Both the position numbers and the translations under genes were made by a program. From Methylosinus trichosporium OB3b (lineage in GTDB: Bacteria; Pseudomonadota; Alphaproteobacteria; Rhizobiales; Beijerinckiaceae), in assembly GCF_002752655.1 (NCBI RefSeq), contig NZ_CP023737.1:558001-622000 (forward strand): a DNA stretch of 64,000 bases. The letters are read 5' to 3'. This document shows, one piece after another, positions 1 to 64,000 of the stretch. The notes beneath the pieces are model-generated. The model did no database searches. It was not told the origin of the DNA and saw nothing but the letters and a program-made list of their open reading frames with translations. How positions within the stretch are numbered: position 1 is the stretch's first letter; each line of letters begins with the position of its first letter.

Positions 1-1
1 C

Positions 2-184
2 AAAGGCTTCGTCGTTCTTCCGAAGCGATGGGTCGTCGAGAGGACGTTCGGTTGGATCAACCGCGCGCGCCGCCTCGCCAAGGACTTCGAGGCGACCACC
101 AAATCATCGCTGGCCTGGCTGCTTCTCGCTCTCGCTTTCCTGCTCATGCGCCGGCTTGCGAGGCTCGATCGCCGGATCGCTTGA
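2..184 (+). pseudogene. IS5-family transposase, C-terminal end (cut by window edge)
   Basis: An open frame enters from the left edge and ends in TGA at 182-184. The 60 residues read [20 protein letters not shown] and continue with [26 protein letters not shown] is the C-terminal DDE signature region of IS5/IS427-group transposases, in which the E of VVERTF is the catalytic glutamate; a hydrophobic helix and a basic tail follow. Only this end is visible, so I cannot say whether the element is intact upstream. The next gene stops only about 40 bp further on, so the right end of the insertion lies in that gap, but I could not define a terminal inverted repeat. Confidence 0.8.
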
Positions 185-226
185 ATTTCGAGTCGGGCTC
201 TAAAATCTCATGCTCAATCAGAGTTT

Positions 227-610
227 TTAGTGAAATCCGGGAGCGTATTGCCGTGCCACGCGACCGCAGAGGGCATACGTATCGTATCGTTCCCACTGTA
301 ATTCGTCCCAATCCCTCGGAACTGAAACGGTATTGTATCCATTATACCCAATATATACATCTTCGTGGTGGTGGATGCGGATTTGGATATTGTCCCCTTC
401 AACTCTTTCGACATACCCAATCGTCATATTTTTTCGCCAATCGTTGGGGTCATAATATGAGCAAAGAATATCACCGACCACCTTCCGTGCGTGAATAGAT
501 TTATCAACCATAGCCCACTGTTCGGGATCACGACCGTCGTTGGCTGCATAGGAAGCTGATGAACATAAAAATAACCCAAATATCGCGATGATTACGCGGG
601 GCGTGGGCAT
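227..610 (-). CDS. Secreted hypothetical protein
   Basis: I do not recognise this 127-residue protein. It begins with MPTPRVIIAIFGLFLCSSAS, a clear signal peptide with likely cleavage after SYA, so it is probably periplasmic or secreted. The mature part is acidic and aromatic-rich, with a His-rich patch (IRIHHHEDVYIGYNGYN) and two cysteines that could pair. The ATG at 610 was chosen because a consensus AGGAG lies six bases upstream; a longer in-frame start at 721 has no such site. The gene is visibly AT-richer than its neighbours and ends next to the IS remnant, so it may have been acquired with that element or trimmed by it. Confidence 0.6.
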   Translation of the reverse strand: MPTPRVIIAIFGLFLCSSASYAANDGRDPEQWAMVDKSIHARKVVGDILCSYYDPNDWRKNMTIGYVERVEGDNIQIRIHHHEDVYIGYNGYNTVSVPRDWDELQWERYDTYALCGRVARQYAPGFH

Positions 611-849
611 AAAATTCTCCTGTGTTATGGCTACCGCCGGCCGCAACAGAAAAAACAGAGCCGCGGCGCTCGACAAAAGCGCGCGTCCTCTCGCTGGCGG
701 GGTCGGCCGGAACGTCACCATGAGACATTCGGAAGCCGCCGCCGTCGGCTTGTCAATGTGCGCAGGCGACCAGAGCGTGGCCGATACGCAAAATTTCTCC
801 GGTGTCGCTTCGCCGCCACAGCGGAGCGTGGCGCGAGCGGAGAAGGAGC

Positions 850-926
850 TGGCGACCCCGGCAGGATTCGAACCTGCGACCTACCGCTTAGAAGGCGGTT
901 GCTCTATCCGGCTGAGCTACGGGGTC
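850..926 (-). tRNA. tRNA-Arg (anticodon TCT)
   Basis: Read on the minus strand this folds as a complete 77-nt cloverleaf. The acceptor stem GACCCCG pairs with CGGGGTC, followed by discriminator G and an encoded CCA. The D arm is AGCTCAGCCGGATAGAGC, the anticodon stem CCGCC/GGCGG encloses the TCT loop, and the T arm contains GGTTCGAATCC. TCT decodes AGA arginine codons. Confidence 0.95.
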
Positions 927-963
927 CCTCGCGCCGAAGCGCGCGGACTTTGAAGCCGAAAGG

Positions 964-1272
964 TCAGTGCGTCCACTGGCCGACGCGTTGCGTCCTGAAA
1001 TTGTCCGAATAGGAGATCAGGCGCGGCTTGGCGCCGGGCTTGGGCTCCTCGACGCGATAGACGAGATAATTGCGCTCGGCGTAGGAGATCGCCTCCTCCT
1101 TAGTGGCGAACCGCAGCCTGATCTGCGCCTTGGTGTCCGAGGAGCTGGTCCAGCCCATCAGCGGATCGAGCTCGCGGGGCGTCTCTCTCTCGAACTCGAG
1201 CACCCAGGGGTGGGCCGGCCCCGGGCCGGACTGGGTCGCGCTGGGCGTCGGGCGATGTATGCGTGCGGTCAT
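964..1272 (-). CDS. ETC complex I subunit, NDUFS4-like
   Basis: This 102-residue protein matches the short alphaproteobacterial NDUFS4-like accessory protein associated with NADH:ubiquinone oxidoreductase. The N-terminus MTARIHRPT..ATQSG precedes WVLEFERETPRELDPLMGW, a run of SSDT..QIRLRF, and the ending AERNYLVYRVEEP with SYSDNFRTQRVGQWTH; the DPLMGW, FATKEEA and F(K/R)..R...WTH elements typify the family. The ATG at 1272 was preferred because a longer frame up to 1389 runs into the tRNA-Pro gene. It sits alone between two tRNA genes, away from any nuo operon. The role in complex I is known from the mitochondrial homologue and inferred here. Confidence 0.88.
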   Translation of the reverse strand: MTARIHRPTPSATQSGPGPAHPWVLEFERETPRELDPLMGWTSSSDTKAQIRLRFATKEEAISYAERNYLVYRVEEPKPGAKPRLISYSDNFRTQRVGQWTH

Positions 1273-1345
1273 ATCGGGCCTCGGCAGGATGCGGCGCTGA
1301 GCCGCCCTCGTGAAATCTCTGCGACGGCGGGAGCGAGGAGCCTCG

Positions 1346-1422
1346 TGGTCGGGGCAGCAGGATTCGAACCTGCGACCTGAAGTACCCAAAACTTCCGCGC
1401 TACCAGGCTGCGCTATACCCCG
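1346..1422 (-). tRNA. tRNA-Pro (anticodon TGG)
   Basis: On the minus strand the acceptor stem CGGGGTA pairs with TGCCCCG (one T-G pair), followed by discriminator A and encoded CCA. The D arm AGCGCAGCCTGGTAGCGC, the anticodon stem GAAGT/ACTTC around TTTGGGT, and the T arm GGTTCGAATCC are all present, total 77 nt. Anticodon TGG reads CCN proline codons. It lies 73 bp upstream of the NDUFS4-like start on the same strand. Confidence 0.95.
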
Positions 1423-1507
1423 TCTCGCGAATGGCCCCGGACGCCCGCTTCCGCCGCTGTTTCGCTAGCACGAGCCGGCCGGCGCGTCGAGCCGCAAAAA
1501 GCCCTCT

Positions 1508-1981
1508 TCATCGCTTGAAGATCGGATGGCGCACCTCGTCGCCGACCGCGATCGACAGCCGCTTCGCCGTGCCCGCGCTCAACTCGATCACCGCAAGCGC
1601 CGGCGCGCCGGAGGAGATGATCCGCTCCGAATAAGGCTCGGCCCCGAGCGCGAGCGACACCACCCGTCCGTCGCGCCCGACGAACACCATGTCGAGCGAC
1701 AGCGGCGTGTTGCGCATCCACATGGAGACCGGCCGCTCCTCGTGGAAGTCGAACAGCATGCCGCCGTCCTCGGGCAGCGAGGTCCGGAACATCAGCCCCT
1801 TCTCGCGTTCCTTCTGCGTGCGCGCGACCTCGACCCGCAGCCGATGCGCGCCGGTCGCGGTGACGATCTCCATCGGCTCCACCGCCGCCGCTCGAGCCGT
1901 GACCGGCCCGGCGGTCATGGCGACGAGCGCCGCGAGCGCCAACAGAAAGCGCGTCAGTCCCTTCGCCAAACTGCCCGGCAT
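1508..1981 (-). CDS. DUF192 family secreted protein
   Basis: The 157-residue product starts with an export signal (MPGSLAKGLTRFLLALAALV, cleavage likely after ARA). The mature domain contains the DUF192 hallmarks EKGLMFRTSLPEDGGMLF, the aromatic stretch SMWMRNTPLSLDMVFV and a C-terminal V.E...G.....I..GD. DUF192 proteins are small beta-rich periplasmic or secreted proteins without an established function. The start at 1981 sits directly before the signal peptide; a longer frame begins at 2050. It is the first gene upstream of the tRNA-Pro gene and appears to be a single transcription unit. Confidence 0.85.
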   Translation of the reverse strand: MPGSLAKGLTRFLLALAALVAMTAGPVTARAAAVEPMEIVTATGAHRLRVEVARTQKEREKGLMFRTSLPEDGGMLFDFHEERPVSMWMRNTPLSLDMVFVGRDGRVVSLALGAEPYSERIISSGAPALAVIELSAGTAKRLSIAVGDEVRHPIFKR

Positions 1982-2116
1982 GACGATCCGCCTCGCTGAT
2001 CTCCACGACGCCGCCCCGCGGCGTCCATTCGTCGGCCTCAGCCTTGCCATGCGGAGTGAAAATTGGAAAGGGTCGAAACGCCGCGCCCGCCCGCGACGCG
2101 CGTCATCGAACGCTGC

Positions 2117-2150
2117 AAAAACAAAGAGCGAGCCTCGGCGGCTCGCTCCT
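2117..2150 (-). terminator. Rho-independent terminator of the double cold-shock gene
   Basis: On the minus strand a perfect 9-bp stem, GAGCGAGCC / GGCTCGCTC with a 5-nt loop, is followed by a T-rich run (TTTGTTTTT). It lies about 35 bp after the stop of the cold-shock gene. The GAGCGAGCC stem recurs in other intergenic palindromes of this window. Confidence 0.85.
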
Positions 2151-2181
2151 TCTGCCCTGTCAAATCAGCCGACACACGCTG

Positions 2182-2769
2182 CTAGTGAGATGCGGGCAGA
2201 GCCGATTCGAGCGGGCGCACCTCGGTCGCCATCAGGCCCTTGGGGCCATCGCCATAACGGACCAGCACACTGTCGCCCGGCTTCAATTCGGCGAGGCCAT
2301 AGCGACGAACCGTCTCCATATGGAGAAAGATATCGTCGGTGCCGTCGCCGCGCGTGAGGAAGCCGAATCCTTTCACGCGGTTGAACCATTTGACGATGGC
2401 GATCTCATAGCCGCTGGACGGCGTCACCTGCGAATGGGTGCGCGCCGACGCGCTCTGCGCCGGATGGATGGCGGTCGATTCGTCGATGGCGACGACGCGG
2501 AACACCTGCATTCCCTTCGGACGCTTCTGCGCTTCGCAGACCACTCGCGCGCCTTCATAAGCGGTTTGAAATCCCGACCGCCGCAATGTCGTGACATGTA
2601 AAAGGATATCCGCGCCACCGTCATCCGGAACGACGAACCCATAGCCTTTGGAGACATCGAACCACTTGATGGCTCCTGATACTTCGATCAGATCGAGTGC
2701 GGCTTGTTCGCCTTCGACATTGATGGTCGACGCGCTCAACTCATTCTGGAATGAAATTTTGGCGCCCAA
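2182..2769 (-). CDS. Tandem cold-shock domain protein (CspA family)
   Basis: This 195-residue protein carries two cold-shock OB folds. The first, about residues 31-97, has GAIKWFDVSKGYGFVVPDDG followed by DILLHVTTL; the second, about 122-188, has AIVKWFNRVKGFGFLTRGDG followed by DIFLHMETV. These are RNP1 and RNP2 nucleic-acid-binding motifs, so it should bind single-stranded RNA or DNA as an RNA chaperone. Two-domain Csp proteins of this length are common in Rhizobiales. The start is TTG at 2769, supported by AGGGGGAG upstream; the next in-frame ATG would remove the N-terminal extension. A terminator follows the gene and a candidate promoter lies about 100 bp upstream, leaving a long leader as in many csp genes. 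Confidence 0.9.
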   Translation of the reverse strand: MGAKISFQNELSASTINVEGEQAALDLIEVSGAIKWFDVSKGYGFVVPDDGGADILLHVTTLRRSGFQTAYEGARVVCEAQKRPKGMQVFRVVAIDESTAIHPAQSASARTHSQVTPSSGYEIAIVKWFNRVKGFGFLTRGDGTDDIFLHMETVRRYGLAELKPGDSVLVRYGDGPKGLMATEVRPLESALPASH

Positions 2770-3268
2770 CAGACCAACTCCCCCTGCCGATTCAGTTGCT
2801 GACGCTCGCCTCGCCCGGCCCGCTCATCTATCGTGCGAATCGCGGCGTCGCCTGTGAATCACTGGAGTTAAGATATCATCGCCGGAGCGGCGTCCAACCG
2901 ACTTTTTTGTCGCGAAGCCGTTTGTTGTGGATACGAATCCGATAAATGCGTTGCGTTGCAGAGGGCTGCGTGCAGGTTACGCGAATTACCGTACGCATGC
3001 GCTTGCCATGTCGAGAAGGAGTCCGAAATGCGTCCCGCTCGGTCCAATCCTGTGACGAGCGCGACGAACCGGCGCCGCTCCCGCGGCGAGAACGGACTTC
3101 TACGTCGCGTCAACACAAAAATGTTCGCATCGTCGTGCGCCCCCGCGCGACGGCGCCCCTGGACAGGGCCGCGCGAACCAATATGGTCGCCGGCGGGCGG
3201 TTGACCGATCGCAATTCCCGCGAGAAAATCGCGCGCTGGTCGCGCCCCGCGCCACAGGACCTCAGCTC
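2770..3268. other. Intergenic region between divergent genes; candidate csp promoter
   Basis: About 500 bp without a convincing gene. Short open frames on both strands here are Arg/Ser-rich and unlike real proteins. On the minus strand TTGGAC (2892-2897), a 16-bp spacer and TATCTT (2870-2875) form a plausible sigma-70-like promoter for the cold-shock gene, giving a leader of roughly 95 nt. No operator or riboswitch was recognised. Confidence 0.35.
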
Positions 3269-4708
3269 ATGACCTTTCTGTCCCCGCAAGACGACCGCCG
3301 CATCGCTTCCGACGACGCCGCGCCCAATTTCGATCTCGCCGAGCGCTACGCCGAGCGCGAGGCCGATCGGTTCGACTTGCATGCGACGCATCTCAACGAA
3401 ATGTGGGTGCGCGTGCTGAAAACCATCGGCTATGACGTCGGCTTCGTCCGCGGCTCCGGGCAATATTTGTTCGACCGCAAGGGCGCGCGCTATCTCGATC
3501 TCCTGAGCGGCTGGGGCGTGTTCGCGATCGGGCGCAACCATCCATCGCTGCGCGCCGCGCTGATGAGCGTGCTCTCCGCCGATCTCCCCAATCTGGTGCA
3601 GCTCGACGTGTCCGTGCCGGCGGCCCTGCTCGCCGAGCGGCTGCTCGCCTATGCGCCCTGGCTCGACAAGACGTTCTTCGCCAATTCGGGAGCCGAGGCG
3701 GTCGAGGCGGCGATCAAATTCGCCCGCGCCGCGACGGGCCGCGACGGCCTCGTGCATTGCGGCCATTCCTTCCACGGCCTCACCTGCGGCGCGCTCTCGC
3801 TCAACGGCGACGCGATCTTCAAGAAGGGCTTCGGCTCGCTTCTGCCCAATGTGCGCGAGATCCCCTTCGACGATCTTCCAGCGCTCGAGGCCGCTCTGCG
3901 CGGACGCGACGTCGCCGCCTTCTTCGTCGAGCCCATACAGGGCAAGGGCGTCAACATGCCCAAGGACGATTATCTCGCCGAGGCGGCGGCGCTATGCCGT
4001 AAATATGGGACGCTGCTCGTCGCCGACGAAATCCAGACCGGCCTCGGCCGCACTGGCAAATTCTTCGCCATCGAGCATTATCGCGTCGAGCCGGACATGG
4101 TTCTGGTCGCCAAGGCGCTGTCGGGAGGCCATGTGCCAGTCGGCGCGGTGCTGACGCGCAAATGGATCTTCGACAAGGTGTTCGACCGCATGGATCGCGC
4201 GGTCGTGCATGGATCGACCTTCGGCAAGAACGATCTCGCCATGGCGGCCGGACTCGCGACGCTGGAGGTGATCGCCGCCGAGCGTCTCGTCGAGAACTCC
4301 GCCGCCAAGGGCGAGCGGCTGCTCGCCGCCTTCCGCGCCATGGCCGAGCGCTACGAGCTCGTCCACGATGTGCGCGGCAAGGGGCTGATGATCGGCGTCG
4401 AGTTCGGCGAGCCGCGCTCGCTGAAGTTGAAAGCGGCGTGGAACCTCTTGGAGACGGTGAACTCCGGCCTGTTCTGTCAGCTCATCAGCATTCCGCTGTT
4501 CGAGCAGCACAAGGTGCTGACGCAGGTCGCCGGCCATGGCAATCACACCATCAAGCTGCTGCCGCCGCTCACTCTCGACGATTTCGATTGCGATTGGGTC
4601 GAGCGCTCCTTCGACAAGGTGATCGCCGACGCCCATGACGCCCCGGGCGCCGTATGGTCGCTCGGCAAGACGCTCGCCGGCCATGCGCTGAAAGCGAAGC
4701 TCGGCTGA
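3269..4708 (+). CDS. Class III PLP-dependent aminotransferase
   Basis: A full-length 479-residue fold-type I aminotransferase of the acetylornithine/ornithine class. GAEAVEAAIKFARA (about 141-154), the cofactor aspartate in VADEIQTG (Asp253) and the PLP lysine in VLVAKALSGG (Lys282) are present. The family transfers an amino group from an omega-amine or amino acid to an oxo acid. The N-terminal RVLKTIGYDVGF..G.G.YL region resembles the HpnO-type aminotransferases that make aminobacteriohopanetriol in some hopanoid producers, but no hopanoid gene is nearby and I do not assign the symbol. It is monocistronic, with a weak ribosome-binding site (CAGGA) before the ATG. Confidence 0.85.
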   Translation: MTFLSPQDDRRIASDDAAPNFDLAERYAEREADRFDLHATHLNEMWVRVLKTIGYDVGFVRGSGQYLFDRKGARYLDLLSGWGVFAIGRNHPSLRAALMSVLSADLPNLVQLDVSVPAALLAERLLAYAPWLDKTFFANSGAEAVEAAIKFARAATGRDGLVHCGHSFHGLTCGALSLNGDAIFKKGFGSLLPNVREIPFDDLPALEAALRGRDVAAFFVEPIQGKGVNMPKDDYLAEAAALCRKYGTLLVADEIQTGLGRTGKFFAIEHYRVEPDMVLVAKALSGGHVPVGAVLTRKWIFDKVFDRMDRAVVHGSTFGKNDLAMAAGLATLEVIAAERLVENSAAKGERLLAAFRAMAERYELVHDVRGKGLMIGVEFGEPRSLKLKAAWNLLETVNSGLFCQLISIPLFEQHKVLTQVAGHGNHTIKLLPPLTLDDFDCDWVERSFDKVIADAHDAPGAVWSLGKTLAGHALKAKLG

Positions 4709-4836
4709 CTCTCCGAGCTTTCGACGCCTCGCGAGGGAACGCGCCTTGCTGCGTCTCGATGCGCGACGAGGCGGCTGCGCCGAATTGAGACGACCGCCGC
4801 GCCGCGCCTCCGATTCGAGACGGAAAGGCGTCGACC

Positions 4837-5247
4837 ATGCGTTCGAGTGTGAAGTTCACCATTGCTGTTGTTTCGACCCTGCTGGCCGGCGGTGCGCTTG
4901 CCGCGCCGCGCGATCCGCTGATCATTCCCGGAATCGGGCCGGAAGCGTCGCACGCGGCCGCCTATCGCCCGCGCTATGCGTCGCCCGCGGCTCCGCGTTA
5001 CTCCACCGCGGCGATCTATCCTGCCCCGCGTCACCAGCATCGCTATTGGGTCGCGGAAGCGCGCCCACGCGTCCGCGTCGCCGCTTACGCGCCCCGGCGC
5101 CTCGACGCTCCGGTGTGGGACGCTCCGCGCTATTACGACGACGAGTATCGGCCCGCCGCCTACAACGCCGCCGACGCTTATCCGCCGCCCGCGCGTCCCT
5201 GGCTGCGCTCGGCGCCGCTCTGCCCCGGCGGCTATGGCGGCTGGTGA
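4837..5247 (+). CDS. Small secreted Pro/Tyr/Arg-rich protein
   Basis: I do not recognise this 136-residue protein. It has a clean signal peptide (MRSSVKFTIAVVSTLLAGGA, cleavage after ALA). The mature chain is low-complexity, rich in Pro, Ala, Tyr and Arg, with repeated APRY/PRYY-like units, and ends in GGYGGW. Such proteins are common small envelope proteins in Rhizobiales, but no function follows from the sequence. GGAAAGG lies upstream of the ATG. A dispersed repeat begins just after the stop. Confidence 0.65.
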   Translation: MRSSVKFTIAVVSTLLAGGALAAPRDPLIIPGIGPEASHAAAYRPRYASPAAPRYSTAAIYPAPRHQHRYWVAEARPRVRVAAYAPRRLDAPVWDAPRYYDDEYRPAAYNAADAYPPPARPWLRSAPLCPGGYGGW

Positions 5248-5254
5248 GGCGACG

Positions 5255-5302
5255 AGAGCGCTCCGATCAGAATTCGCTCAAACGAAACAATCTTAGGGCG
5301 CA
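5255..5302. repeat. Dispersed intergenic repeat, family E (copy 1)
   Basis: Contains GAATTCGCTCAAAC (5270-5283), identical to 58821-58834, inside a longer similar context (GAGCGCTCCGATC before, AATCTTAGGGCG after). Related but more diverged pieces occur at 46919-46957 and 55082-55110. The partial palindrome around TCCGATC..GAATT and its intergenic locations suggest a non-coding dispersed element. Confidence 0.6.
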
Positions 5303-5347
5303 TTCTGCGGCCAAGACTGCGCTCCTCACGAGCGAGGACCCGAACCG

Positions 5348-6277
5348 ATGTCCATGACGCGCCGCGCATTTCTCGCCACCGCCGTCAGCGGCGCGGCGTC
5401 GGTTCTCGCGAGCACGGCCTATGGCTTCGGCTTCGGACCGATGCTGGCGCCGCGCGTCGCGCGCTATCGAGTCGCGCCGCGCGATTGGCCGAACGGCTTC
5501 TCGCTCGAGATCGCCGCGCTCTCGGACTTGCACGCTTGCGATCCCTTCATGTCGATCGAGCGGATCGAGGGAATCGTCGAGCGCATGAACGCGCTGCGGC
5601 CGGATGTGATCGTGCTGCTCGGCGATTATGTCGCCGGCATCCGCCGCCGCCTCGCGACGCCCATTCCTTCCGCCGATTGGGCGCGCGCGCTGTCACGTCT
5701 GTCGGCGCCGCTCGGCGTCCATGCAATCCTCGGCAATCATGATGTCTGGGACGATCTCGTCGTGCAGCGCGACGGCGGCGGAACCACGCATTCGCGCCGG
5801 GCGCTCGAGGCCAATGGCGTGCCGGTCTATGAGAACGAGGTCGCGCGCCTGCGGAGCGGCGATCGCTCCTTCTGGCTCGCCGGTCTCGCCGATCAGCATG
5901 CGATTCCGGTCGGACGTCTGCGCTGGCGCGGCTTCGACGATCTGCCGAAAACGCTCGCCGCGGTCACGACCGACGACCCGGTGATCCTGCTCGCGCATGA
6001 GCCCGACATTTTCGCGAAGGTTCCGAATCGCGTCGCTCTGACGCTCAGCGGGCACACGCATGGCGGCCAGGTGCGGCTGATGGGCTGGTCGCCCTATATC
6101 CCGTCGCGATTCGGCAATCGCTACGCCTATGGACATATCATCGAGAACGAGAAGCACCTCATCGTCTCCGGCGGCCTCGGCTGCACCATGCTGCCGTTCC
6201 GGTTCGGCGTCCCGCCGGAGATCCTGCACATCAGGGTCGAAGCCCCGGGCGTGACGCGGTCATTGTCCGGACCGTAA
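5348..6277 (+). CDS. Tat-exported metallophosphoesterase (YkuE/YaeI type)
   Basis: The 309-residue protein starts with a twin-arginine leader (SMTRRAFLATAVSG), so export in folded form is likely. The calcineurin-like blocks follow in order: SDLHACD (Asp60, His62), LLGDYVAG (Asp93), GNHD (Asn130-His131), LLAHEPD, and LSGHTHGGQ near residue 235. These bind a dinuclear metal centre. The TRRAFL leader with the GHTHGGQ box places it with YkuE/YaeI phosphodiesterases, several of which act on envelope lipid intermediates; the substrate here is unknown. The ATG at 5348 is followed by a second in-frame ATG two codons later. Confidence 0.88.
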   Translation: MSMTRRAFLATAVSGAASVLASTAYGFGFGPMLAPRVARYRVAPRDWPNGFSLEIAALSDLHACDPFMSIERIEGIVERMNALRPDVIVLLGDYVAGIRRRLATPIPSADWARALSRLSAPLGVHAILGNHDVWDDLVVQRDGGGTTHSRRALEANGVPVYENEVARLRSGDRSFWLAGLADQHAIPVGRLRWRGFDDLPKTLAAVTTDDPVILLAHEPDIFAKVPNRVALTLSGHTHGGQVRLMGWSPYIPSRFGNRYAYGHIIENEKHLIVSGGLGCTMLPFRFGVPPEILHIRVEAPGVTRSLSGP

Positions 6278-6307
6278 CGAGTCAGAACCTTTGCAATGAA
6301 AGGCGGC

Positions 6308-6461
6308 CGTCATTGCGAGGAGCGAAGCGACGAAGCAATCCAGAGCCGCAGGGCGGATTCTCGACGGTCTTCCCTTCGCGACGCGCCCGCATTGCGGCGA
6401 GGAAATCGCCCCAGCAATCGCCCCGCGGCTCTGGATTGCTTCGCTGCGCTCGCAATGACGG
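6308..6461. repeat. Palindromic dispersed repeat, family A (copy 1)
   Basis: The left arm contains GTCATTGCGAG and GAAGCAATCCAGAGCCG (6309-6348) and the right arm is its inverse, CGGCTCTGGATTGCTTCGC and CTCGCAATGACGG (6426-6461). The interior includes ACGGTCTTCCCTTCGCGACG. A second unit with the same arms and interior lies at 6802-6951 and a partial unit at 62257-62300. Very similar CATTGCGAG/CAATCCAG repeats are widespread in Rhizobiales genomes. Confidence 0.85.
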
Positions 6462-6470
6462 TGCGAGCCC

Positions 6471-6761
6471 TTATCGCGCGAGATCTTCGTAGAGGTCGCT
6501 CCATATCGGATTCATCGATTCGATCAGCGCGAGCTTTTGACGCCGCGATCCGCCCTTCAGCTGCTTCTCTCGTGCGATCGCTTCAACCATCCGCTCATAA
6601 TATTCGTAACACACGAGGAGCTTGCATCCGTACCGGGTGGTGAATCCCGGCGTGAGGCCTTCACGATGCTGATAGGCGCGCTGCGACAAATTCGACGTGA
6701 TGCCCGTATAGAGTGTTCCGTTCCGGCTGCTGGCGATGATGTAGACGGCAGGCTGCTTCAC
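6471..6761 (-). CDS. GIY-YIG nuclease-superfamily protein
   Basis: This 96-residue single-domain protein carries the GIY-YIG core: VYIIASSRNGTLYTGITSNL holds both strands (VYI and YTG), followed by the conserved arginine in RAYQHREG and the later Y..YE....A..REKQLKG helix with its Glu-containing ending. Such short proteins belong to the YhbQ/URI-like group; nuclease activity is expected but the biological role is not established. The start is GTG at 6761 with AAGGTAGAG upstream. The gene sits exactly between two copies of the family A palindrome, each within about 40 bp, so gene and repeats may form a unit. Confidence 0.85.
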   Translation of the reverse strand: MKQPAVYIIASSRNGTLYTGITSNLSQRAYQHREGLTPGFTTRYGCKLLVCYEYYERMVEAIAREKQLKGGSRRQKLALIESMNPIWSDLYEDLAR

Positions 6762-6801
6762 CGAGACTCTACCTTGCGGCTCTGCTCGTAATGACAGCTG
6801 T

Positions 6802-6951
6802 CGTCATTGCGAGCGTAGCGAAGCAATCCAGAGCCGAGGGACGGAATCTCCACGGTCTTCCCTTCGCGACGCGCGCCCATATTGCGACTAGGGAAACAGC
6901 CTTGCAAACGCCCCGCGGCTCTGGATTGCTTCGCTACGCTCGCAATGACGG
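6802..6951. repeat. Palindromic dispersed repeat, family A (copy 2)
   Basis: Same architecture as 6308-6461: left arm with CGTCATTGCGAGCGTAGCG and AAGCAATCCAGAGCCG, interior containing ACGGTCTTCCCTTCGCGACG, right arm CGGCTCTGGATTGCTTCGC and CGCAATGACGGC. It is in direct orientation relative to copy 1. It ends about 45 bp from the gltB stop and could fold into a strong hairpin at the gltB 3' end. Confidence 0.85.
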
Positions 6952-6997
6952 CCGCCTGCCACAGCGACGAAGAAACCCTTCATCCGCTGCGCTTCCA

Positions 6998-11656
<4,659 letters not shown>

Positions 11657-12024
11657 GGCGGCGTCTCCCGGACAAGATCGGGGCCGCTCGGCCGCTTTGC
11701 CGCGTCGCGCCCCGTTTTTAGCGTCGAATTCGTCCGACCGCTCCATCCTGTCCCGGCGCGAGGCAGAATGGTCAGCAAGGCTGACATATCAACGGCCAAT
11801 ATATTTGCCAGATTTCCGCAGCCGGCACAAGCGATCCGCGGTGCAGTTTTCAAGCCGCGCCGCCGGGAGCTCGGCGACGCGACCCGGGTGTCCCCACGGC
11901 TGATGGATCGCTTCGCTGCACTCGCGTGAGAACGGAGCGCCCGATTGCGACGGCGCGCCGGCTGGCGTAAGAACGCGCCGCGCCCTCGCCCTGCGGCGAG
12001 AGGCCCGCGAGCGAGGGACCGCTT
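11657..12024. other. gltB / HIT-gene divergent intergenic region
   Basis: Non-coding stretch between divergent starts. It holds the palindrome described separately at 11771-11785. On the minus strand TTGATA followed after 17 bp by ATTCTG overlaps this palindrome and is a weak promoter candidate for gltB. Nothing else was recognised. Confidence 0.4.
11771..11785. promoter_or_regulatory. Candidate operator upstream of gltB
   Basis: GTCAGCAAGGCTGAC is a perfect 6-bp inverted repeat around a 3-bp centre, followed by ATAT. It lies 115 bp upstream of the gltB start. The ilvE upstream region has GTCAATATAGCTGAC followed by GTAT, with the same GTCA-N7-TGAC geometry. The binding protein is unknown; an amino-acid-responsive regulator such as Lrp/AsnC is a guess. 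Confidence 0.45.
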
Positions 12025-12459
12025 ATGGCCGCAGCTTACGACCCCGAAAATGTGTTCGCCAAGATCTTGCGCGGCGAAATCCCCTCGCACAAGGTCTATG
12101 AGGATGAGGTCGCGCTGGCCTTCATGGACATCATGCCGCGCGCCGATGGCCATGTCCTCGTCATTCCGAAGGCCCCTGCCCGCAATCTTCTGGACATTGC
12201 GCCGGACGCGCTTTGCGCGCTGATCGCCCGGGTGCAGCATGTCGCCAAGGCCGCGTCGGAGGCCTTCGCCGCCGACGGGCTGACGTTGCAGCAGTTCAAC
12301 GAGAGCGCCGGCGGACAGGTGGTGTTCCACCTGCATTTCCATATTCTGCCCCGCATCGAGGGCGTCGCGCTGCGCCCGCCGGGAACCATGGCCGACAGCG
12401 AGAAGCTGAAGGCGCATGCGGAGAAAATCAAGGCCGCGCTCGGCCCCTTCCCCGGCTGA
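12025..12459 (+). CDS. HIT family nucleotide hydrolase
   Basis: The 144-residue protein is a standard histidine-triad hydrolase of the Hint branch. The N-terminal FAKILRGEIPSHKVYEDE and FMDIMPRADGHVLVIPK, the NESAGGQVVFHLHFHILP block with the triad histidines at 102, 104 and 106, and the length all match. These enzymes cleave nucleoside phosphoramidates or related adducts; the in vivo substrate is not known. GAGGGA lies upstream of the ATG. A long palindrome after the stop separates it from the convergent acyltransferase gene. Confidence 0.92.
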   Translation: MAAAYDPENVFAKILRGEIPSHKVYEDEVALAFMDIMPRADGHVLVIPKAPARNLLDIAPDALCALIARVQHVAKAASEAFAADGLTLQQFNESAGGQVVFHLHFHILPRIEGVALRPPGTMADSEKLKAHAEKIKAALGPFPG

Positions 12460-12480
12460 GACTGACCGATATTGGTTGCG

Positions 12481-12546
12481 GGCGAGCCTGAAGGCTCGCG
12501 GTCCAAAGCGCGTCCCCTGGACCGCGAGCCTTCAGGCTCGCTCTTT
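12481..12546. repeat. Palindromic repeat, family B (copy 1), likely bidirectional terminator
   Basis: GCGAGCCTGAAGGCTCGC plus GGTCCA is mirrored about 12 bp later by TGGACC plus GCGAGCCTTCAGGCTCGC, then TCTTTT. Each arm is itself a hairpin with a TGAA or TTCA loop. The element sits between the convergent HIT and acyltransferase genes. Other copies lie at 33875-33904 (one arm), 46990-47058 (two arms) and 60083-60107 (one arm). Confidence 0.85.
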
Positions 12547-12560
12547 TGCTCACGCGAGCG

Positions 12561-13712
12561 TCACTTCCCCTCCAGCACGAAGGTCGAGAAGCGCCGGCTG
12601 ACGCGATGCGCCAGCACCTCCACCGGCGCGAAGACGACCGCGGCGACCACCGAGACGACCACTGTCGCCGCGGCGATCAGCCACGCCTGCCAGACTTCGG
12701 GCGTCTTGCCGCAGAACACGATCAGCCAGGAGGTGAAGGTGATGAGCACGATGTAATGGACGAGATAGAGCGGGAAGGAGATGCGCGCCAGAAACTGCGA
12801 GAGCGGATGATCGGAGAGGAAGGCGCGGACCGGCCGCGAGCCGGTGATCAGCACGACCGCGGCGAGCGCGATCACCACCTCCATATGCGAGGTCCGCTTG
12901 CCCAAAGTCGCCGCGGCGATCGCGTAGAGCGCGAGGCCGGCGACGATCTTCAGCCCGGCGCGATCGAAAACCGCGAGAAAGGCGGACGTCTTCTCGTCGA
13001 GGCCGAGAACGCGCGCGCGCCCGATCAGCGCGCCGAACAGAAAGGCGGCGAGATAGGGAAAGGGAATCGCCAGAAAGCAGGCGGCGGCGAGCATGGTGAA
13101 TTCCGGCTTCTTCATCGCCGGATGCAAGGCCAGCATCAGGAACAGCGTCAGCGAGCCGATCATCTCCCATTGCATCGTCCACATGAACGGCAGGATCGGG
13201 CCGAGGACGTCCGGCTTGGTGTAGACGTTGCAGCAGGCCCATTTGAGCGCCTGCGCCAGAGTGGGGTCGAGAATGTCCTTGGCGAGAAAGCTCGGCGCGA
13301 GTTCCGACGCCTCATGGCTGGCGACGAGCCCGAGTCGCGAGGCGACATAGACGAGCAACGCGCCGGCGACGACCGGAATGGTGAGGCGCAGATAGCGTCG
13401 CAACGCCGCCGAGACGACATAGGACGCGCCGCCGCCGGCGTAGAAGGGCGCGGCGAGCGCGGCGCCGGAGACGACGAAGAAGACGCAAATGTCGAGCGGC
13501 CCATAGAGCAGGCCGGCGAAGGGACTGCGGAAGCCCGGATGCGCCTGGCCGAAAATTTCCCAGGTCGAGTGATAGAGCAGCACCGAAAAGGCGCCCCAGC
13601 CGCGCACGCCGTCCAGCTCGCCGAGCCGAATGCGCGTCGTCGCTTTGGCGGCCGCGCACGGCTCCGCGGCGGCGATAATGGGATCCACGGCGCGATCGAG
13701 GACATAAGTCAT
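12561..13712 (-). CDS. Membrane acyltransferase 3 (OafA-like)
   Basis: A 383-residue polytopic protein of acyltransferase family 3. The diagnostic N-terminal helix reads RLGELDGVRGWGAFSVLLYHSTW, with the conserved R and H, then a transmembrane pair with FFVVSGAALA, roughly ten hydrophobic helices in total, and the C-terminal SFPLYLVHY signature. Family members acetylate or acylate surface polysaccharides, peptidoglycan or lipids at the inner membrane. Nothing nearby names the acceptor; the envelope cluster at 18.6-22.6 kb is a possible but unproven partner. It is a single gene convergent with the HIT gene. Confidence 0.88.
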   Translation of the reverse strand: MTYVLDRAVDPIIAAAEPCAAAKATTRIRLGELDGVRGWGAFSVLLYHSTWEIFGQAHPGFRSPFAGLLYGPLDICVFFVVSGAALAAPFYAGGGASYVVSAALRRYLRLTIPVVAGALLVYVASRLGLVASHEASELAPSFLAKDILDPTLAQALKWACCNVYTKPDVLGPILPFMWTMQWEMIGSLTLFLMLALHPAMKKPEFTMLAAACFLAIPFPYLAAFLFGALIGRARVLGLDEKTSAFLAVFDRAGLKIVAGLALYAIAAATLGKRTSHMEVVIALAAVVLITGSRPVRAFLSDHPLSQFLARISFPLYLVHYIVLITFTSWLIVFCGKTPEVWQAWLIAAATVVVSVVAAVVFAPVEVLAHRVSRRFSTFVLEGK

Positions 13713-14007
13713 TTTGGCGTCTCGAAATTTCGGCGATGCGATCCTTCGAGGACCGCCGTCGCTCTGATAACGCCGAAAGACTAGGTTAGGCTTTCGGGTC
13801 GAGCAACGACGGCGGCCGAACGTGATTAGCGAATGTCGTTAACGCAGTCTCGACGACGCGCGGCGATCCTTGGATTCCAATGAGGACGTTGGATCGATGC
13901 GATTAACGCGTTACGCGGGAAATAGCTTCACTCCCCCACCGACGGGATTGACAGAATGGCGACGGCCCGCATCCTGAAGCGGCGCCGATCATTCCCGGAG
14001 AGCCGAT

Positions 14008-14586
14008 TTGCAAACATCTTTTCGCTTCGCCGCGACCGCGCTGCTTCTCGCGCCCTTCCCCGCCCTCGCGCAGACGCCCGCCCTCGAGCGCGTGCTCTCG
14101 GCGACGACGCTCTATCTTTCGGAGAACGGCGGCTATGATCTCGCCATTCTCGTCGACAATCGCGACTCCGGCGCGGATCTCTATCTCTATTTCGGCGTCG
14201 ATCCCAATGCGCCCGAGGGAAAGACGAAGCCGAGCTTCGTGAAGAAGAATGCGGCCTGGGTCGGCGGCGGGGCCGGCGCGCTCCCCTCTCTCGCCGTGAG
14301 CGACAAAGGCTCGCTGCTCATCAAATCGGAGAATGACGCGATCGGCCGCGATCGCTGGAGCGAGACCCTGACCGTCGTGCGCCGCAATGGCGCGCTCGTC
14401 GTCGCGGGCCTCACCTTCACCGCCCGCGACACGCTCGAGCCCGAGGGCGGCGGCTCCTGCGACCTCAATTTCCTGACCGGCAAGGGAACGCGCAACGGCA
14501 AGAAAATCGAGCTGAAGGCGCAGACGCTTCCGCTCGCCGATTGGTCGGTGAATGGCGAGGCGCTCCCGAAAGAGTGCCGCTTCTGA
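14008..14586 (+). CDS. Secreted hypothetical protein
   Basis: A 192-residue exported protein with a clear signal peptide (TSFRFAATALLLAPFPALAQ, cleavage after ALA). The mature chain looks beta-rich (YDLAILVDNRDSGADLYLYF; RWSETLTVVRRNGALVVAGL) and has two cysteines, in GSCDLNF and KECRF. I do not recognise a family. The start is TTG at 14008, chosen because CCGGAG lies seven bases upstream and no better start precedes the signal peptide. It is followed by hisZ about 100 bp downstream on the same strand but is unlikely to be functionally linked. Confidence 0.65.
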   Translation: MQTSFRFAATALLLAPFPALAQTPALERVLSATTLYLSENGGYDLAILVDNRDSGADLYLYFGVDPNAPEGKTKPSFVKKNAAWVGGGAGALPSLAVSDKGSLLIKSENDAIGRDRWSETLTVVRRNGALVVAGLTFTARDTLEPEGGGSCDLNFLTGKGTRNGKKIELKAQTLPLADWSVNGEALPKECRF

Positions 14587-14688
14587 CCGGGCTTCCTCCG
14601 AATTTTTTCGTTCACGCTCGCGCCCGAAAGCGGATGCGCCTGTCACGCGCGCTTGCTAAAGGAGGGCGCCAACGGAGGGACCAAGGCC

Positions 14689-15825
14689 GTGAACGAGCCG
14701 GCGACACCTGATCTCGAAAGCGGCGAGGCCCTGGACGCGATCCTCGCCTCCTTCGCGCGCGCCGGCTTCGCGCGCTGCGAGCCGTCCATTCTGCAACCGG
14801 CGGGCGTGTTCCTCGATCATTCCGGCGAGGATTTTCGCGGCCGGCTGTATCTGACCAGCGACGCCGGCGGCGCCGATCTGTGTCTGCGGCCCGAATATAC
14901 GATTCCCGTCTGCCTCGCCTATCTCGCTTCGGGCGATGCGGCACAAGCCGCCTCCTATGCCTATGGCGGTCCGGTGTTCCGTTATCCCGGCGAGGGCGAG
15001 CGCGGCGCCGGCGAATTGCGTCAGGCCGGGCTGGAGAGCTTTGGTCGCGAGGACCGCGAGGCGGCCGACGCCGAGATCCTCGCAGCGGCGCTCGAGGCGG
15101 CCGCCGGCGCCGGCGCGAGCGGGCTTTCGATCCGCGCCGGGGACGCCGGCCTCGTCTCCGCCTTTCTCGACCGCCTCGATCTGCCGCCGGCGTGGCGGCG
15201 GCGCGTCGAGATCGGCCATGCGCGCGGCGAGCCGCTCGCGAGCGTCTTTGCCCCGCCCGCCAATGGCAAGGAGCAGGCCGGCATGCTGGCGGCGCTCTCC
15301 AAGGTCGACGCCAGGGAGGCGCGCGCCCTCGTCGAGGATCTGCTCTCCATCGCCGGCATTTCCGCGGTGGGCGGGCGCAGCGCGGGCGAGATCGCCGAGC
15401 GCTTTCTCGAGCAGGCCGCGCTCGCCGACGGCGCCGGCGTCAGCGCCAAGACTCATGCGCTGGTCGACGCCTTCTTCGCCATAGAGGGCCAGATCGACGA
15501 AGCCTCGTCGGCGCTGCGGCGCCTTGCCGCCGACACCGGGATCGATCTTTCCGACGCGCTCGATTCGCTCGACACGCGCTCGAGCTTCCTCGCCGCGCGC
15601 GGCCTCGACATCGACAGCGTGCGTTTCTCCACGAGCTTCGCCCGCCGGCTCGATTATTACTCGGGCTTCGTGTTCGAGGCGCGCGCCGACGGCGCCGGCC
15701 AGCCGCTGCTCGGCGGCGGACGCTACGACCGGCTGCTGAGCACGCTCGGCGCCAAAACCGATATTCCCGCCGTCGGCGCCGCCATCTGGGTCGACCGGCT
15801 CGCTGCGCGAGGACAGGCGCGATGA
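14689..15825 (+). CDS. hisZ: ATP phosphoribosyltransferase regulatory subunit HisZ
   Basis: The 378-residue product is a histidyl-tRNA-synthetase paralogue without an anticodon-binding domain. Class II core motifs are recognisable: [20 protein letters not shown] (motif 2 region), [23 protein letters not shown], and late [14 protein letters not shown] and [11 protein letters not shown]. HisZ binds HisG and is needed for the first step of histidine synthesis. I place the start at GTG 14689 because GGAGGG lies nine bases upstream; an upstream in-frame TTG at 14653 is possible. The stop overlaps the hisG start (ATGA), indicating translational coupling. Confidence 0.93.
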
Positions 15826-16805
15826 TCGCCCCGACCGACAAGCTCATCGTCGCCGTGCCCTCTAAGGGCCGGCTGCAGGAGAACGCCAACGCCTTCTTCG
15901 CCCGCGCCGGCATAGAGGTGACGCAGGGACGCGGCGCGCGCGACTATCGCGGCAGCCTCTCCGGCGTCGACGGCGCCGAGGCGGCCTTCCTCTCGGCCTC
16001 CGAGATCACCGCGCGGCTCGCCAGCGGCGACGCGCATCTCGGCGTCACCGGCGAGGATCTGGTGCGCGAGACCATTCCCGACGCCGGGAGCCGCGTGGAG
16101 CTGCTGACCCCCTTGGGCTTCGGCCGCGCCGATGTGGTGGTCGCCGTGCCGCAGGCGTGGATCGACGTGCGCGTGATGGCCGATCTCGCCGATGTCGCCG
16201 CGGGCTTTCGCGCCCGCCACGGCCGCAGCCTGCGCGTCGCCACCAAATATGTTCATACGACGCGCCGTTTCTTCGCGACGCATGCGATCGGCGATTATCG
16301 CATCGTCGAAAGCTCCGGCGCCACCGAGGGCGCGCCGGCGGCGGGCTCGGCCGATCTCATCGTCGACATCACGACGACCGGCGCGACGCTCGTCGCCAAT
16401 GCGCTGAAGACGCTCGACGACGGCGTGATCCTGCGCTCGCAGGCCAATCTCGTCGCCTCGCTCACGGCGCTCTGGACGCCGCGCGCCAGGGAAGCGGCGC
16501 GCGTCATTCTCTCGCGCATCGCCGCGGAAGAGCTGGCGCGCACGACGCGCGAGCTGCGCGTCCGCCTGCCGGCGCTCGACGACGCGCTGCTGAGCGAAGC
16601 CGCGGAGACATTCGGCGCGAGCCTGCGCGAACGCGGCGACAATGGTTTCGCCACCTTCGCCGCGCCGGCCGATGGCGCGCCGCAATTCGCCGACTGGCTC
16701 ATCGCCAAGGGCGCGCAGACGGTGACGAGCGCCAGGCTCGATTATGTGTTCACGGCCGAGAACGCGCTGTGGAGCCGCCTCTCCGCGCGGATCGATCGCG
16801 CCTGA
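15822..16805 (+). CDS. hisG: ATP phosphoribosyltransferase HisG
   Basis: This enzyme joins ATP and PRPP in the committed step of histidine biosynthesis. The N-terminal [20 protein letters not shown], the [15 protein letters not shown] block, [12 protein letters not shown] and the PRPP-binding segment [20 protein letters not shown] are all typical. The 327-residue length is notable: HisZ-dependent HisG is usually the short form of about 210-230 residues, whereas this protein has about 100 extra C-terminal residues. The start overlaps the hisZ stop by four bases. Eleven bases separate it from the ABC exporter gene, so the three may be co-transcribed. Confidence 0.95.
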
Positions 16806-16816
16806 CAGGAGACCGC

Positions 16817-18646
16817 ATGCGCGAGGCGTCGAAGGCCGAACCTGCCGAAGACGCCGCGATCCTGCGCAGCGCCGCGCGTTTTCTGCGCGACTTCGCCGGC
16901 TTCGCCGGATGGCCCGGCCTGCGCGCGGCGGTCGCCGTCGCCGTCGCGGCCGGCCTCGAGAATGTGGGCGTCGTTCTGCTGATCCCCTTTCTCTCGCTCG
17001 CCATGGACGAGAAGGCGCCGGGAGGCGCCGCCGCCGCGCTGGCCGCGCCCGTGTTCGCGCTGCTGAATGTCGAGACGCGGCTCGGCAAGCTCGGCGCGAT
17101 GCTGGCGCTGTTCGCCGCGCTTCTGACGCTGCGCGCTTTGGCCAATGGCGTGCAGATTCGGATTCTGACCAAGCTGCGCATGGATTATGTCGAGAGCCGC
17201 CGCGCGCGGCTGCTGGACGCGCTCGCCGCAGCCTCGTGGAGCCGTGTGCTGGCGTTGCGCCATGCGCGCGTGCAGCGCGCGATCAATGACGACGCGGCCA
17301 TTCTCGGCGCCGTCGTCCGCTTCCCGCTCGACGCCGGCGTCGCCATTCTGACGTTGATCGCGCAGATCGCCGCGGCGGCGGCGCTGGCGCCGGTGTTCGC
17401 GACGCTGTGCCTCTCGCTGCTCGCGGCGACGGCGCTGGTCGCGCGGCCGCTGCTGCGCCACAGCTATGAGCTCGGCGCCGCGCTCACCGCCGACCGCGTT
17501 GCGCTCGACCATTCGCTCGGCCAGTTCCTCGGCGCGCTGAAGCTCGCGATCAGCCAGAATTTGCAGCGCAGCTTCGTCGGCGAGTTCGAGGCGGCGCTCG
17601 CCGATCTCAAGCGCCGGCAGATCGCGTTCTTGCTGCAGCAGTCCGACAGCCAGCACATGCTGAGCCTTCTCTCGGGCGTCGTCGCCATGCTCTGCGCGTT
17701 CATCGGCCTCGGCCTCATGGATATGCCGGCGCCGCTGGTCTTCGGCTTGCTGCTCATTCTCGCGCGCGTCGGCGCGCCCGCCCAGACGCTGGTGCGCAGC
17801 GCCCAGCAATTCGTGCATGGCCTGCCCGCCTGGGAGCGCGCCTGCCGGCTGGAGGCCGAGCTTTCGGACGGCGCCGGAAACGGCGCGCCCCCGCGCTCCG
17901 TGCAGGAGCGTGAAACGCCGCCGCCAGCCGACGCGCTCGACGGCGCCATCGTCTTCTCCGCCGTCTGCTACCGCCATGGCGACGGCGAGACGGCGCCGGG
18001 CGTCCATGGCGTCGATCTCACGATCAGCCCCGGAGAGATCATCGGCGTCACCGGCCCGTCCGGCGCCGGCAAGACGACCTTCGCCGATCTTCTCGTCGGG
18101 CTGATCCGGCCACAATCGGGCGTGATTTCCATCAGCGGGCGCAAACTCGACGGCGCGCTGCTCGACGCCTGGCGCCATTCGCTCGCCTATGTCGCGCAGG
18201 ACGCCTTTCTCTTCCACGACACGCTGCGCCGCAATCTGCTCTGGGCGGCGCCCGAGGCGGGCGAGGACGCGATCTGGCGCGCGCTATCGCTCGTCGGCGC
18301 CGACGCGCTGGCCAAACGCTTGCCGAATGGGCTCGACACGATCGTCGGCGAGCGCGGAGCGCTGCTCTCGGGCGGCGAGCGCCAGCGTTTCGCGCTGGCC
18401 CGCGCAATCCTGCGGACGCCGCGCCTGCTGGTGCTGGACGAGGCGACGAGCGCGCTCGATCTCGACAGCGAGCATGTTTTGCTATCGCGGCTCGCCGAGC
18501 TCGATCCGGCGCCGACCATGGTCATCATCGCCCATCGCCCGGAGAGTCTGCGACTCGGCGGCCGGCTGCTGACCTTCGCGGACGGACGTCTCATTGGCGA
18601 GACCGAGGGACCGTGCGCGGGCAGCGGCGCGCGCCCATTCGGATGA
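16817..18646 (+). CDS. ABC exporter, fused permease-ATPase (MsbA-like)
   Basis: A 609-residue half-transporter. The N-terminal part has about six membrane helices, beginning with LRAAVAVAVAAGLENVGVVL; the C-terminal ATPase domain has Walker A GPSGAGKTT, Q-loop AYVAQDAFLF, signature LLSGGERQRFALARA, Walker B LLVLDEATSALDLDS and H-loop IIAHRPE. Such proteins homodimerise and export lipids, lipid-linked glycans, peptides or drugs. It directly follows hisG, and its 3' end overlaps the convergent ClpP-like gene by 56 bp. The neighbouring envelope genes make a lipid or glycan substrate plausible, but this is inference. The ATG at 16817 has CAGGAG upstream. Confidence 0.9.
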   Translation: MREASKAEPAEDAAILRSAARFLRDFAGFAGWPGLRAAVAVAVAAGLENVGVVLLIPFLSLAMDEKAPGGAAAALAAPVFALLNVETRLGKLGAMLALFAALLTLRALANGVQIRILTKLRMDYVESRRARLLDALAAASWSRVLALRHARVQRAINDDAAILGAVVRFPLDAGVAILTLIAQIAAAAALAPVFATLCLSLLAATALVARPLLRHSYELGAALTADRVALDHSLGQFLGALKLAISQNLQRSFVGEFEAALADLKRRQIAFLLQQSDSQHMLSLLSGVVAMLCAFIGLGLMDMPAPLVFGLLLILARVGAPAQTLVRSAQQFVHGLPAWERACRLEAELSDGAGNGAPPRSVQERETPPPADALDGAIVFSAVCYRHGDGETAPGVHGVDLTISPGEIIGVTGPSGAGKTTFADLLVGLIRPQSGVISISGRKLDGALLDAWRHSLAYVAQDAFLFHDTLRRNLLWAAPEAGEDAIWRALSLVGADALAKRLPNGLDTIVGERGALLSGGERQRFALARAILRTPRLLVLDEATSALDLDSEHVLLSRLAELDPAPTMVIIAHRPESLRLGGRLLTFADGRLIGETEGPCAGSGARPFG

Positions 18647-19040
18647 GCTCCGCGCCGGTGAGCGAGGCCGCCTCGTCGAAGTCGAGCCGCTCCAGCGCAT
18701 GGGCGCGGATGGCCCAGTCGCGCAGGCGGCGCGGATAGAGCGACAGCATCTCGAGCGTGGCGAGCGGGTCCGGCGCCGCGCCGCCGGGCAGCCGCGCCGC
18801 ATGAAACCAGAACATGGCGCCGGGCTCGACGCAGACCTTGCGCAGGCCGAGGAAGATGGTGCAGGCCGAGGCGCAGACGCCGCGGATCGCCAGCTCCTCG
18901 CCCGAAGCCTCGAGCCGGCGCGCCTCGTCGCGATAGACGGCGAGCGTTCCGCCATAGTCCTCCACGATGTCGAAGGCTCCGACCGGCTCGACGAAGACGA
19001 GCGCGACGAGCCCCGCGCATGCGAGAGCAGCGCATCTCAC
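18591..19040 (-). CDS. Secreted ClpP/crotonase-fold-like protein
   Basis: A 149-residue exported protein (signal MRCAALACAGLVALVFVEPV, cleavage after VGA). The segment ELAIRGVCASACTIFLGLRK, followed by VCVEPGAMFWFHAA, resembles the serine-nucleophile region of periplasmic ClpP-like (COG3904-type) proteins, in which the Ser of CASAC would be the nucleophile and His of WFHAA the base. The two cysteines around that serine could form a disulphide. It is shorter than typical members and no activity is proven. It is the last gene of the run 21078 to 18591; its start overlaps the O-antigen-ligase-like stop (ATGA). Confidence 0.6.
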   Translation of the reverse strand: MRCAALACAGLVALVFVEPVGAFDIVEDYGGTLAVYRDEARRLEASGEELAIRGVCASACTIFLGLRKVCVEPGAMFWFHAARLPGGAAPDPLATLEMLSLYPRRLRDWAIRAHALERLDFDEAASLTGAELIRMGARRCPRTVPRSRQ

Positions 19041-20500
19041 GCGACCGTCTCCGGATCGCGCCGCGAGCGTCGGCTCGGCCGGCGCGCGTGATCCGTAGGT
19101 CGGGCGCGCGTCTCGGCGGATGCGCGAGCCTCATCGAGATGCGGGCGCGCCGCCCCGCCTCCGCCCGACTCGCCTCGCCGGCGCTCGCGTTTGGGAACCG
19201 TGTCGAGCGGGCCGGCGAGCGTTGCGGCGCAGAGCGCGAAAACGGCCGAAAGCGCCGGCATGCGCAGCGGATAATCGAGCAGGGAATGCGCGCCGAGCAA
19301 CGCCAGCGCTATGGCGGCGGCGACGCGCTCGCGTCTCTTGCTCGCATCCGGCTCCCGCCGATTGCGCAGCGCGCAGAGCATGGCGAGGGCGAGCGTCCCG
19401 GCGATAACGAGAAGGCCGGGCAGGCCGGTTTCGAGCGTCAGCTCCAGCAAATCATCATGCGCATGATTGATGACCGCCGGCGCGATCGCTTCGCGCGGCT
19501 GGAACAGCGGAAACACTCGCTCGAAGGTTCCGAGGCCGGAGCCGAAGGGAAAGAAGCTGCGCGCGGCGTCGAAAGAGATGCGCGCGAGCGAGGCGCGGTC
19601 GCCGGCGCCGGCCTCCTGCGCCGTCAGTCGATCGAGAATAGTGGTGAGGCCGAAGGCCGGAGCGAGAAGAATGGCGGCCACGGCGAAGCCCGCCGAGGCG
19701 AGCAGAGCCGAACGCCTCTCGCCAGCGAGATCCTCGAGGCTTTCGCGCAGGATCAGCGCAGCCGTCATGACGAAGGCCGCGGCGCCGAGGATCAGGGCCG
19801 AGCGCGATCCTGTCATCATCAGCCCCAGAACGAGCGCGAGATAGAAGCCCGCGAGCGCCGCCAGCCGCAGCGCCGGCCGGCGCCCGCGCGAGAGATCGAG
19901 CGCGACGGCGGCGATCGGAATCGCGCAATAGAGCAGCGCCGCGGCATGATTGCGATTGGCGAACACGCCGACGCCCACACTGCCGTCGCTCGGCGGATAG
20001 AAGCGCAGCGCGCTGTCCGGCCCGTCCATGATCTGCAGGAATTCGAGCAGCGCCGAGCCGGCGCCGGCGAGCAGCACCAGGCCGAAGAGGCCGCGCCGCT
20101 CCTCGCGGCGGCAAGCGAGCGCGCCGAGAAAAATCGCCAGCGGCGCGACGAGAGCGAGAAGCGACCTCTCGGTCGCGCCGGGGGCGATCGAAATGGCGAG
20201 CCAGGGAAGCGGCAGGCTCGCCGCCGCATAAGTTTCGACGATCGGCGCGCGGCCCGGCAAAATTTGCCAGAGCATCGGCGGCAGCGGAACCAGCTGCAGC
20301 AGCGGAATGGCGACGACGAGGACGAGCGGGGCGAGAACCGCGCGTGCCCGCGCCAAGGCCTGCGGCTCGATCAAGAGCGCGACCAAGAGCGGCGCCGCGC
20401 CGAGGCCGACCATAATGGCGGGAACGCCGTCCCGGCTCGTTCCCCCGAAGATCAGCGACGCCGCGACGGCGACGCCGCAAGCGATGGCGACGAGACGCAC
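19037..20500 (-). CDS. O-antigen ligase / polymerase-like membrane protein
   Basis: A 487-residue polytopic protein with ten or more hydrophobic helices and the Wzy_C-type region: a long periplasmic loop containing VFANRNHAAALLYCAIP, LMMTGSRSALILGAA, FPFGSGLGTFERVFPLFQP and NHAHDDLLELTLETGLPG. The GSGLGTF and NHAHDD..E...ETG..G blocks are characteristic of O-antigen ligases and related polymerases acting at the periplasmic face of the inner membrane. The substrate is unknown. A basic, low-complexity cytoplasmic tail of about 50 residues (RRGESGGGGAARPHLDEARA) is unusual. It lies 20 bp after the FecR-like gene and overlaps the ClpP-like gene. Confidence 0.87.
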   Translation of the reverse strand: MRLVAIACGVAVAASLIFGGTSRDGVPAIMVGLGAAPLLVALLIEPQALARARAVLAPLVLVVAIPLLQLVPLPPMLWQILPGRAPIVETYAAASLPLPWLAISIAPGATERSLLALVAPLAIFLGALACRREERRGLFGLVLLAGAGSALLEFLQIMDGPDSALRFYPPSDGSVGVGVFANRNHAAALLYCAIPIAAVALDLSRGRRPALRLAALAGFYLALVLGLMMTGSRSALILGAAAFVMTAALILRESLEDLAGERRSALLASAGFAVAAILLAPAFGLTTILDRLTAQEAGAGDRASLARISFDAARSFFPFGSGLGTFERVFPLFQPREAIAPAVINHAHDDLLELTLETGLPGLLVIAGTLALAMLCALRNRREPDASKRRERVAAAIALALLGAHSLLDYPLRMPALSAVFALCAATLAGPLDTVPKRERRRGESGGGGAARPHLDEARASAETRARPTDHARRPSRRSRRDPETVA

Positions 20501-20520
20501 GGGTTCCTGTCGAGACGGCG

Positions 20521-21078
20521 TTATTGTGGGCTGATCTTGGGAAGCGAGTTCTTATCCGTGCTGGCGGAGGACGTCCCCGCGGCCACGCCGCCCGCCACGG
20601 CGCCAGCGGCGACGCCCACAACCGGGATGGCCGCGCCGGCGAGCAGGCCTCCACCCGGCGCCCCACCCGACGAGATCGGCGGGCATTTCGCCGGATCGCG
20701 CTCGCTCTCGTCCTTGTCGCACTCCGCGCCGCTGGAGGCCGCCGCGGCCTCGGGATGCGAGGAGACGCGCGCGACGCAGAGCCGGCCGTCCCTACGCTCG
20801 AGCGTCAGCAGCGAGCCCGCGTCGGCCCGAACGAGCAGCGCTGCGGAGCCGAAGAGGCTGGCCGAGCCGCTGCGAATCAGCAGGCGGTCGCCGGCGAGGA
20901 TCTGCGCGCCGTCGTGAATTTCGGAGAAGGACCCGCCGCGCGACATCAGCGCGACGCCCTTCGGCATCGAGAGCCGCGCGGAATCGGCGTCGGCGCAAAT
21001 CGCGCGGGACTCCGGCGCCGCCCCGGCGGCGGTCGCCGCGGCCACGCTGAAAGCCATGACAAAAATGACGAATCTCAT
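20521..21078 (-). CDS. Secreted FecR-like protein
   Basis: A 185-residue exported protein (signal MRFVIFVMAFSVAAATAAGA). Residues about 35-105 (GVALMSRGGSFSEIHDGAQI, then LAGDRLLIRSGSASL..SAALLVRADAGSLLTL) have the layout of a FecR-type beta domain: entry into a 'gain' strand, GDRL, and repeated S/A-L strands. The rest is an acidic, cysteine-containing linker and a Gly/Ala-rich, membrane-like helix (GGLLAGAAIPVVGVAAGAVA), which could anchor it. The assignment is by pattern and therefore tentative. ATG 21078 was chosen at the signal peptide; the frame extends to 21141. It is divergent from the FecR/beta-barrel gene and heads the O-antigen-ligase-like operon. Confidence 0.55.
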   Translation of the reverse strand: MRFVIFVMAFSVAAATAAGAAPESRAICADADSARLSMPKGVALMSRGGSFSEIHDGAQILAGDRLLIRSGSASLFGSAALLVRADAGSLLTLERRDGRLCVARVSSHPEAAAASSGAECDKDESERDPAKCPPISSGGAPGGGLLAGAAIPVVGVAAGAVAGGVAAGTSSASTDKNSLPKISPQ

Positions 21079-21315
21079 TGCGGCTCGGCTCTCTTCTGGC
21101 GAGGCGTCAGGGCGGCGTCTCGGCGCAATCGCGATAAACAATGTGCTTCACAAAAAGCATAGCATGAGCGCGACCTCCTCGAAACATCGGATGCGCGGTT
21201 TCGAGCCTTCGGAGAGACTTCGCCGCGGCTGTTGCGCGACCCTCCCCAGCCGAGCTAAAGTCCAAAAGAGTGATTCGGGGCGGCAAAGCGTTTTTTTCAG
21301 CGATTCGGGGCGCGG

Positions 21316-22623
21316 ATGATCAGGCTGGCGGGGATGCTCTTTCTGTGCGCGGCTATCGCGTCGCCCGCTGTCGCGGCGACGAAGATCGGGCGCGCGTCGT
21401 CGATCGAGAAGGATGTGCGAGGCGACACGGGCGCCGGCGCGCGCAAGCTGGCAGTGGGCGAGCCGGTCCACGCCGACGAGGTCCTGACCACGGCGTCGGC
21501 GAGCCGCGGCAAATTCGTCTTCGACGACCGCGCCGATCTGGCGATGGGCCCCTCCTCGCGCGTAAAGCTCGACAGTTTCGTCTATTCAGGCGGCTCCAAG
21601 GGCGTCGTCTTCAACGCGGCCAAAGGCGCCTTCCGTTTCGTCAGCTCGCCCAAGGGCGGGCACGACTATGACGTCCGCACGCCGACGGCGACGATCGGCG
21701 TGCGCGGCACGCGCTTCGCCGTGCGCGTCCTCGGCGGCCGCACCGACGCCGTGCTCTATGGCGGCGTGATCGAGGTCTGCAGCATCGCCTCCGGCCAGTG
21801 CCGCACGCTCGATTCGTCCTGCACCTTCGTCACCGTCACGCCTTCTGGCGTCACCACGCCCAAGCAGGTCGGCAAGACCGACTGGAGCTTCGATTCGACC
21901 TGCCGCGGCCCCGGCCGCCGCAGCGACAACGCGCCGCCGGCCAATGCGCCGCCGGCCGGCCCCGGCGCGCCGGGCGGCGATGAGCCGCCGACGCTTCCGC
22001 CCTTCGAAGGCGGCGGGCCCTCTTTCGGCGTCCTCGTCGGAACGGCGGTCGGCGACGGCGCGTTCGCCGACCCGGTTCCGATGCAGGGGGCCGGATTCCT
22101 CGGCGGCTTGCGCCTCGGCTATGACTTCAAGCTCACGCCTCGGTTCCTCGTCGGCTTCGAGACCGATTCGCAATATCGCAGCGATCTCGGCGGCGGCTCC
22201 AATTCCCATGGCTCGATCTCGGGCGTGCGCGGCGGCTATCTCGGCACGTTCCGCGGGCGGCTCGGCTATGTCATCGACCGCTGGACGGTCTATGGCACGG
22301 GCGGCCTCGCCTATGGCCACATTCTCGCGCCGAGAACCTTCTCTGGCTCCAACCTCATCAATTCCATCCCCACGACCGGCGTGAGCCAGAGCTATCAGCT
22401 CGTGCCCGGGTGGACGGTCGGAGCCGGCGTGCAATTCGCGCTGGCGCCGGGGCTCTCGCTGCGCGCGGAATATCTCTACACTCAGCTCCAGCACAGCAAC
22501 CCGACCTATATGACGAGCGTCTCGCCCTATCCGGTGACCGTCTGCACCAAGAGCGCGATGCATGGAGTTCGCGTCGGCGTCGACTTTTCTCCGATCGGAC
22601 TGCTGATGGGCGCCTCGCGCTGA
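21316..22623 (+). CDS. FecR domain fused to an outer-membrane beta-barrel
   Basis: A 435-residue fusion. After a signal peptide (cleavage near SPAVAA) comes a FecR domain, about residues 35-150: LAVGEPVHADEVLTTASASR, KFVFDDRADLAMGPSSRVKLD, GAFRFVS, and the diagnostic VRTPTATIGVRGTRFAV. A Pro/Gly-rich linker (about 195-235) leads into an eight-strand-like porin domain of the OmpA/Opa type (GGLRLGYDFKLTPRFLVGFE, GTFRGRLGYVIDRWTVYGTGG, AEYLYTQLQ, GVRVGVDF). The barrel should sit in the outer membrane with FecR in the periplasm. FecR normally transmits signals to ECF sigma factors, but no sigma factor is adjacent. A short direct repeat (GATTCGGGGCG) flanks a T7 run just upstream. Confidence 0.8.
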   Translation: MIRLAGMLFLCAAIASPAVAATKIGRASSIEKDVRGDTGAGARKLAVGEPVHADEVLTTASASRGKFVFDDRADLAMGPSSRVKLDSFVYSGGSKGVVFNAAKGAFRFVSSPKGGHDYDVRTPTATIGVRGTRFAVRVLGGRTDAVLYGGVIEVCSIASGQCRTLDSSCTFVTVTPSGVTTPKQVGKTDWSFDSTCRGPGRRSDNAPPANAPPAGPGAPGGDEPPTLPPFEGGGPSFGVLVGTAVGDGAFADPVPMQGAGFLGGLRLGYDFKLTPRFLVGFETDSQYRSDLGGGSNSHGSISGVRGGYLGTFRGRLGYVIDRWTVYGTGGLAYGHILAPRTFSGSNLINSIPTTGVSQSYQLVPGWTVGAGVQFALAPGLSLRAEYLYTQLQHSNPTYMTSVSPYPVTVCTKSAMHGVRVGVDFSPIGLLMGASR

Positions 22624-22639
22624 CGAGATATCCCCGGTC

Positions 22640-22678
22640 GGCTTGCCCGGAGCGATTGCCGTCGCTCATGGGCAAGCC
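22640..22678 (+). terminator. Hairpin after the FecR/beta-barrel gene
   Basis: GGCTTGCCC (22640-22648) is mirrored by GGGCAAGCC (22670-22678), with a nested AGCGA/TCGCT pair, 16 bp after the stop. There is no U-tract, so intrinsic termination is uncertain; it may be a processing or Rho-related hairpin. Confidence 0.45.
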
Positions 22679-22749
22679 TATAAATTCTAGGCGCGCCGCC
22701 GATCCTGCGGTGCGCGTTTCCGATTTCAGGCCCAGCAAATCGAGACGAA

Positions 22750-23865
22750 ATGCCCTGGAGCAATCAAGGCGGGCCGCGCAAGCCCAACGATAACGGCCCC
22801 TGGGGCCAGCAGAATCCGTGGGGCGCCGGCGGCGGCCCGCCTCCCGATCTCGAAGAGCTGCTGCGCCGTAGCCAGGAAGGGCTGCGGCAGATTCTTCCGT
22901 CCGGTTTCGGCGGGCGCGGCGTCGCCATCCTCACTCTGCTGACCCTGCTCGCCTGGCTCGCCAGCGGCTTCTACACGGTGGGCCCGAACGAGGTCGGGCT
23001 CAACATGATCTTCGGCAAATATCGCGGCAAGACGCAGGCCGGCCTCAATTATAATCTGCCGTCGCCAGTCGGCTCCGTCGTGAAGCTCGCGGTCACCGAC
23101 CGCAACGCCGTCGACATCGGCTTTCGCGAGCAGCCCGCGACGCGGCGCGGCGGTCCCCAGACTCCCGACGCGCCCGAAGAGAGCCTGATGCTCACAGGCG
23201 ACGAGAACATCGCGGATGTGAAGTTCCGCGTGTTCTGGCAGATCGACCCGGCGAAGCCGGAAGATTTCGCCTTCAACGTCGCCGATCCGCCGGCGACCGT
23301 GAAGGCGGTGGCCGAGAGCGCCATGCGCGAGATCGTCGGCCAGTCGCAGATCCAGAAAATTCTCACCGCCGACCGCAAGCTGATCGAGCCGGCCTGTCAG
23401 CAGCTGATGCAGAAGGTGCTCGACGAGTATCACAGCGGCGTGCTGGTGCTGCAGGTGCTGCTGCTGTCGGTCGATCCGCCCGCCTCGGTGATCGCCGCCT
23501 TCCGCGACGTGACCGCCGCGCAGCAGGATTTGCAGCGCCTCGGCAATGAGGCGGAAGCCTACGCCAATCGGGTGGTGCCGGAGGCGCGCGGCGCCTCCGC
23601 GCGCATTCTGCAGGAGTCAGAAGCCTATCGCGAGCAGGTCGTCGCCGAAGCGCGCGGCCAAGCCTCGCGCTTCGACCAGATTTATGCGGAATATAAGAAA
23701 GCGCCCACGATCACCCGGCAGCGTCTCTACATCGAGACGATGGAACGCGTGCTCGGCGGCGCCGACAAGGTGATCCTCGACGAAACGGCCTCGGGCGCGA
23801 CCAGCGCCGGGGTCGTCCCCTATCTGCCGCTGCCCGGCTTGAGCAACCAGGGAGGCCGGAAATGA
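22750..23865 (+). CDS. hflK: FtsH-regulating membrane protein HflK
   Basis: A 371-residue SPFH/band-7 protein. The cytoplasmic N-terminus is Gly/Pro/Asn-rich (PWSNQGG..KPNDNGPWGQQ), one membrane helix follows (VAILTLLTLLAWLASGFYTV), then the band-7 domain with VGPNEVGLN, DENIADVKFRVFWQI and a coiled-coil region (EAEAYANRVVPEARG) typical of HflK. HflK forms a large periplasmic complex with HflC that surrounds and modulates the FtsH protease. The hflC start overlaps its stop (ATGA), and degP follows, the usual alphaproteobacterial order. Confidence 0.95.
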   Translation: MPWSNQGGPRKPNDNGPWGQQNPWGAGGGPPPDLEELLRRSQEGLRQILPSGFGGRGVAILTLLTLLAWLASGFYTVGPNEVGLNMIFGKYRGKTQAGLNYNLPSPVGSVVKLAVTDRNAVDIGFREQPATRRGGPQTPDAPEESLMLTGDENIADVKFRVFWQIDPAKPEDFAFNVADPPATVKAVAESAMREIVGQSQIQKILTADRKLIEPACQQLMQKVLDEYHSGVLVLQVLLLSVDPPASVIAAFRDVTAAQQDLQRLGNEAEAYANRVVPEARGASARILQESEAYREQVVAEARGQASRFDQIYAEYKKAPTITRQRLYIETMERVLGGADKVILDETASGATSAGVVPYLPLPGLSNQGGRK

Positions 23866-24767
23866 GAGCCGTGTCCTTTCTCCTCGCCATTGTCGCGCTG
23901 ATCGCGCTGATCGCCGTCGGCGGGGCGCTGTTCACCGTCTCGCAGACGGAGCAGGCGCTGGTGCTGCGCTTCGGCGAGCCTGTCGTCGGCCGCGGCCTCG
24001 TGACCGAGCCGGGGCTGCACTACAAGCTCCCGATCGTCGAGAACGTCATCTATCTCGACAATCGTATCCTCGACGTCGAGAGCCCCAGCCTCGAGGTGCT
24101 CGCCTCCGACAATCAACGGCTCGAGGTCGACAGCTTCATCCGCTATCGCATCGTCGATCCTCTGCGCTTCTATCAGTCGGTCGGCGGCATCGCCGGCGCC
24201 AACAACCAACTCGCCTCGGTGCTGAACTCGGCGGTGCGCCGCGTGCTGAGCGAAGCCAATCAGCGCGAGATCGTGCGCGACGAGCGCGCCGCGCTGATGG
24301 TGAAAATCAAGGAGCAGGCCAATCTCGAGGCGCGCAAATTCGGCGTCGCCGTCGTCGATGCGCGCATCCGCCGAGTCGATCTGCCACAACAGATCTCCGA
24401 GAAGGTCTATGGCCGCATGCAGACCGAGCGCGCCCGCGAGGCGGCCGAATATCGCGCCCAGGGCGCCGAGCAGGCGCAGAAGATCACCGCCAAAGCCGAT
24501 CGCGATGTGGTCGTGCTCAAGGCGGAAGCGCAACGCGAGGCCGACCGGATCAAGGGCGAGGGCGACGCCGAGCGCAACCGCATCTTCGCCGAAGCTTTCG
24601 GCAAGGACGCGGACTTCTTCTCCTTCTACCGCTCCATGCAGGCCTATGAGAGCGCGCTGAAGACCAGCGACACGCGTTTTGTCATCGGCCCACGCTCCGA
24701 ATTCTTCCGATTTTTCGGCACGGCGAGCGGCAGGAACGGCGAAGAGCCGGCGCCACAGAAGAAGTAG
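23862..24767 (+). CDS. hflC: FtsH-regulating membrane protein HflC
   Basis: The 301-residue HflC partner. It has an N-terminal membrane helix (SFLLAIVALIALIAVGGALF), then SQTEQALVLRFGEPV, the band-7 domain with YKLPIVENVIYLDNRILDVE, and a coiled coil with AEYRAQGAEQAQKI; the ending FFSFYRSMQAYESAL is the HflC C-terminal block. Translation is coupled to hflK. The complex regulates FtsH-mediated membrane protein turnover. Confidence 0.95.
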   Translation: MRAVSFLLAIVALIALIAVGGALFTVSQTEQALVLRFGEPVVGRGLVTEPGLHYKLPIVENVIYLDNRILDVESPSLEVLASDNQRLEVDSFIRYRIVDPLRFYQSVGGIAGANNQLASVLNSAVRRVLSEANQREIVRDERAALMVKIKEQANLEARKFGVAVVDARIRRVDLPQQISEKVYGRMQTERAREAAEYRAQGAEQAQKITAKADRDVVVLKAEAQREADRIKGEGDAERNRIFAEAFGKDADFFSFYRSMQAYESALKTSDTRFVIGPRSEFFRFFGTASGRNGEEPAPQKK

Positions 24768-24999
24768 TTTTCGGGCATCCTATCGAAACGGTAAGGTAAA
24801 GAACGAATTGCGCCCAAATCTCGCCGCTTTGCTGGCAGAGTGCCGAGGCGCGGCGATGCGGGGCTTGCCCGAAGTCTCGGCCCTCTCCCCGGCCGCCGCG
24901 CGGATGCGCAACGCCGATCGCGACCCTGATCGGCGAAAACGGCCGAGGCGAGGACGTGACGCGCCCGAACAGCAAATGCGTCTCAGGAGAGCAAGAGTT

Positions 25000-26511
25000 A
25001 TGATATCAGGCGCCCGCGTTTGGATTTTCTCGGCGATCGGAGCCCGCGCGCTGGCGCGCCTGCTCGTCCCTTGCTTCGCCGGCCTGCTGGCGATCGCACC
25101 GGCGGCGGCCAAGGGACCCGATTCGCTCGCCGATCTCTCGGCCACGGTGCAGGACGCCGTGGTCAATATCTCAGCCACGCAGACGATCGACCCCAAATCC
25201 GCGCACAAGGGTGGACCGGACTCCGGACCGGGCGGCGCGCCCGGCACTCCCTTCGACGACCTGTTCGAGGAGTTCTTCCGCCGTCGCCAGCAGGGCCAGG
25301 GCGCCCCGGAGCTGCCGCGCCCGCGCAAGTCGAGCTCGCTCGGCTCGGGCTTCGTCATCGATCCGAGCGGCATCATCATCACCAACAACCATGTGGTCGC
25401 CGACGCCAATGAGGTGACGGTGATCTTCACCGACGGACAGAAGCTGAAGGCCGAAATTCTCGGCAAGGACCAGAAGGTCGACGTCGCCGTTCTGAAGGTG
25501 AAGCCCGAAAAGCCGCTGAAGGCGGTGAAATTCGCCGACAGCGACAAGGCGCGGGTCGGCGACTGGGTGCTGGCGGTCGGCAATCCCTTCGGCCTCGGCG
25601 GCTCGGTGACGGCCGGCATCATTTCGGCCCGCAACCGCAACATCGACAGCGGCCCTTATGACAATTACATCCAGACCGACGCCTCCATCAACAAAGGCAA
25701 CTCCGGCGGCCCGCTGTTCAATCTCGACGGCGAGGTGATCGGCATCAACACGGCGATCCTGTCCCCGTCGGGCGGCTCGGTCGGCATCGGCTTCGCGACG
25801 CCGTCCAATACTGTGGAGCCGGTCATCGAGCAGCTGCAGAAATTCGGCGAGACCCGTCGCGGCTGGCTCGGCGTGCGCATTCAGAAGGTCGACGACGCCA
25901 TCGCCGAGAACCTCCAGCTCGGACATCCGCGCGGCGCGCTCGTCGCCGGAGTCGACGACAAGGGCCCGTCGAAATCCGCGGGCCTCAAGGCCGGCGACGT
26001 GATCGTCAAATTCGACGGGAAGCCGATCAAGGAGTCGCGCGACCTTCCCAAGCTCGTCGCCGCCACGCCGGTCGGCAAGGAGGTCGAGGTCGTCATCGTC
26101 CGCGGTGGCAAGGAGCAGGCCAAAGCGATAAAGCTCGGCCGTCTCGAAGATGGCGAGAAGGTCGCGTCCAATGGTTCGCCCGACGGCGGCTGGGCGGAGA
26201 AATCCGTGACCCAGAAGACGCTCGGCCTCGAGCTGTCGAGCCTCTCGGACGAGCTGCGCAACCGCTTCCAGATCAAGGATGCGGTCAAGTCCGGCGTGAT
26301 CATCACCGGCGTCGACCCGCGCTCGGACGCCGCCGACAAGCGCCTGCAGGCCGGCGAGATCCTGCTCGAGATCAATCAGGAGCCGATCGCCGATCCCGCC
26401 GATGCGGTCAAGAAGGTGAAGGCGCTGAAGGATGGCGGCAAGAAATCCGCGCTGCTGATCGTCGCTAACGGCCAGGGCGACACGCATTTCGTGGCGCTGA
26501 ATATCGACTGA
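25000..26511 (+). CDS. degP: Periplasmic serine protease/chaperone Do (DegP/HtrA)
   Basis: The 503-residue preprotein has a signal peptide (cleavage near APAAA), a trypsin-like domain with triad His131 (TNNHVV), Asp161 (KVDVAVLKV) and Ser235 (NKGNSGGPLF), and two PDZ domains, about residues 280-370 (GWLGVRIQKVD; GLKAGDVIVKFDG) and 400-495 (SGVIITGVDP; LQAGEILLEIN). It degrades or refolds damaged envelope proteins. The start at 25000 has AGGAGA upstream; a long extension in the same frame overlaps hflC and is not used. It lies 232 bp after hflC, so it may have its own promoter. Confidence 0.95.
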   Translation: MISGARVWIFSAIGARALARLLVPCFAGLLAIAPAAAKGPDSLADLSATVQDAVVNISATQTIDPKSAHKGGPDSGPGGAPGTPFDDLFEEFFRRRQQGQGAPELPRPRKSSSLGSGFVIDPSGIIITNNHVVADANEVTVIFTDGQKLKAEILGKDQKVDVAVLKVKPEKPLKAVKFADSDKARVGDWVLAVGNPFGLGGSVTAGIISARNRNIDSGPYDNYIQTDASINKGNSGGPLFNLDGEVIGINTAILSPSGGSVGIGFATPSNTVEPVIEQLQKFGETRRGWLGVRIQKVDDAIAENLQLGHPRGALVAGVDDKGPSKSAGLKAGDVIVKFDGKPIKESRDLPKLVAATPVGKEVEVVIVRGGKEQAKAIKLGRLEDGEKVASNGSPDGGWAEKSVTQKTLGLELSSLSDELRNRFQIKDAVKSGVIITGVDPRSDAADKRLQAGEILLEINQEPIADPADAVKKVKALKDGGKKSALLIVANGQGDTHFVALNID

Positions 26512-26709
26512 CGGACCACCGAACGCCCCTGCCCTGCTTCATGGTCGACATGAGGCGGGGCGGATCGGCCTCGGCAGATTTGTTCGAGAGGTTTCCTCTC
26601 GCCACTCGGCCCCTGAGCGCGCATTTGCGAAAGCTCGCACGACCGGCGGCCGAGAGCGAGATTCGCGGCTCGTATTGCCAATTCAAAAGAGTTTTGAAGG
26701 AAGCACTTT

Positions 26710-27510
26710 TTGAGCTCGCTCGAAGAGAGGAAGCGAGACGATCGCTCGACGGCGGAGCTTATAGCGGCTTCGTCGGCGGAGATCGACGATGAGGACGGGA
26801 CGAACGCGTCCTGTCATGCCGTGGCAGTGTTGGAAGCCCGGGGGACGAGAGACGTCTTCGACGCCGCGATCGAGCTATCCCGCTCATGCGACCCGAAATC
26901 ACGAAGGCTCGGCGTCACCATTCTAGGCCAATTGGGCTCCCCCACGCGCACCTTTCCGGAAGAGTGCTGCGACGCTCTCCTCGAGATCATTCGCTGCGAG
27001 CAGGACAGGGACGTGTTGATAACGACTGTATTCGCTCTCGGCCATCTCGGAAACCGTCGCTGTGAGGACACTCTGATCGAGCTGCGCAACAGTTCTGACG
27101 ACGAAATCCGCCACGGCGTGGCGTTCGCCCTCTGCGGCGCGACTTCGGATGCCGCAGTGGGCGCTCTGCTCGAGTTAATGAGCGATCCTTATGAAAAGGC
27201 CCGCGATTGGGCCACCACGAGCATCGGCCAGACTGTCTCGATCGACGGTCCCGAGATCCGAGATGCTCTGCTTCGACGGGCCAATGACGCCGACGTCTTC
27301 GTAAGCGCCGAGGCGCTGCATGGCTTGGCTCGTCGGCGCGACGACCGCGTCACGCCTTATCTGATCGCTGAAATCTCGGCGCCCGGCGAGCATGGCCATC
27401 TCTTCGCGGACGCCGCCAGGTCGTATCTTCGCCTCGACGGCGATCGTGCTTTCGATTCCGAGGCGCTCGCGAGAATGCTGCGATTGCCGAACAAATCTGG
27501 CTCCGTTTGA
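26710..27510 (+). CDS. HEAT-repeat-like protein
   Basis: A 266-residue soluble protein built from repeated helical hairpins: DAAIELSRSCDPKSRRLGVT, LITTVFALGHLGNRRCEDTL, EIRHGVAFALCGATSDAAVG and DVFVSAEALHGLARRRDDRV follow the HEAT/PBS-lyase spacing. These modules mediate protein contacts; there is no catalytic domain. The start is TTG at 26710 behind GAAGGA. A second copy of such proteins is often found near transport or tetrapyrrole genes, but none is close here. It is less GC-rich than degP and may be a recent arrival. Its function is unknown. Confidence 0.7.
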   Translation: MSSLEERKRDDRSTAELIAASSAEIDDEDGTNASCHAVAVLEARGTRDVFDAAIELSRSCDPKSRRLGVTILGQLGSPTRTFPEECCDALLEIIRCEQDRDVLITTVFALGHLGNRRCEDTLIELRNSSDDEIRHGVAFALCGATSDAAVGALLELMSDPYEKARDWATTSIGQTVSIDGPEIRDALLRRANDADVFVSAEALHGLARRRDDRVTPYLIAEISAPGEHGHLFADAARSYLRLDGDRAFDSEALARMLRLPNKSGSV

Positions 27511-27548
27511 TTGGGCGGCGATCACGAGATGGCTGAGCCGACGCGCCT

Positions 27549-29009
27549 TCACTGAGTGAGATATGACGCGGTGGTGACGACCTTCTGGAACAGATAGGTC
27601 ATCGCCTCGGAAATATCGCTCCCGGTGTCGACCTCGAAATAGAGATCGGTCGACGCGCAGCTCTTCAACGCCGGCGAGACCGTAGAAATAAAAGGCGCCA
27701 CGGCGCCGTCATAAAAGCCATAGCCGGGCGTCGGATAATAGATGAGGTTGAGAACGGCGATCCTGATTCCGCGATTCTTGATGGTCGTGCAGAGGGTCGT
27801 ATCGAGCGGCCGCAGGCAGCGATAGAACGTTCCGTAGCTGTTCGAATAGCTCGAGGCGTAATTGGTGCAGGACGTGTTGGTATAGAAGCTGCCATCCACC
27901 ATGCCGTCGGTCACCAGCATCACGACCTCCTGTGGCTTGTCGCCGCTCGCGGTCGTGCCATTGCCGGGATTGGGCATCGCGGCGTTCACCTTCGTCAGCG
28001 TCATCTCGATATCGGTCATCGCGTCGCGGACATTATAGTTCGTCTTGGTGGGATCGCTTCCCAAAGTGACGGTCGTCCAAGTCGACGCGCTGGTCGGATA
28101 GGTGTAGCTCGCGCCGGTCGGAAGGTAATTGTTCTTCTCCATCAGCGGCGGAGTCATGGCGTTGATGCTGGTCGAAATGGCGCTCACATTGGCGCTCGTA
28201 GTCGATGTGAGCGCCTGCAGCTGCGTCGTATCATAATTGAAGGCGTAGGCGGCGAGACGATAGGTCGCGCCATTGGCGGACATCATCGCCTGCGAGGTGG
28301 AGGCGAGACGTTTCGCCGCTTCGCGCACATTGTCGATGCGCAGGGCGATCCCGGCGTTCTTCGCATAAGTGTAGCTGTCGATTGTCCCGTAGCCGGGATA
28401 TTGCACGGTGTTTTCCGGATCGGAATAAGTGTTCTCGTGACAGGCGAACACGCAACCGGTCGCCGCGGTCATGCTGGCGAGTCCGGCTGTGGTCGCCGGC
28501 AGCTCCATGGACGGCGAATTGTCCAGCACGAGATAGAAATCGATGTTGCGGGCGGTCGACGCCGTCGACGACGCCTTCACCGTGAAGATCGACGTCGGCA
28601 CATGATAGAACGAGCCGAAGGCGTTGCCGACCTGCGCGAGATAGGACACGGTGACGGTGCGCGTCTTGACGGGAGACGCCGACGTGTCGTCGTTCACAGT
28701 CACCGTGAGATTAGCGGAATTATAGGTCAGTCGGTTGATCTGCGCGACCTGCGCCGCGAACATGCTGGTGGCGACCGTTTTGGCGGTCGCCGTCGTCTGT
28801 TGCATCATCGCCGGCGTCGTCGCAGCGAGAGTGGCGGAGTCGCAGATCGCATAGAGCTGCGTCTGCACTCTGCTGGCGATGGCGAAATCGACGGCGCCGC
28901 CCGCGGCGATCAGCAATGGAATCGCCGCGAGAGCGAAGATGATCGCGACATTGCCTTCGGCGGCGCCGGCGAAGCGCGCGGCGGCAGCCGCTATTCGAGT
29001 TCGGATCAT
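27549..29009 (-). CDS. TadG-like protein with von Willebrand A domain
   Basis: A 486-residue protein whose N-terminus (RFAGAAEGNVAIIFALAAIP) is the TadG/Flp pilus assembly hydrophobic anchor. The TadE-like part ends near residue 145; a vWA domain follows with the MIDAS motif DNSPSM (Asp-x-Ser-x-Ser) in YLVLDNSPSMELP and the later VMLVTDGMVD. Such proteins are envelope-anchored components linked to tight-adherence pili. It is the last of three same-strand genes (30207 to 27549) and is 13 bp from the preceding one. No other tad genes (ATPase, secretin, prepilin) occur in the window. Confidence 0.87.
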   Translation of the reverse strand: MIRTRIAAAAARFAGAAEGNVAIIFALAAIPLLIAAGGAVDFAIASRVQTQLYAICDSATLAATTPAMMQQTTATAKTVATSMFAAQVAQINRLTYNSANLTVTVNDDTSASPVKTRTVTVSYLAQVGNAFGSFYHVPTSIFTVKASSTASTARNIDFYLVLDNSPSMELPATTAGLASMTAATGCVFACHENTYSDPENTVQYPGYGTIDSYTYAKNAGIALRIDNVREAAKRLASTSQAMMSANGATYRLAAYAFNYDTTQLQALTSTTSANVSAISTSINAMTPPLMEKNNYLPTGASYTYPTSASTWTTVTLGSDPTKTNYNVRDAMTDIEMTLTKVNAAMPNPGNGTTASGDKPQEVVMLVTDGMVDGSFYTNTSCTNYASSYSNSYGTFYRCLRPLDTTLCTTIKNRGIRIAVLNLIYYPTPGYGFYDGAVAPFISTVSPALKSCASTDLYFEVDTGSDISEAMTYLFQKVVTTASYLTQ

Positions 29010-29022
29010 CTTGCTCTCTTGG

Positions 29023-29592
29023 TCAGTTCGTCAGCGGGATCGACGCGGTGAGGCGCGGATTGATGTAGAACGGGAATGTGATCGGATAGGATGGAAGCAT
29101 GCGGGTGGCGAAGGTCGGCCTGTAGAGGTAGCGCACGCTGCCGTAGATCACCGTCGTGCTCGCCCGCGCCATTCCGGTGGGAAGCGTGTAGCTCGCTCCC
29201 GTGGTCAGCGCCGTTCCATTCAGCGTGCGGCTCCAGGTGACGGTCGTTTGTCCCGAGGCGTTCGTCGCCAGCGCTGCAACCACGATCGACATATTCGTCG
29301 TCGAATAGGGCGCTGCGACCTGCGCGGAAGCGCTCAGGATCGTGGCGAGCTCGGATTCGGTGAGGCTCGGGCGACGCGCGATCAAATCGGTGAGCGTGCG
29401 CCCGGTGATCGCCACCTTGCGGCTGATGGCGAGCGCTTCGCCGAAGGTGAATTCGCAGACGAGCGTCAACACCGCGATAGGGAGAATGAGCGCGAATTCG
29501 ATGGTCGAAACGCCACGCCGGTCATGCCCGAACATTCCGTCGCGTTTTTTGATGCGACCGCGAGCAAAGACGATGGACGACCAAATTCGCAA
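29023..29592 (-). CDS. TadE-family pseudopilin-like protein
   Basis: A 189-residue protein with the TadE-type N-terminal segment HDRRGVSTIEFALILPIAVL, in which G-V-S-T-I-E marks the prepilin-peptidase-like site followed by a hydrophobic helix. The rest looks like a beta-rich periplasmic domain (SYTLPTGMARASTTVIYGSV). I chose the TTG at 29592 because GGAAGGGA lies eight bases upstream; the ATG at 29535 would start just before the hydrophobic segment but has a poorer site. It lies between two related genes with short gaps. Confidence 0.82.
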   Translation of the reverse strand: MRIWSSIVFARGRIKKRDGMFGHDRRGVSTIEFALILPIAVLTLVCEFTFGEALAISRKVAITGRTLTDLIARRPSLTESELATILSASAQVAAPYSTTNMSIVVAALATNASGQTTVTWSRTLNGTALTTGASYTLPTGMARASTTVIYGSVRYLYRPTFATRMLPSYPITFPFYINPRLTASIPLTN

Positions 29593-29610
29593 TGTCGAAA
29601 TCCCTTCCGC

Positions 29611-30207
29611 TCATGAAAAATTCTCGACCTGGAACACCGCGGTCGCCATCAACAAACGCTTGCCATTGCCGAGATTGGCCAGGGCCAAATTCAGCGGGCC
29701 GCCCACCACCGGGAACTGATACATCACGCGCAGCACCACGACCTTTCCAGTCCCTCCGGGATCGAAGCTCCAGCTGTTGGTGACATTGCCGGCTGCATCA
29801 TAGGTGAATGTCGGCACGGACGTGTCGGCGGCCGAGAATTCGTTTCCCGCAGATCGAAGATCGACCATCACCTGCGAACAGTTGAACAGAACCGTCAGGT
29901 TTGCGCACAATGCGCTGGCGAATTGCGCCTGAGTGACGCCGGCCTTCTGCACATTGCCGGTGAAGACGGTGCGCGCCGATTTCTCGACCGCGGTCTCGAG
30001 CTGCTGCTGCGCCAGGAACACGACGCCAATCTGTAGAATGCCGACCAGCAGCGCGAATAGAGGCGCAGCGACGAAGCCGAACTCGATGACCGCCGCGCCG
30101 CGGCGACATCCGAGCGCGTGCGCGACAACATATCGACGCGGCGCCCCCTGCATCGCCGCCTGCGCATCGCAACGCGCTGTGCGTTCGGCCTCTCTCCCCG
30201 ACGTCAT
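29611..30207 (-). CDS. TadE-family pseudopilin-like protein
   Basis: A 198-residue TadE-like protein. The anchor is RRGAAVIEFGFVAAPLFALL, with the conserved Glu after the hydrophobic start, followed by QQLETAVEKSARTVFTGNVQ and a short beta-rich domain with two cysteines. It is the first gene of the three-gene tad-like operon. Several starts are possible; the ATG at 30207 has GGGAG at nine bases, and the in-frame ATG at 30213 is too close to it. Confidence 0.82.
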   Translation of the reverse strand: MTSGREAERTARCDAQAAMQGAPRRYVVAHALGCRRGAAVIEFGFVAAPLFALLVGILQIGVVFLAQQQLETAVEKSARTVFTGNVQKAGVTQAQFASALCANLTVLFNCSQVMVDLRSAGNEFSAADTSVPTFTYDAAGNVTNSWSFDPGGTGKVVVLRVMYQFPVVGGPLNLALANLGNGKRLLMATAVFQVENFS

Positions 30208-30300
30208 TCTCATGATCTCCCGCAAAATTTTGTTACGGGAAAACCACGAAAATTTGGTTACCGACCATTCCTGCCCGGCTCGGCCTTCACGACGCGCCCA

Positions 30301-31152
30301 CTACTCTGCGCTCACATCCTCGATCTCGAAGCCGGCGCCGGGTCCCTGCGCGAGCCGCTCGGCGAGGAAAGCGCCGAGCACGCGCGCCTCCTGCTCGAGG
30401 GTGAAAGGCGGATTGACGACGACGAGCGAGGTGCGACGCAGCTTCTGATCCTCCGTCGTTCCGCCGACCGAAAGATCGAGCCGCAAAATCCTGTTCACGC
30501 CGCGCGCGCGCAGCCGCTCGACGAAGCTGCGCGACAGAGCGTCATCCTTGATCGGCAGCCACAGCGCATAAATCCCGGTCGGCCATTTGCGATAGGCGTC
30601 GAGAAAGCCTTGGAGCATGCGCTCGGCCTCGTCGCGCTGCTCGAAGGGCGGATCGACGAGCACGAGCCCGCGCCGCTCCTTGGGCGGAACGAAAGCCGAA
30701 AGGCCGAGATAGCCGTCGAGATGGATCGTCTTCACCCGCTTGTCGCGGGCGAAGCGCGACTGCAGAGCCGAGAAGGCGTCCCCGCGCAATTCGCAGAAGA
30801 TGGCGCGATCCTGCGCGCGCAGGAGACGCGTCGCGATCAGCGGCGAGCCGGGATAGAGCCGCGGCCGTCCTTCCGCGTCGCGCGCGCCGACGAGATCGAG
30901 ATAAGGCGCGAGCAATTCGCGCGTCGCGGCGTCGGCGGCGGAAAGATCTGCGAGCCGTCCGACGCCGAAGCGCCATTCGCCGGTGCGTTCGGCCTCGTCC
31001 GCGGAGAGATCATAGGCGCCCTCGCCCGCATGGGTGTCGATGATGCGGAACGGCGTCTCCTTGCGCGTGAGATAGAGGATCAGCCGCGCCAGCAGCGCGT
31101 GCTTGAACACATCGGCGAAATTGCCGGCGTGGAAGCCGTGGCGATAGTTCAT
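30301..31152 (-). CDS. rlmJ: 23S rRNA (adenine-N6) methyltransferase RlmJ
   Basis: The 283-residue protein matches RlmJ, which methylates A2030 of 23S rRNA. The N-terminus MNYRHGFHAGNFADVFKHAL, DTHAGEGAYDL (SAM-binding), and the catalytic VDPPFEQ (DPPF) block with RGLVLVDPP are diagnostic. It starts 4 bp after the RNase T2 stop, so the two genes are probably co-transcribed. Confidence 0.95.
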   Translation of the reverse strand: MNYRHGFHAGNFADVFKHALLARLILYLTRKETPFRIIDTHAGEGAYDLSADEAERTGEWRFGVGRLADLSAADAATRELLAPYLDLVGARDAEGRPRLYPGSPLIATRLLRAQDRAIFCELRGDAFSALQSRFARDKRVKTIHLDGYLGLSAFVPPKERRGLVLVDPPFEQRDEAERMLQGFLDAYRKWPTGIYALWLPIKDDALSRSFVERLRARGVNRILRLDLSVGGTTEDQKLRRTSLVVVNPPFTLEQEARVLGAFLAERLAQGPGAGFEIEDVSAE

Positions 31153-31156
31153 CGGC

Positions 31157-31858
31157 TCAGAGCGGCGGCGGGACCGCGATCTCGCCGGCGCGACAGGCCT
31201 GGCGCGCGACCTCGGGACAGGCGCGGAACTCGCGCAGATCGCGCGAGAAGCAGAGCCGCACCTCGGCGAGCGCGCCCTTGCGGCAGGTGACGGCGAGCAT
31301 GCCCGGGCGCAGCCGCGGATTGGCGGCGACGAAGGCCCGCTGTATGTCGAGCGGCGAGAAGGTCTGCGCGTCGGTCGGATGCGCGAAGGGCGCAGGGATC
31401 GTCACGCTTTCGCGCGCGCGCCGCACATCGGCGAAATAGTCGCTGGGACTGCGGCCGGAGCAGCGCCCATGCTTGCGCCATTCGTGACGCGCCAGCCCCT
31501 CGTCAGGAAACAGGCCTTCGGCATGGGCGAGCGCCATTCGCGACGGCGAGACCGGGCCGTCGCAATCGCTCGGAAAGCCGCGTTCATATTGCGGCCAGAG
31601 ACCATGCACGACGAAGCCCTTGCCGGCCCCCGGCGCGCATTGCGCACGCGCCCGCGCGCCGTCGTTCTCGCAGAAGCCCGGCGACCAGGAGAGGCTGAGA
31701 ACGTAGAAATCGAACTCGCCGATCGCCTTGGCGACGGGACCGAAAGGCGCCTCTGTGGGCTCTTTGCGCGCGAGCTCCGGCTCGGCCGAAAGTGGAGCCG
31801 GCGCGAGCGCGAAGAGGAGCGCGAGGACGGCGCAGGCTGCGGTTGATTTCGAGAACAT
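31157..31858 (-). CDS. Secreted ribonuclease T2
   Basis: A 233-residue exported RNase T2. After the signal peptide (cleavage near PLSA) the catalytic blocks are CAS I, FVVHGLWPQ (His85), and CAS II, HEWRKHGRC (His125, His130), with several paired cysteines. It should cleave single-stranded RNA in the periplasm or outside the cell through a 2',3'-cyclic intermediate. The ATG at 31858 precedes the signal peptide; a longer frame runs to 31921. It leads an apparent two-gene operon with rlmJ. Confidence 0.92.
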   Translation of the reverse strand: MFSKSTAACAVLALLFALAPAPLSAEPELARKEPTEAPFGPVAKAIGEFDFYVLSLSWSPGFCENDGARARAQCAPGAGKGFVVHGLWPQYERGFPSDCDGPVSPSRMALAHAEGLFPDEGLARHEWRKHGRCSGRSPSDYFADVRRARESVTIPAPFAHPTDAQTFSPLDIQRAFVAANPRLRPGMLAVTCRKGALAEVRLCFSRDLREFRACPEVARQACRAGEIAVPPPL

Positions 31859-32011
31859 GCGCCGCTCCGTACGCAAGGGTCTGGACGTGAATTGATGCGG
31901 TAAGCGAAGGCCGCGCGTCAAGACGCCCCGCGCCCTCTGGACGCGCTCCGTGACGACGATAGGATGGATTTGGAACCGGCGGCGCCGCAGCGTCGATGAT
32001 GGGAGACCGAC

Positions 32012-32434
32012 ATGAGCCAGGAATGGGAGTATCAGATCCGCCTCGATCTCTCGGACGAAGGCGCCGACCTCGTTCGGAACGATAGCTCGAACGAGGCGAT
32101 TCGTCCGCTCTTCGAGTTATTGGCGAAGCACGACGCCGCCCTGCACAATCAATTCGACGCTTTCGCCGGCTATGTCGCCGAGGCGGAGAGAGAGGGCGTC
32201 GAGAACTATCCGCTCTACAAATGGACCAAGGCGACGATCGAGAATCCGGAGAAGAAGGCCAAATATTGGCGCTCCTTCTCGCTCTATGTCGACGGCCGCG
32301 AGGTCTATCCCAAAGCCGCGGCGGATGCGCTCGAAGCCGATTTGTCGCCGCTCGTCGGCGGCCTCGTGACCAAGCTCGCCAAATATGATTCCAATCCGGC
32401 GAACAATCCGCAGCCGCCGGCGCATTTACGCTGA
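32012..32434 (+). CDS. Hypothetical soluble protein
   Basis: I do not recognise this 140-residue protein. It is acidic and looks soluble and alpha/beta, without signal peptide or membrane segment (MSQEWEYQIRLDLSDEGADL; KYWRSFSLYVDGREVYPKAA). Two short Tyr/Trp-rich segments are the most distinctive part. The ATG is well supported by GGGAGA. It is monocistronic or leads the DUF459 gene. Confidence 0.7.
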   Translation: MSQEWEYQIRLDLSDEGADLVRNDSSNEAIRPLFELLAKHDAALHNQFDAFAGYVAEAEREGVENYPLYKWTKATIENPEKKAKYWRSFSLYVDGREVYPKAAADALEADLSPLVGGLVTKLAKYDSNPANNPQPPAHLR

Positions 32435-32540
32435 AGGCGGCGGCTCACGGCCACCTCGACGTCCGTCGCGAGCTTCGCGCTGGGCGAGAGGTCGGCACTG
32501 TCCTTCACCCGGATCGAAAAGCGCGCGCTGGCGCGCTATA

Positions 32541-33860
32541 ATGCGACGCATGAGATCGCCCCTCAGCCTCTTCCTTCGCCGTCTCGGCCCGCTGCTCGCG
32601 CTCGCCGCGCTCGTCCTCGGCGCCGCCGAGCCTGCGCGCGCGCAGGACCCATTCGGGGATTTTCTGCAGGGCATATTCGGCGGCGGACAGGCTCCGCGGC
32701 AGGCGCGCCGCCCGCCGGCCGAGAGTCCGCGTATGCGGCGCCTCGTGCCACATCGCGAATATGGCGCGCCAGCCTATTGGCGCGGCCAGACGCGCTCGGC
32801 CAAGAAGGTCAAGCCGCAGGCGCCGACCGATCCGAACGCCCCGGTCTTCCAGGTCGCGGTGTTCGGCGACACGCTCGCCCAGCAGCTCGCCGATGGTCTC
32901 GACGAGGCCTATGCCGAGCGGCCCGAGGTGCGGATTCTTCATCGCGGCAAGGAGAGCTCCGGCCTCGTGCGCGACGATTTCTTCGACTGGCCGAAGGCCG
33001 TGCGCGAGATCGTGGCGGGCGGCGAGAAGATCGACCTCGCGGTGGTCATGATCGGCAGCAACGACCGCCAGACGCTGCATGAGGACGGGCAGAACTATGA
33101 ACCCCTGTCGCCGCCCTGGCGCCAGCGCTACGCCGCGCGCATCGACGCCATCCGCGCCGCCTTCCGGGAGAAGAACATCCCGCTCGTCTGGGTCGGCCTG
33201 CCGGTGACGAAGAACGAGCATTTCTCCGCCGACATGGCCAAGCTCAACGAGATTTATCGCGATCGCGCGACGCTGGACCGCGCCCCCTTCATCGACATTT
33301 GGGAAGCTTTCGCCGACGAGCGCAACCAGTATCAGGCCTTCGGTCCCGACATCAACGGCCGCATCGTGAAGCTGCGCGCCGGCGACGGCGTGCATTTCAC
33401 CGATGTCGGCGCGCGGAAGGTGGCGCATTTCGTCGAGGGCGAGGTGAAGCGCGCCATGGAGGCGGCCCACCAGCCTGCAGCGCCGCAGCCAGCGCCCGAG
33501 GCCGCCGCCCCGCCCGCCGGAGAAGCGGCACTGCCCATGGAAGAAGGGCCGCCAATGGCCGCCGAGCCCGTCCCGCAGATCGTCGCGCCGGGCGCGCCGG
33601 TCCCGGTCGCGGCGCCGACGCTGCCCGAGCGCCCGGCGATCGGCCCCGTGCAGCCGCTGACCGCGGCGGCGGCCGCCGACGGCGATCTGGCTCGGCGCAG
33701 CCGGCGCCCCGCCTCCCCTGCCGCCGATCCCCATGGCTCCGCCGCCCGCGCGCTCGTCGACCACATTTATGTCGAAGGCGGCGACCAGCCGACGCATCCC
33801 GGCCGCGCCGATGACTTCTCCTGGCCGAAGGGCGGGGCGAAGGCGACCGAGCCGAATTGA
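32541..33860 (+). CDS. SGNH/GDSL-like protein (DUF459)
   Basis: A 439-residue exported protein of the DUF459 group. A signal peptide (cleavage near ARA) is followed by a linker and an SGNH-hydrolase-like domain: VAVFGDTLAQQLADGLDE (the usual GDS serine is replaced by G-D-T), LAVVMIGSNDRQ (GxND block), LVWVGLPVTKNEHF and the C-terminal DGVHFTDVGARKVA (DxxH). Such proteins may act on envelope glycans. The C-terminal 110 residues are a Pro/Ala-rich low-complexity tail. Starts at 32541 and 32550 are both possible; neither has a strong ribosome-binding site. A family B repeat arm follows the stop. Confidence 0.82.
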   Translation: MRRMRSPLSLFLRRLGPLLALAALVLGAAEPARAQDPFGDFLQGIFGGGQAPRQARRPPAESPRMRRLVPHREYGAPAYWRGQTRSAKKVKPQAPTDPNAPVFQVAVFGDTLAQQLADGLDEAYAERPEVRILHRGKESSGLVRDDFFDWPKAVREIVAGGEKIDLAVVMIGSNDRQTLHEDGQNYEPLSPPWRQRYAARIDAIRAAFREKNIPLVWVGLPVTKNEHFSADMAKLNEIYRDRATLDRAPFIDIWEAFADERNQYQAFGPDINGRIVKLRAGDGVHFTDVGARKVAHFVEGEVKRAMEAAHQPAAPQPAPEAAAPPAGEAALPMEEGPPMAAEPVPQIVAPGAPVPVAAPTLPERPAIGPVQPLTAAAAADGDLARRSRRPASPAADPHGSAARALVDHIYVEGGDQPTHPGRADDFSWPKGGAKATEPN

Positions 33861-33874
33861 GGCGCGAGGCGTCC

Positions 33875-33904
33875 AAGAGCGAGCCTGAAGGCTCGCGGTC
33901 CAGG
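33875..33904. repeat. Family B palindromic repeat, single arm
   Basis: GAGCGAGCCTGAAGGCTCGC followed by GGTCCAGG matches one arm of the palindromes at 12481-12546 and 46990-47058. It lies 15 bp after the DUF459 stop and forms a 7-bp hairpin with a TGAA loop. A stretch resembling another Rhizobiales repeat (GGCGTCTCGAAGGACGAGG) continues to about 33950. Confidence 0.75.
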
Positions 33905-34145
33905 TAGGGAGGAGCCGCCGGAGGCGCGGCGTCTCGAAGGACGAGGTTGACGCGACTGTGGCCCTCCCCAAATCGATCGGCCAGTCTGTTACGACAATTT
34001 TCGTCGAATTGCCGGATCGACGTCAATCGGCGCTTTGATTTGCGCGAAAGGAAAGCCTCGATCGCGCCGGAAGCAGCGGAACGCCGGCCCCTGCCCCGCA
34101 TTTTTCTCTCGCTTCACCAACCTTTTGGTCGAAGGGAGAAAAATT

Positions 34146-34754
34146 ATGGCCATTTCTTTGCGCGCGGGGGCGGCGGCGATCGTTCTCGCGCTCGGCGGCG
34201 CGGGCTCCGCGCAGGCGTTCGACAATCCATTCGCCGCTCTGTTCGGCGGCGGCGCCGTCTCTCGCGCCTCCTATAGCGACGCGCATCTGTCCGGCGATTA
34301 CGGCTCCGGCACGCGCGCCGTCGTCGAGGATCCGACGCGCAGCCGGCCGGGAACCATCACCGTCGACACCCGCAACCGCTATCTCTATCTGTCGATGAAT
34401 GACGGACACGCCATTCGCTATGGCGTCGGCGTCGGTCGGCCGGGCTTCACCTGGCGCGGACACACCCATATCGGCCGCAAGGAGTCATGGCCGAATTGGA
34501 CGCCGCCCTCCGCCATGCTGCGGCGGAGGCCGGACCTGCCGCGCCATATGAGCGGCGGCGCCAACAACCCGCTCGGCGCGCGCGCCATGTATCTCTATTC
34601 GGGCAAGCGCGACACCATGTTCCGCATCCATGGCTCCAACGAGCCCTGGACGATCGGCCAGGGAGTCTCCTCGGGCTGCATTCGCATGATGAACGGCGAT
34701 GTCAGCGATCTCTACAATCGCGTGAAGGTCGGAACGACCGTCAACGTGCTGTGA
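34146..34754 (+). CDS. L,D-transpeptidase (YkuD domain)
   Basis: A 202-residue exported protein (signal peptide MAISLRAGAAAIVLALGGAG, cleavage after AQA). The YkuD domain begins at GTITVDTRNRYLYLSMNDGH and ends with the catalytic block HGSNEPWTIGQGVSSGCIRM, whose Cys is the nucleophile with His as base. It forms 3-3 crosslinks in peptidoglycan or attaches lipoproteins. GGGAG is well placed before the ATG at 34146; a longer frame to 34035 lacks such a site. A second family member lies at 56827-57390. Confidence 0.93.
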   Translation: MAISLRAGAAAIVLALGGAGSAQAFDNPFAALFGGGAVSRASYSDAHLSGDYGSGTRAVVEDPTRSRPGTITVDTRNRYLYLSMNDGHAIRYGVGVGRPGFTWRGHTHIGRKESWPNWTPPSAMLRRRPDLPRHMSGGANNPLGARAMYLYSGKRDTMFRIHGSNEPWTIGQGVSSGCIRMMNGDVSDLYNRVKVGTTVNVL

Positions 34755-34793
34755 GAGTGAAAAGCCGGGCGGCGGCGCGCCGCCGCCCGCGCC

Positions 34794-34988
34794 TCAAGTG
34801 GCGTAGCAGGTGAAATTATTCACCATCGACATTGCGAGTTGCAGGACCACCCATGCCCCGATGAGGATCCAGGCGAGGCGCGTCTGCTTTTGCCCATAGA
34901 GATAGGCGCCGCCCAGCGGCAGAGCCAGAAGCACGTAAGGGACGATCGAAGTTCCGATATAGTCGCAGTACCACGACGCGATCGACAT
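34794..34988 (-). CDS. Small two-helix membrane protein downstream of gltD
   Basis: A 64-residue protein with two membrane helices, about IGTSIVPYVLLALPLGGAYL and AWILIGAWVVLQLAMSMVNN, joined by a short basic loop (YGQKQTR). It has three cysteines (two near the N-terminus and one in FTCYAT). No family was recognised. It begins 8 bp after the gltD stop on the same strand and is therefore probably co-transcribed. GAGG lies upstream of the ATG at 34988. Confidence 0.7.
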   Translation of the reverse strand: MSIASWYCDYIGTSIVPYVLLALPLGGAYLYGQKQTRLAWILIGAWVVLQLAMSMVNNFTCYAT

Positions 34989-34996
34989 GTTGAAGC

Positions 34997-36415
34997 TTAC
35001 CTCGGTAGGTTGGTGTCGCCCATCAGAAAGGCGTCGACCGCGGCCGCGCATTGACGGCCCTCTCGGATCGCCCAGACGACGAGCGACTGTCCGCGCCGCA
35101 TGTCCCCGCACGCGAACACTTTGTCGCGCGACGATGTATAGGATTTGGTGTCCGCCGCGACATTGCCGCGCCCGTCCAGCGTGACTCCGAGCGCCTCCAG
35201 CAGCCCCTCGCGCACCGGCGACACGAAGCCCATGGCGAGCAGCACGAGATCGGCGGGAAGCGTGAACGAACTGCCGGGGACCGGCTGCATCCTGGCGTCG
35301 ACGCGCTCGCAGCGCAGGCCGGTCACAACGCCGTCGCGGCCGACGAACTCGCGCGTCATCACCGCGAAATCGCGGGCCGAGCCTTCGTCATGCGAGGAGG
35401 AGGTGCGCAGCTTCAGCGGCCAGTCGGGCCAGGTGACGAGCTTGTTCTCCTTCTCGGGCGGACGCGGCATGATCTCGAGCTGCGTCACCGAGAGAGCGCC
35501 CTGGCGCACCGAGGTGCCGATGCAGTCCGAGCCCGTGTCGCCGCCGCCGATGACGACGACATGCTTGCCCGAGGCGAGAATGGGCTCATTGGTCGTGAGC
35601 GACTCGCCGGCGACGCGGCGATTCTGCTGCGGCAGAAAATCCATCGCGAAATGCACGCCGCGCAGCTCGCGCCCGGGAACCGGCAGATCGCGCGGCTGCT
35701 CGGCGCCGCCGGCGAGCACCACCGCGTCATGTTTCGCGAGGAGCTCGTCCACCGAAAGATCGACGCCGACGTTCACGCCGTAATGGAAGACGGCGCCCTC
35801 GGCCTCCATCTGCACGACGCGGCGGTCAATCAGATGCTTCTCCATCTTGAAGTCGGGAATGCCGTAGCGCAGCAGGCCGCCGGCTTTCTCGTGCTTCTCG
35901 AAGACATGCGCCTCATGGCCGGCGCGCGCGAGCTGCTGCGCCGCGGCGAGGCCGGCCGGCCCCGAGCCGACGACGGCGATGCGCTTGCCGGTCTTGCGCT
36001 GCGGCGGCTCGGGCGTCACCCACCCCGCCTCGAAGCCGCGGTCGACGATGGCGCATTCGATGGTCTTGATCGTCACCGGCTGATCGATGAGATTGAGCGT
36101 GCAGGAGGCTTCGCAGGGCGCGGGGCAGACGCGGCCGGTGAATTCGGGGAAGTTGTTGGTCGAGTGCAGATTGGCGAGCGCCCGGCGCCAGTCGCCGTGA
36201 TAGACGAGATCGTTCCAGTCGGGGATCTGATTATTGACCGGGCAGCCGTTGTGGCAGAACGGAATGCCGCAATCCATGCAGCGCGCCGCCTGATTGCGCG
36301 TCGCCTCCTCCGAAAGCGCGATGACGAATTCGTCGTAATGGCGAATGCGATCGGCGGCCGGCTTATATTTTCGGTCCTGCCGGTCGATCTCGAGAAAGCC
36401 CGTCACCTTGCCCAT
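34997..36415 (-). CDS. gltD: Glutamate synthase small subunit
   Basis: The 472-residue NADPH-binding subunit that feeds electrons to GltB. The N-terminal iron-sulphur domain has [20 protein letters not shown] and CPAPCEASC; the FAD site is [20 protein letters not shown]; the NADPH site is [15 protein letters not shown]; the ending [21 protein letters not shown] is typical. The gene is 23 kb from gltB on the same strand, unlike the usual gltBD arrangement. It is followed by a small membrane protein gene. Confidence 0.96.
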
Positions 36416-36568
36416 GTCATCTCGCCCATATCGTCGCCAACCCTCCGGCCGAGGCCGCTCCCCCGCGGGCGTCGTCTCGCACCCGTTCCCGATGTCCGAT
36501 TCCTAACATGAAGACCGAGGGCGCACGATGGCAAATTCTGAGCACGCGAGCGCATCGCCCGCGCAGTC

Positions 36569-37459
36569 TCACTCCGCTGCGGCGGCCTTCGGCAGGACCT
36601 CGCGCGCATAGTCCTCGACCATCATGCGCGAGATGGCGCCCGGCGTGAAGTGATAGGGCCCGGCCTCGGCGACCGGCGTCACCTCGGCGCCCGTGCCGCA
36701 GATGAAGCATTCGCTGAAGCCCGGCAACTCCTCCGGCATGATGCGCCGCTCGACCACCTCTATGCCACGGCGGCGCGCGAGATCGATCACGGTGCGGCGG
36801 GTGATGCCGTCGAGGAAGCAGTCGGCGATCGGCGTGTGCAGCACGCCGTCCACGACGAAGAACACATTGGCGCCGGTGCATTCGGCGACGCGGCCCTGCC
36901 AGTCCAGCATCAGCGCGTCGGCATAGCCGCGCCGCTCGGCCCGATGCTTGGAGATGGTGCAGATCATGTAGAGGCCCGCCGCCTTGGCCAGCGACGGCGC
37001 GGTCTGCGGATCGGGCCGGCGATAATCGGCGATGTCGAGACGGATGCCCTTCATCTTGGTCTCGACGTCGAACATGCTCGGCCAGTCCCACACGGCGATG
37101 GCCACATGGATCGTCGAATTCTGCGCCGCGACCGCCATCATCTCGCTGCCGCGCCAAGCCACCGGCCGCACATAGCAGCTCGAGAATCCATTGGCGTCGA
37201 CGACGGCTTTCTTGGCCGCATCGAGTTCCGCCACCGAATAGGGAATCTCGAAGTCGAGAATCTGCGCCGAGCGGCGAAAGCGCTCGGAATGCTCGGTCGA
37301 TTTGAAGATGACGCCGCCATAGGCGCGCTCGCCCTCGAACACGCTGGAGCCGTAGTGCAGGCCGTGCGAGAGCACATGCAGCTTGGCGTCCCGCCAAGGG
37401 AGAAGCGCGCCATCGAACCAGATGTGGCCGTCGCGCTGATCGAAGGGCAAGACCGACAT
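36569..37459 (-). CDS. ilvE: Branched-chain amino acid aminotransferase
   Basis: A 296-residue fold-type IV aminotransferase interconverting branched-chain amino acids and their 2-oxo acids with glutamate. HYGSSVFEGERAY, the PLP lysine Lys159 in SLAKAAGLYM, RGYADALMLDWQG, and TGANVFFVVDGVLHTPI with FLDGITRRTVIDLA are all present. The ATG at 37459 has CGGAG. It is divergent from the petP/petR/envZ-like operon, an order conserved in Rhizobiales. Its upstream region has the palindrome GTCAATATAGCTGAC. Confidence 0.95.
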   Translation of the reverse strand: MSVLPFDQRDGHIWFDGALLPWRDAKLHVLSHGLHYGSSVFEGERAYGGVIFKSTEHSERFRRSAQILDFEIPYSVAELDAAKKAVVDANGFSSCYVRPVAWRGSEMMAVAAQNSTIHVAIAVWDWPSMFDVETKMKGIRLDIADYRRPDPQTAPSLAKAAGLYMICTISKHRAERRGYADALMLDWQGRVAECTGANVFFVVDGVLHTPIADCFLDGITRRTVIDLARRRGIEVVERRIMPEELPGFSECFICGTGAEVTPVAEAGPYHFTPGAISRMMVEDYAREVLPKAAAAE

Positions 37460-37528
37460 TGGAATCTCCGCTGGGCTGTCGCCTGACCGCCGCTCTGATC
37501 GTGACCACTAGCCACGCGTCAGAAATAT

Positions 37529-37543
37529 GTCAATATAGCTGAC
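37529..37543. promoter_or_regulatory. Candidate operator upstream of ilvE
   Basis: GTCAATATAGCTGAC lies 70 bp upstream of ilvE, followed by GTAT, inside a larger imperfect palindrome CGTCA...TGACG (37517-37544). It overlaps the -35 hexamer TTGACA on the minus strand. GTCA-N7-TGAC matches the site at 11771-11785 before gltB. The neighbouring MarR-type gene could bind here, but this is inference. Confidence 0.5.
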
Positions 37544-37584
37544 GTATGAGTCAGGCGATCGGATGCAAGGACGCCGCCCGTCGC

Positions 37585-37625
37585 CCTGAGGAGCCCGCGA
37601 AGCGGGCGTCCGGCGGCTCCTCAGG
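37585..37625. repeat. Palindromic repeat, family D
   Basis: CCTGAGGAGCC (37585-37595) is mirrored by GGCTCCTCAGG (37615-37625), with an inner GCCCGC/GCGGGC hairpin. It lies between the ilvE operator and the MarR gene. Elements of this type are common in Rhizobiales intergenic regions. Confidence 0.7.
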
Positions 37626-37698
37626 ACGAGGGCTCGGGGATTTGTCCTTTGCCGGATCTCCCGGAAAACTGTCTCCCTGATTTAGCGCGGACCTCGAT

Positions 37699-38256
37699 GT
37701 GAAGATGGCAGTCGAACGCAAGCTCGTCAGGGGAACGACGCCGCAGCCGGCGGCCAGCCGCGCCCAGGCGGAAGTCCAGAACGAGCCGATGGTCGATTTC
37801 ATCGAGCTGTTCTTCTTCGCCTATCGCGATTTCGTCGGCGACGCCGACCGCCTGCTCGAGAACTACGGCTTCGGCCGCGCGCATCACCGCGTGCTGCATT
37901 TCGTCAGCCGGCGCCCGGGCCTTCCCATCGCCGCTCTGCTCGATATTCTGAAGATCACCAAGCAGAGCCTCAACCGCGTGCTGAAGCAATTGCTCGACGC
38001 CGGCTTGGTGGAGGCGCGTCCCGGCGCCATCGACCGCCGCCAGCGGCTCTTGTTCGCGACGCCGAACGGCGTGCGGCTGGCGCAGGAGCTCGCGGCGCTG
38101 CAGTCTGAGCGCTTTCGCCGCGTGTTCGGCGAGCTGCCGCAAGGCGCGCAGGACACGGCGGCCGACTTCCTGCTCGCCATGGTGAACTCGGCCGACCGCG
38201 AGGGCGTGCGCGCCCATCTCTCGCCGCGGCGCCGGCGCCGAGACGACGCCGCATGA
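37699..38256 (+). CDS. MarR-family regulator (PetP-like)
   Basis: A 185-residue winged-helix regulator. The MarR fold shows as LIELFFFAYRDFVGDADRLL, YGFGRAHHRVLHFVSRRPGL, LDILKITKQSLNRVLKQLLD (recognition helix) and GLVEARPGAIDRRQRLLFAT (wing). It starts the operon with the response regulator and kinase, matching the petP-petR arrangement of Rhodobacter. The frame starts at GTG 37699; an ATG at 37705 is also possible. The target genes are unknown, but the operator-like palindrome upstream of ilvE lies in the shared intergenic region. Confidence 0.85.
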   Translation: MKMAVERKLVRGTTPQPAASRAQAEVQNEPMVDFIELFFFAYRDFVGDADRLLENYGFGRAHHRVLHFVSRRPGLPIAALLDILKITKQSLNRVLKQLLDAGLVEARPGAIDRRQRLLFATPNGVRLAQELAALQSERFRRVFGELPQGAQDTAADFLLAMVNSADREGVRAHLSPRRRRRDDAA

Positions 38257-39035
38257 GCCTCGCGGTCGCGGCCTCGCCGGAGGAGGATCGCGCCCGGCGC
38301 CATATTCTCGTCGTCGACGACGACAAGCGCATCCGCACCCTGCTCACGCGCTATCTCGCCGCCGAGGGCTATATCGTCAGCGCCGCCGCCGACGCCGAGC
38401 AGGCGACGGCGCTGCTCGGCGACATGGAGTTCGACCTCATCGTGCTCGATGTGATGATGCCGGGCGAGAGCGGCGTGCAATTCGCGCAGCGCCTGCGCCG
38501 GGACCCGGGGCAATCGCGCACGGCGCCGATCCTGATGCTGACCGCGCTCGGCGAGACGCGGGATCGCCTCGACGGGCTCGAGGCCGGCGTCGACGATTAT
38601 CTCGCCAAGCCCTTCGAGCCGCGCGAGCTGTCGCTGCGCATCGCCGCGATTCTGCGCCGCGCCAGCCGTCCGGCGCGCCTTTGCGGCGTGACGGCCGTCC
38701 GCTTCGGCGCTTTCGTCTTCGACCTCGAAAAGGGCCGATTGCTGGAGCATGACAAATTCGTCCATCTGACGACGCGCGAGAGCGAGATCTTGACGGCGCT
38801 CTCGCTCGAAGCCGGCGCGATCGTGCCACGACAAAGGTTGGCGCGGCGCGCGGTCGATGGCAAAGTCGAGTCCGCGGGCGAGCGAAGCGTCGATGTCGAG
38901 ATTGCGCGGCTGCGCCGCAAGATCGAGCGCGACGAGGACGGCCCGCGTCATCTGCAGACGATCCGCGGCCGGGGCTACCGGCTATGGGTCGACGAGATGA
39001 TCGGCGAGGACGAGGAAAACGGAAGCAAGCCATGA
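38253..39035 (+). CDS. petR: OmpR-family response regulator (PetR-like)
   Basis: A 260-residue response regulator. The receiver domain, about residues 17-135, has VDDDKR, the phospho-acceptor Asp in DLIVLDVMMPGESG, and the LAKPF lysine; the C-terminal winged helix ends in IRGRGYRLW. It overlaps the MarR-type gene by 4 bp and its stop overlaps the kinase start, so all three are coupled. PetR-type regulators are conserved in Rhizobiales next to this MarR gene and an EnvZ-like kinase; the symbol follows that gene order and is tentative. Confidence 0.87.
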   Translation: MSLAVAASPEEDRARRHILVVDDDKRIRTLLTRYLAAEGYIVSAAADAEQATALLGDMEFDLIVLDVMMPGESGVQFAQRLRRDPGQSRTAPILMLTALGETRDRLDGLEAGVDDYLAKPFEPRELSLRIAAILRRASRPARLCGVTAVRFGAFVFDLEKGRLLEHDKFVHLTTRESEILTALSLEAGAIVPRQRLARRAVDGKVESAGERSVDVEIARLRRKIERDEDGPRHLQTIRGRGYRLWVDEMIGEDEENGSKP

Positions 39036-40399
39036 CTTTAGCCCTTCCCGCTCCACTCGACGCGCCCCGCCGCCTGTGGCGCGGCGTCGCCGGCTGGCTG
39101 CACGAGCGCATGCCCAAGGGCCTCTACGCCCGCTCGCTGCTGATCGTGATTCTCCCGATCGTGCTGCTGCAATCGGCGGTCGCCTATTTCTTCATGGAGC
39201 GCCATTGGCAGGCGGTGACCTCGCGGCTTTCCGCCGCCGTGGCGCGCGACGTCGCGGCGCTGGTCGATCTCTATGACGCGCTGCCGGAGCCGGGGCGGCA
39301 GGGAACGCTACAGCGCATCGCCGGCATGGACCTCAATGTCGAGCTGCATTTCCTTCCCGTGGAGCCGCTGCCGCCGCCGACCGGGAAGCCGTTCTTCTCG
39401 CTGCTCGACCACACGCTCTCGCGCGAATTGTCGCGGCGCCTCACGCACCCCTTCTGGATCGACACGGTGGGGCGCTCGCATTTCGTCGAGATCCGCGTCG
39501 CTTTGCCGGACACGAATCTGCGGATTCTCGCCAGCCGCACTTACGCCTACGCCTCCAATTCCGAGATTTTCTTCATCTGGACGGTGATCGCCTCGCTCGT
39601 CATCATCGCCATCGCCGCCTCCTTCCTGCGCAATCAGATCCGCCCGATCCTGCGGCTCGCGCGCGCGGCGGAGGAGTTCGGCAAGGGCCGCGAGGTCGCC
39701 TTCAGCCCACGCGGGGCGCGCGAGGTGCGGCAGGCGGGCGCCGCTTTTCTCGAGATGAAGCGCCGCGTCGAGCGCGCCATGGAGCAGCGCAAGACCATGC
39801 TGAGCGGCGTGTCGCATGATCTGCGCACCATCATCACCCGCTTCAAGCTGTCTCTGGCGTTGATCGGCGATTCGCCCGAGTCGGCGGAGATGAGGAAGGA
39901 TGTGGCCGAGATGGAGGGGATGGTCGAAGGCTATCTCGCCTTCGCGCGCGGCGACGCCGGCGAGTCGACCGAGTCCGTGGACGTCTCCGCCCTGCTCGAG
40001 GAGATCTGCGCCGAGTCGCAGCGGCTCGGGCTCGAGGCGAAGACGCGCTTCTCGGGCCGACCGCAGGCTGCGGTACGGCCGGCGGCCTTCCGCCGCTGCC
40101 TCGCCAATCTCGTCGGCAACGCCCAGCGCTATGCGAAGCGCCTGGAGCTCTCGGGCTCGAACGACGGCGCCCGTCTCGTCATTCATATCGACGACGATGG
40201 TCCCGGCATACCCGATGATAAGCGCGAGGACGCCTTCCGCCCATTCTATCGGCTCGACGAGTCGCGCAATCAGGACGAGAGCCATTCCGGCCTCGGCCTC
40301 GCCATCGCCCGCGACATCGCCTATGCGCATGGCGGCAATGTGAAGCTCTCCGACTCCCCACTCGGCGGCCTGCGCGCGACGGTCAGCCTGCCGGTGTGA
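39032..40399 (+). CDS. EnvZ-like sensor histidine kinase
   Basis: A 455-residue kinase with two membrane helices (LLIVILPIVLLQSAVAYFFM near residue 40 and a second, IWTVIASLVIIAIAASFL, near 190) flanking a periplasmic sensor, a HAMP segment, the H box MLSGVSHDLRTIITRFKLSL and the ATPase boxes LVGNAQRYAKR (N), DDDGPGIPDD (G1) and HSGLGLAIARDI (G2). The H box has Ile where EnvZ has Pro after RT; the same change is seen in Rhizobiales relatives as far as I recall. The ATG at 39032 overlaps the regulator stop. Confidence 0.9.
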   Translation: MTLALPAPLDAPRRLWRGVAGWLHERMPKGLYARSLLIVILPIVLLQSAVAYFFMERHWQAVTSRLSAAVARDVAALVDLYDALPEPGRQGTLQRIAGMDLNVELHFLPVEPLPPPTGKPFFSLLDHTLSRELSRRLTHPFWIDTVGRSHFVEIRVALPDTNLRILASRTYAYASNSEIFFIWTVIASLVIIAIAASFLRNQIRPILRLARAAEEFGKGREVAFSPRGAREVRQAGAAFLEMKRRVERAMEQRKTMLSGVSHDLRTIITRFKLSLALIGDSPESAEMRKDVAEMEGMVEGYLAFARGDAGESTESVDVSALLEEICAESQRLGLEAKTRFSGRPQAAVRPAAFRRCLANLVGNAQRYAKRLELSGSNDGARLVIHIDDDGPGIPDDKREDAFRPFYRLDESRNQDESHSGLGLAIARDIAYAHGGNVKLSDSPLGGLRATVSLPV

Positions 40400-40506
40400 T
40401 CGCCGGGGATTCCCGGCGGCTTAAAGTCGAGTGACCGCAGCGGCGGACGCCGCTGCGGAAGGCCCATACGTCATCGATGTTCGATCTTCGCGTGGGTTTC
40501 GCCCCA

Positions 40507-40716
40507 TTACTCCGCCGGACAGGGGATTTCCTTCGTCACGCCTTCGAGAAAGGCCTTCATGCCGCAATTGGCGCGCAACGGACCGGGCTTGCTGTTGCCC
40601 TCGAAGGTCAGAAAGCTGACGATCCCGCGCGGATTGATGGCGATCACCTTGTATCGCTCTTTTCCCGACGTCGCATAGCATTTGCCTTCCTTGATATCCT
40701 CAGCCGTCAGAGCCAT
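40507..40716 (-). CDS. Small hypothetical protein
   Basis: A 69-residue protein starting MALTAEDIKEGKCYATSGKE. It looks like a small beta-rich domain (RYKVIAINPRGIVSFLTFEG) with three cysteines, one in CGMKAFL and one near the end (EIPCPAE). AAGGAG lies eight bases before the ATG, which favours this frame over two overlapping open frames on either strand. The function is unknown. Confidence 0.6.
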   Translation of the reverse strand: MALTAEDIKEGKCYATSGKERYKVIAINPRGIVSFLTFEGNSKPGPLRANCGMKAFLEGVTKEIPCPAE

Positions 40717-40775
40717 CGTCGCTTCTCCTTTCGCGTTCAGAGCCTAGCGTCATTCCGCAAGAGCCATGCCGCTTC

Positions 40776-41435
40776 TCAATGATCGTGATCATCGTGATCA
40801 TGATCGTCGTGATCGTCCCCGCCCTTCTTCTGGACGACATGCTCGGTGAGAAAATCGCCGGCGGCGATCACCCCGTCGTCGTCGAGCGCATGGCCGAGGC
40901 CCTTGCGCGTCATCGACCAGACGCGTCCGCCGCCGGCCGTGATCGCCGCCTTGGCCTCGCGCATGGCGGCGAGCGGCGCGATTTCGTCGGCGTCCCCGTG
41001 GATCAGCAGAATCGGCGGCGCGCCAGAAGCTTGCGGCGCCGGCGCGCCATACTGGCCGCCCGAGAACGCGACCACCGCCTTGAGCGGCCCCGGCCGCGCG
41101 AGCCCGGCGCGCAACGCCAGCGTCGCGCCTTGCGAGAAGCCGACCAGCGCCAGATGCGAGGGCGGCAGCCGGCGCTTCTCCAACGCCGCGTCGAGGAAAC
41201 GGTCGAGCGCCGCGAGGCCCTTCTCGAGGCCGCCCTCTTCCGCCGCGTCGAACCAGCGCCCGCCAGGCGCCTCGGCGGCGAGAAACTCGGCTTTGGGCAG
41301 GGTCGGCGCCCAATTCAGCGCCTGATCGATGAATGCTTGTCCGCTCTCCCCTTCCCCATGCAGCAGCACCACGAGAAAGGCGGGCTTGCCGCAGGTCAGG
41401 GCGGCCAGCGCCGGCCCTTCGACGATTTCGGTCAT
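40776..41435 (-). CDS. Carboxylesterase/phospholipase (alpha/beta hydrolase) with His/Asp tail
   Basis: A 219-residue serine hydrolase of the YpfH/carboxylesterase 2 group. The nucleophile elbow is GFSQGATL (Ser101), the acid is in HGDADEIAP (Asp150), and the base is in GLGHAL (His182); oxyanion residues lie in LLHGEGESG. The substrate is a carboxylic ester, unidentified. The last 14 residues, DDHDDHDHDDHDH, form an unusual metal-binding-like tail outside the fold, which suggests binding of a divalent metal such as nickel or zinc. GGAGGAG precedes the ATG. Confidence 0.9.
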   Translation of the reverse strand: MTEIVEGPALAALTCGKPAFLVVLLHGEGESGQAFIDQALNWAPTLPKAEFLAAEAPGGRWFDAAEEGGLEKGLAALDRFLDAALEKRRLPPSHLALVGFSQGATLALRAGLARPGPLKAVVAFSGGQYGAPAPQASGAPPILLIHGDADEIAPLAAMREAKAAITAGGGRVWSMTRKGLGHALDDDGVIAAGDFLTEHVVQKKGGDDHDDHDHDDHDH

Positions 41436-41548
41436 GACTCCTCCGCGACGCCAGCGACGCTGGCGCCCAAACTGCTTCTCGAGATTAGGCGCCGAAGAGG
41501 GATCGGCGCCGAACGAGAATCGATGCCGTAAAGCAAGAGGAGGACCGC

Positions 41549-41740
41549 GTGGCGGACTACAAAGTGACGGTCGAGGAGCAGCCGGACGGCAAATGGGCCT
41601 GCTTCCTGCATGTGCCTGGTGAGGAACCGTATAATCTGGGCAAGACCTTCAAGAACGAGGAGCGGGCCGACGCCTGGCTCACCGTCGGCGAGGCCACAAC
41701 CGCGATCGACATGGCGGTCGCGAAGCTCACCAAGAAGTAA
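41549..41740 (+). CDS. Small hypothetical protein
   Basis: A 63-residue protein, MADYKVTVEEQPDGKWACFL onward, that reads as one strand-rich alpha/beta domain ending in a helix (TAIDMAVAKLTKK). The start is GTG with AGGAGG upstream. It precedes another small gene by 133 bp on the same strand. No family was recognised. Confidence 0.65.
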   Translation: MADYKVTVEEQPDGKWACFLHVPGEEPYNLGKTFKNEERADAWLTVGEATTAIDMAVAKLTKK

Positions 41741-41873
41741 GCCGACGGAAGACGCAGCGGCCGCACCCTGTCTGAAATCCGACAGGCGGTCCCTGTCATT
41801 CGTATCCATTATCCGAGGCGGGAGCGGCGGAACGGTCGCCCTCCCGCAAGCGAGCACTCTGCGGAGACCCTCG

Positions 41874-42188
41874 ATGACGGTAGATCTCAAGAGCGACTGG
41901 ACAGACGCCGATATCGCAAAGCTGATCGGCTCGGTGACCGACGACCGCGACTGGCGCCTCGAGGTCAGCGCCGAGGGGCTGGCCTCGCTCGTGGACAAGA
42001 GCGCCCATCCGACCGACGCCGCCTATGACGACACGCTTCACTGCTTCCTCGAGACCTGGATGCAGGGGACGGATTTCGTCGGACCTTCCGCCGCCGGCGA
42101 CAAGGAGCTGGTCGGCAAGGTCGCCAAGGCGCTGCGCGAGAACTATCCTACTCTGAAGGGCCTGAAGTTCGTCTACGTCTCGCTCTGA
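41874..42188 (+). CDS. Small hypothetical protein
   Basis: A 104-residue acidic protein beginning MTVDLKSDWTDADIAKLIGS. It appears alpha/beta with no signal or membrane segment. Its frame continues upstream, but the ATG at 41874 follows GCGGAGA and fits coding character. No family was recognised, and the next gene is separated by a 200-bp regulatory region. Confidence 0.65.
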   Translation: MTVDLKSDWTDADIAKLIGSVTDDRDWRLEVSAEGLASLVDKSAHPTDAAYDDTLHCFLETWMQGTDFVGPSAAGDKELVGKVAKALRENYPTLKGLKFVYVSL

Positions 42189-42327
42189 GAGCGCGGCGCC
42201 CCTCCCTCCGGGACACATTCTCCAAACCGAGTTCACCACAGCCGTCGTCTCCGTGGCGCAGAATATCCTGCCCGCGCAGGCGACGGCTGACGTTGATCTA
42301 GAACAAAACATGAACTACCGGGTCGAT

Positions 42328-42356
42328 TTGACGCCGAACGCAGCGGCCGTTATCAG
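42328..42356 (+). promoter_or_regulatory. Sigma-70-type promoter of the COG0523 gene
   Basis: TTGACG (42328-42333) and TATCAG (42351-42356) are 17 bp apart. Transcription would start near 42362, inside the Zur-like palindrome. Confidence 0.6.
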
Positions 42357-42360
42357 TGTA

Positions 42361-42375
42361 TGTTATAACATAACA
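42361..42375. promoter_or_regulatory. Zur-type operator
   Basis: TGTTATAACATAACA is a 6-3-6 inverted repeat matching the Zur-box core TGTTATANTATAACA with small changes. It overlaps the predicted +1 and lies 14 bp before the start of a COG0523 metallochaperone, a classic Zur target. Repression in zinc-replete cells is inferred. Confidence 0.8.
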
Positions 42376-42389
42376 TCAAAAGGCCCGCC

Positions 42390-43616
42390 ATGAACGAGAC
42401 TGCGGATCATCGCCTCCCCGTCACCGTGCTGTCCGGCTTCCTCGGCGCCGGCAAGACCACTCTGCTCAATCATGTGCTCAACAATCGCGAGGGGCGTCGC
42501 GTCGCCGTGATCGTCAACGACATGAGCGAGGTGAATATCGACGCCGATCTCGTCCGCGACGGCGGCGCCGAGCTGTCGCGCACCGACGAGAAGCTGGTGG
42601 AGATGACCAATGGCTGCATCTGCTGCACGCTGCGCGACGATCTGCTCGCCGAGGTGCGCCGTCTCGGCGAGGAAGGTCGTTTCGACTATCTGTTGATCGA
42701 GAGCACCGGCATCGCCGAGCCGCTGCCGGTGGCGAGCACCTTCTCCTTTCGCGACGACGATGGCGCGAGCCTCTCGGACCTCGCCCGGCTCGATACGATG
42801 GTGACGGTGGTCGACGCCGTCAGCCTGCTGCAGGATTACGGCTCCAACGACTTTCTGCGCGACCGCGGCGAGACCGCCGGCGAGGAGGACGATCGCACCC
42901 TCGTCGATCTCCTGGTGGAGCAGATCGAATTCGCCGATGTGATCGTCATCAACAAGGCCTCGGCCGTTTCGCCGGAGCGGCTCGCGCTGGTGCGCAAGGT
43001 GGTCAGATCGCTCAACGCCGACGCACGCATCGTCGAGACCGACTTCGGCCGGGCGCCGATGGACGCTATTCTCGACACCGGCCTCTTCGACGAGGAGAAA
43101 GCCGAGCGCCATCCGCTCTGGCATAAGGCGCTCTACAGCCCGAAGGAGCATGTCCCCGAGACCGACCAATATGGAATCGAGAGCTTCGTCTATCGGGCGC
43201 GGCGACCGTTCCACCCGGAGAAATTCAACGCCTTCATCAATGCGACCTGGCCGGGGCTCATTCGCGCCAAAGGGCATTTCTGGCTCGCCACCCGGCCGAA
43301 CTGGGTCGGCGAATTCTCGCTCGCCGGCGCGATCGCCCATGTCGCCGCCATGGGCTATTGGTGGGTCGCCGTGCCGAGGCGGCATTGGCCCGACCACCCC
43401 GAGTGGAAGCGTCTGTTCGATCGCCATTGGGACGCGGTCTGGGGCGATCGGCGTCAGGAGATGGTGTTCATCGGCGTCGGCATGGACGAGGCGGCGATCC
43501 GTCGGGCGCTGGATGATTGTCTCGTCGGCAAGGACAAGACCAAGAGCTTCGATCCTGCCGCCTATCGCAAGCTTCCCGATCCCTTCCCGGCCTGGGAGCG
43601 GACCAATGCTGCGTGA
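42390..43616 (+). CDS. COG0523-type zinc metallochaperone GTPase (ZigA-like)
   Basis: A 408-residue G3E-family GTPase. Walker A is [13 protein letters not shown] (residues 16-28), the metal-binding CICC (Cys76, Cys78, Cys79) is in the NGCICCTL block, INKA is a guanine-specificity-like motif, and the C-terminal CobW_C domain carries [14 protein letters not shown] and a Trp-rich segment. Such proteins hand zinc to client enzymes when zinc is scarce. The Zur box at the promoter supports zinc control. Its stop overlaps the DUF1826 gene by 11 bp. Which client it serves is unknown. Confidence 0.93.
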
Positions 43617-44223
43617 GCCGACGGACGGGGGCGACTTCGGCGGCGCCCCCTCGCGCAGCCCGCTGCACGGACGCTCGCTGCTGCTCATTCCCCGCTCGCT
43701 GGAGCGCTCGATGGCCGCGCAACTGGATGTAGCGATTTTGCCCGCATCGATGCGCCTGCGCCTCACCGGAGACATGAACGCTCTGCCGCGCGCTGTCGCG
43801 GATGCAGCGGCGAGCTTTCGCCTCGAGCCGTCGCTCGCGGACTGGCTCAGCGCCGATATTCTCGAGCTGGCGCGGCTCTATCGAGAGACGACGCGGGCGG
43901 CGCGTCTCGTCGTGCGGATCGAGACCATCATCGACGACGCCTGCCGGCTGTTCCACACCGATAATGTGCGGTTTCGTCTGGCGACCACCTATCGCGGCCC
44001 AGGCACGCAATGGCTGGACACGGCGGACCTTTCTCTGCTCGCGGAGGGCGCGACGCCGACGCCGGACTCGATCCGCCGCATGGATCGCGGCTGGATCGCC
44101 GTCATGCGCGGCGGCAAAGCGGCGACGCCCGACGTCCCCGCTCTGCCGCACCGCTCGCCGCCCATCGCCGGAAGCGGCGCAACCCGGCTGTTCGTGGCGA
44201 TCGACGAGGCTCTCGCGGGCTGA
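43606..44223 (+). CDS. DUF1826 protein, zinc-starvation partner
   Basis: A 205-residue DUF1826 member. Its most recognisable part is [20 protein letters not shown] with a following GTQWL; the H-x-D pattern resembles a metal-binding HxD motif of 2-oxoglutarate/cupin-type enzymes, but the rest does not establish that fold. It overlaps the COG0523 gene by 11 bp and so shares the Zur-controlled promoter. DUF1826 proteins are often adjacent to COG0523 genes. The reaction, if any, is unknown. Confidence 0.75.
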
Positions 44224-44258
44224 AGGCCCGCGCGAAGAACCTCGGCGCGCGCCCGCTG

Positions 44259-45299
44259 TCAGTGCGGGGACGGCGCGACAGCGCGATTTGCGAGCAGCTT
44301 CGTCACATCGTCGAGGGCCTTCTTCGCCGCGGCGAGATTGGGATCGAGGCGGAGCGCCTGCTCGAGATCGGCCTTGGCCGGCTCCAGCTCGTGCTTGCCG
44401 CGAAGCGCATTGGCGCGGTTGAGGTAGGCGCGCGCATATTTCGGATCGAGCTCGATCGCCTTGCTGAAATCGGCGAGCGCCTTGTCGTAATCGCCCTTGG
44501 CGTGCAGCGCGAGGCCGCGATTATTGTAGGAGACAGCCTGCTTGCCGTCGCGCGCGATCGCGGCGTCATAGTCGGCGAGCGCATGGTCGAGATCGCCCTT
44601 CGCCTGATAGAAGGCCGCGCGGTCGAGCAGAGCGCGGGCCGATTTCGGCTCCAGCTTCACGGCGGCGTCGAAATCTGCGAGCGCATGATCGAGATCGCCC
44701 TTCGCCTTATAGGCGCGGCCACGATTGGCGAGCGCCATCGCCGATTTCTTGTCGAGCTGCAGCGCCTTGTCATAGTCGGCGATGGCGCGGTCGAGATCGC
44801 CCGCGCTCTGGCGCGCGTCGGCGCGGCCGATATAGGCCTCCGTCGATTTCGGCTGGGCCTCGATCAGCGTGTCATAGTCGCCGATGGCGCCGGCGACGTC
44901 GCCCTTGGCGCGCTTGGCGGCGGCGCGGGCGGAAAGCGCGGCCGCCGCCGCGCGCCGGTCCATCTGCAGCGCCATGTCGTAATCGGCGATGGCGAGGTCG
45001 TAGTCGCCCTTGGCGTGATAGGCGCCGCCGCGATTGACATGAGCGACGACGTGATTGTGCTTGGTTTCCTGGGCGCCGAGCTCGATGATCTCCGTGCAGG
45101 CGGCGATGCGCTTGTCGGGATCGCCGGATCGGCAACCGGTCCACAGATCGGCGAGATGCGTGCTCCGGTGCTGGACCTTGTGTTGCGCCTTATGATGGCT
45201 CCTGGCGTCGGCCGTGGCGCCGAAGGCGACGAGCGCGGTCGCGGCGAGCGCGAGCCGAAGCGGCCGGAGGGTTGGGAGGTCGAACGAAAAACGCGCCAT
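44259..45299 (-). CDS. Exported TPR-repeat protein
   Basis: A 346-residue exported protein (signal near LALAATALVAFGATADA). After a His/Lys-rich segment (HHKAQHKVQHRSTH) it contains about seven tetratricopeptide repeats of the form ...A..DYD.AL.LD....A...RG.A...KGDLD.A, for example RGRAYKAKGDLDHALADFDA and RGLALHAKGDYDKALADFSK. Such domains scaffold protein complexes in the periplasm. The ATG at 45299 follows AAGGAG. It is convergent with DUF1826 and divergent from rnd. Confidence 0.85.
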   Translation of the reverse strand: MARFSFDLPTLRPLRLALAATALVAFGATADARSHHKAQHKVQHRSTHLADLWTGCRSGDPDKRIAACTEIIELGAQETKHNHVVAHVNRGGAYHAKGDYDLAIADYDMALQMDRRAAAAALSARAAAKRAKGDVAGAIGDYDTLIEAQPKSTEAYIGRADARQSAGDLDRAIADYDKALQLDKKSAMALANRGRAYKAKGDLDHALADFDAAVKLEPKSARALLDRAAFYQAKGDLDHALADYDAAIARDGKQAVSYNNRGLALHAKGDYDKALADFSKAIELDPKYARAYLNRANALRGKHELEPAKADLEQALRLDPNLAAAKKALDDVTKLLANRAVAPSPH

Positions 45300-45755
45300 C
45301 TGGTCAACGGGCTCCTTGGAGTTGACGATTCCGCCATTTTTATTCCCGCGACGACCTGCGTCGAACGCGGCCATCGGATCACGCGGGCGACGACGACGAG
45401 CGGCCAGCAGAGGCCGCGCCGGGACACCGCGATTCGTCCCGTCAGCTGAGCAGCGCAGCCGGACGGCGCGCCGAAAAGCCGGCGCTGAAAGAAATTTCGG
45501 TCATGATGGCCCCCGAATCGGTCGTCCTGCGACCGCCGCTCAAAAATCCGCCGTCATCGCGGCGAAGAGTGACGAGGCCGCGGGCGCTTTGCAAGAGGCC
45601 CCGCGTTCCCGCGCCGAAAAAGCCCGACCGGCGCGCCCGCCACGCCCCCGGCTGCGACGTGGCTGTTGGAAATCAGCGAATTGAATGCCCAATTCGGGCG
45701 AAAGGCGCGCCAAGACTCTTCAGATCGGCGCAAAATTATTCTAAGACAGAAATCG
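45300..45755. other. Intergenic region upstream of rnd
   Basis: About 450 bp between the divergent TPR gene and rnd. Open frames here are shadows of the TPR gene or lack coding character. No operator, repeat or RNA gene was recognised. Confidence 0.3.
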
Positions 45756-46922
45756 ATGAGCCTCTTGACCTCGACCGAAGATCTCGCAGCGGCCTGCGCC
45801 CGCCTCTCCCGCCATCCTTTCGTGACCGTCGACACGGAGTTTTTGCGCGAGACGACCTTCTGGCCGAAGGTCTGCGTCATTCAGCTCGCTTCGCCGGAGG
45901 AGGCCTTCGCCGTCGACACGCTCGCCGAAGGCCTCGACCTCTCGCCTTTCTTCGAGCTGATGGCCGACGCGAGCGTCGTCAAAGTGTTCCACGCCGCGCG
46001 CCAGGACCTCGAGATTATCTGGCGCCTCGCCCGGCTCATCCCGACTCCCTTGTTCGACACCCAGGTCGCAGCCATGGTCTGCGGCTTCGGCGATCAGGCC
46101 TCCTATGTCGAGCTGGTCAAGGCTATCGCCAAGGAGAGCCTCGACAAATCCTCCCGCTTCACCGATTGGTCGAAGCGGCCGCTGTCCGTGGCGCAGATCG
46201 ATTACGCGATCGCCGACGTCACGCATCTGCGGCAGATCTACACGCATCTGCGCCAGCGGCTCGAGCGCTCCAACCGGCTCGACTGGCTCGTCGACGAGAT
46301 GCGCACGCTGACCTCGCCCGAGACCTATGAGCAGAGCCCGGAGAACGCCTGGGAGCGGCTGCGCCACCGCGTGCGCAAGCCGCGCGATCTCGCCGTGCTG
46401 ATGGAGCTCGCCGCCTGGCGCGAGGCCGAGGCGCAGAGCCGCGACGTGCCGCGCGCGCGCGTGCTGAAGGACGACATGCTGGTCGAGATCGCGTTGGCCG
46501 CGCCGCGCAGCCAGGAGGCGCTCGGCGAGCTGCGCGCCTTCCCGCGCGGGCTCGAGCGCTCGCGCTCGGGCGCCGACATCGTCGCTGCGGTCGAGCGCGG
46601 CCTCGCCCGCGATCCCGCCGCTCTGCCGCGCATCGAGCGCGAGCGGCGCAGCGGCAACGGCGCGACGGTCGAGCTGCTCAAGGTGCTGCTCCGACAGGTG
46701 GCGGAGGAAACCGGCGTCGCCACCAAAATGATCGCCACGGTCGAGGACCTCGAGGCCATCGCCGGCGACGACGCGGCGGATGTGCCGGCCCTCTCCGGCT
46801 GGCGGCGCGCCATTTTCGGCGAAAAGGCGCTGCAGCTGAAAGCCGGACGGCTCGCCCTCGCGGTCGAGCGGGGAAAAGTCGTCACGCTCGACTGGCTGGA
46901 GCAGGACGAGCCGACCCGCTAG
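45756..46922 (+). CDS. rnd: Ribonuclease D
   Basis: A 388-residue DEDD exonuclease for 3' trimming of tRNA and other small RNAs. The catalytic residues lie in FVTVDTEF (Asp, Glu), [10 protein letters not shown] (Asp) and [12 protein letters not shown] (Tyr, Asp), followed by an HRDC domain near residues 205-290. The start at 45756 was chosen because the conserved [14 protein letters not shown] begins there; a longer frame to 45666 is non-conserved. It ends 13 bp before a family E repeat. Confidence 0.94.
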
Positions 46923-47381
46923 AAGCGCTTTCCGATCAACCAGAATTCTCTCTAGCGGGCCCGACTCGGTCTATTCGACGTGGATGAAAAAGAGCGAGCC
47001 TGAAGGCTCGCGGTCCAGGGCCCGCGCTTGGACCGCGAACCTTCAGGCTCGCTCTTTCAGCACCTTCGAGCTCCCGCCCGAAAGGTGGAAATCTCCAAAA
47101 CCGACGCCAGAAAATCGACCTACCTGAGTAGGTGGGCAAGGGTGGGATACGCCCAACCCGGCTGCGCGCCTCGACCCACCCTTATTGCGGCGCAAAATGC
47201 GTCATTTCCACGACAAGATATTGCATTTTCAAATGGTTCTATAGGAAGGCCGGTGCGACAATGCGCGCCTTGATTTACGGCGTTTGCGGCGCAACATAAA
47301 CGCATGTTGCAGCGCACTAGTCGCAAGACGGCGCTGCGCCGGGCGACGTCCATCGCCCAGCGAACTTGGAAGGACGACATC
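46923..47381. other. Repeat-rich intergenic region
   Basis: About 460 bp without a gene. It contains family E-like sequence (46919-46957), a two-arm family B palindrome (46990-47058) and a separate inverted repeat with perfect 9-bp arms AAGGGTGGG (47138-47146) and CCCACCCTT (47175-47183). No promoter or RNA was recognised. Confidence 0.7.
46990..47058. repeat. Palindromic repeat, family B (copy 3)
   Basis: GAGCGAGCCTGAAGGCTCGC plus GGTCCAGGG is mirrored by TTGGACC and GCGAACCTTCAGGCTCGC, then TCTTTC. One substitution (GAACC instead of GAGCC) interrupts an otherwise perfect palindrome. It lies 70 bp after rnd. Confidence 0.85.
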
Positions 47382-47765
47382 ATGAAGACTGCAGGAGACC
47401 GCATTTTCGCTCTGGCCCTCGGCGCCGCCGCGCTCGGCCTCGCGGGCGCGCCCCTGCGCGCCGAGCCCGCCGTCACACTGAAGCCGCTCGCGGCCGCGAG
47501 CATCGACGCCGGGCCCAAACATATGGTCGGCTATTTCATCGGCTCCGGCGGCGCTTGCCGGCTGACGCTGATGATCGCCGACGCCGCCAGCCTCGAGCAG
47601 GCGACGCCCGCGACCGCGACCACGCGGCTCGTGGCGCCGATCGACAGCGGCAAATCGGCGCAAATCGACACTGCGGTCGGCCAGACGCTCCGATTCGCCT
47701 GCGCGTCCGATGGGCAAGCCATGACGGTGACCGCGATCGACCGCAACCGCCGCGTCGTCGACTGA
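47382..47765 (+). CDS. Secreted hypothetical protein
   Basis: A 127-residue exported protein (signal MKTAGDRIFALALGAAALGL, cleavage near LRA). The mature part is a small beta-rich domain with two cysteines that could pair (GGACRLTL and RFACASD). No family was recognised. GGAAGGA precedes the ATG; a longer frame starts at 47304. It is convergent with ppx, 3 bp from its stop. Confidence 0.65.
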   Translation: MKTAGDRIFALALGAAALGLAGAPLRAEPAVTLKPLAAASIDAGPKHMVGYFIGSGGACRLTLMIADAASLEQATPATATTRLVAPIDSGKSAQIDTAVGQTLRFACASDGQAMTVTAIDRNRRVVD

Positions 47766-47767
47766 CC

Positions 47768-49330
47768 TCAAACGGGCGCCGCGGCCTCGATCGCCGCCTC
47801 GGCGCCCAGCAGACGGGCCAGCGCCTTGGTGCGGCTCGTCAGCCTTTCGCTGGCGAGCTCGGCGAATTCATCCGGCAGGCCGAGCGCCAATCGCCCATCG
47901 CCCATGCGGAGCGGCGTGCGCGGCAGCACGCCGGGCATCGCCGCCGACAAGAGATAGGCGACGCGCAGCGCCGCCGAAAGCAGCCGCGCCCGCTCGAGCA
48001 GGCGCGTCGTCAACAGCCCGCGCACCGGCAGCGCGCCCTCGCTGTCCGGCCCCGCATGGCGCAGCACCGCGACCAGAGCGAGAAACGCGCGGCCCGGATG
48101 GTCGACCGCCACGAAGGCGGAATTGGTGATCACATTCATCGACTGGCTGGCGCGATAATCGGGATGGGCGCGCCAGCTCACATCCGACAGCAGGCAGGCC
48201 GCGTGACGCAGCCGCGTTTCCTCGCGCGTCTCATCGAGGCCCGAAGAAGCGATCAGCGCGTCGGTCCAGGCGACCAGCTCGTCGCCATATCCCGGCGCGC
48301 GCGCCATCGCCTGCTCCAGCTCGCGCGCGGCGAGCACCAGCGGGTCGGCGGCCCGCGCCTCTTCTGAGAGGCGTTCGAACAACAGCCCCTCGCGCACGCC
48401 GGCGGCGGAAATCACCACTTCCTTGGGCTTGGCCCGGCGAATCACCTCGTCGAGCACGATCGCGCCATAGGCGAGCAGCGGGCGCCGCGCCGCCGAGACC
48501 GAGGCGATGTCGGCCAGCGCCTCGCTGTCGACGCGCTCCAGCAGGTTGGCGAATTCGGCCGCGTCATCGGCCGGGATGCGATAATTATGCATCACATCCA
48601 GCGGATAATTGTGCTGGCGCATATGCAGCCGCGCCAGCGCGCGCCAGGTCCCGCCGACCGCATAGAAGGCCCGGCCGCGCAGCTTCGCGAGCGTCTGTGT
48701 CTCCTCGATCGCCTTGCGGGCGATGCGAACGGCGTGACGGGTGGAGCGGCTGGAGGCGTCCATCAGCGCGAGGCCCCCGAGCGGCAGGGTGACGCCCCTT
48801 CCCATGCTCCCGCCATGGACTTCGATCAGCTCCAGCGAGCCGCCGCCGAGATCGCCGACGACGCCGTCGGGCTCGTGAATGGCCGACATCACGCCGAGCG
48901 CCGACAATTCGGCCTCACGCCCGCCGGAGAGCAGCGAGATCTCATGGCCGATCGCCGCGCGCGCGCCGTCGAGGAAAGCGGCGCCATTGACGGCGTCGCG
49001 CGCCGCCGCGGTGGCGATCACCTCGACGTCGCAAATCTCCATGATCTCGCAGAGAGCGCGGAAGCGGCGCAGCGCCTGCAGCGCCTTGCGCATCGCATCC
49101 TCGGGCAGGCGGCCCGTGGTGACGACGCCGCGGCCGAGGCCGCACATGACTTTTTCGTTGAAGATCGGCGTCAGCGCGCGTTCGAGCGCCGCATAGGCGA
49201 CGAGGCGCACCGAATTGGAGCCGATATCGACGATGGCGACCGGCGCGGCCGCCGCGTCCGCGCTCGCCTCAGCCCTCGTCCTTGGGCTTGAGGAGCGAGC
49301 GAGGGCGCCATTCCTTGAGAGACTTGCCAC
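47768..49330 (-). CDS. ppx: Exopolyphosphatase/pppGpp phosphohydrolase (Ppx/GppA)
   Basis: A 520-residue ASKHA-fold phosphatase. The phosphate loops are [14 protein letters not shown] near residue 33 and [14 protein letters not shown] near 160, followed by the Ppx C-terminal HD-like domain. It releases phosphate from polyphosphate or cleaves pppGpp. The only plausible start is GTG at 49330, inside the 3' end of ppk, giving a 62-bp overlap. Synteny with ppk is standard in Rhizobiales. Confidence 0.93.
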
Positions 49331-51602
49331 GGCCGGAGAGACTCGGGTTGGTCATGAAGTATTTATGGGCGTTGAATCGCTCTTCGCCCTCCGGGGGAGT
49401 TATGCGTAACGACGAGCCATCCGGCAAGACGCGGTAGCTCTGTTCGTTGTCGATGAGATTGGCCAGCATGATCTGGTCCAGCACCTGCTGATGCACGGTC
49501 GGATTGGTGATCGGCATCAGCACCTCGACGCGCCGGTCGAGATTGCGCGGCATCAGATCGGCCGAGGAGATATAGACATGGGCCTTGGCGTGCGGCAGCG
49601 CATGGCCGCCGCCGAAGGCGTAGACGCGGGCGTGCTCGAGGAAGCGCCCGACGATCGATTTGACGCGGATATTATCCGACAGCCCCGGCACGCCGGGCCT
49701 CAGGCAGCAGATGCCGCGCACGATGAACTCGACCGCCACGCCCGCCTGCGAGGCGTGATAGAGCGCGTCGATGATCTCGGGATCGACGAGGGCGTTGCAT
49801 TTGCCCCAGATCGCCGCGGGCTTGCCGGCCCTGGCGAAGCCGATCTCCTGCTCGATATGCTCGAGCAGCCGCGTCTTGAGCGAGATCGGCGAGACCGCCA
49901 TGCGCTCCAGCCCGGCGGGCTCCGCATAGCCGGTGATGTAATTGAAGATGCGCGCAACGTCGCGGGCGATCGCCGGATCGGCGGTGAACAGCGAGATGTC
50001 GGTATAGATGCGCGCCGTCACCGGATGGTAGTTGCCGGTGCCGATATGACAATAAGTGGCGATGCCGCCGCTCTCGCGCCGCACCACCATCGACAGCTTG
50101 CCGTGAGTCTTGAGCTCGATGAAGCCGAACACGACCTGGGCGCCGGCGCGCTCCAGATCGCGCGCCCAGCGAATATTGGCCTCCTCGTCGAAGCGCGCCT
50201 TCAGCTCGACCAGCGCCGTCACCGATTTGCCGGCCTCCGCCGCCTCGATCAGCGCGCGCACGATCGGGCTGTTCGAAGAGGTGCGATAGAGCGTCTGCTT
50301 GATGGCGACCACATTGGGGTCGCGCGCCGCCTGCTGCAGGAACTGCACGACGACGTCGAAGGTCTCGTAAGGGTGATGGACGCAGAGGTCCTTCTGCTTG
50401 ATGGCGAGGAAGCAATCGCCGCCATTGTCGCGCACGCGCTCGGGAAAGCGCGGATTATAGGGCTTGAACTTGAGATCTGGACGATCGAGCGCGACGAGCT
50501 CGGAAAGGTCGTTCAGCGCCAGCATGCCGTCGAGCGAGAACACCTCGTCCTCGGTGACGTCGAGCTCCTCGGCGACCAGAGTGCGCAGGGTCTCCGGCAT
50601 GTCGGAGGCGACCTCGAGACGAATCACCAGCCCGCGGCGGCGCCGCTTCAGCGCCGTCTCGAACAGGCGCACGAGATCCTCGGCCTCTTCCTCCACCTCG
50701 AGGTCGCTGTCGCGAATGAGGCGGAAAATGCCCTGCCCGCGTAATTGATAGCCGGGGAACAGCCTCTGCGCGTTCATCGCGATCAGCGTCTCCAGCAGCA
50801 TGAAGCGCTCGCGCCCCTGCCCCGTCCCTTGCGCGCTCGGCAGCCGCACGAAACGTTCGATCTTCTGCGGCAGGCGCACCAGCGCATGCAGCATCTTGCG
50901 GTCGCCCGGCCGCACCAGCTCCAGCGCCAGCGTGAAGGCGAGATTGGGGATGAAGGGGAAAGGATGCGCCGGGTCGATGGCGAGCGGCGTCAGCACCGGG
51001 AAGACGCGCGCCATGAAATGCTCGTCGAGCCAATCGCGATCGGGCTTCGACAAATTGCCGGGCTCGACGATGACGATGCCGACATCCTCGATCTCGCCGC
51101 GCAATTCGCGCCAGCGCCGCGACTGCTCGGCGGTGAGCAGAGCGACGCGCTCCTTGATCTTGACCAGCTGCTCGGCGGGCGTCAGCCCGTCCTGCGACGG
51201 CGTCGTCAGCCCTTCTCGCACCTGTCCGCGCAGGCCGGCGACGCGCACCATGTAGAATTCGTCGAGATTATTGGCGGAGATCGACAGGAAGCGCAGCTGC
51301 TCGAGCAGCGGATGGCTGCGGTTCGACGCCTCCTCCAGCACGCGGCGATTGAACTCGAGCCAGGACAATTCGCGATTGATGAAGCGCTGCGGCAGCGAGG
51401 CGAGCTCATCGGGCCGCAGCAGCAGATCGCCCGGCTGATCCATCACCGGAATGTCCGCGCCTGTGCGGCCCGCCTCGAGATCGTCCTGAATATGCTTCGT
51501 CATGCTCTGTCTCTTTCCGTCGCGTCGGCCCGATCTTGCCTTGCTCTTCACCGCCCGGAGAAGCGCGCCTTCGGAACCTGCGCCATCAGCTTCGCTGCTC
51601 AT
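49269..51602 (-). CDS. ppk: Polyphosphate kinase 1
   Basis: A 777-residue PPK1. The N-terminal [20 protein letters not shown], the middle domain with [32 protein letters not shown], the autophosphorylated histidine in [14 protein letters not shown] and the C-terminal [13 protein letters not shown] are diagnostic. It synthesises polyphosphate from ATP. The start overlaps the hda stop (ATGA) at 51602; an alternative ATG at 51503 would drop a low-complexity N-terminus. Confidence 0.95.
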
Positions 51603-52297
51603 GACGACCGCAGCGCTTCGAGCAGCTCGCCCGCGAGCGCGCGCGTCACCCTCCGTCCGCGCGCCAGAGCCTCCTCGTCGAGCAGCCGCACGAAGGCGCG
51701 CGCTGCGTCCAGCGAGCGCTCGAGCCGCAGCGCGAGATAGTCGACGAGCCCAGGGTCGACCAGGAGCTGCCGGTCGCGCAAAAGCTTCTCCAGCACGGCG
51801 CGAATCAGATCATCATCCGGCGCGCCGATCTCTACGACAGGCGCACGACGTAAACGCGACAACAGATCCGGCAGCGCGACGGTTTCGCCGGAGGGCGGCC
51901 GACGGCCGCAGAGAAGCAGGCTCGCGCCACTCTCACGTAAGAAATTCATCAGATGAAACAAGGCTGTCTCGTCCTCGACCGCGTCGAGCCCGTCGACAAT
52001 GGCGGCGCGCGGCGGCGAGGCGGCGAGGCGCTGCGGGGTCATGAGGTCGGAAGGGTCGACAAACAAAGCGTCGCTGCGCTGCGCGAAGATGGCGCAAAGA
52101 TGGCTCTTGCCCGCCCCCGCGGGACCGAGCAGCAACAGTGCGGGATCGGGCCAGTCGGGCCATCGCGAGATCATTTCGAAAGCCGCGCGATTGCAGGGCG
52201 AGACGAGAAAGGCCTCCGCCTCGAAGCGCGGCGCGCCGGCGAGATCGAGCGGCAATTGTCCGGCGCGGCGGCGCGCGAGCTCGTCCGCCTCGGTCAT
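51599..52297 (-). CDS. hdaA: DnaA-related AAA+ protein (HdaA)
   Basis: A 232-residue DnaA-like protein without a DNA-binding domain. The Walker A is [18 protein letters not shown], the Walker B-like block is [13 protein letters not shown], and an N-terminal QLPLDL clamp-binding-like motif is visible near residues 14-20. Hda promotes DnaA-ATP hydrolysis with the sliding clamp. Its start overlaps the AI-2E permease stop and its stop overlaps ppk, so these genes are coupled. Confidence 0.9.
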
Positions 52298-53454
52298 GAC
52301 CCCTCCGCGCGCGGCGCCTCGGCGCCGAGAAAAAAGCTGCTGCGCCGGTAGCGGCTCACCAGAAAGCGCAGCACGACGCCGACCGCCGCCGCCGCCGGCG
52401 CGGCGAGCAGCATGCCGGTGAAGCCGAACAGCGAGCCGGCGGCCAGCAGCGCGAACATCAGCCACACCGGATGCACGCCGATGGAGCCGCCGACGAGCCG
52501 CGGCGACAGAACATTGCCGTCGAGGAAGAGGCCCGCGCAGACCAGCGCGACCGCCTCGGCCGGCAGGCTCCAGTCCGGCCAGCCCTGCACCGTCGCGACG
52601 ACGATCGACAGGACGAAGGCGGTGATCGATCCGACATAAGGCACGAAGCTCAATATCCCCGCGGAAACGCCGATCAGAAAGCCGAAATTGACGCCGAGCA
52701 GCGACAGGCCGATGCTGTACCATAGGCCGAGAAACAGGCACACCAACGCCTGACCGCGCACGAAGCCGGCGAGCGCCCTGTCGATGCCGCGCGCGATGAA
52801 GCGAATGTCCTCGCGATGGCGCGGCGGCACGAGCTGGTCCAAGGTCGCGACCATATTGTCCCAGTCGAGCAGAATATAAAAGGCGACGACCGGCGTAATG
52901 ACGACGAGCGCCGCCATATTGACCAGCGCCGCCCCGCCGGAGACCAGCGATTTCACGAAGGCGGCGGCCATCCGCGTCGCCTCGGCGGTGATGTCGTTCA
53001 CATATTTCTGGACCTCGGAGGGCGCGTCGGCCGTCGAGAGCCCGAGCTTCTCATAGACGCTGCGCGCGAAATCGCCCGTCGCCTCGCGCGAGATCCGGGC
53101 GATCAGCCCTTGAAGGGTCGTCAGATAGCCGGGCAGGCTCACGACGAAATCCGAGAGCTGATGCGTCAGAATCGGCGCGGCGAAGAAAACGACCGCGGTG
53201 ACGATCGATAGAAAAACGGTCAGAATGCACAGTGAGGCGCCGAGCCGCGAGAAACCGGCCCGCTGCAGGCGATCGGCGACCGGATCGAGCAGATAGCCGA
53301 GCGCGAGCCCTGCGACGAAAGGCGCGAGCACGGCGCTGACCGTGTAGACGAACAACAGGAAGAGCGCGATCGCCGCCGCCCAGAATGCGAGCTGACGCTC
53401 GAGCGTCATCCCCGCGACACTCGCACGCGCTCCGCGCGCCTGACGCTCCGCCAT
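52294..53454 (-). CDS. AI-2E family transporter (PerM-like)
   Basis: A 386-residue polytopic protein of the AI-2E/PerM family: N-terminal helices, a long amphipathic middle region (residues about 85-160), and the conserved VVITPVVAFYILLDWDNMVA with GFVRGQALVCLFLGLWYSIGL and the C-terminal IGVHPVWLMFALLAAGSLFG. Function of most members is not established. It is 1 bp from the upstream phosphatidyltransferase gene and overlaps hdaA by 4 bp. Confidence 0.92.
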   Translation of the reverse strand: MAERQARGARASVAGMTLERQLAFWAAAIALFLLFVYTVSAVLAPFVAGLALGYLLDPVADRLQRAGFSRLGASLCILTVFLSIVTAVVFFAAPILTHQLSDFVVSLPGYLTTLQGLIARISREATGDFARSVYEKLGLSTADAPSEVQKYVNDITAEATRMAAAFVKSLVSGGAALVNMAALVVITPVVAFYILLDWDNMVATLDQLVPPRHREDIRFIARGIDRALAGFVRGQALVCLFLGLWYSIGLSLLGVNFGFLIGVSAGILSFVPYVGSITAFVLSIVVATVQGWPDWSLPAEAVALVCAGLFLDGNVLSPRLVGGSIGVHPVWLMFALLAAGSLFGFTGMLLAAPAAAAVGVVLRFLVSRYRRSSFFLGAEAPRAEGS

Positions 53455-53455
53455 C

Positions 53456-54004
53456 TCACGGTCCCATGTTCCTGATCCATCTCCACAGATAGACGGCGGC
53501 GGAAACCACGGTCAATGCCGAGACGGCGACTGACAGCGTGAGAACGGCCTCATCGAGCGGAAACGCGAAGGCTCTGGTCGCGAGCACGAGCGCGGCAAGA
53601 GCGAGCTGCGCCGCCGTCGTCGCCTTCGAAACAGGCAGCGGCGAAAGATCGATCCGCCGCTGCAGCAGCCAGGACACGGCGACCGCGCCGATGATCAGCA
53701 CATCGCGCGAGATCACCAGCAGAGCGAGCCAGGACGGCAGCACGCCGACGAGGGCGAGCGTCGCATAAATGGAGACGATGAGCGCCTTGTCGGCGAGCGG
53801 ATCGAGCAGAGCGCCGAGCTCGGTGCGCAGATCGAAGCGCTTGGCCAGCCAGCCGTCGAGAGCGTCCGAGGCGCCGGCGAGGACGAAGACGCCGAAGGCG
53901 GCCGGCCAGTTCTCTGTGACGATCATATCGATCGCCGCCGGAGTCAGCACGAAGCGGCCGATGGTGATGAAATTGGGCAGCCAGCGGAAATAGAGGGAGC
54001 GCAT
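53456..54004 (-). CDS. CDP-alcohol phosphatidyltransferase
   Basis: A 182-residue membrane protein with about five helices and the family motif SDALDGWLAKRFDLRTELGALLDPLADK (DG..A...........G...D...D). It should transfer a phosphatidyl group from CDP-diacylglycerol to a polyol or amino alcohol, for example glycerol phosphate (PgsA type); the alcohol is not identifiable. It heads the ppk/ppx-containing operon. Confidence 0.9.
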   Translation of the reverse strand: MRSLYFRWLPNFITIGRFVLTPAAIDMIVTENWPAAFGVFVLAGASDALDGWLAKRFDLRTELGALLDPLADKALIVSIYATLALVGVLPSWLALLVISRDVLIIGAVAVSWLLQRRIDLSPLPVSKATTAAQLALAALVLATRAFAFPLDEAVLTLSVAVSALTVVSAAVYLWRWIRNMGP

Positions 54005-54078
54005 GCTCCCTTATCTGGGACGTGCGCGGAGAATGTCATGAGGGCGACGAGTGCGGAATATCCGAAAGAACGACGCAT

Positions 54079-54232
54079 CCTTCTCCTACTCGTGGGAGAA
54101 GGCGGCCCCGCGAAGCGGGGTCGGATGAGGGTCCCGACGAGAACGCGGCTCGAAGGAAAACGCCGAGTTCGGATGGACCCTCATCCGACCCGACTTCGTC
54201 GGGCCACCTTCTCCCGCGAGCGGGAGAAGGGA
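54079..54232. repeat. Long inverted repeat, family C
   Basis: The left end CCTTCTCCTACTCGTGGGAG and the right end CTCCCGCGAGCGGGAGAAGG (54210-54231) are each hairpins; internal segments GATGAGGGTCC and GGACCCTCATC are also mirrored, as are GCCCCGCGAAGCGGGG and CCCGACTTCGTCGGG. It lies between convergent... tail-to-head genes (phosphatidyltransferase start and TetR stop). Such elements are common in Rhizobiales. Confidence 0.8.
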
Positions 54233-54241
54233 GAAACCGCC

Positions 54242-55039
54242 TTACGCTGTCGCGTCGTCCTGATGGTGGCGCTCGGCGTGGTGATGACGGCGGCGCGCCT
54301 CCTCGTAATCCTCATCGAGGTCCTCGTCGCGGTCGCGCATGTGGTGGCGTCCGTGGCGACGGCGGCCGGTCACGCCGCGGAACACGGCGCGGGCCAGAGT
54401 GCGCAGCGGCGAGGTGAGCCGCGTCACATCCTCGATCCGCTCGATCACCGCCTCGCTGCGCGACAGCTCGCGGTCGAGCGCCGCCTTGGTGCGGCAGAGA
54501 TCGACGTCGCTGTCCTCGAACCAGACGCCGAGCACGCGCCACCAGGCGATGGCGAGGCCCTGCAGCTTCAGGGCGCCGAGCGCGCCTTCGCTGTCGATGT
54601 CGGCCGCCTCGAGCATGAAGCGCATCGAATTGACGGTCTCGCGATTGAGCGCCGCCGCCGCCAGCGGATCGGTCGACGCCCATTGCGAGATCGCCTCCAG
54701 CGCGTTGCGATAGGGCTCCAGCGCCTCGAGCCGGCGCAGCAGCACGTCATAGAGCCGCTCCTTGGCCGGCTCGGCGGCGTAGCGGCCGGAAAAATCCTCC
54801 AGCACCTGCCGGTCGATCTTGCGCGAGAAGGACGCCAGCACCGCGCCCTTGGACGGGAAGCAATCGCGGAAATCGGCGAGCGAGACGCCAGCCTCATGGG
54901 CGATGTCGGCGATCGCTATATCCTCGAAGGCGCGCCGCCCGGCGAGCCGCATCAGCGCCTCGACGATCCTGTCGCGCATCGAGCCGTTCGCCGATTTGGT
55001 CTCGGCCCCCGTGTCGGTGGTTTTGTCGTTCGTCGTCAT
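54242..55039 (-). CDS. TetR-family regulator with charged His/Asp-rich tail
   Basis: A 265-residue regulator. The TetR DNA-binding domain is at residues about 20-70 (RDRIVEALMRLAGRRAFEDI, then IADIAHEAGVSLADFRDCFP), followed by a helical ligand domain. The last 45 residues, GRHHMRDRDEDLDEDYEEAR with HHHAERHHQDD, form an unusual His/Asp/Glu tail that may bind metal. AGGAGG precedes the ATG. Targets are unknown; it is not divergent from an obvious transporter. Confidence 0.85.
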   Translation of the reverse strand: MTTNDKTTDTGAETKSANGSMRDRIVEALMRLAGRRAFEDIAIADIAHEAGVSLADFRDCFPSKGAVLASFSRKIDRQVLEDFSGRYAAEPAKERLYDVLLRRLEALEPYRNALEAISQWASTDPLAAAALNRETVNSMRFMLEAADIDSEGALGALKLQGLAIAWWRVLGVWFEDSDVDLCRTKAALDRELSRSEAVIERIEDVTRLTSPLRTLARAVFRGVTGRRRHGRHHMRDRDEDLDEDYEEARRRHHHAERHHQDDATA

Positions 55040-55081
55040 CGCCGCCTCCTGAGCTCCGCTCGCGACTATACGTAACTTGGT

Positions 55082-55110
55082 TAATCTAGAGCGTTTTCGC
55101 CAAATCGGAA
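55082..55110. repeat. Family E-like repeat fragment
   Basis: TCTAGAGCGTTTTCGCCAAA followed by TCGGAA resembles the TCTAGAGCG and TTCCGAT parts of 58799-58852 and 46919-46957. It lies upstream of the TetR gene. Confidence 0.45.
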
Positions 55111-55151
55111 GCCTGCTCTCGCTCGGCGGGCGCGGAAAATTGCGCGCCGCA

Positions 55152-55976
55152 TCAGCCGGACAATTCCTCGGCGCGCCGCCGCGCCGCCGCCACGGCGCGA
55201 GCGAGGAGCGGCGCGAGCCCGTCCTCAGCCATCAGAACAGCCAGGGCCGCCGCCGTGGTGCCGCCGGGCGAGGTGACATTTTCCCGCAAGGTCGCGGGCG
55301 AGAGGTCCCCGCTCTGCCGCAGCAATTCGCCGGCGCCGGCGACCGTGGCGCGCGCGAGACGCGCCGCGATTTCCTCGGGCAGGCCGGCCTCGACGCCGGC
55401 CTTGGTGAGACATTCGACGAAATGGAACACATAGGCCGGGCCGGAGCCGGAGACGGCGGTCACCGCATCGATCAGCGCCTCGCTCTCGATCCATTCCACC
55501 TCGCCGACAGCGCCGAGCAGCGCCGAAGCGAGCCCGCGCCGCCCGTCGTCGACCGCGGGACAAGCGAAAGCGCCGGAAATGCCGCGACCGATCGAAGCCG
55601 GCGTGTTGGGCATCGCGCGCACGATCATCTTCGCCGCCGGCAGGCGGGCGACGAGATCGGCGACGCGCTTGCCGGCGAGAATCGACAGCACGAGCGTGTC
55701 GGGACCGGCGTCGGCGACAAGCGACGGCGCGACGGCGTCCAGCATCTGCGGCTTGATCGCCAGCACCAGCGCCTCGGCCGGCGCGCGCGTCGGCGGATTG
55801 AGCCGGAAGCCGCGCGCAGCCGCGAGCGCCGTGACCTCGCGAGAGGCCTGCGGCTCGACAATGGCGACGCCCTCCCCCGAGAGGCCCTGCGCCGCCCAGC
55901 CCTGGAGCAGCGCCGCTCCCATTTTTCCGGCCCCGACCAGGGTGATGGAGCCGGGCAATCCGACAAAAGCGCTCAC
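55152..55976 (-). CDS. proC: Pyrroline-5-carboxylate reductase
   Basis: A 274-residue NAD(P)-dependent enzyme reducing pyrroline-5-carboxylate to proline. The Rossmann start SITLVGAGKMGAALLQGW, the VRAMPNTPASIGRG block and the C-terminal VSGSGPAYVFHFVECLTKAG with GLPEE are diagnostic. The start is GTG at 55976, overlapping the YbjN stop (GTGA), so translation is coupled. A longer frame crossing the YbjN gene is not used. Confidence 0.94.
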   Translation of the reverse strand: MSAFVGLPGSITLVGAGKMGAALLQGWAAQGLSGEGVAIVEPQASREVTALAAARGFRLNPPTRAPAEALVLAIKPQMLDAVAPSLVADAGPDTLVLSILAGKRVADLVARLPAAKMIVRAMPNTPASIGRGISGAFACPAVDDGRRGLASALLGAVGEVEWIESEALIDAVTAVSGSGPAYVFHFVECLTKAGVEAGLPEEIAARLARATVAGAGELLRQSGDLSPATLRENVTSPGGTTAAALAVLMAEDGLAPLLARAVAAARRRAEELSG

Positions 55977-56476
55977 GCCTCTCCCTTGGTCTCGAAATTC
56001 GCGGTCTCCAGCGCTTCCTTGGCGCCCTTGCCGGCCCAGAGCACGAACTGGAACGCCTGATAATAGCGCTCGCAGGTCTCGAGCGCACGGTCGAGCAGCG
56101 CCGCGCATTGCAGGCCCGAGGGCTGCGCGCCGCCGGCGAGCAGCAGGCTCTGGCGATGCATCACCACGCCTTCGCTCGGCCACAAGTCGAAATGGCCGAC
56201 CCAGAGCTGCTCGTTGATGGTGCGGATCAGCGACTGCGCCTCGGCGCGCCGGCGCTCCGGCACGCGCAGATCGAAAGCGCAGCTCACATGCAGAGTCTCG
56301 AGCTCGCCGAGCCAGGTGAAGGCCACATGATAATCGGTCCACCCGCCCGCGACCGAGATCGAGATCTCGTCTTCATCGTCGCGATCGAACGACCAGTCGT
56401 TGCTGGTGGCCAATTGCTCCACGATGTCGACGGGATGCCGGGGGCGGTCGAAGTCTTTATCCGGTGCGATCAACAT
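55973..56476 (-). CDS. YbjN domain-containing protein
   Basis: A 167-residue YbjN-type protein (YbjN chaperone-like fold): DDEDEISISVAGGWTDYHVA, LHVSCAFDLRVPERRRAEAQ and LWPSEGVVMHRQSLLL are typical. YbjN proteins are proposed to be type III secretion chaperone-like and affect motility or stress, but this family's function in alphaproteobacteria is not known. Its pairing with proC is common in the class. It may be the first gene of the operon. Confidence 0.85.
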   Translation of the reverse strand: MLIAPDKDFDRPRHPVDIVEQLATSNDWSFDRDDEDEISISVAGGWTDYHVAFTWLGELETLHVSCAFDLRVPERRRAEAQSLIRTINEQLWVGHFDLWPSEGVVMHRQSLLLAGGAQPSGLQCAALLDRALETCERYYQAFQFVLWAGKGAKEALETANFETKGEA

Positions 56477-56826
56477 GATGAGCGAAACCTATGTGAGGGT
56501 CGTCTGACGCGGCGACGGACACTTATGGACGGCGACGCTGAACGCATGCAGGCGAGCCGAGGCTCCCGCTGGTCTCGACACAGGGCCGGGTGAAACGAAT
56601 CACCCGAGCCTGGTCACTATACTCCACCCGCTTGAATCGCCGCCGATTTTCAGCATCGACCGAAGCGCGCCGCGACTGCGGCGTCATTTGCCGCACAGTG
56701 GTGGATTCGGCCGCGCCGGTCTACTGGCGCAGCCGCCCCTTCCACAAGCTGAAGCTTTTCGCGCTGCAAAAGACATAGGATAAGTCTCGCCTGCGCGGCT
56801 TGCGTGGGGCTGCGCCGCGCTAAGGG
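56477..56826. other. Intergenic region between ybjN and the L,D-transpeptidase
   Basis: About 350 bp. One small frame (56590-56778) is Arg/Ser-rich and not convincing. No repeat or regulatory element was recognised. Confidence 0.3.
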
Positions 56827-57390
56827 TCAGGGCATCATCACCACGGTCGTTCCGACATTGACGCGCTCATAGAGGTCGACCACATCCTCGTTGAGCATGC
56901 GGATGCAACCATAGGAGGCGGCGGTGCCGACCGAGGCGCGCATCTTGTGCGTGGTGCCGTGGATCGCCACCTGGTTGCGGTCGAGCGTCAGCGCCCGCAC
57001 GCCCATCGGGTTATGCGGCGAGCCGCCACGAATGAAGTCGGGCAGCTCGGGGTGGTCGCGCTTGACCACCGTCGGCGGGACCCAGTCCGGATTGACATAT
57101 TTGCCGTCGATGTGAGCGTAGCCGGACCATTCCTTGCCGGACTTCGGCACCGCCACCGGATAGCGGATGGCCGTGCCATTGCCCATGACGAGGAACAAGC
57201 TGCGCTGGCGGGCGCTGATGACCACCGTGCCCGCCTCCACGCCGGGATTGTAGGCGACGACATTGCGCGCCGCGCCCGTCCCGGGCAGAGCGACGAGGCC
57301 AGCGGCGAGCGAGGCTCCCGCCATCATGCCGCGCGCCGCCCCCGTGGCGCGCGAGATACGCGAAAAACGCTGAACGAACGAGATCAACAT
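56827..57390 (-). CDS. L,D-transpeptidase (YkuD domain)
   Basis: A 187-residue exported protein. The signal anchor runs through GMMAGASLAAGLVALPGTGA, then the YkuD domain with VVISARQRSLFLVMGNGTAI and the catalytic block IHGTTHKMRASVGTAASYGC, where Cys is the nucleophile and His the base. It is distinct from the paralogue at 34146-34754 and has a shorter N-terminus. It should crosslink peptidoglycan or attach outer-membrane lipoproteins. GGAG lies next to the ATG. Confidence 0.93.
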   Translation of the reverse strand: MLISFVQRFSRISRATGAARGMMAGASLAAGLVALPGTGAARNVVAYNPGVEAGTVVISARQRSLFLVMGNGTAIRYPVAVPKSGKEWSGYAHIDGKYVNPDWVPPTVVKRDHPELPDFIRGGSPHNPMGVRALTLDRNQVAIHGTTHKMRASVGTAASYGCIRMLNEDVVDLYERVNVGTTVVMMP

Positions 57391-57594
57391 GGCTCCATAC
57401 CTTCTCCAGGGTGGCGCTGAGTGCGACATGTAGCGGCAGTGTTGCTACGGCCACCCTTACGTAGGCGCGATCCTACAGTTGCGGTTATGGTTTAACACTA
57501 AGAACTGGTTAAGCGAGTGCGTCAGATCACAGCCAATCGGGCGCCGCCGCCGCTCCCTCTTGCGCGCGAGCGCCCGCTCGAGGCATGACGGGCC

Positions 57595-58467
57595 ATGGAG
57601 ACACCGCCTCCGACGCCCCTGATCTTCGATCGCCGCCTGCTGCGCCGACGTCTCGCCCGCGCCCTGCGCGGCGCGGCGCCCGACTTTCTGATGCTGCGCG
57701 CCGCCGACGATCTCGCCGACCGGCTCGCCGGCATAAAGCGCGACTTTCCGCGCTCGCTGGACCTCTGCTCCCCCGCGCCGCATTTCACCGCCGCCGTCCT
57801 CGCGAGCGGGCGGCCAGCGCCCCTGCGCGCGGCGCTTCTGCCGGCGCCCGACGTCGCCGTGGTCGCCGAGGAGGAGGCCCTACCCTTCGCCCCCGCCTCC
57901 TTCGATCTCGTCGTCTCCGGCCTCGCCCTGCAATGGGTCAACGATCTGCCCGGAGCGCTCGCGCAAGTGCGGCGCATGCTCGCGCCGGACGGGCTGTTTC
58001 TGGCCTGTTTTCCGGGCGGAGCGAGCCTGATCGAGCTGCGCGCCGCGCTCATTCAGGCGGAGGGGGAGATTTGCGGCGGCGCCAGTCCGCGCGTGTCGCC
58101 CTTCGTCGATCTGCGCGATCTCGGCGGGCTGCTGCAACGCGCCGGCTTCGCTCTGCCGGTCACCGACGTCGACAGCTTCACGCTGCGCTATGATTCGATG
58201 TTCGCGTTGTTGTCCGAACTGCGCGCCATGGGCGCCGCCAATATCCTCGTCGAGCGCTCGCGCAAGCCGCTGCGCCGCGCCGTGCTGCTGCGCGCCGCCG
58301 AAATTTACGCGGAACGCTTCAGCGACCCCGACGGGCGCGTGCGCGCGACGATCGAGTTCGTCTGGCTCTCCGGCTGGGCGCCGCATGAGAGCCAGCAGAA
58401 GCCGCTGCAGCCCGGCACGGCGAAGATGCGGCTCGCCGACGCGTTGAAACGACCGTCGGGAGAGTGA
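57595..58467 (+). CDS. SAM-dependent methyltransferase, NDUFAF5-like
   Basis: A 290-residue class I methyltransferase whose arrangement (LIFDRRLLRRRLARALRGAA, LDLCSPAPHFTAAV in the position of the SAM-binding loop, VVSGLALQWVNDLPGALAQV, ending NILVERSRKPLRR) resembles the NDUFAF5/BioC-like group. The human protein modifies an arginine of a complex I subunit; whether this one acts on complex I or another target is unknown. The Gly-rich SAM motif is atypical. Confidence 0.82.
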   Translation: METPPPTPLIFDRRLLRRRLARALRGAAPDFLMLRAADDLADRLAGIKRDFPRSLDLCSPAPHFTAAVLASGRPAPLRAALLPAPDVAVVAEEEALPFAPASFDLVVSGLALQWVNDLPGALAQVRRMLAPDGLFLACFPGGASLIELRAALIQAEGEICGGASPRVSPFVDLRDLGGLLQRAGFALPVTDVDSFTLRYDSMFALLSELRAMGAANILVERSRKPLRRAVLLRAAEIYAERFSDPDGRVRATIEFVWLSGWAPHESQQKPLQPGTAKMRLADALKRPSGE

Positions 58468-58584
58468 CTTAGGGCCTCGCCGCCACGGTCGCTCGAATTT
58501 TCCGGGTTGCGCTAATCGGCGACGACGATGACTTATCATTCCGCCGATCGTTTCGAAACGCCGGCTCGCCCTGGAGCCCCCGCT

Positions 58585-58698
58585 ATGAAAGTCGAGCTGA
58601 CGTCCGACGCCGCCGACTGGGTGCGAGACGTGATGGCTGCGGGACGCTTCTCCAGCGCCGAGGATGCGCTCCGCGACTATCGCAGCATCCTCCGATGA
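58585..58698 (+). pseudogene. Truncated ParD-like antitoxin
   Basis: ATG at 58585 opens a 37-residue frame, MKVELTSDAADWVRDVMAAG RFSS.. ending in RSILR. It resembles the N-terminal ribbon-helix-helix half of ParD antitoxins (L....WV...V..G.Y.SASE..R), which are normally about 80 residues. It stops early, and a ParE-like ending follows 13 bp downstream in another frame, so the pair is decayed. Confidence 0.6.
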
Positions 58699-58711
58699 GC
58701 CCAGCCCAAGC

Positions 58712-58795
58712 AGCCACCTCTGTGTCGTCCATATCATTCACGGCGGCCGCGACGTCGAAGCACTCTTTCGCACGGACTCGGCACGGGAGGACTGA
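58712..58795 (+). pseudogene. C-terminal remnant of a ParE-like toxin
   Basis: The 27 codons read SHLCVVHIIHGGRDVEALFR and end TDSARED plus TGA. VV.I.HG.RD.EALF is the C-terminal strand of ParE toxins. No start or upstream two-thirds of the toxin is present, so most of the gene has been deleted. Confidence 0.65.
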
Positions 58796-58798
58796 CGC

Positions 58799-58852
58799 TC
58801 GAGCGCGTTCCGATCGAACGGAATTCGCTCAAACAAAAGCATTCTAGAGCGC
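58799..58852. repeat. Dispersed intergenic repeat, family E (copy)
   Basis: GAGCGCGTTCCGATCGAACG followed by GAATTCGCTCAAAC (58821-58834) and ATTCTAGAGCGCC. The 14-bp core is identical to 5270-5283. It lies directly after the parE remnant and before rlmN. Confidence 0.6.
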
Positions 58853-58907
58853 CATAGAATTCGCCGGCCGCACCGTGCTATAGACAAAAATCATCCATGA
58901 GGTCGCC

Positions 58908-60068
58908 ATGTCGCAATCCGACGCCGCCAAGCCCTCGCTCGCCGGCGCCACGCGCGCCGAGCTGGCCGAGGCGCTGCGCGCCATCGACACGCCCGAGCGC
59001 GAGATCCGCATGCGCGTCGCGCAGCTCTGGCATTGGATCTATTTCCGCGGCGCGCGCGACTTCGCCGATATGTCCAATGTCTCGAAGATCGTGCGCGGCA
59101 AGCTGGCCGAGCGCTTCGGCCTCGCTTTGCCGGAGGTCGTCGCCGAGCAGGTCTCGACCGACGGCACGCGCAAATGGCTGCTGCGGCTCGATCCCGTCGA
59201 CGCCGCCGACAAAGGCGCGGAGATCGAATGCGTCTATATTCCCGAGAGCGACCGCGGCACGCTCTGCGTTTCGAGCCAGGTCGGCTGCACGCTCAACTGC
59301 AGCTTCTGCCACACCGGCACGCAGAAGCTGGTGCGCAACCTCTCGACGCGCGAAATCATCGCCCAGCTGCTCGTCGCCCGCATGCGCCTCGGCGACTTCC
59401 CCGGCCTCGAGCCCCCGACGGACGGGCTCGTCCCCTCGGGCCCGGATGTGCGCGCCGTCTCCAATATCGTCTTCATGGGCATGGGCGAGCCGCTCTATAA
59501 TCTGGAGCAGGTCGAGAACGCCATCGAGATTCTGTCGGACGGCGACGGGCTGTCGCTGTCGAAGCGCCGCATCACCGTCTCCACCTCCGGCGTCGTGCCG
59601 CAGATCGAGCGATTGGGCGCCGAATGCGGGCCGATGCTGGCCATCTCGCTGCACGCCGTGCGCGACGAGCTGCGCAACGAGCTGGTGCCGCTCAACAAGA
59701 AATATCCGATCCGGCAATTGCTCGACGCCTGCCGCGACTATCCCGGCGCGTCCAATGCGCGTCGCATCACCTTCGAATATGTGATGCTGAAGGGCGTGAA
59801 CGACAGCCCGGCCGAGGCGCGCGAGCTGGTGCGGCTGCTCAAGGGCATTCCGGCCAAGATCAACCTCATTCCCTTCAATCCCTGGCCGGGCGCGCCTTAT
59901 GAATGCTCGGACTGGGAGACGATCGAGCGCTTCTCCGACATCGTGTTCAACGCCGGCTATGCGAGCCCGGTGCGCACGCCGCGCGGCCGCGACATTCTCG
60001 CCGCCTGCGGCCAGCTGAAGAGCGAGACCGAGAAGCTGCGCGCCAGGGCGCGGCTGGCGGTGGAATAG
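58908..60068 (+). CDS. rlmN: Dual-specificity rRNA/tRNA adenine-C2 methyltransferase RlmN
   Basis: A 386-residue radical SAM enzyme. The cluster cysteines are Cys127, Cys131 and Cys134 in [21 protein letters not shown] is the SAM-binding block; the ending carries [12 protein letters not shown] with the conserved methylation-related cysteine. It methylates A2503 of 23S rRNA and A37 of some tRNAs. Convergent with uup, separated by a family B repeat arm. Confidence 0.95.
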
Positions 60069-60082
60069 AGCCGCGCCTCTAG

Positions 60083-60107
60083 AGAGCGAGCCTTCAGGCT
60101 CGCATCT
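60083..60107. repeat. Family B palindromic arm between rlmN and uup
   Basis: GAGCGAGCCTTCAGGCTCGC forms a 7-bp hairpin with a TTCA loop, between two convergent genes. It is the inverse of one arm of the copies at 12481-12546 and 46990-47058. Confidence 0.75.
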
Positions 60108-60129
60108 TCAGAACCGTCGAACCCGCGCC

Positions 60130-61941
60130 CTACCCCTCGATCTCCTCGCGCTTGATCTCGATCTCGAGCCAGCTCTCCTCCGCCGCCGCCAGCTCCGCCT
60201 CCAGCTTGGCGAACAGCTTGGTCGCCTCGGCGAATTTCGCCGGGTCGCGCGCATAGAGGTTCGGATCGTCGATGATCTTCTGCAGCTTCTCTTTCTTGCC
60301 CCGCAGTTCCTCCATCTTCGCCGGCAGGGTCGCGAGCGCATGCTGCTCGGCGAATGAGAGGCGCGCCTTCGCGGCGGGCTTCGGCTTGGGCGCCGCCTTC
60401 GCCTTTTCCTCCCCGCGCTGCGTCGCCGCCGCAGTCCGCGCCTGCACGCCCTCGCCGCGCTGCGCCAGCATGTCCGAATAGCCGCCGGCATATTCGATCC
60501 AGCGGCCGTTCCCTTCCGACATCAGCACCGAGGTGGCGATGCGGTCGAGAAAATCGCGGTCATGGCTGACGACGATCAGCGTTCCCGGATAATCGGCGAG
60601 CATTTCCTCGAGCATGTCCAATGTCTCGAGATCGAGATCATTGGTCGGTTCGTCGAGCACCAGGAGATTGGAGGGCAGCGCCAGCGCGCGCGCCAGCAGC
60701 AGACGGCCGCGCTCGCCGCCGGAGAGCTTGCCGATCGGCGTGCGCGCCTGCTCCGGCGCGAACAGAAAGTCCCGCATATAGCCGATGACATGCTTGCGCT
60801 CGCCATTGATCTCGACGAAATCCGAGCCGCCGCCGGTGAGCGCGTCCTTCAGCGTCGTCTGCGGATCGAGGCTGGCGCGGCTCTGATCGAGCGTCGCCAT
60901 CGCCAGAGACGCGCCGAGCTTCACCTGGCCGCTGTCGGGCGGCAGCGCGCCGGTCAAGAGCTTCACCAATGTCGTCTTGCCCGCGCCATTGGCGCCGACG
61001 AGGCCGAGCCGATCGCCGCGCATGACGCGAGTCGAAAAATTCTCGACGATGACGCGCTCGCCGAAGGTTTTCGCAATGCCCCGCGCCTCGACCACCAGAG
61101 CGCCGGAGAGCTGCGCCTCGCTGGCCTCGAGCTTCACATCGCCCTGCGCGCCGACATGGCGCCGCCGGGCGACCCGCAGCTCCGTGAGGCCGGCGAGCCG
61201 GCGCTGATTGCGCTTGCGCCGCCCGGTCACGCCATGGCGCAGCCAATGCTCCTCCTCGACAATTTTGCGATCGAGCTTGTGCTGCTGCTTCTCCTCCTCC
61301 TCGAGCTCGCGGTCGCGCCAGGCCTCGAACTCCTTGAAGCCGCGCGAGAGATAGCGCGTCCGCCCGCGATCCAGCCAGACAGTGGAGCGCGTCAGATTTT
61401 CGAGGAAGCGGCGATCATGGCTGATGACGACGATCGCCGAACGCAGACTGGCGAGCCGCTCCTCGAGCCAGAGAATCGCGGGAAGATCGAGATGATTGGT
61501 CGGCTCGTCGAGCAGCAGAATATCGGGCTCGGGCGCGAGCGCGCGGGCGAGCGCGGCGCGCCGCCCCTCCCCGCCCGAGAGCTGGCGCGGATTTTCCTCG
61601 CCGGTGAGTCCGAGCTCGAGCAGCAGCGCCTTGGCGATATGCGGATCATCGGTCGGGCCCAGCCCCTCGACCACATAATCGAGCGTGGTGGCGAAGCGCG
61701 AGAGATCGGGCTCCTGCGGCAGATAGCGCAGGCTCGCGCCCGGCTGCACAAAGCGCGCTCCGCCATCCGCCTCGACTTCGCCGGCGGCGATCTTCAGCAG
61801 CGTGGATTTACCCGAGCCATTGCGGCCGACGAGGCAGACGCGCTCGCCCGGCGCGACGGCGAGGTCCGCGGATTCGAGCAGCGGCTTGCCGCCGAGCGTG
61901 AGCGCGATGGCTTGGAGCGACAGGAGCGGAGGAGCGGCCAT
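60130..61941 (-). CDS. uup: ABC-F ATPase (Uup-like)
   Basis: A 603-residue protein with two ABC ATPase domains and no membrane segment. Walker A motifs are GRNGSGKSTLL and GANGAGKTTLV; signature motifs are LSGGEGRRAALARAL and LSGGERGRLLLARAL; a long helical linker (EEEEKQQHKLDRKIVEEE) joins them and a C-terminal coiled coil completes the Uup layout. ABC-F proteins act on ribosomes or in DNA transposition control. AAGGA precedes the ATG. Confidence 0.9.
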   Translation of the reverse strand: MAAPPLLSLQAIALTLGGKPLLESADLAVAPGERVCLVGRNGSGKSTLLKIAAGEVEADGGARFVQPGASLRYLPQEPDLSRFATTLDYVVEGLGPTDDPHIAKALLLELGLTGEENPRQLSGGEGRRAALARALAPEPDILLLDEPTNHLDLPAILWLEERLASLRSAIVVISHDRRFLENLTRSTVWLDRGRTRYLSRGFKEFEAWRDRELEEEEKQQHKLDRKIVEEEHWLRHGVTGRRKRNQRRLAGLTELRVARRRHVGAQGDVKLEASEAQLSGALVVEARGIAKTFGERVIVENFSTRVMRGDRLGLVGANGAGKTTLVKLLTGALPPDSGQVKLGASLAMATLDQSRASLDPQTTLKDALTGGGSDFVEINGERKHVIGYMRDFLFAPEQARTPIGKLSGGERGRLLLARALALPSNLLVLDEPTNDLDLETLDMLEEMLADYPGTLIVVSHDRDFLDRIATSVLMSEGNGRWIEYAGGYSDMLAQRGEGVQARTAAATQRGEEKAKAAPKPKPAAKARLSFAEQHALATLPAKMEELRGKKEKLQKIIDDPNLYARDPAKFAEATKLFAKLEAELAAAEESWLEIEIKREEIEG

Positions 61942-62104
61942 TGGTCCTTGGCGGTGAGCGGAGCGAGGCCGACAGCGGGCGTTCGGCTGAGCCGTGTTTT
62001 ATAGGATGTGGGAGCAAAGGCCAGCGGGGACGAAAAGGGGGAGCGAAATGCGGAGCGTGACCAGGAAAAGAGTTCGCCGAAACACCCAACGCCGAGGCGA
62101 TCCG

Positions 62105-62230
62105 ATGACGCGGAGAGAGAAAGGCGGCGTGAGTAAAGAGACCTTCGACGACTTCCTCGCCGGCCAAGGCGTGTTGGAAACCTGCGAAGATCACGCGATC
62201 ATGGAGTTGCTCGCCGAATCGATTGCTTAA
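62105..62230 (+). pseudogene. Truncated Xre-type antitoxin
   Basis: A 41-residue frame, MTRREKGGVSKETFDDFLAG onward, ends ...ELLAESIA. F.DFLA..G.LE...A.AI..LLA is the start of small Xre/Fis-family antitoxins, which normally continue with a helix-turn-helix. The stop falls about 27 bp before a family A repeat, and neither toxin nor HTH is present. The weak ribosome-binding site is GAGGCG. Confidence 0.45.
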
Positions 62231-62256
62231 AATACGCTTAGCCCAGAACAGTTGGC

Positions 62257-62300
62257 CGTCATTGCGAGCGGAGCGAAGCAATCCAGAGCCGCGGGGCGGC
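62257..62300. repeat. Family A palindromic repeat (partial copy)
   Basis: CGTCATTGCGAGCGGAGCG and AAGCAATCCAGAGCCGCGGG match the left arm of the units at 6308 and 6802. The right arm is missing: sequence passes directly to GGCGGCTCCTGATTCGAG. It follows the truncated antitoxin gene. Confidence 0.8.
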
Positions 62301-62383
62301 TCCTGATTCGAGATAGGCGCTGAGCCGAAGCCATGCGCGTTCAATCACGCGAGAGTTCAAACTTTGAAAAGGAATTACCCTCC

Positions 62384-62893
62384 ATGCTTGAGCATATTTG
62401 GATTTGCGCGTGCTGCGGTCGACAGCAAAACGGCCTTCCACTCGACTTTTTCGCCTCGGCGCCGGATCAATGGTTCACCATCCCTGAGGATCGCCTGAGC
62501 AACCCCGGCAACCGGCTCGACGAAAATCTCTGCATGATCGGCGGCAAGGACTTTTTCGTCCGGGGCTGCGTCGAAATCCCCATCGTCGACCATGAGAAGA
62601 AGTTCATTTTCGGCCTATGGGTCTCGGTGGCGGAAGACAATTTCAAGCGCGTGCTCGACTTGTGGACCGCGGATGTCGAGAACGAGCCGCCAATTTTCGG
62701 CCTGCTCTGCAACGACGTGAGCCTCTACCCGCCGACTCTCGGACTGAAGACGAGCGTTCGCCTGAGAAACAACAATCAGCGACCGGCAATCATACTGGAA
62801 CCGACCGATCATCCTTTCGCGATCGCTCAACAAAACGGCGTCTCATTGGCGAAGATCGAGGAAATGGTCGCAACTCTGTTGCCGCATCGCTGA
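62384..62893 (+). CDS. DUF2199 protein
   Basis: A 169-residue DUF2199 member. WICACCGRQQNGLPLDFFAS and WFTIPEDRLSNPGNRLDENL with the CMIGGKDFFVRGCVEIPI block are characteristic; the paired cysteines near the start (CxCC) may bind metal. No function is established. It is AT-richer than the housekeeping genes and lies in a patch of accessory genes. I placed the start at 62384 where the family's N-terminus begins; a 17-codon extension to 62333 is possible. Confidence 0.8.
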   Translation: MLEHIWICACCGRQQNGLPLDFFASAPDQWFTIPEDRLSNPGNRLDENLCMIGGKDFFVRGCVEIPIVDHEKKFIFGLWVSVAEDNFKRVLDLWTADVENEPPIFGLLCNDVSLYPPTLGLKTSVRLRNNNQRPAIILEPTDHPFAIAQQNGVSLAKIEEMVATLLPHR

Positions 62894-63060
62894 GAACCCG
62901 ATCAGAAATTGGTTGATCGACCTCGCGGCCTCCGATTCCTTTGGGTTGCAACAACTCCAAATATGCCAAAACGCAACGAACACGGGCAGCGTGTTGGCTT
63001 TGCCAACACCCGATCGTCTTTATCAACAGCTCTCATGAGCGCTCAATTGGACGAGCAGAA

Positions 63061-63516
63061 ATGTCGCAGGGTGAGGACGCAGAATCGGAGCGAAGGCACT
63101 ATTCGTACGTAGTGACATTGCGGGTTCGCCACTCCGACATTGACCCGCGAGACATAACGGCAGCTCTTGGCATTGAGCCGGAATGGACGTGGCGCGCGGG
63201 TGAAGCGAGGAGAACCCGTGTCGGGACACCGCTAAGCGGCGTTTATAAGCTCAGCTATTGGTACGCGACTCTTTGCGAAGCGGAATACCGCGAGCGAGGC
63301 TTGGTCGAGGCACTAAACGAATTGCTCGACCGTCTTTCGCCGTTCAGAGAATATTTCAAGTCAATCCGAAGCACAGGCGGACATATCGAGTTTTTCATCG
63401 GCTGGACGTTTTATCACAACAGTGGCGAGGTATTTGAGCCCGAGCTGTTGGCAAGATTAGCCGACCTTCACATTGCCCTATCACTGGACGTCTATAATGG
63501 TGGTTCCGAAACATAG
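63061..63516 (+). CDS. DUF4279 protein
   Basis: A 151-residue DUF4279-like protein. YVVTLRVRHSDIDPRDITAA, LGIEPEWTWRAGEARRTRVG and the Trp/Tyr-rich YKLSYWYATL followed by a beta-rich ending (IEFFIGWTFYHNSGEVFEPE) fit the family, which often appears in defensive or toxin-immunity contexts without proven activity. The ATG at 63061 starts the conserved part. It is AT-richer than surrounding core genes. Confidence 0.75.
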   Translation: MSQGEDAESERRHYSYVVTLRVRHSDIDPRDITAALGIEPEWTWRAGEARRTRVGTPLSGVYKLSYWYATLCEAEYRERGLVEALNELLDRLSPFREYFKSIRSTGGHIEFFIGWTFYHNSGEVFEPELLARLADLHIALSLDVYNGGSET

Positions 63517-63601
63517 GCACACAAATATCAAAGGTTTTGCAAGCGCTATTTTTCTCGAATCTGAATAACTGTTTCGGGTCATGAGCCGACGATCTGCCCC
63601 C

Positions 63602-64000
63602 TCACCTTACCTCCGCCAGCACCGCCCCCGCCCGCAAGAACCGCGTCGGATCGACCGGCTCGCCGTCGATGCGCACCTCGTAATGCAGATGCGGCCCGGT
63701 CGAGCGCCCCGTCGAGCCGATGCGGCCGACGACGGCGCCCGCCTCCAGCGGCTGGCCGACGCTGGCGAGGATGCTGGAGAGATGCGCGTAGCGGGTGACG
63801 AGGCCGGCGCCATGGTCGATCTCGACCATCTGCCCATAGCCGCCGCTGGGCCCCGCGAAGGCGACGACGCCCGCCGCCGTCGCCCGCACCGGCGCGCCGT
63901 AATCGTCACGCAGATCGACGCCCGTGTGCAGCGCCGGACGGCCGAAGAACGGATCGGTGCGATAGCCGAAGCTCGAGGTGAGCTCCAATTCGCCGGCGAG
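63602..64000 (-). CDS. M23 (LytM-like) peptidase, 5' end outside window
   Basis: The frame is open to the right edge, so only the C-terminal 132 residues are visible. They form a complete LytM/M23 zinc endopeptidase domain: SSFGYRTDPFFGRPALHTGV followed by DLRDDYGAPVRA, GQMVEIDHGAGLVTRYAHLS and the second histidine pair in GPHLHYEVR. H....D and HLH are the zinc ligands. It should cut peptide crossbridges in peptidoglycan or activate amidases. Upstream region is not available. Confidence 0.9.
   Translation of the reverse strand, partial: LAGELELTSSFGYRTDPFFGRPALHTGVDLRDDYGAPVRATAAGVVAFAGPSGGYGQMVEIDHGAGLVTRYAHLSSILASVGQPLEAGAVVGRIGSTGRSTGPHLHYEVRIDGEPVDPTRFLRAGAVLAEVR

Follow-up and report, generated by a model that had tools for sequence, protein, structure and literature searches.

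A small GIY-YIG nuclease gene and the CGTC-tagged palindromic repeats that flank and co-vary with it in Methylosinus trichosporium OB3b and other bacteria

One of the two large superfamilies of bacterial REP sequences is distinguished by its CGTC tag (Di Nocera, De Gregorio, Rocco 2013, PMC3733652). As characterized in that survey, its members carry an unpaired CGTC, a hairpin with the stem starting from AT and a CCA tail, reside in intergenic regions and are mostly arranged as inverted dimers. Four families with stems of 8–9 bp and loops of 4–5 bp were delineated there, the CGTC-1 type being equated with neisserial dRS3, and all CGTC REPs were described in 2013 as having no dedicated transposase (PMC3733652). 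GIY is absent from the main text of the survey, and among the matches listed in a literature search over titles and beginnings of abstracts, with preprints and most subscription journals outside it, there was no paper joining GIY-YIG with REPs. In REP/RAYT (TnpA_REP) systems, known as REPtrons and REPINs, the enzyme gene is described as bordered by repeats, co-variation of the two is reported and solo dimers occur (PMC8266576, PMC3733652); bulged and perfect palindromes are read, according to the same literature, by two co-evolved groups of RAYTs (PMC8266576). A repeat with a dedicated enzyme is a known principle, and the locus described here would be new in the use of an unrelated enzyme.

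The window analysed is a stretch of 64,000 nucleotides from the genome of M. trichosporium OB3b. Between the genes of a calcineurin-like metallophosphoesterase (5348..6277, plus strand) and of the glutamate synthase large subunit (6998..11746, minus strand), which are given for context only, it contains a GIY-YIG nuclease gene (6471..6761 including the stop codon, minus strand, 96 aa, GTG start) placed between two CGTC-tagged dimers. Dimer 1 (6308..6460) is composed of a long arm (6308–6343), an 87-nt interior and a short arm (6431–6460), with the outer ends CGTC...GACG. Dimer 2 (6802..6950) has two short arms (6802–6831 and 6921–6950) with an interior between them. Complementarity of the arms covers 25 nt at 96% in dimer 1 and 47 nt at 91% in dimer 2, while in direct orientation the two dimers share a 62-nt segment with 89% and an 80-nt segment with 85% identity. 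Together with the PF01541 match of the protein this bears out the preliminary description of the locus as a GIY-YIG gene bracketed by two repeat units with common arms and interior. The third, one-armed unit reported there near 62257 is also real: it is a dispersed copy spanning 62257..62303 on the plus strand and consisting of one short arm and the spacer AGAGCCG... The “truncated antitoxin” next to it could not be upheld, being a 60-aa open reading frame (62048–62230) with no Pfam match.

The protein scores 56.1 bits against PF01541 at a cut-off of 22.6, and this was its sole match in the domain search; no IS200/IS605-type HUH tyrosine transposase was recognized. In an alignment of 34 homologues Y18, R28, H32 and N84 are invariant and Y7 and E65 are preserved in at least 90% of sequences, so that the Tyr, Arg, His, Glu and Asn residues typical of the GIY-YIG superfamily, where they have catalytic roles, are all conserved in this domain. 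A profile built from nine homologues found the UPF0213 structures PDB 1zg2 (E 1.5e-7) and 1ywl, matching them over most of the domain. Both solved chains are named hypothetical proteins, and to our knowledge no repeat association has been reported for the UPF0213 family. Across the whole genome PF01541 has two matches, the gene of the window and a 958-residue frame, which is presumably UvrC. No match was obtained in the NCBIfam search and none of the families of PADLOC models was recognized (0 matched), giving no sign of anti-phage defence, while a single marginal and partial match in PHROGs (E 0.0089) was disregarded. Of 39 pairs taken from five groups of relatives 35 had usable dS, and in these dN/dS of the nuclease was 0.02–0.16, i.e. 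the nuclease is under purifying selection.

The stem sequence of the arms residing beside homologous genes is highly variable, and what they have in common is the frame: CGTC, a hairpin AT...AT and then CCA(G). Three classes of units were distinguished: the bulged class T (ATTGCGAG...GCAAT), to which the repeats of the window belong, class a with a 4-nt loop (mostly GAAG, GAAA or GCAG) and class b with a 5-nt loop (mostly CTTGA or CTTGT). No class fits 46 of the 443 units found near the genes. A further hairpin type, TCATCCTGAGCGAAG...GAAGGATCC, was observed beside one more GIY-YIG gene (L326) and may represent a fourth class. The class labels rest on a detector that accepts units only if three or more stem positions pair in addition to AT, while the pairing test required no pairing. 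In this test the stem positions of class a were Watson-Crick paired in 44, 47 and 48 of 48 distinct arms, with 15.7, 20.1 and 38.9 expected, and those of class T in 138 of 144 cases, with 103.8 expected. Hairpin pairing is, thus, maintained by compensatory changes. The family of the window shares with the CGTC-tagged superfamily the unpaired CGTC end, the stem starting from AT, the CCA tail and the dispersed multi-copy occurrence, mainly as inverted dimers. Classes a and b have the same 8–9 bp stems and 4–5 nt loops as the CGTC-tagged REPs, whereas the stem of class T, with its 5-bp outer part and bulge, sets it apart from the four described families.

In the 5.18-Mb genome of M. trichosporium OB3b the window unit gave 118 BLAST matches on both strands, and the exact pattern GTCATTGCGAG-N2-20-GCAATCC was found in 99 arms genome-wide, with none for the reversed control pattern. 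Close pairs of arms at 30 loci (L003–L032) had the orientation (+,-) in 12 cases, (-,+) in 4 and (-,-) in 1. All 12 outward-facing dimers, two of which are those of the window, end with CGTC and GACG, and their flanks beyond these ends vary. A long arm is paired with a short one in 11 of the 12, and the spacer is about 20 nt long in 8 of the 10 dimers other than the window's two. In the four inverse (-,+) pairs the CGTC ends point inward. As to target-site duplications of the MITE/DDE kind, the flanks of the 12 dimers share words of just 4–5 nt in nine cases and none in three, and no clear duplication is seen. One dimer folded as single-stranded DNA had -43.2 kcal/mol against -16.5 for shuffled sequences. 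Two single arms of class T folded no better than shuffles, while one single arm of class a and one of class b folded better than these. When compared with Rfam families, the long inverted repeat gave sub-threshold miRNA models alone, which were judged to be due to chance. Five class-b arms (GTCATGGCCGGGCTYGTCCCGGCCATCC) are also present in this genome, three on contig C1 (1183408, 3502154 and 3502315) and two on C2 (30226 and 39182), in the absence of a second small GIY-YIG gene.

Association of the nuclease with the repeats was estimated on two sets of loci with one and the same detector, which requires TCAT or TCAC, three or more additional stem pairs, and ATCC or ACCC. The first comprised the best 80 of at least 581 confirmed candidate loci in named genomes. 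The second comprised 100 loci of the order: the first 81 rows below that of the window among the matches listed, less one (G072, contig 28), and 20 hand-picked lower rows. A unit no farther than 400 bp from the gene was registered at 70 of the 80 and 71 of the 100 loci, and units on both sides at 50/80 and 40/100. For control genes, which were at least 100 aa long and at least 1.5 kb away from the nuclease gene and were called with a simple ORF caller without correction for gene size, the corresponding values were 114/669 and 24/308 for any side and 12/669 and 1/308 for both sides, so that the enrichment of both-sided loci has Fisher values of 3e-45 (best 80) and 1e-26 (order). The density of units near the genes also exceeded that in DNA more than 1 kb away, 20-fold in the best 80 (228 per 61,914 bp near, 197 per 1,079,316 bp far) and 24-fold at the order loci (193 per 78,087 bp near, 72 per 709,300 bp far). 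The same was registered in the phylum of a metagenome genome titled Planctomycetaceae, where a homologue is present in 36 of 294 genomes: units were found at 15 of 30 loci, on both sides at 7, with 42 per 23,310 bp near and 2 per 37,548 bp far (ratio 34), although three of these 15 loci have units resembling chance hairpins or another type. Units often lie just past the gene, at a median of 28 bp beyond the matched part, and at 44 of the 94 both-sided loci the innermost pair is (+,-), with the gene within an inverted pair.

Loci with no strict unit numbered 10 of 80 and 29 of 100, and the association drops with the distance from the query: in the order set, units accompany 65 loci of the upper 80 and 6 of the lower 20. 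Of the 40 rows labelled as having none, 21 retain at least a loose fragment of an arm, and 19 show nothing. The check proposed in the preliminary description, whether units flank the GIY-YIG gene more often than by chance, has a positive outcome, and the opposite outcome named there, homologues without repeats and units equally frequent beside random genes, was looked for and is not what was found. The association is real and general, spreading over several bacterial classes and the sample of one further phylum. In a metagenome genome titled Ignavibacteria (G159) the clear CGTC units listed were all on contig C145, which is probably the contig of the nuclease (L125) and may be foreign to the bin.

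Repeats and nucleases also vary together. For the 72 order loci with units (71 and that of the window) protein identity correlated with stem similarity (r 0.27), as it did for pairs from different families (r 0.24), with 0 of 2000 permutations as high in both cases. In the nuclease tree, which has 95 columns, 185 rows and most forks open, all 61 class-T loci fall into one clade of 71 rows with no class a or b locus (SH-aLRT 91, not starred), two class-T rows shorter than 60 aa, pieces of broken congener genes, having been left out. The other ten rows of this clade are one unclassified and nine with no strict unit; six of these nine contain GTCATTGCGAG with a single mismatch, and the remaining three contain shorter pieces only. 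Records of the class-T loci are titled Alphaproteobacteria, Burkholderiales, Gallionella, Thiobacillus, Rickettsiales and Bdellovibrionales, and Legionella-type records also occur in the clade, within its group of rows that have no strict unit. The number of label changes on the tree was 7 for class T versus 51.5 after shuffling (0/500 as low), 16 versus 40.5 for class a (0/500) and 23 versus 28.9 for the weakly clustered class b (1/500). Thus, repeat classes are distributed in accordance with the nuclease phylogeny. Paralogues of one genome may have differing flanking repeats, as in G058, G060, G068 and G072; in G058, for instance, these are of the types CCCCGC-GAAA, TTGCCGGG-CTTGA and GGTCTGC. 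A record titled Frankia sp. RB7 (L097) may be mislabelled or mixed, since it groups tightly with Bradyrhizobium nucleases and has class-T repeats.

Matches in the collection of plasmids came from 33 records, and 10 of the 12 examined had convincing units within 400 bp: Neisseria gonorrhoeae (two records), Azospirillum, Sinorhizobium (two, with S. meliloti among the named cases), Rhizobium (two), Shinella, Photobacterium and Aeromonas. A Planktothrix record had no units within 400 bp, and that of Spirosoma a single doubtful one. Some of these PLSDB “plasmids” (L337, L342 and L341) look chromosome-sized: 2.17 Mb in Neisseria, 4.9 Mb in Aeromonas and 3.7 Mb in “pSymB” of S. meliloti. In both N. 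gonorrhoeae records the nuclease gene resides among units of the CGTC-1 type, i.e. the neisserial dRS3/NIME repeats, which belong to class a, whereas those of the window belong to class T. On plasmid AZO_p3 of Azospirillum lipoferum 4B (L338:2351-2969) the nuclease with its units interrupts the suf row between sufB and sufC.

A small GIY-YIG homologue is patchily distributed, being present in 87 of 150 genomes of the order, and its presence goes with the abundance of repeats. The median number of CGTC arms of all classes, counted by exact patterns, was 16 where the homologue is present (87 genomes) and 0 where it is missing (63 genomes), and at least 10 arms were found in 56/87 versus 12/63 genomes (Fisher 2e-8, kinship ignored). 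Twelve homologue-bearing genomes hold no arm by these patterns. A tight coupling of the two is argued against by the ten genomes of the order with at least 16 class-T arms: in five of them (G035, G049, G097, G112 and G143) none of the loci included in the tree, which omit the single weak homologue of G112 and three of the four in G049, belongs to the class-T clade; repeats, therefore, can persist without a class-T nuclease. Ten genomes of the genus contain 99 (the window's), 92, 73, 25, 19, 9, 6, 5, 3 and 2 class-T arms. The nuclease is split into two pieces in those with 92 and 73, and is intact in those with 25 (79% identity) and 5 (63% identity).

Empty sites in close relatives, which the preliminary description also proposed to look for, were found in all five relatives of the genus that share the junction between the metallophosphoesterase and glutamate synthase genes. 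Homology to the window ends there at 6257/6258 and resumes at 6997/6998, with 12–13 bp between the conserved flanks, and therefore the cassette is absent from this site in 5/5. The region without counterpart (6258..6997) includes about 50 bp outside the dimers on either side, and the change may have gone in either direction. The junction between the genes of dihydroxy-acid dehydratase and rlmJ differs among genomes of the genus, with three dimers and the nuclease in G150 and arms accompanied by a broken nuclease in G153, whereas G155 has no nuclease there, only a diverged dimer and an additional arm. In six other genomes of the genus, including that of the window, the stretch compared around rlmJ contained neither a match to the dehydratase nor the nuclease nor any strict unit. 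The three dimers of G150 (L149:860-1490) lie head-to-tail beside the nuclease and recur about every 237 bp, a local array resembling a BIME. Closely related Rhizobium plasmids have two dimers beside the gene (L344 and L350) or one (L349). Most of the nuclease region of Rhizobium sp. CIAT894 was covered, among 145 plasmid records matching its flanks, solely by CIAT894 itself, and in its relative BT04 the neighbouring peptidase gene is present without the nuclease and without the IS4 transposase that adjoins it in CIAT894. Dating of dimers against the relative G154 was limited to the few of 28 dispersed loci that fall within the 800 kb compared, where L005 alone hints at extra DNA around the copy.

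Based on these data we consider it probable that the window contains one copy of a widespread two-part element, in which CGTC palindromic repeats are accompanied by a dedicated, co-varying GIY-YIG endonuclease that would recognize their hairpins and aid their spread. Sequence comparison over many bacteria suggests, then, that this nuclease is the missing partner enzyme of the CGTC-tagged REP family. The REP/RAYT-like unit proposed in the preliminary description is supported as far as layout, co-variation of enzyme and repeat, dispersed dimers and the copy-number link (kinship ignored) are concerned, while movement or cutting of the repeats by the nuclease is what we infer. As in REPtrons, the enzyme gene is bordered by its cognate repeats, and bulged and perfect palindromes form separate groups, as described for REP/RAYT systems. 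RAYTs, however, are HUH tyrosine transposases with a GTAG tag, whereas here the protein has a GIY-YIG domain and the tag is CGTC. Since enzyme family and tag both differ, we do not class the element as a REPtron.

The nuclease may recognize the folded state of a repeat, either single-stranded or extruded, by its unpaired CGTC, AT...AT hairpin, CCA tail and individual stem and loop, and would cut the base of the hairpin on the side of CGTC. Another copy would then serve to repair the break or be joined to it. GIY-YIG enzymes are hydrolases, and the mobilising step would therefore need host repair. Dimers could in this way be copied to new sites in trans, giving solo dimers and a MITE- or REPIN-like population, and the nuclease gene might occasionally be carried along with the flanking units. 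It is also conceivable, though here we are more doubtful than convinced, that CGTC REPs from dRS3 of Neisseria to the alphaproteobacterial families are non-autonomous parts of an unrecognised mobile element with a minimal GIY-YIG nuclease as its sole protein, which would spread by hairpin cleavage and host repair without a strand-transferase, nuclease and hairpin having co-diversified across bacterial phyla and acquired many different specificities.

Free-standing GIY-YIG homing endonucleases belong to the same catalytic family and may likewise owe their spread to a target. A homing-type gene would insert into pre-existing CGTC REPs as its target without spreading them, which agrees with its location within an innermost (+,-) pair at 44 of 94 both-sided loci and with the existence of repeats without the gene. 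A homing enzyme would be expected to cut alleles lacking its gene; sites of that kind do occur in the genus. The 96 aa of the nuclease, however, leave no room for a second DNA-binding domain, and its target would be a multi-copy palindrome. Homing also does not account for the higher copy number of repeats where the nuclease is present, or for the position of the gene beside whole dimers rather than inside one in the window and in Rhizobium tumorigenes, and the different repeat classes of paralogues within a genome would be unexpected unless each paralogue had its own target. Thus, even though REPs do serve as targets for insertion sequences (PMC1525189), we regard such an origin as rather unlikely. 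Patchy presence (87/150 genomes), differing genomic sites within one genus and more rather than fewer repeats in the presence of the nuclease also make it unlikely that it is a domesticated housekeeping enzyme, which resolves or trims extruded REP hairpins to limit their harm and uses the flanking copies as recognition or autoregulation sites. What fits this role is the low dN/dS (0.02–0.16) and the fact that some GIY-YIG enzymes, SLX1 among them, are structure-specific nucleases.

Two readings that make the coupling incidental appear far less probable. If the hairpins were ordinary transcription terminators or mRNA stabilisers, their frequent position close behind the gene, at the 28-bp median given above, would be natural, the more so as REPs as a class are described as mostly downstream of coding regions (PMC3733652). 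Other genes of the same stretches, however, rarely carry units (24/308 and 114/669 on any side), units occur on both sides of the nuclease gene and their class follows the nuclease tree, so that a terminator-only function was judged very improbable. It is hardly credible either that nuclease and repeats simply pile up in permissive intergenic gaps. Both are indeed intergenic at the loci examined, yet the density of units is 20–34 times higher near the gene than in the far DNA of the same stretches, coding and intergenic together, nuclease and repeat are matched by class, and in one case the insertion lies between sufB and sufC. Chance or a hot spot was judged an unlikely origin on the strength of this density and of the comparison with control genes.

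The survey of 2013 left open which enzyme, if any, makes CGTC REPs, and a small expressible candidate can now be named, together with many enzyme/repeat pairs matched by nature, on which specificity could be tested. If the proposed partnership is true, a second and chemically different kind of REP-partner enzyme would exist beside RAYTs, a common class of bacterial intergenic palindromes would be explained, and the small GIY-YIG proteins would provide a family of minimal nucleases that differ in the hairpins they recognize.
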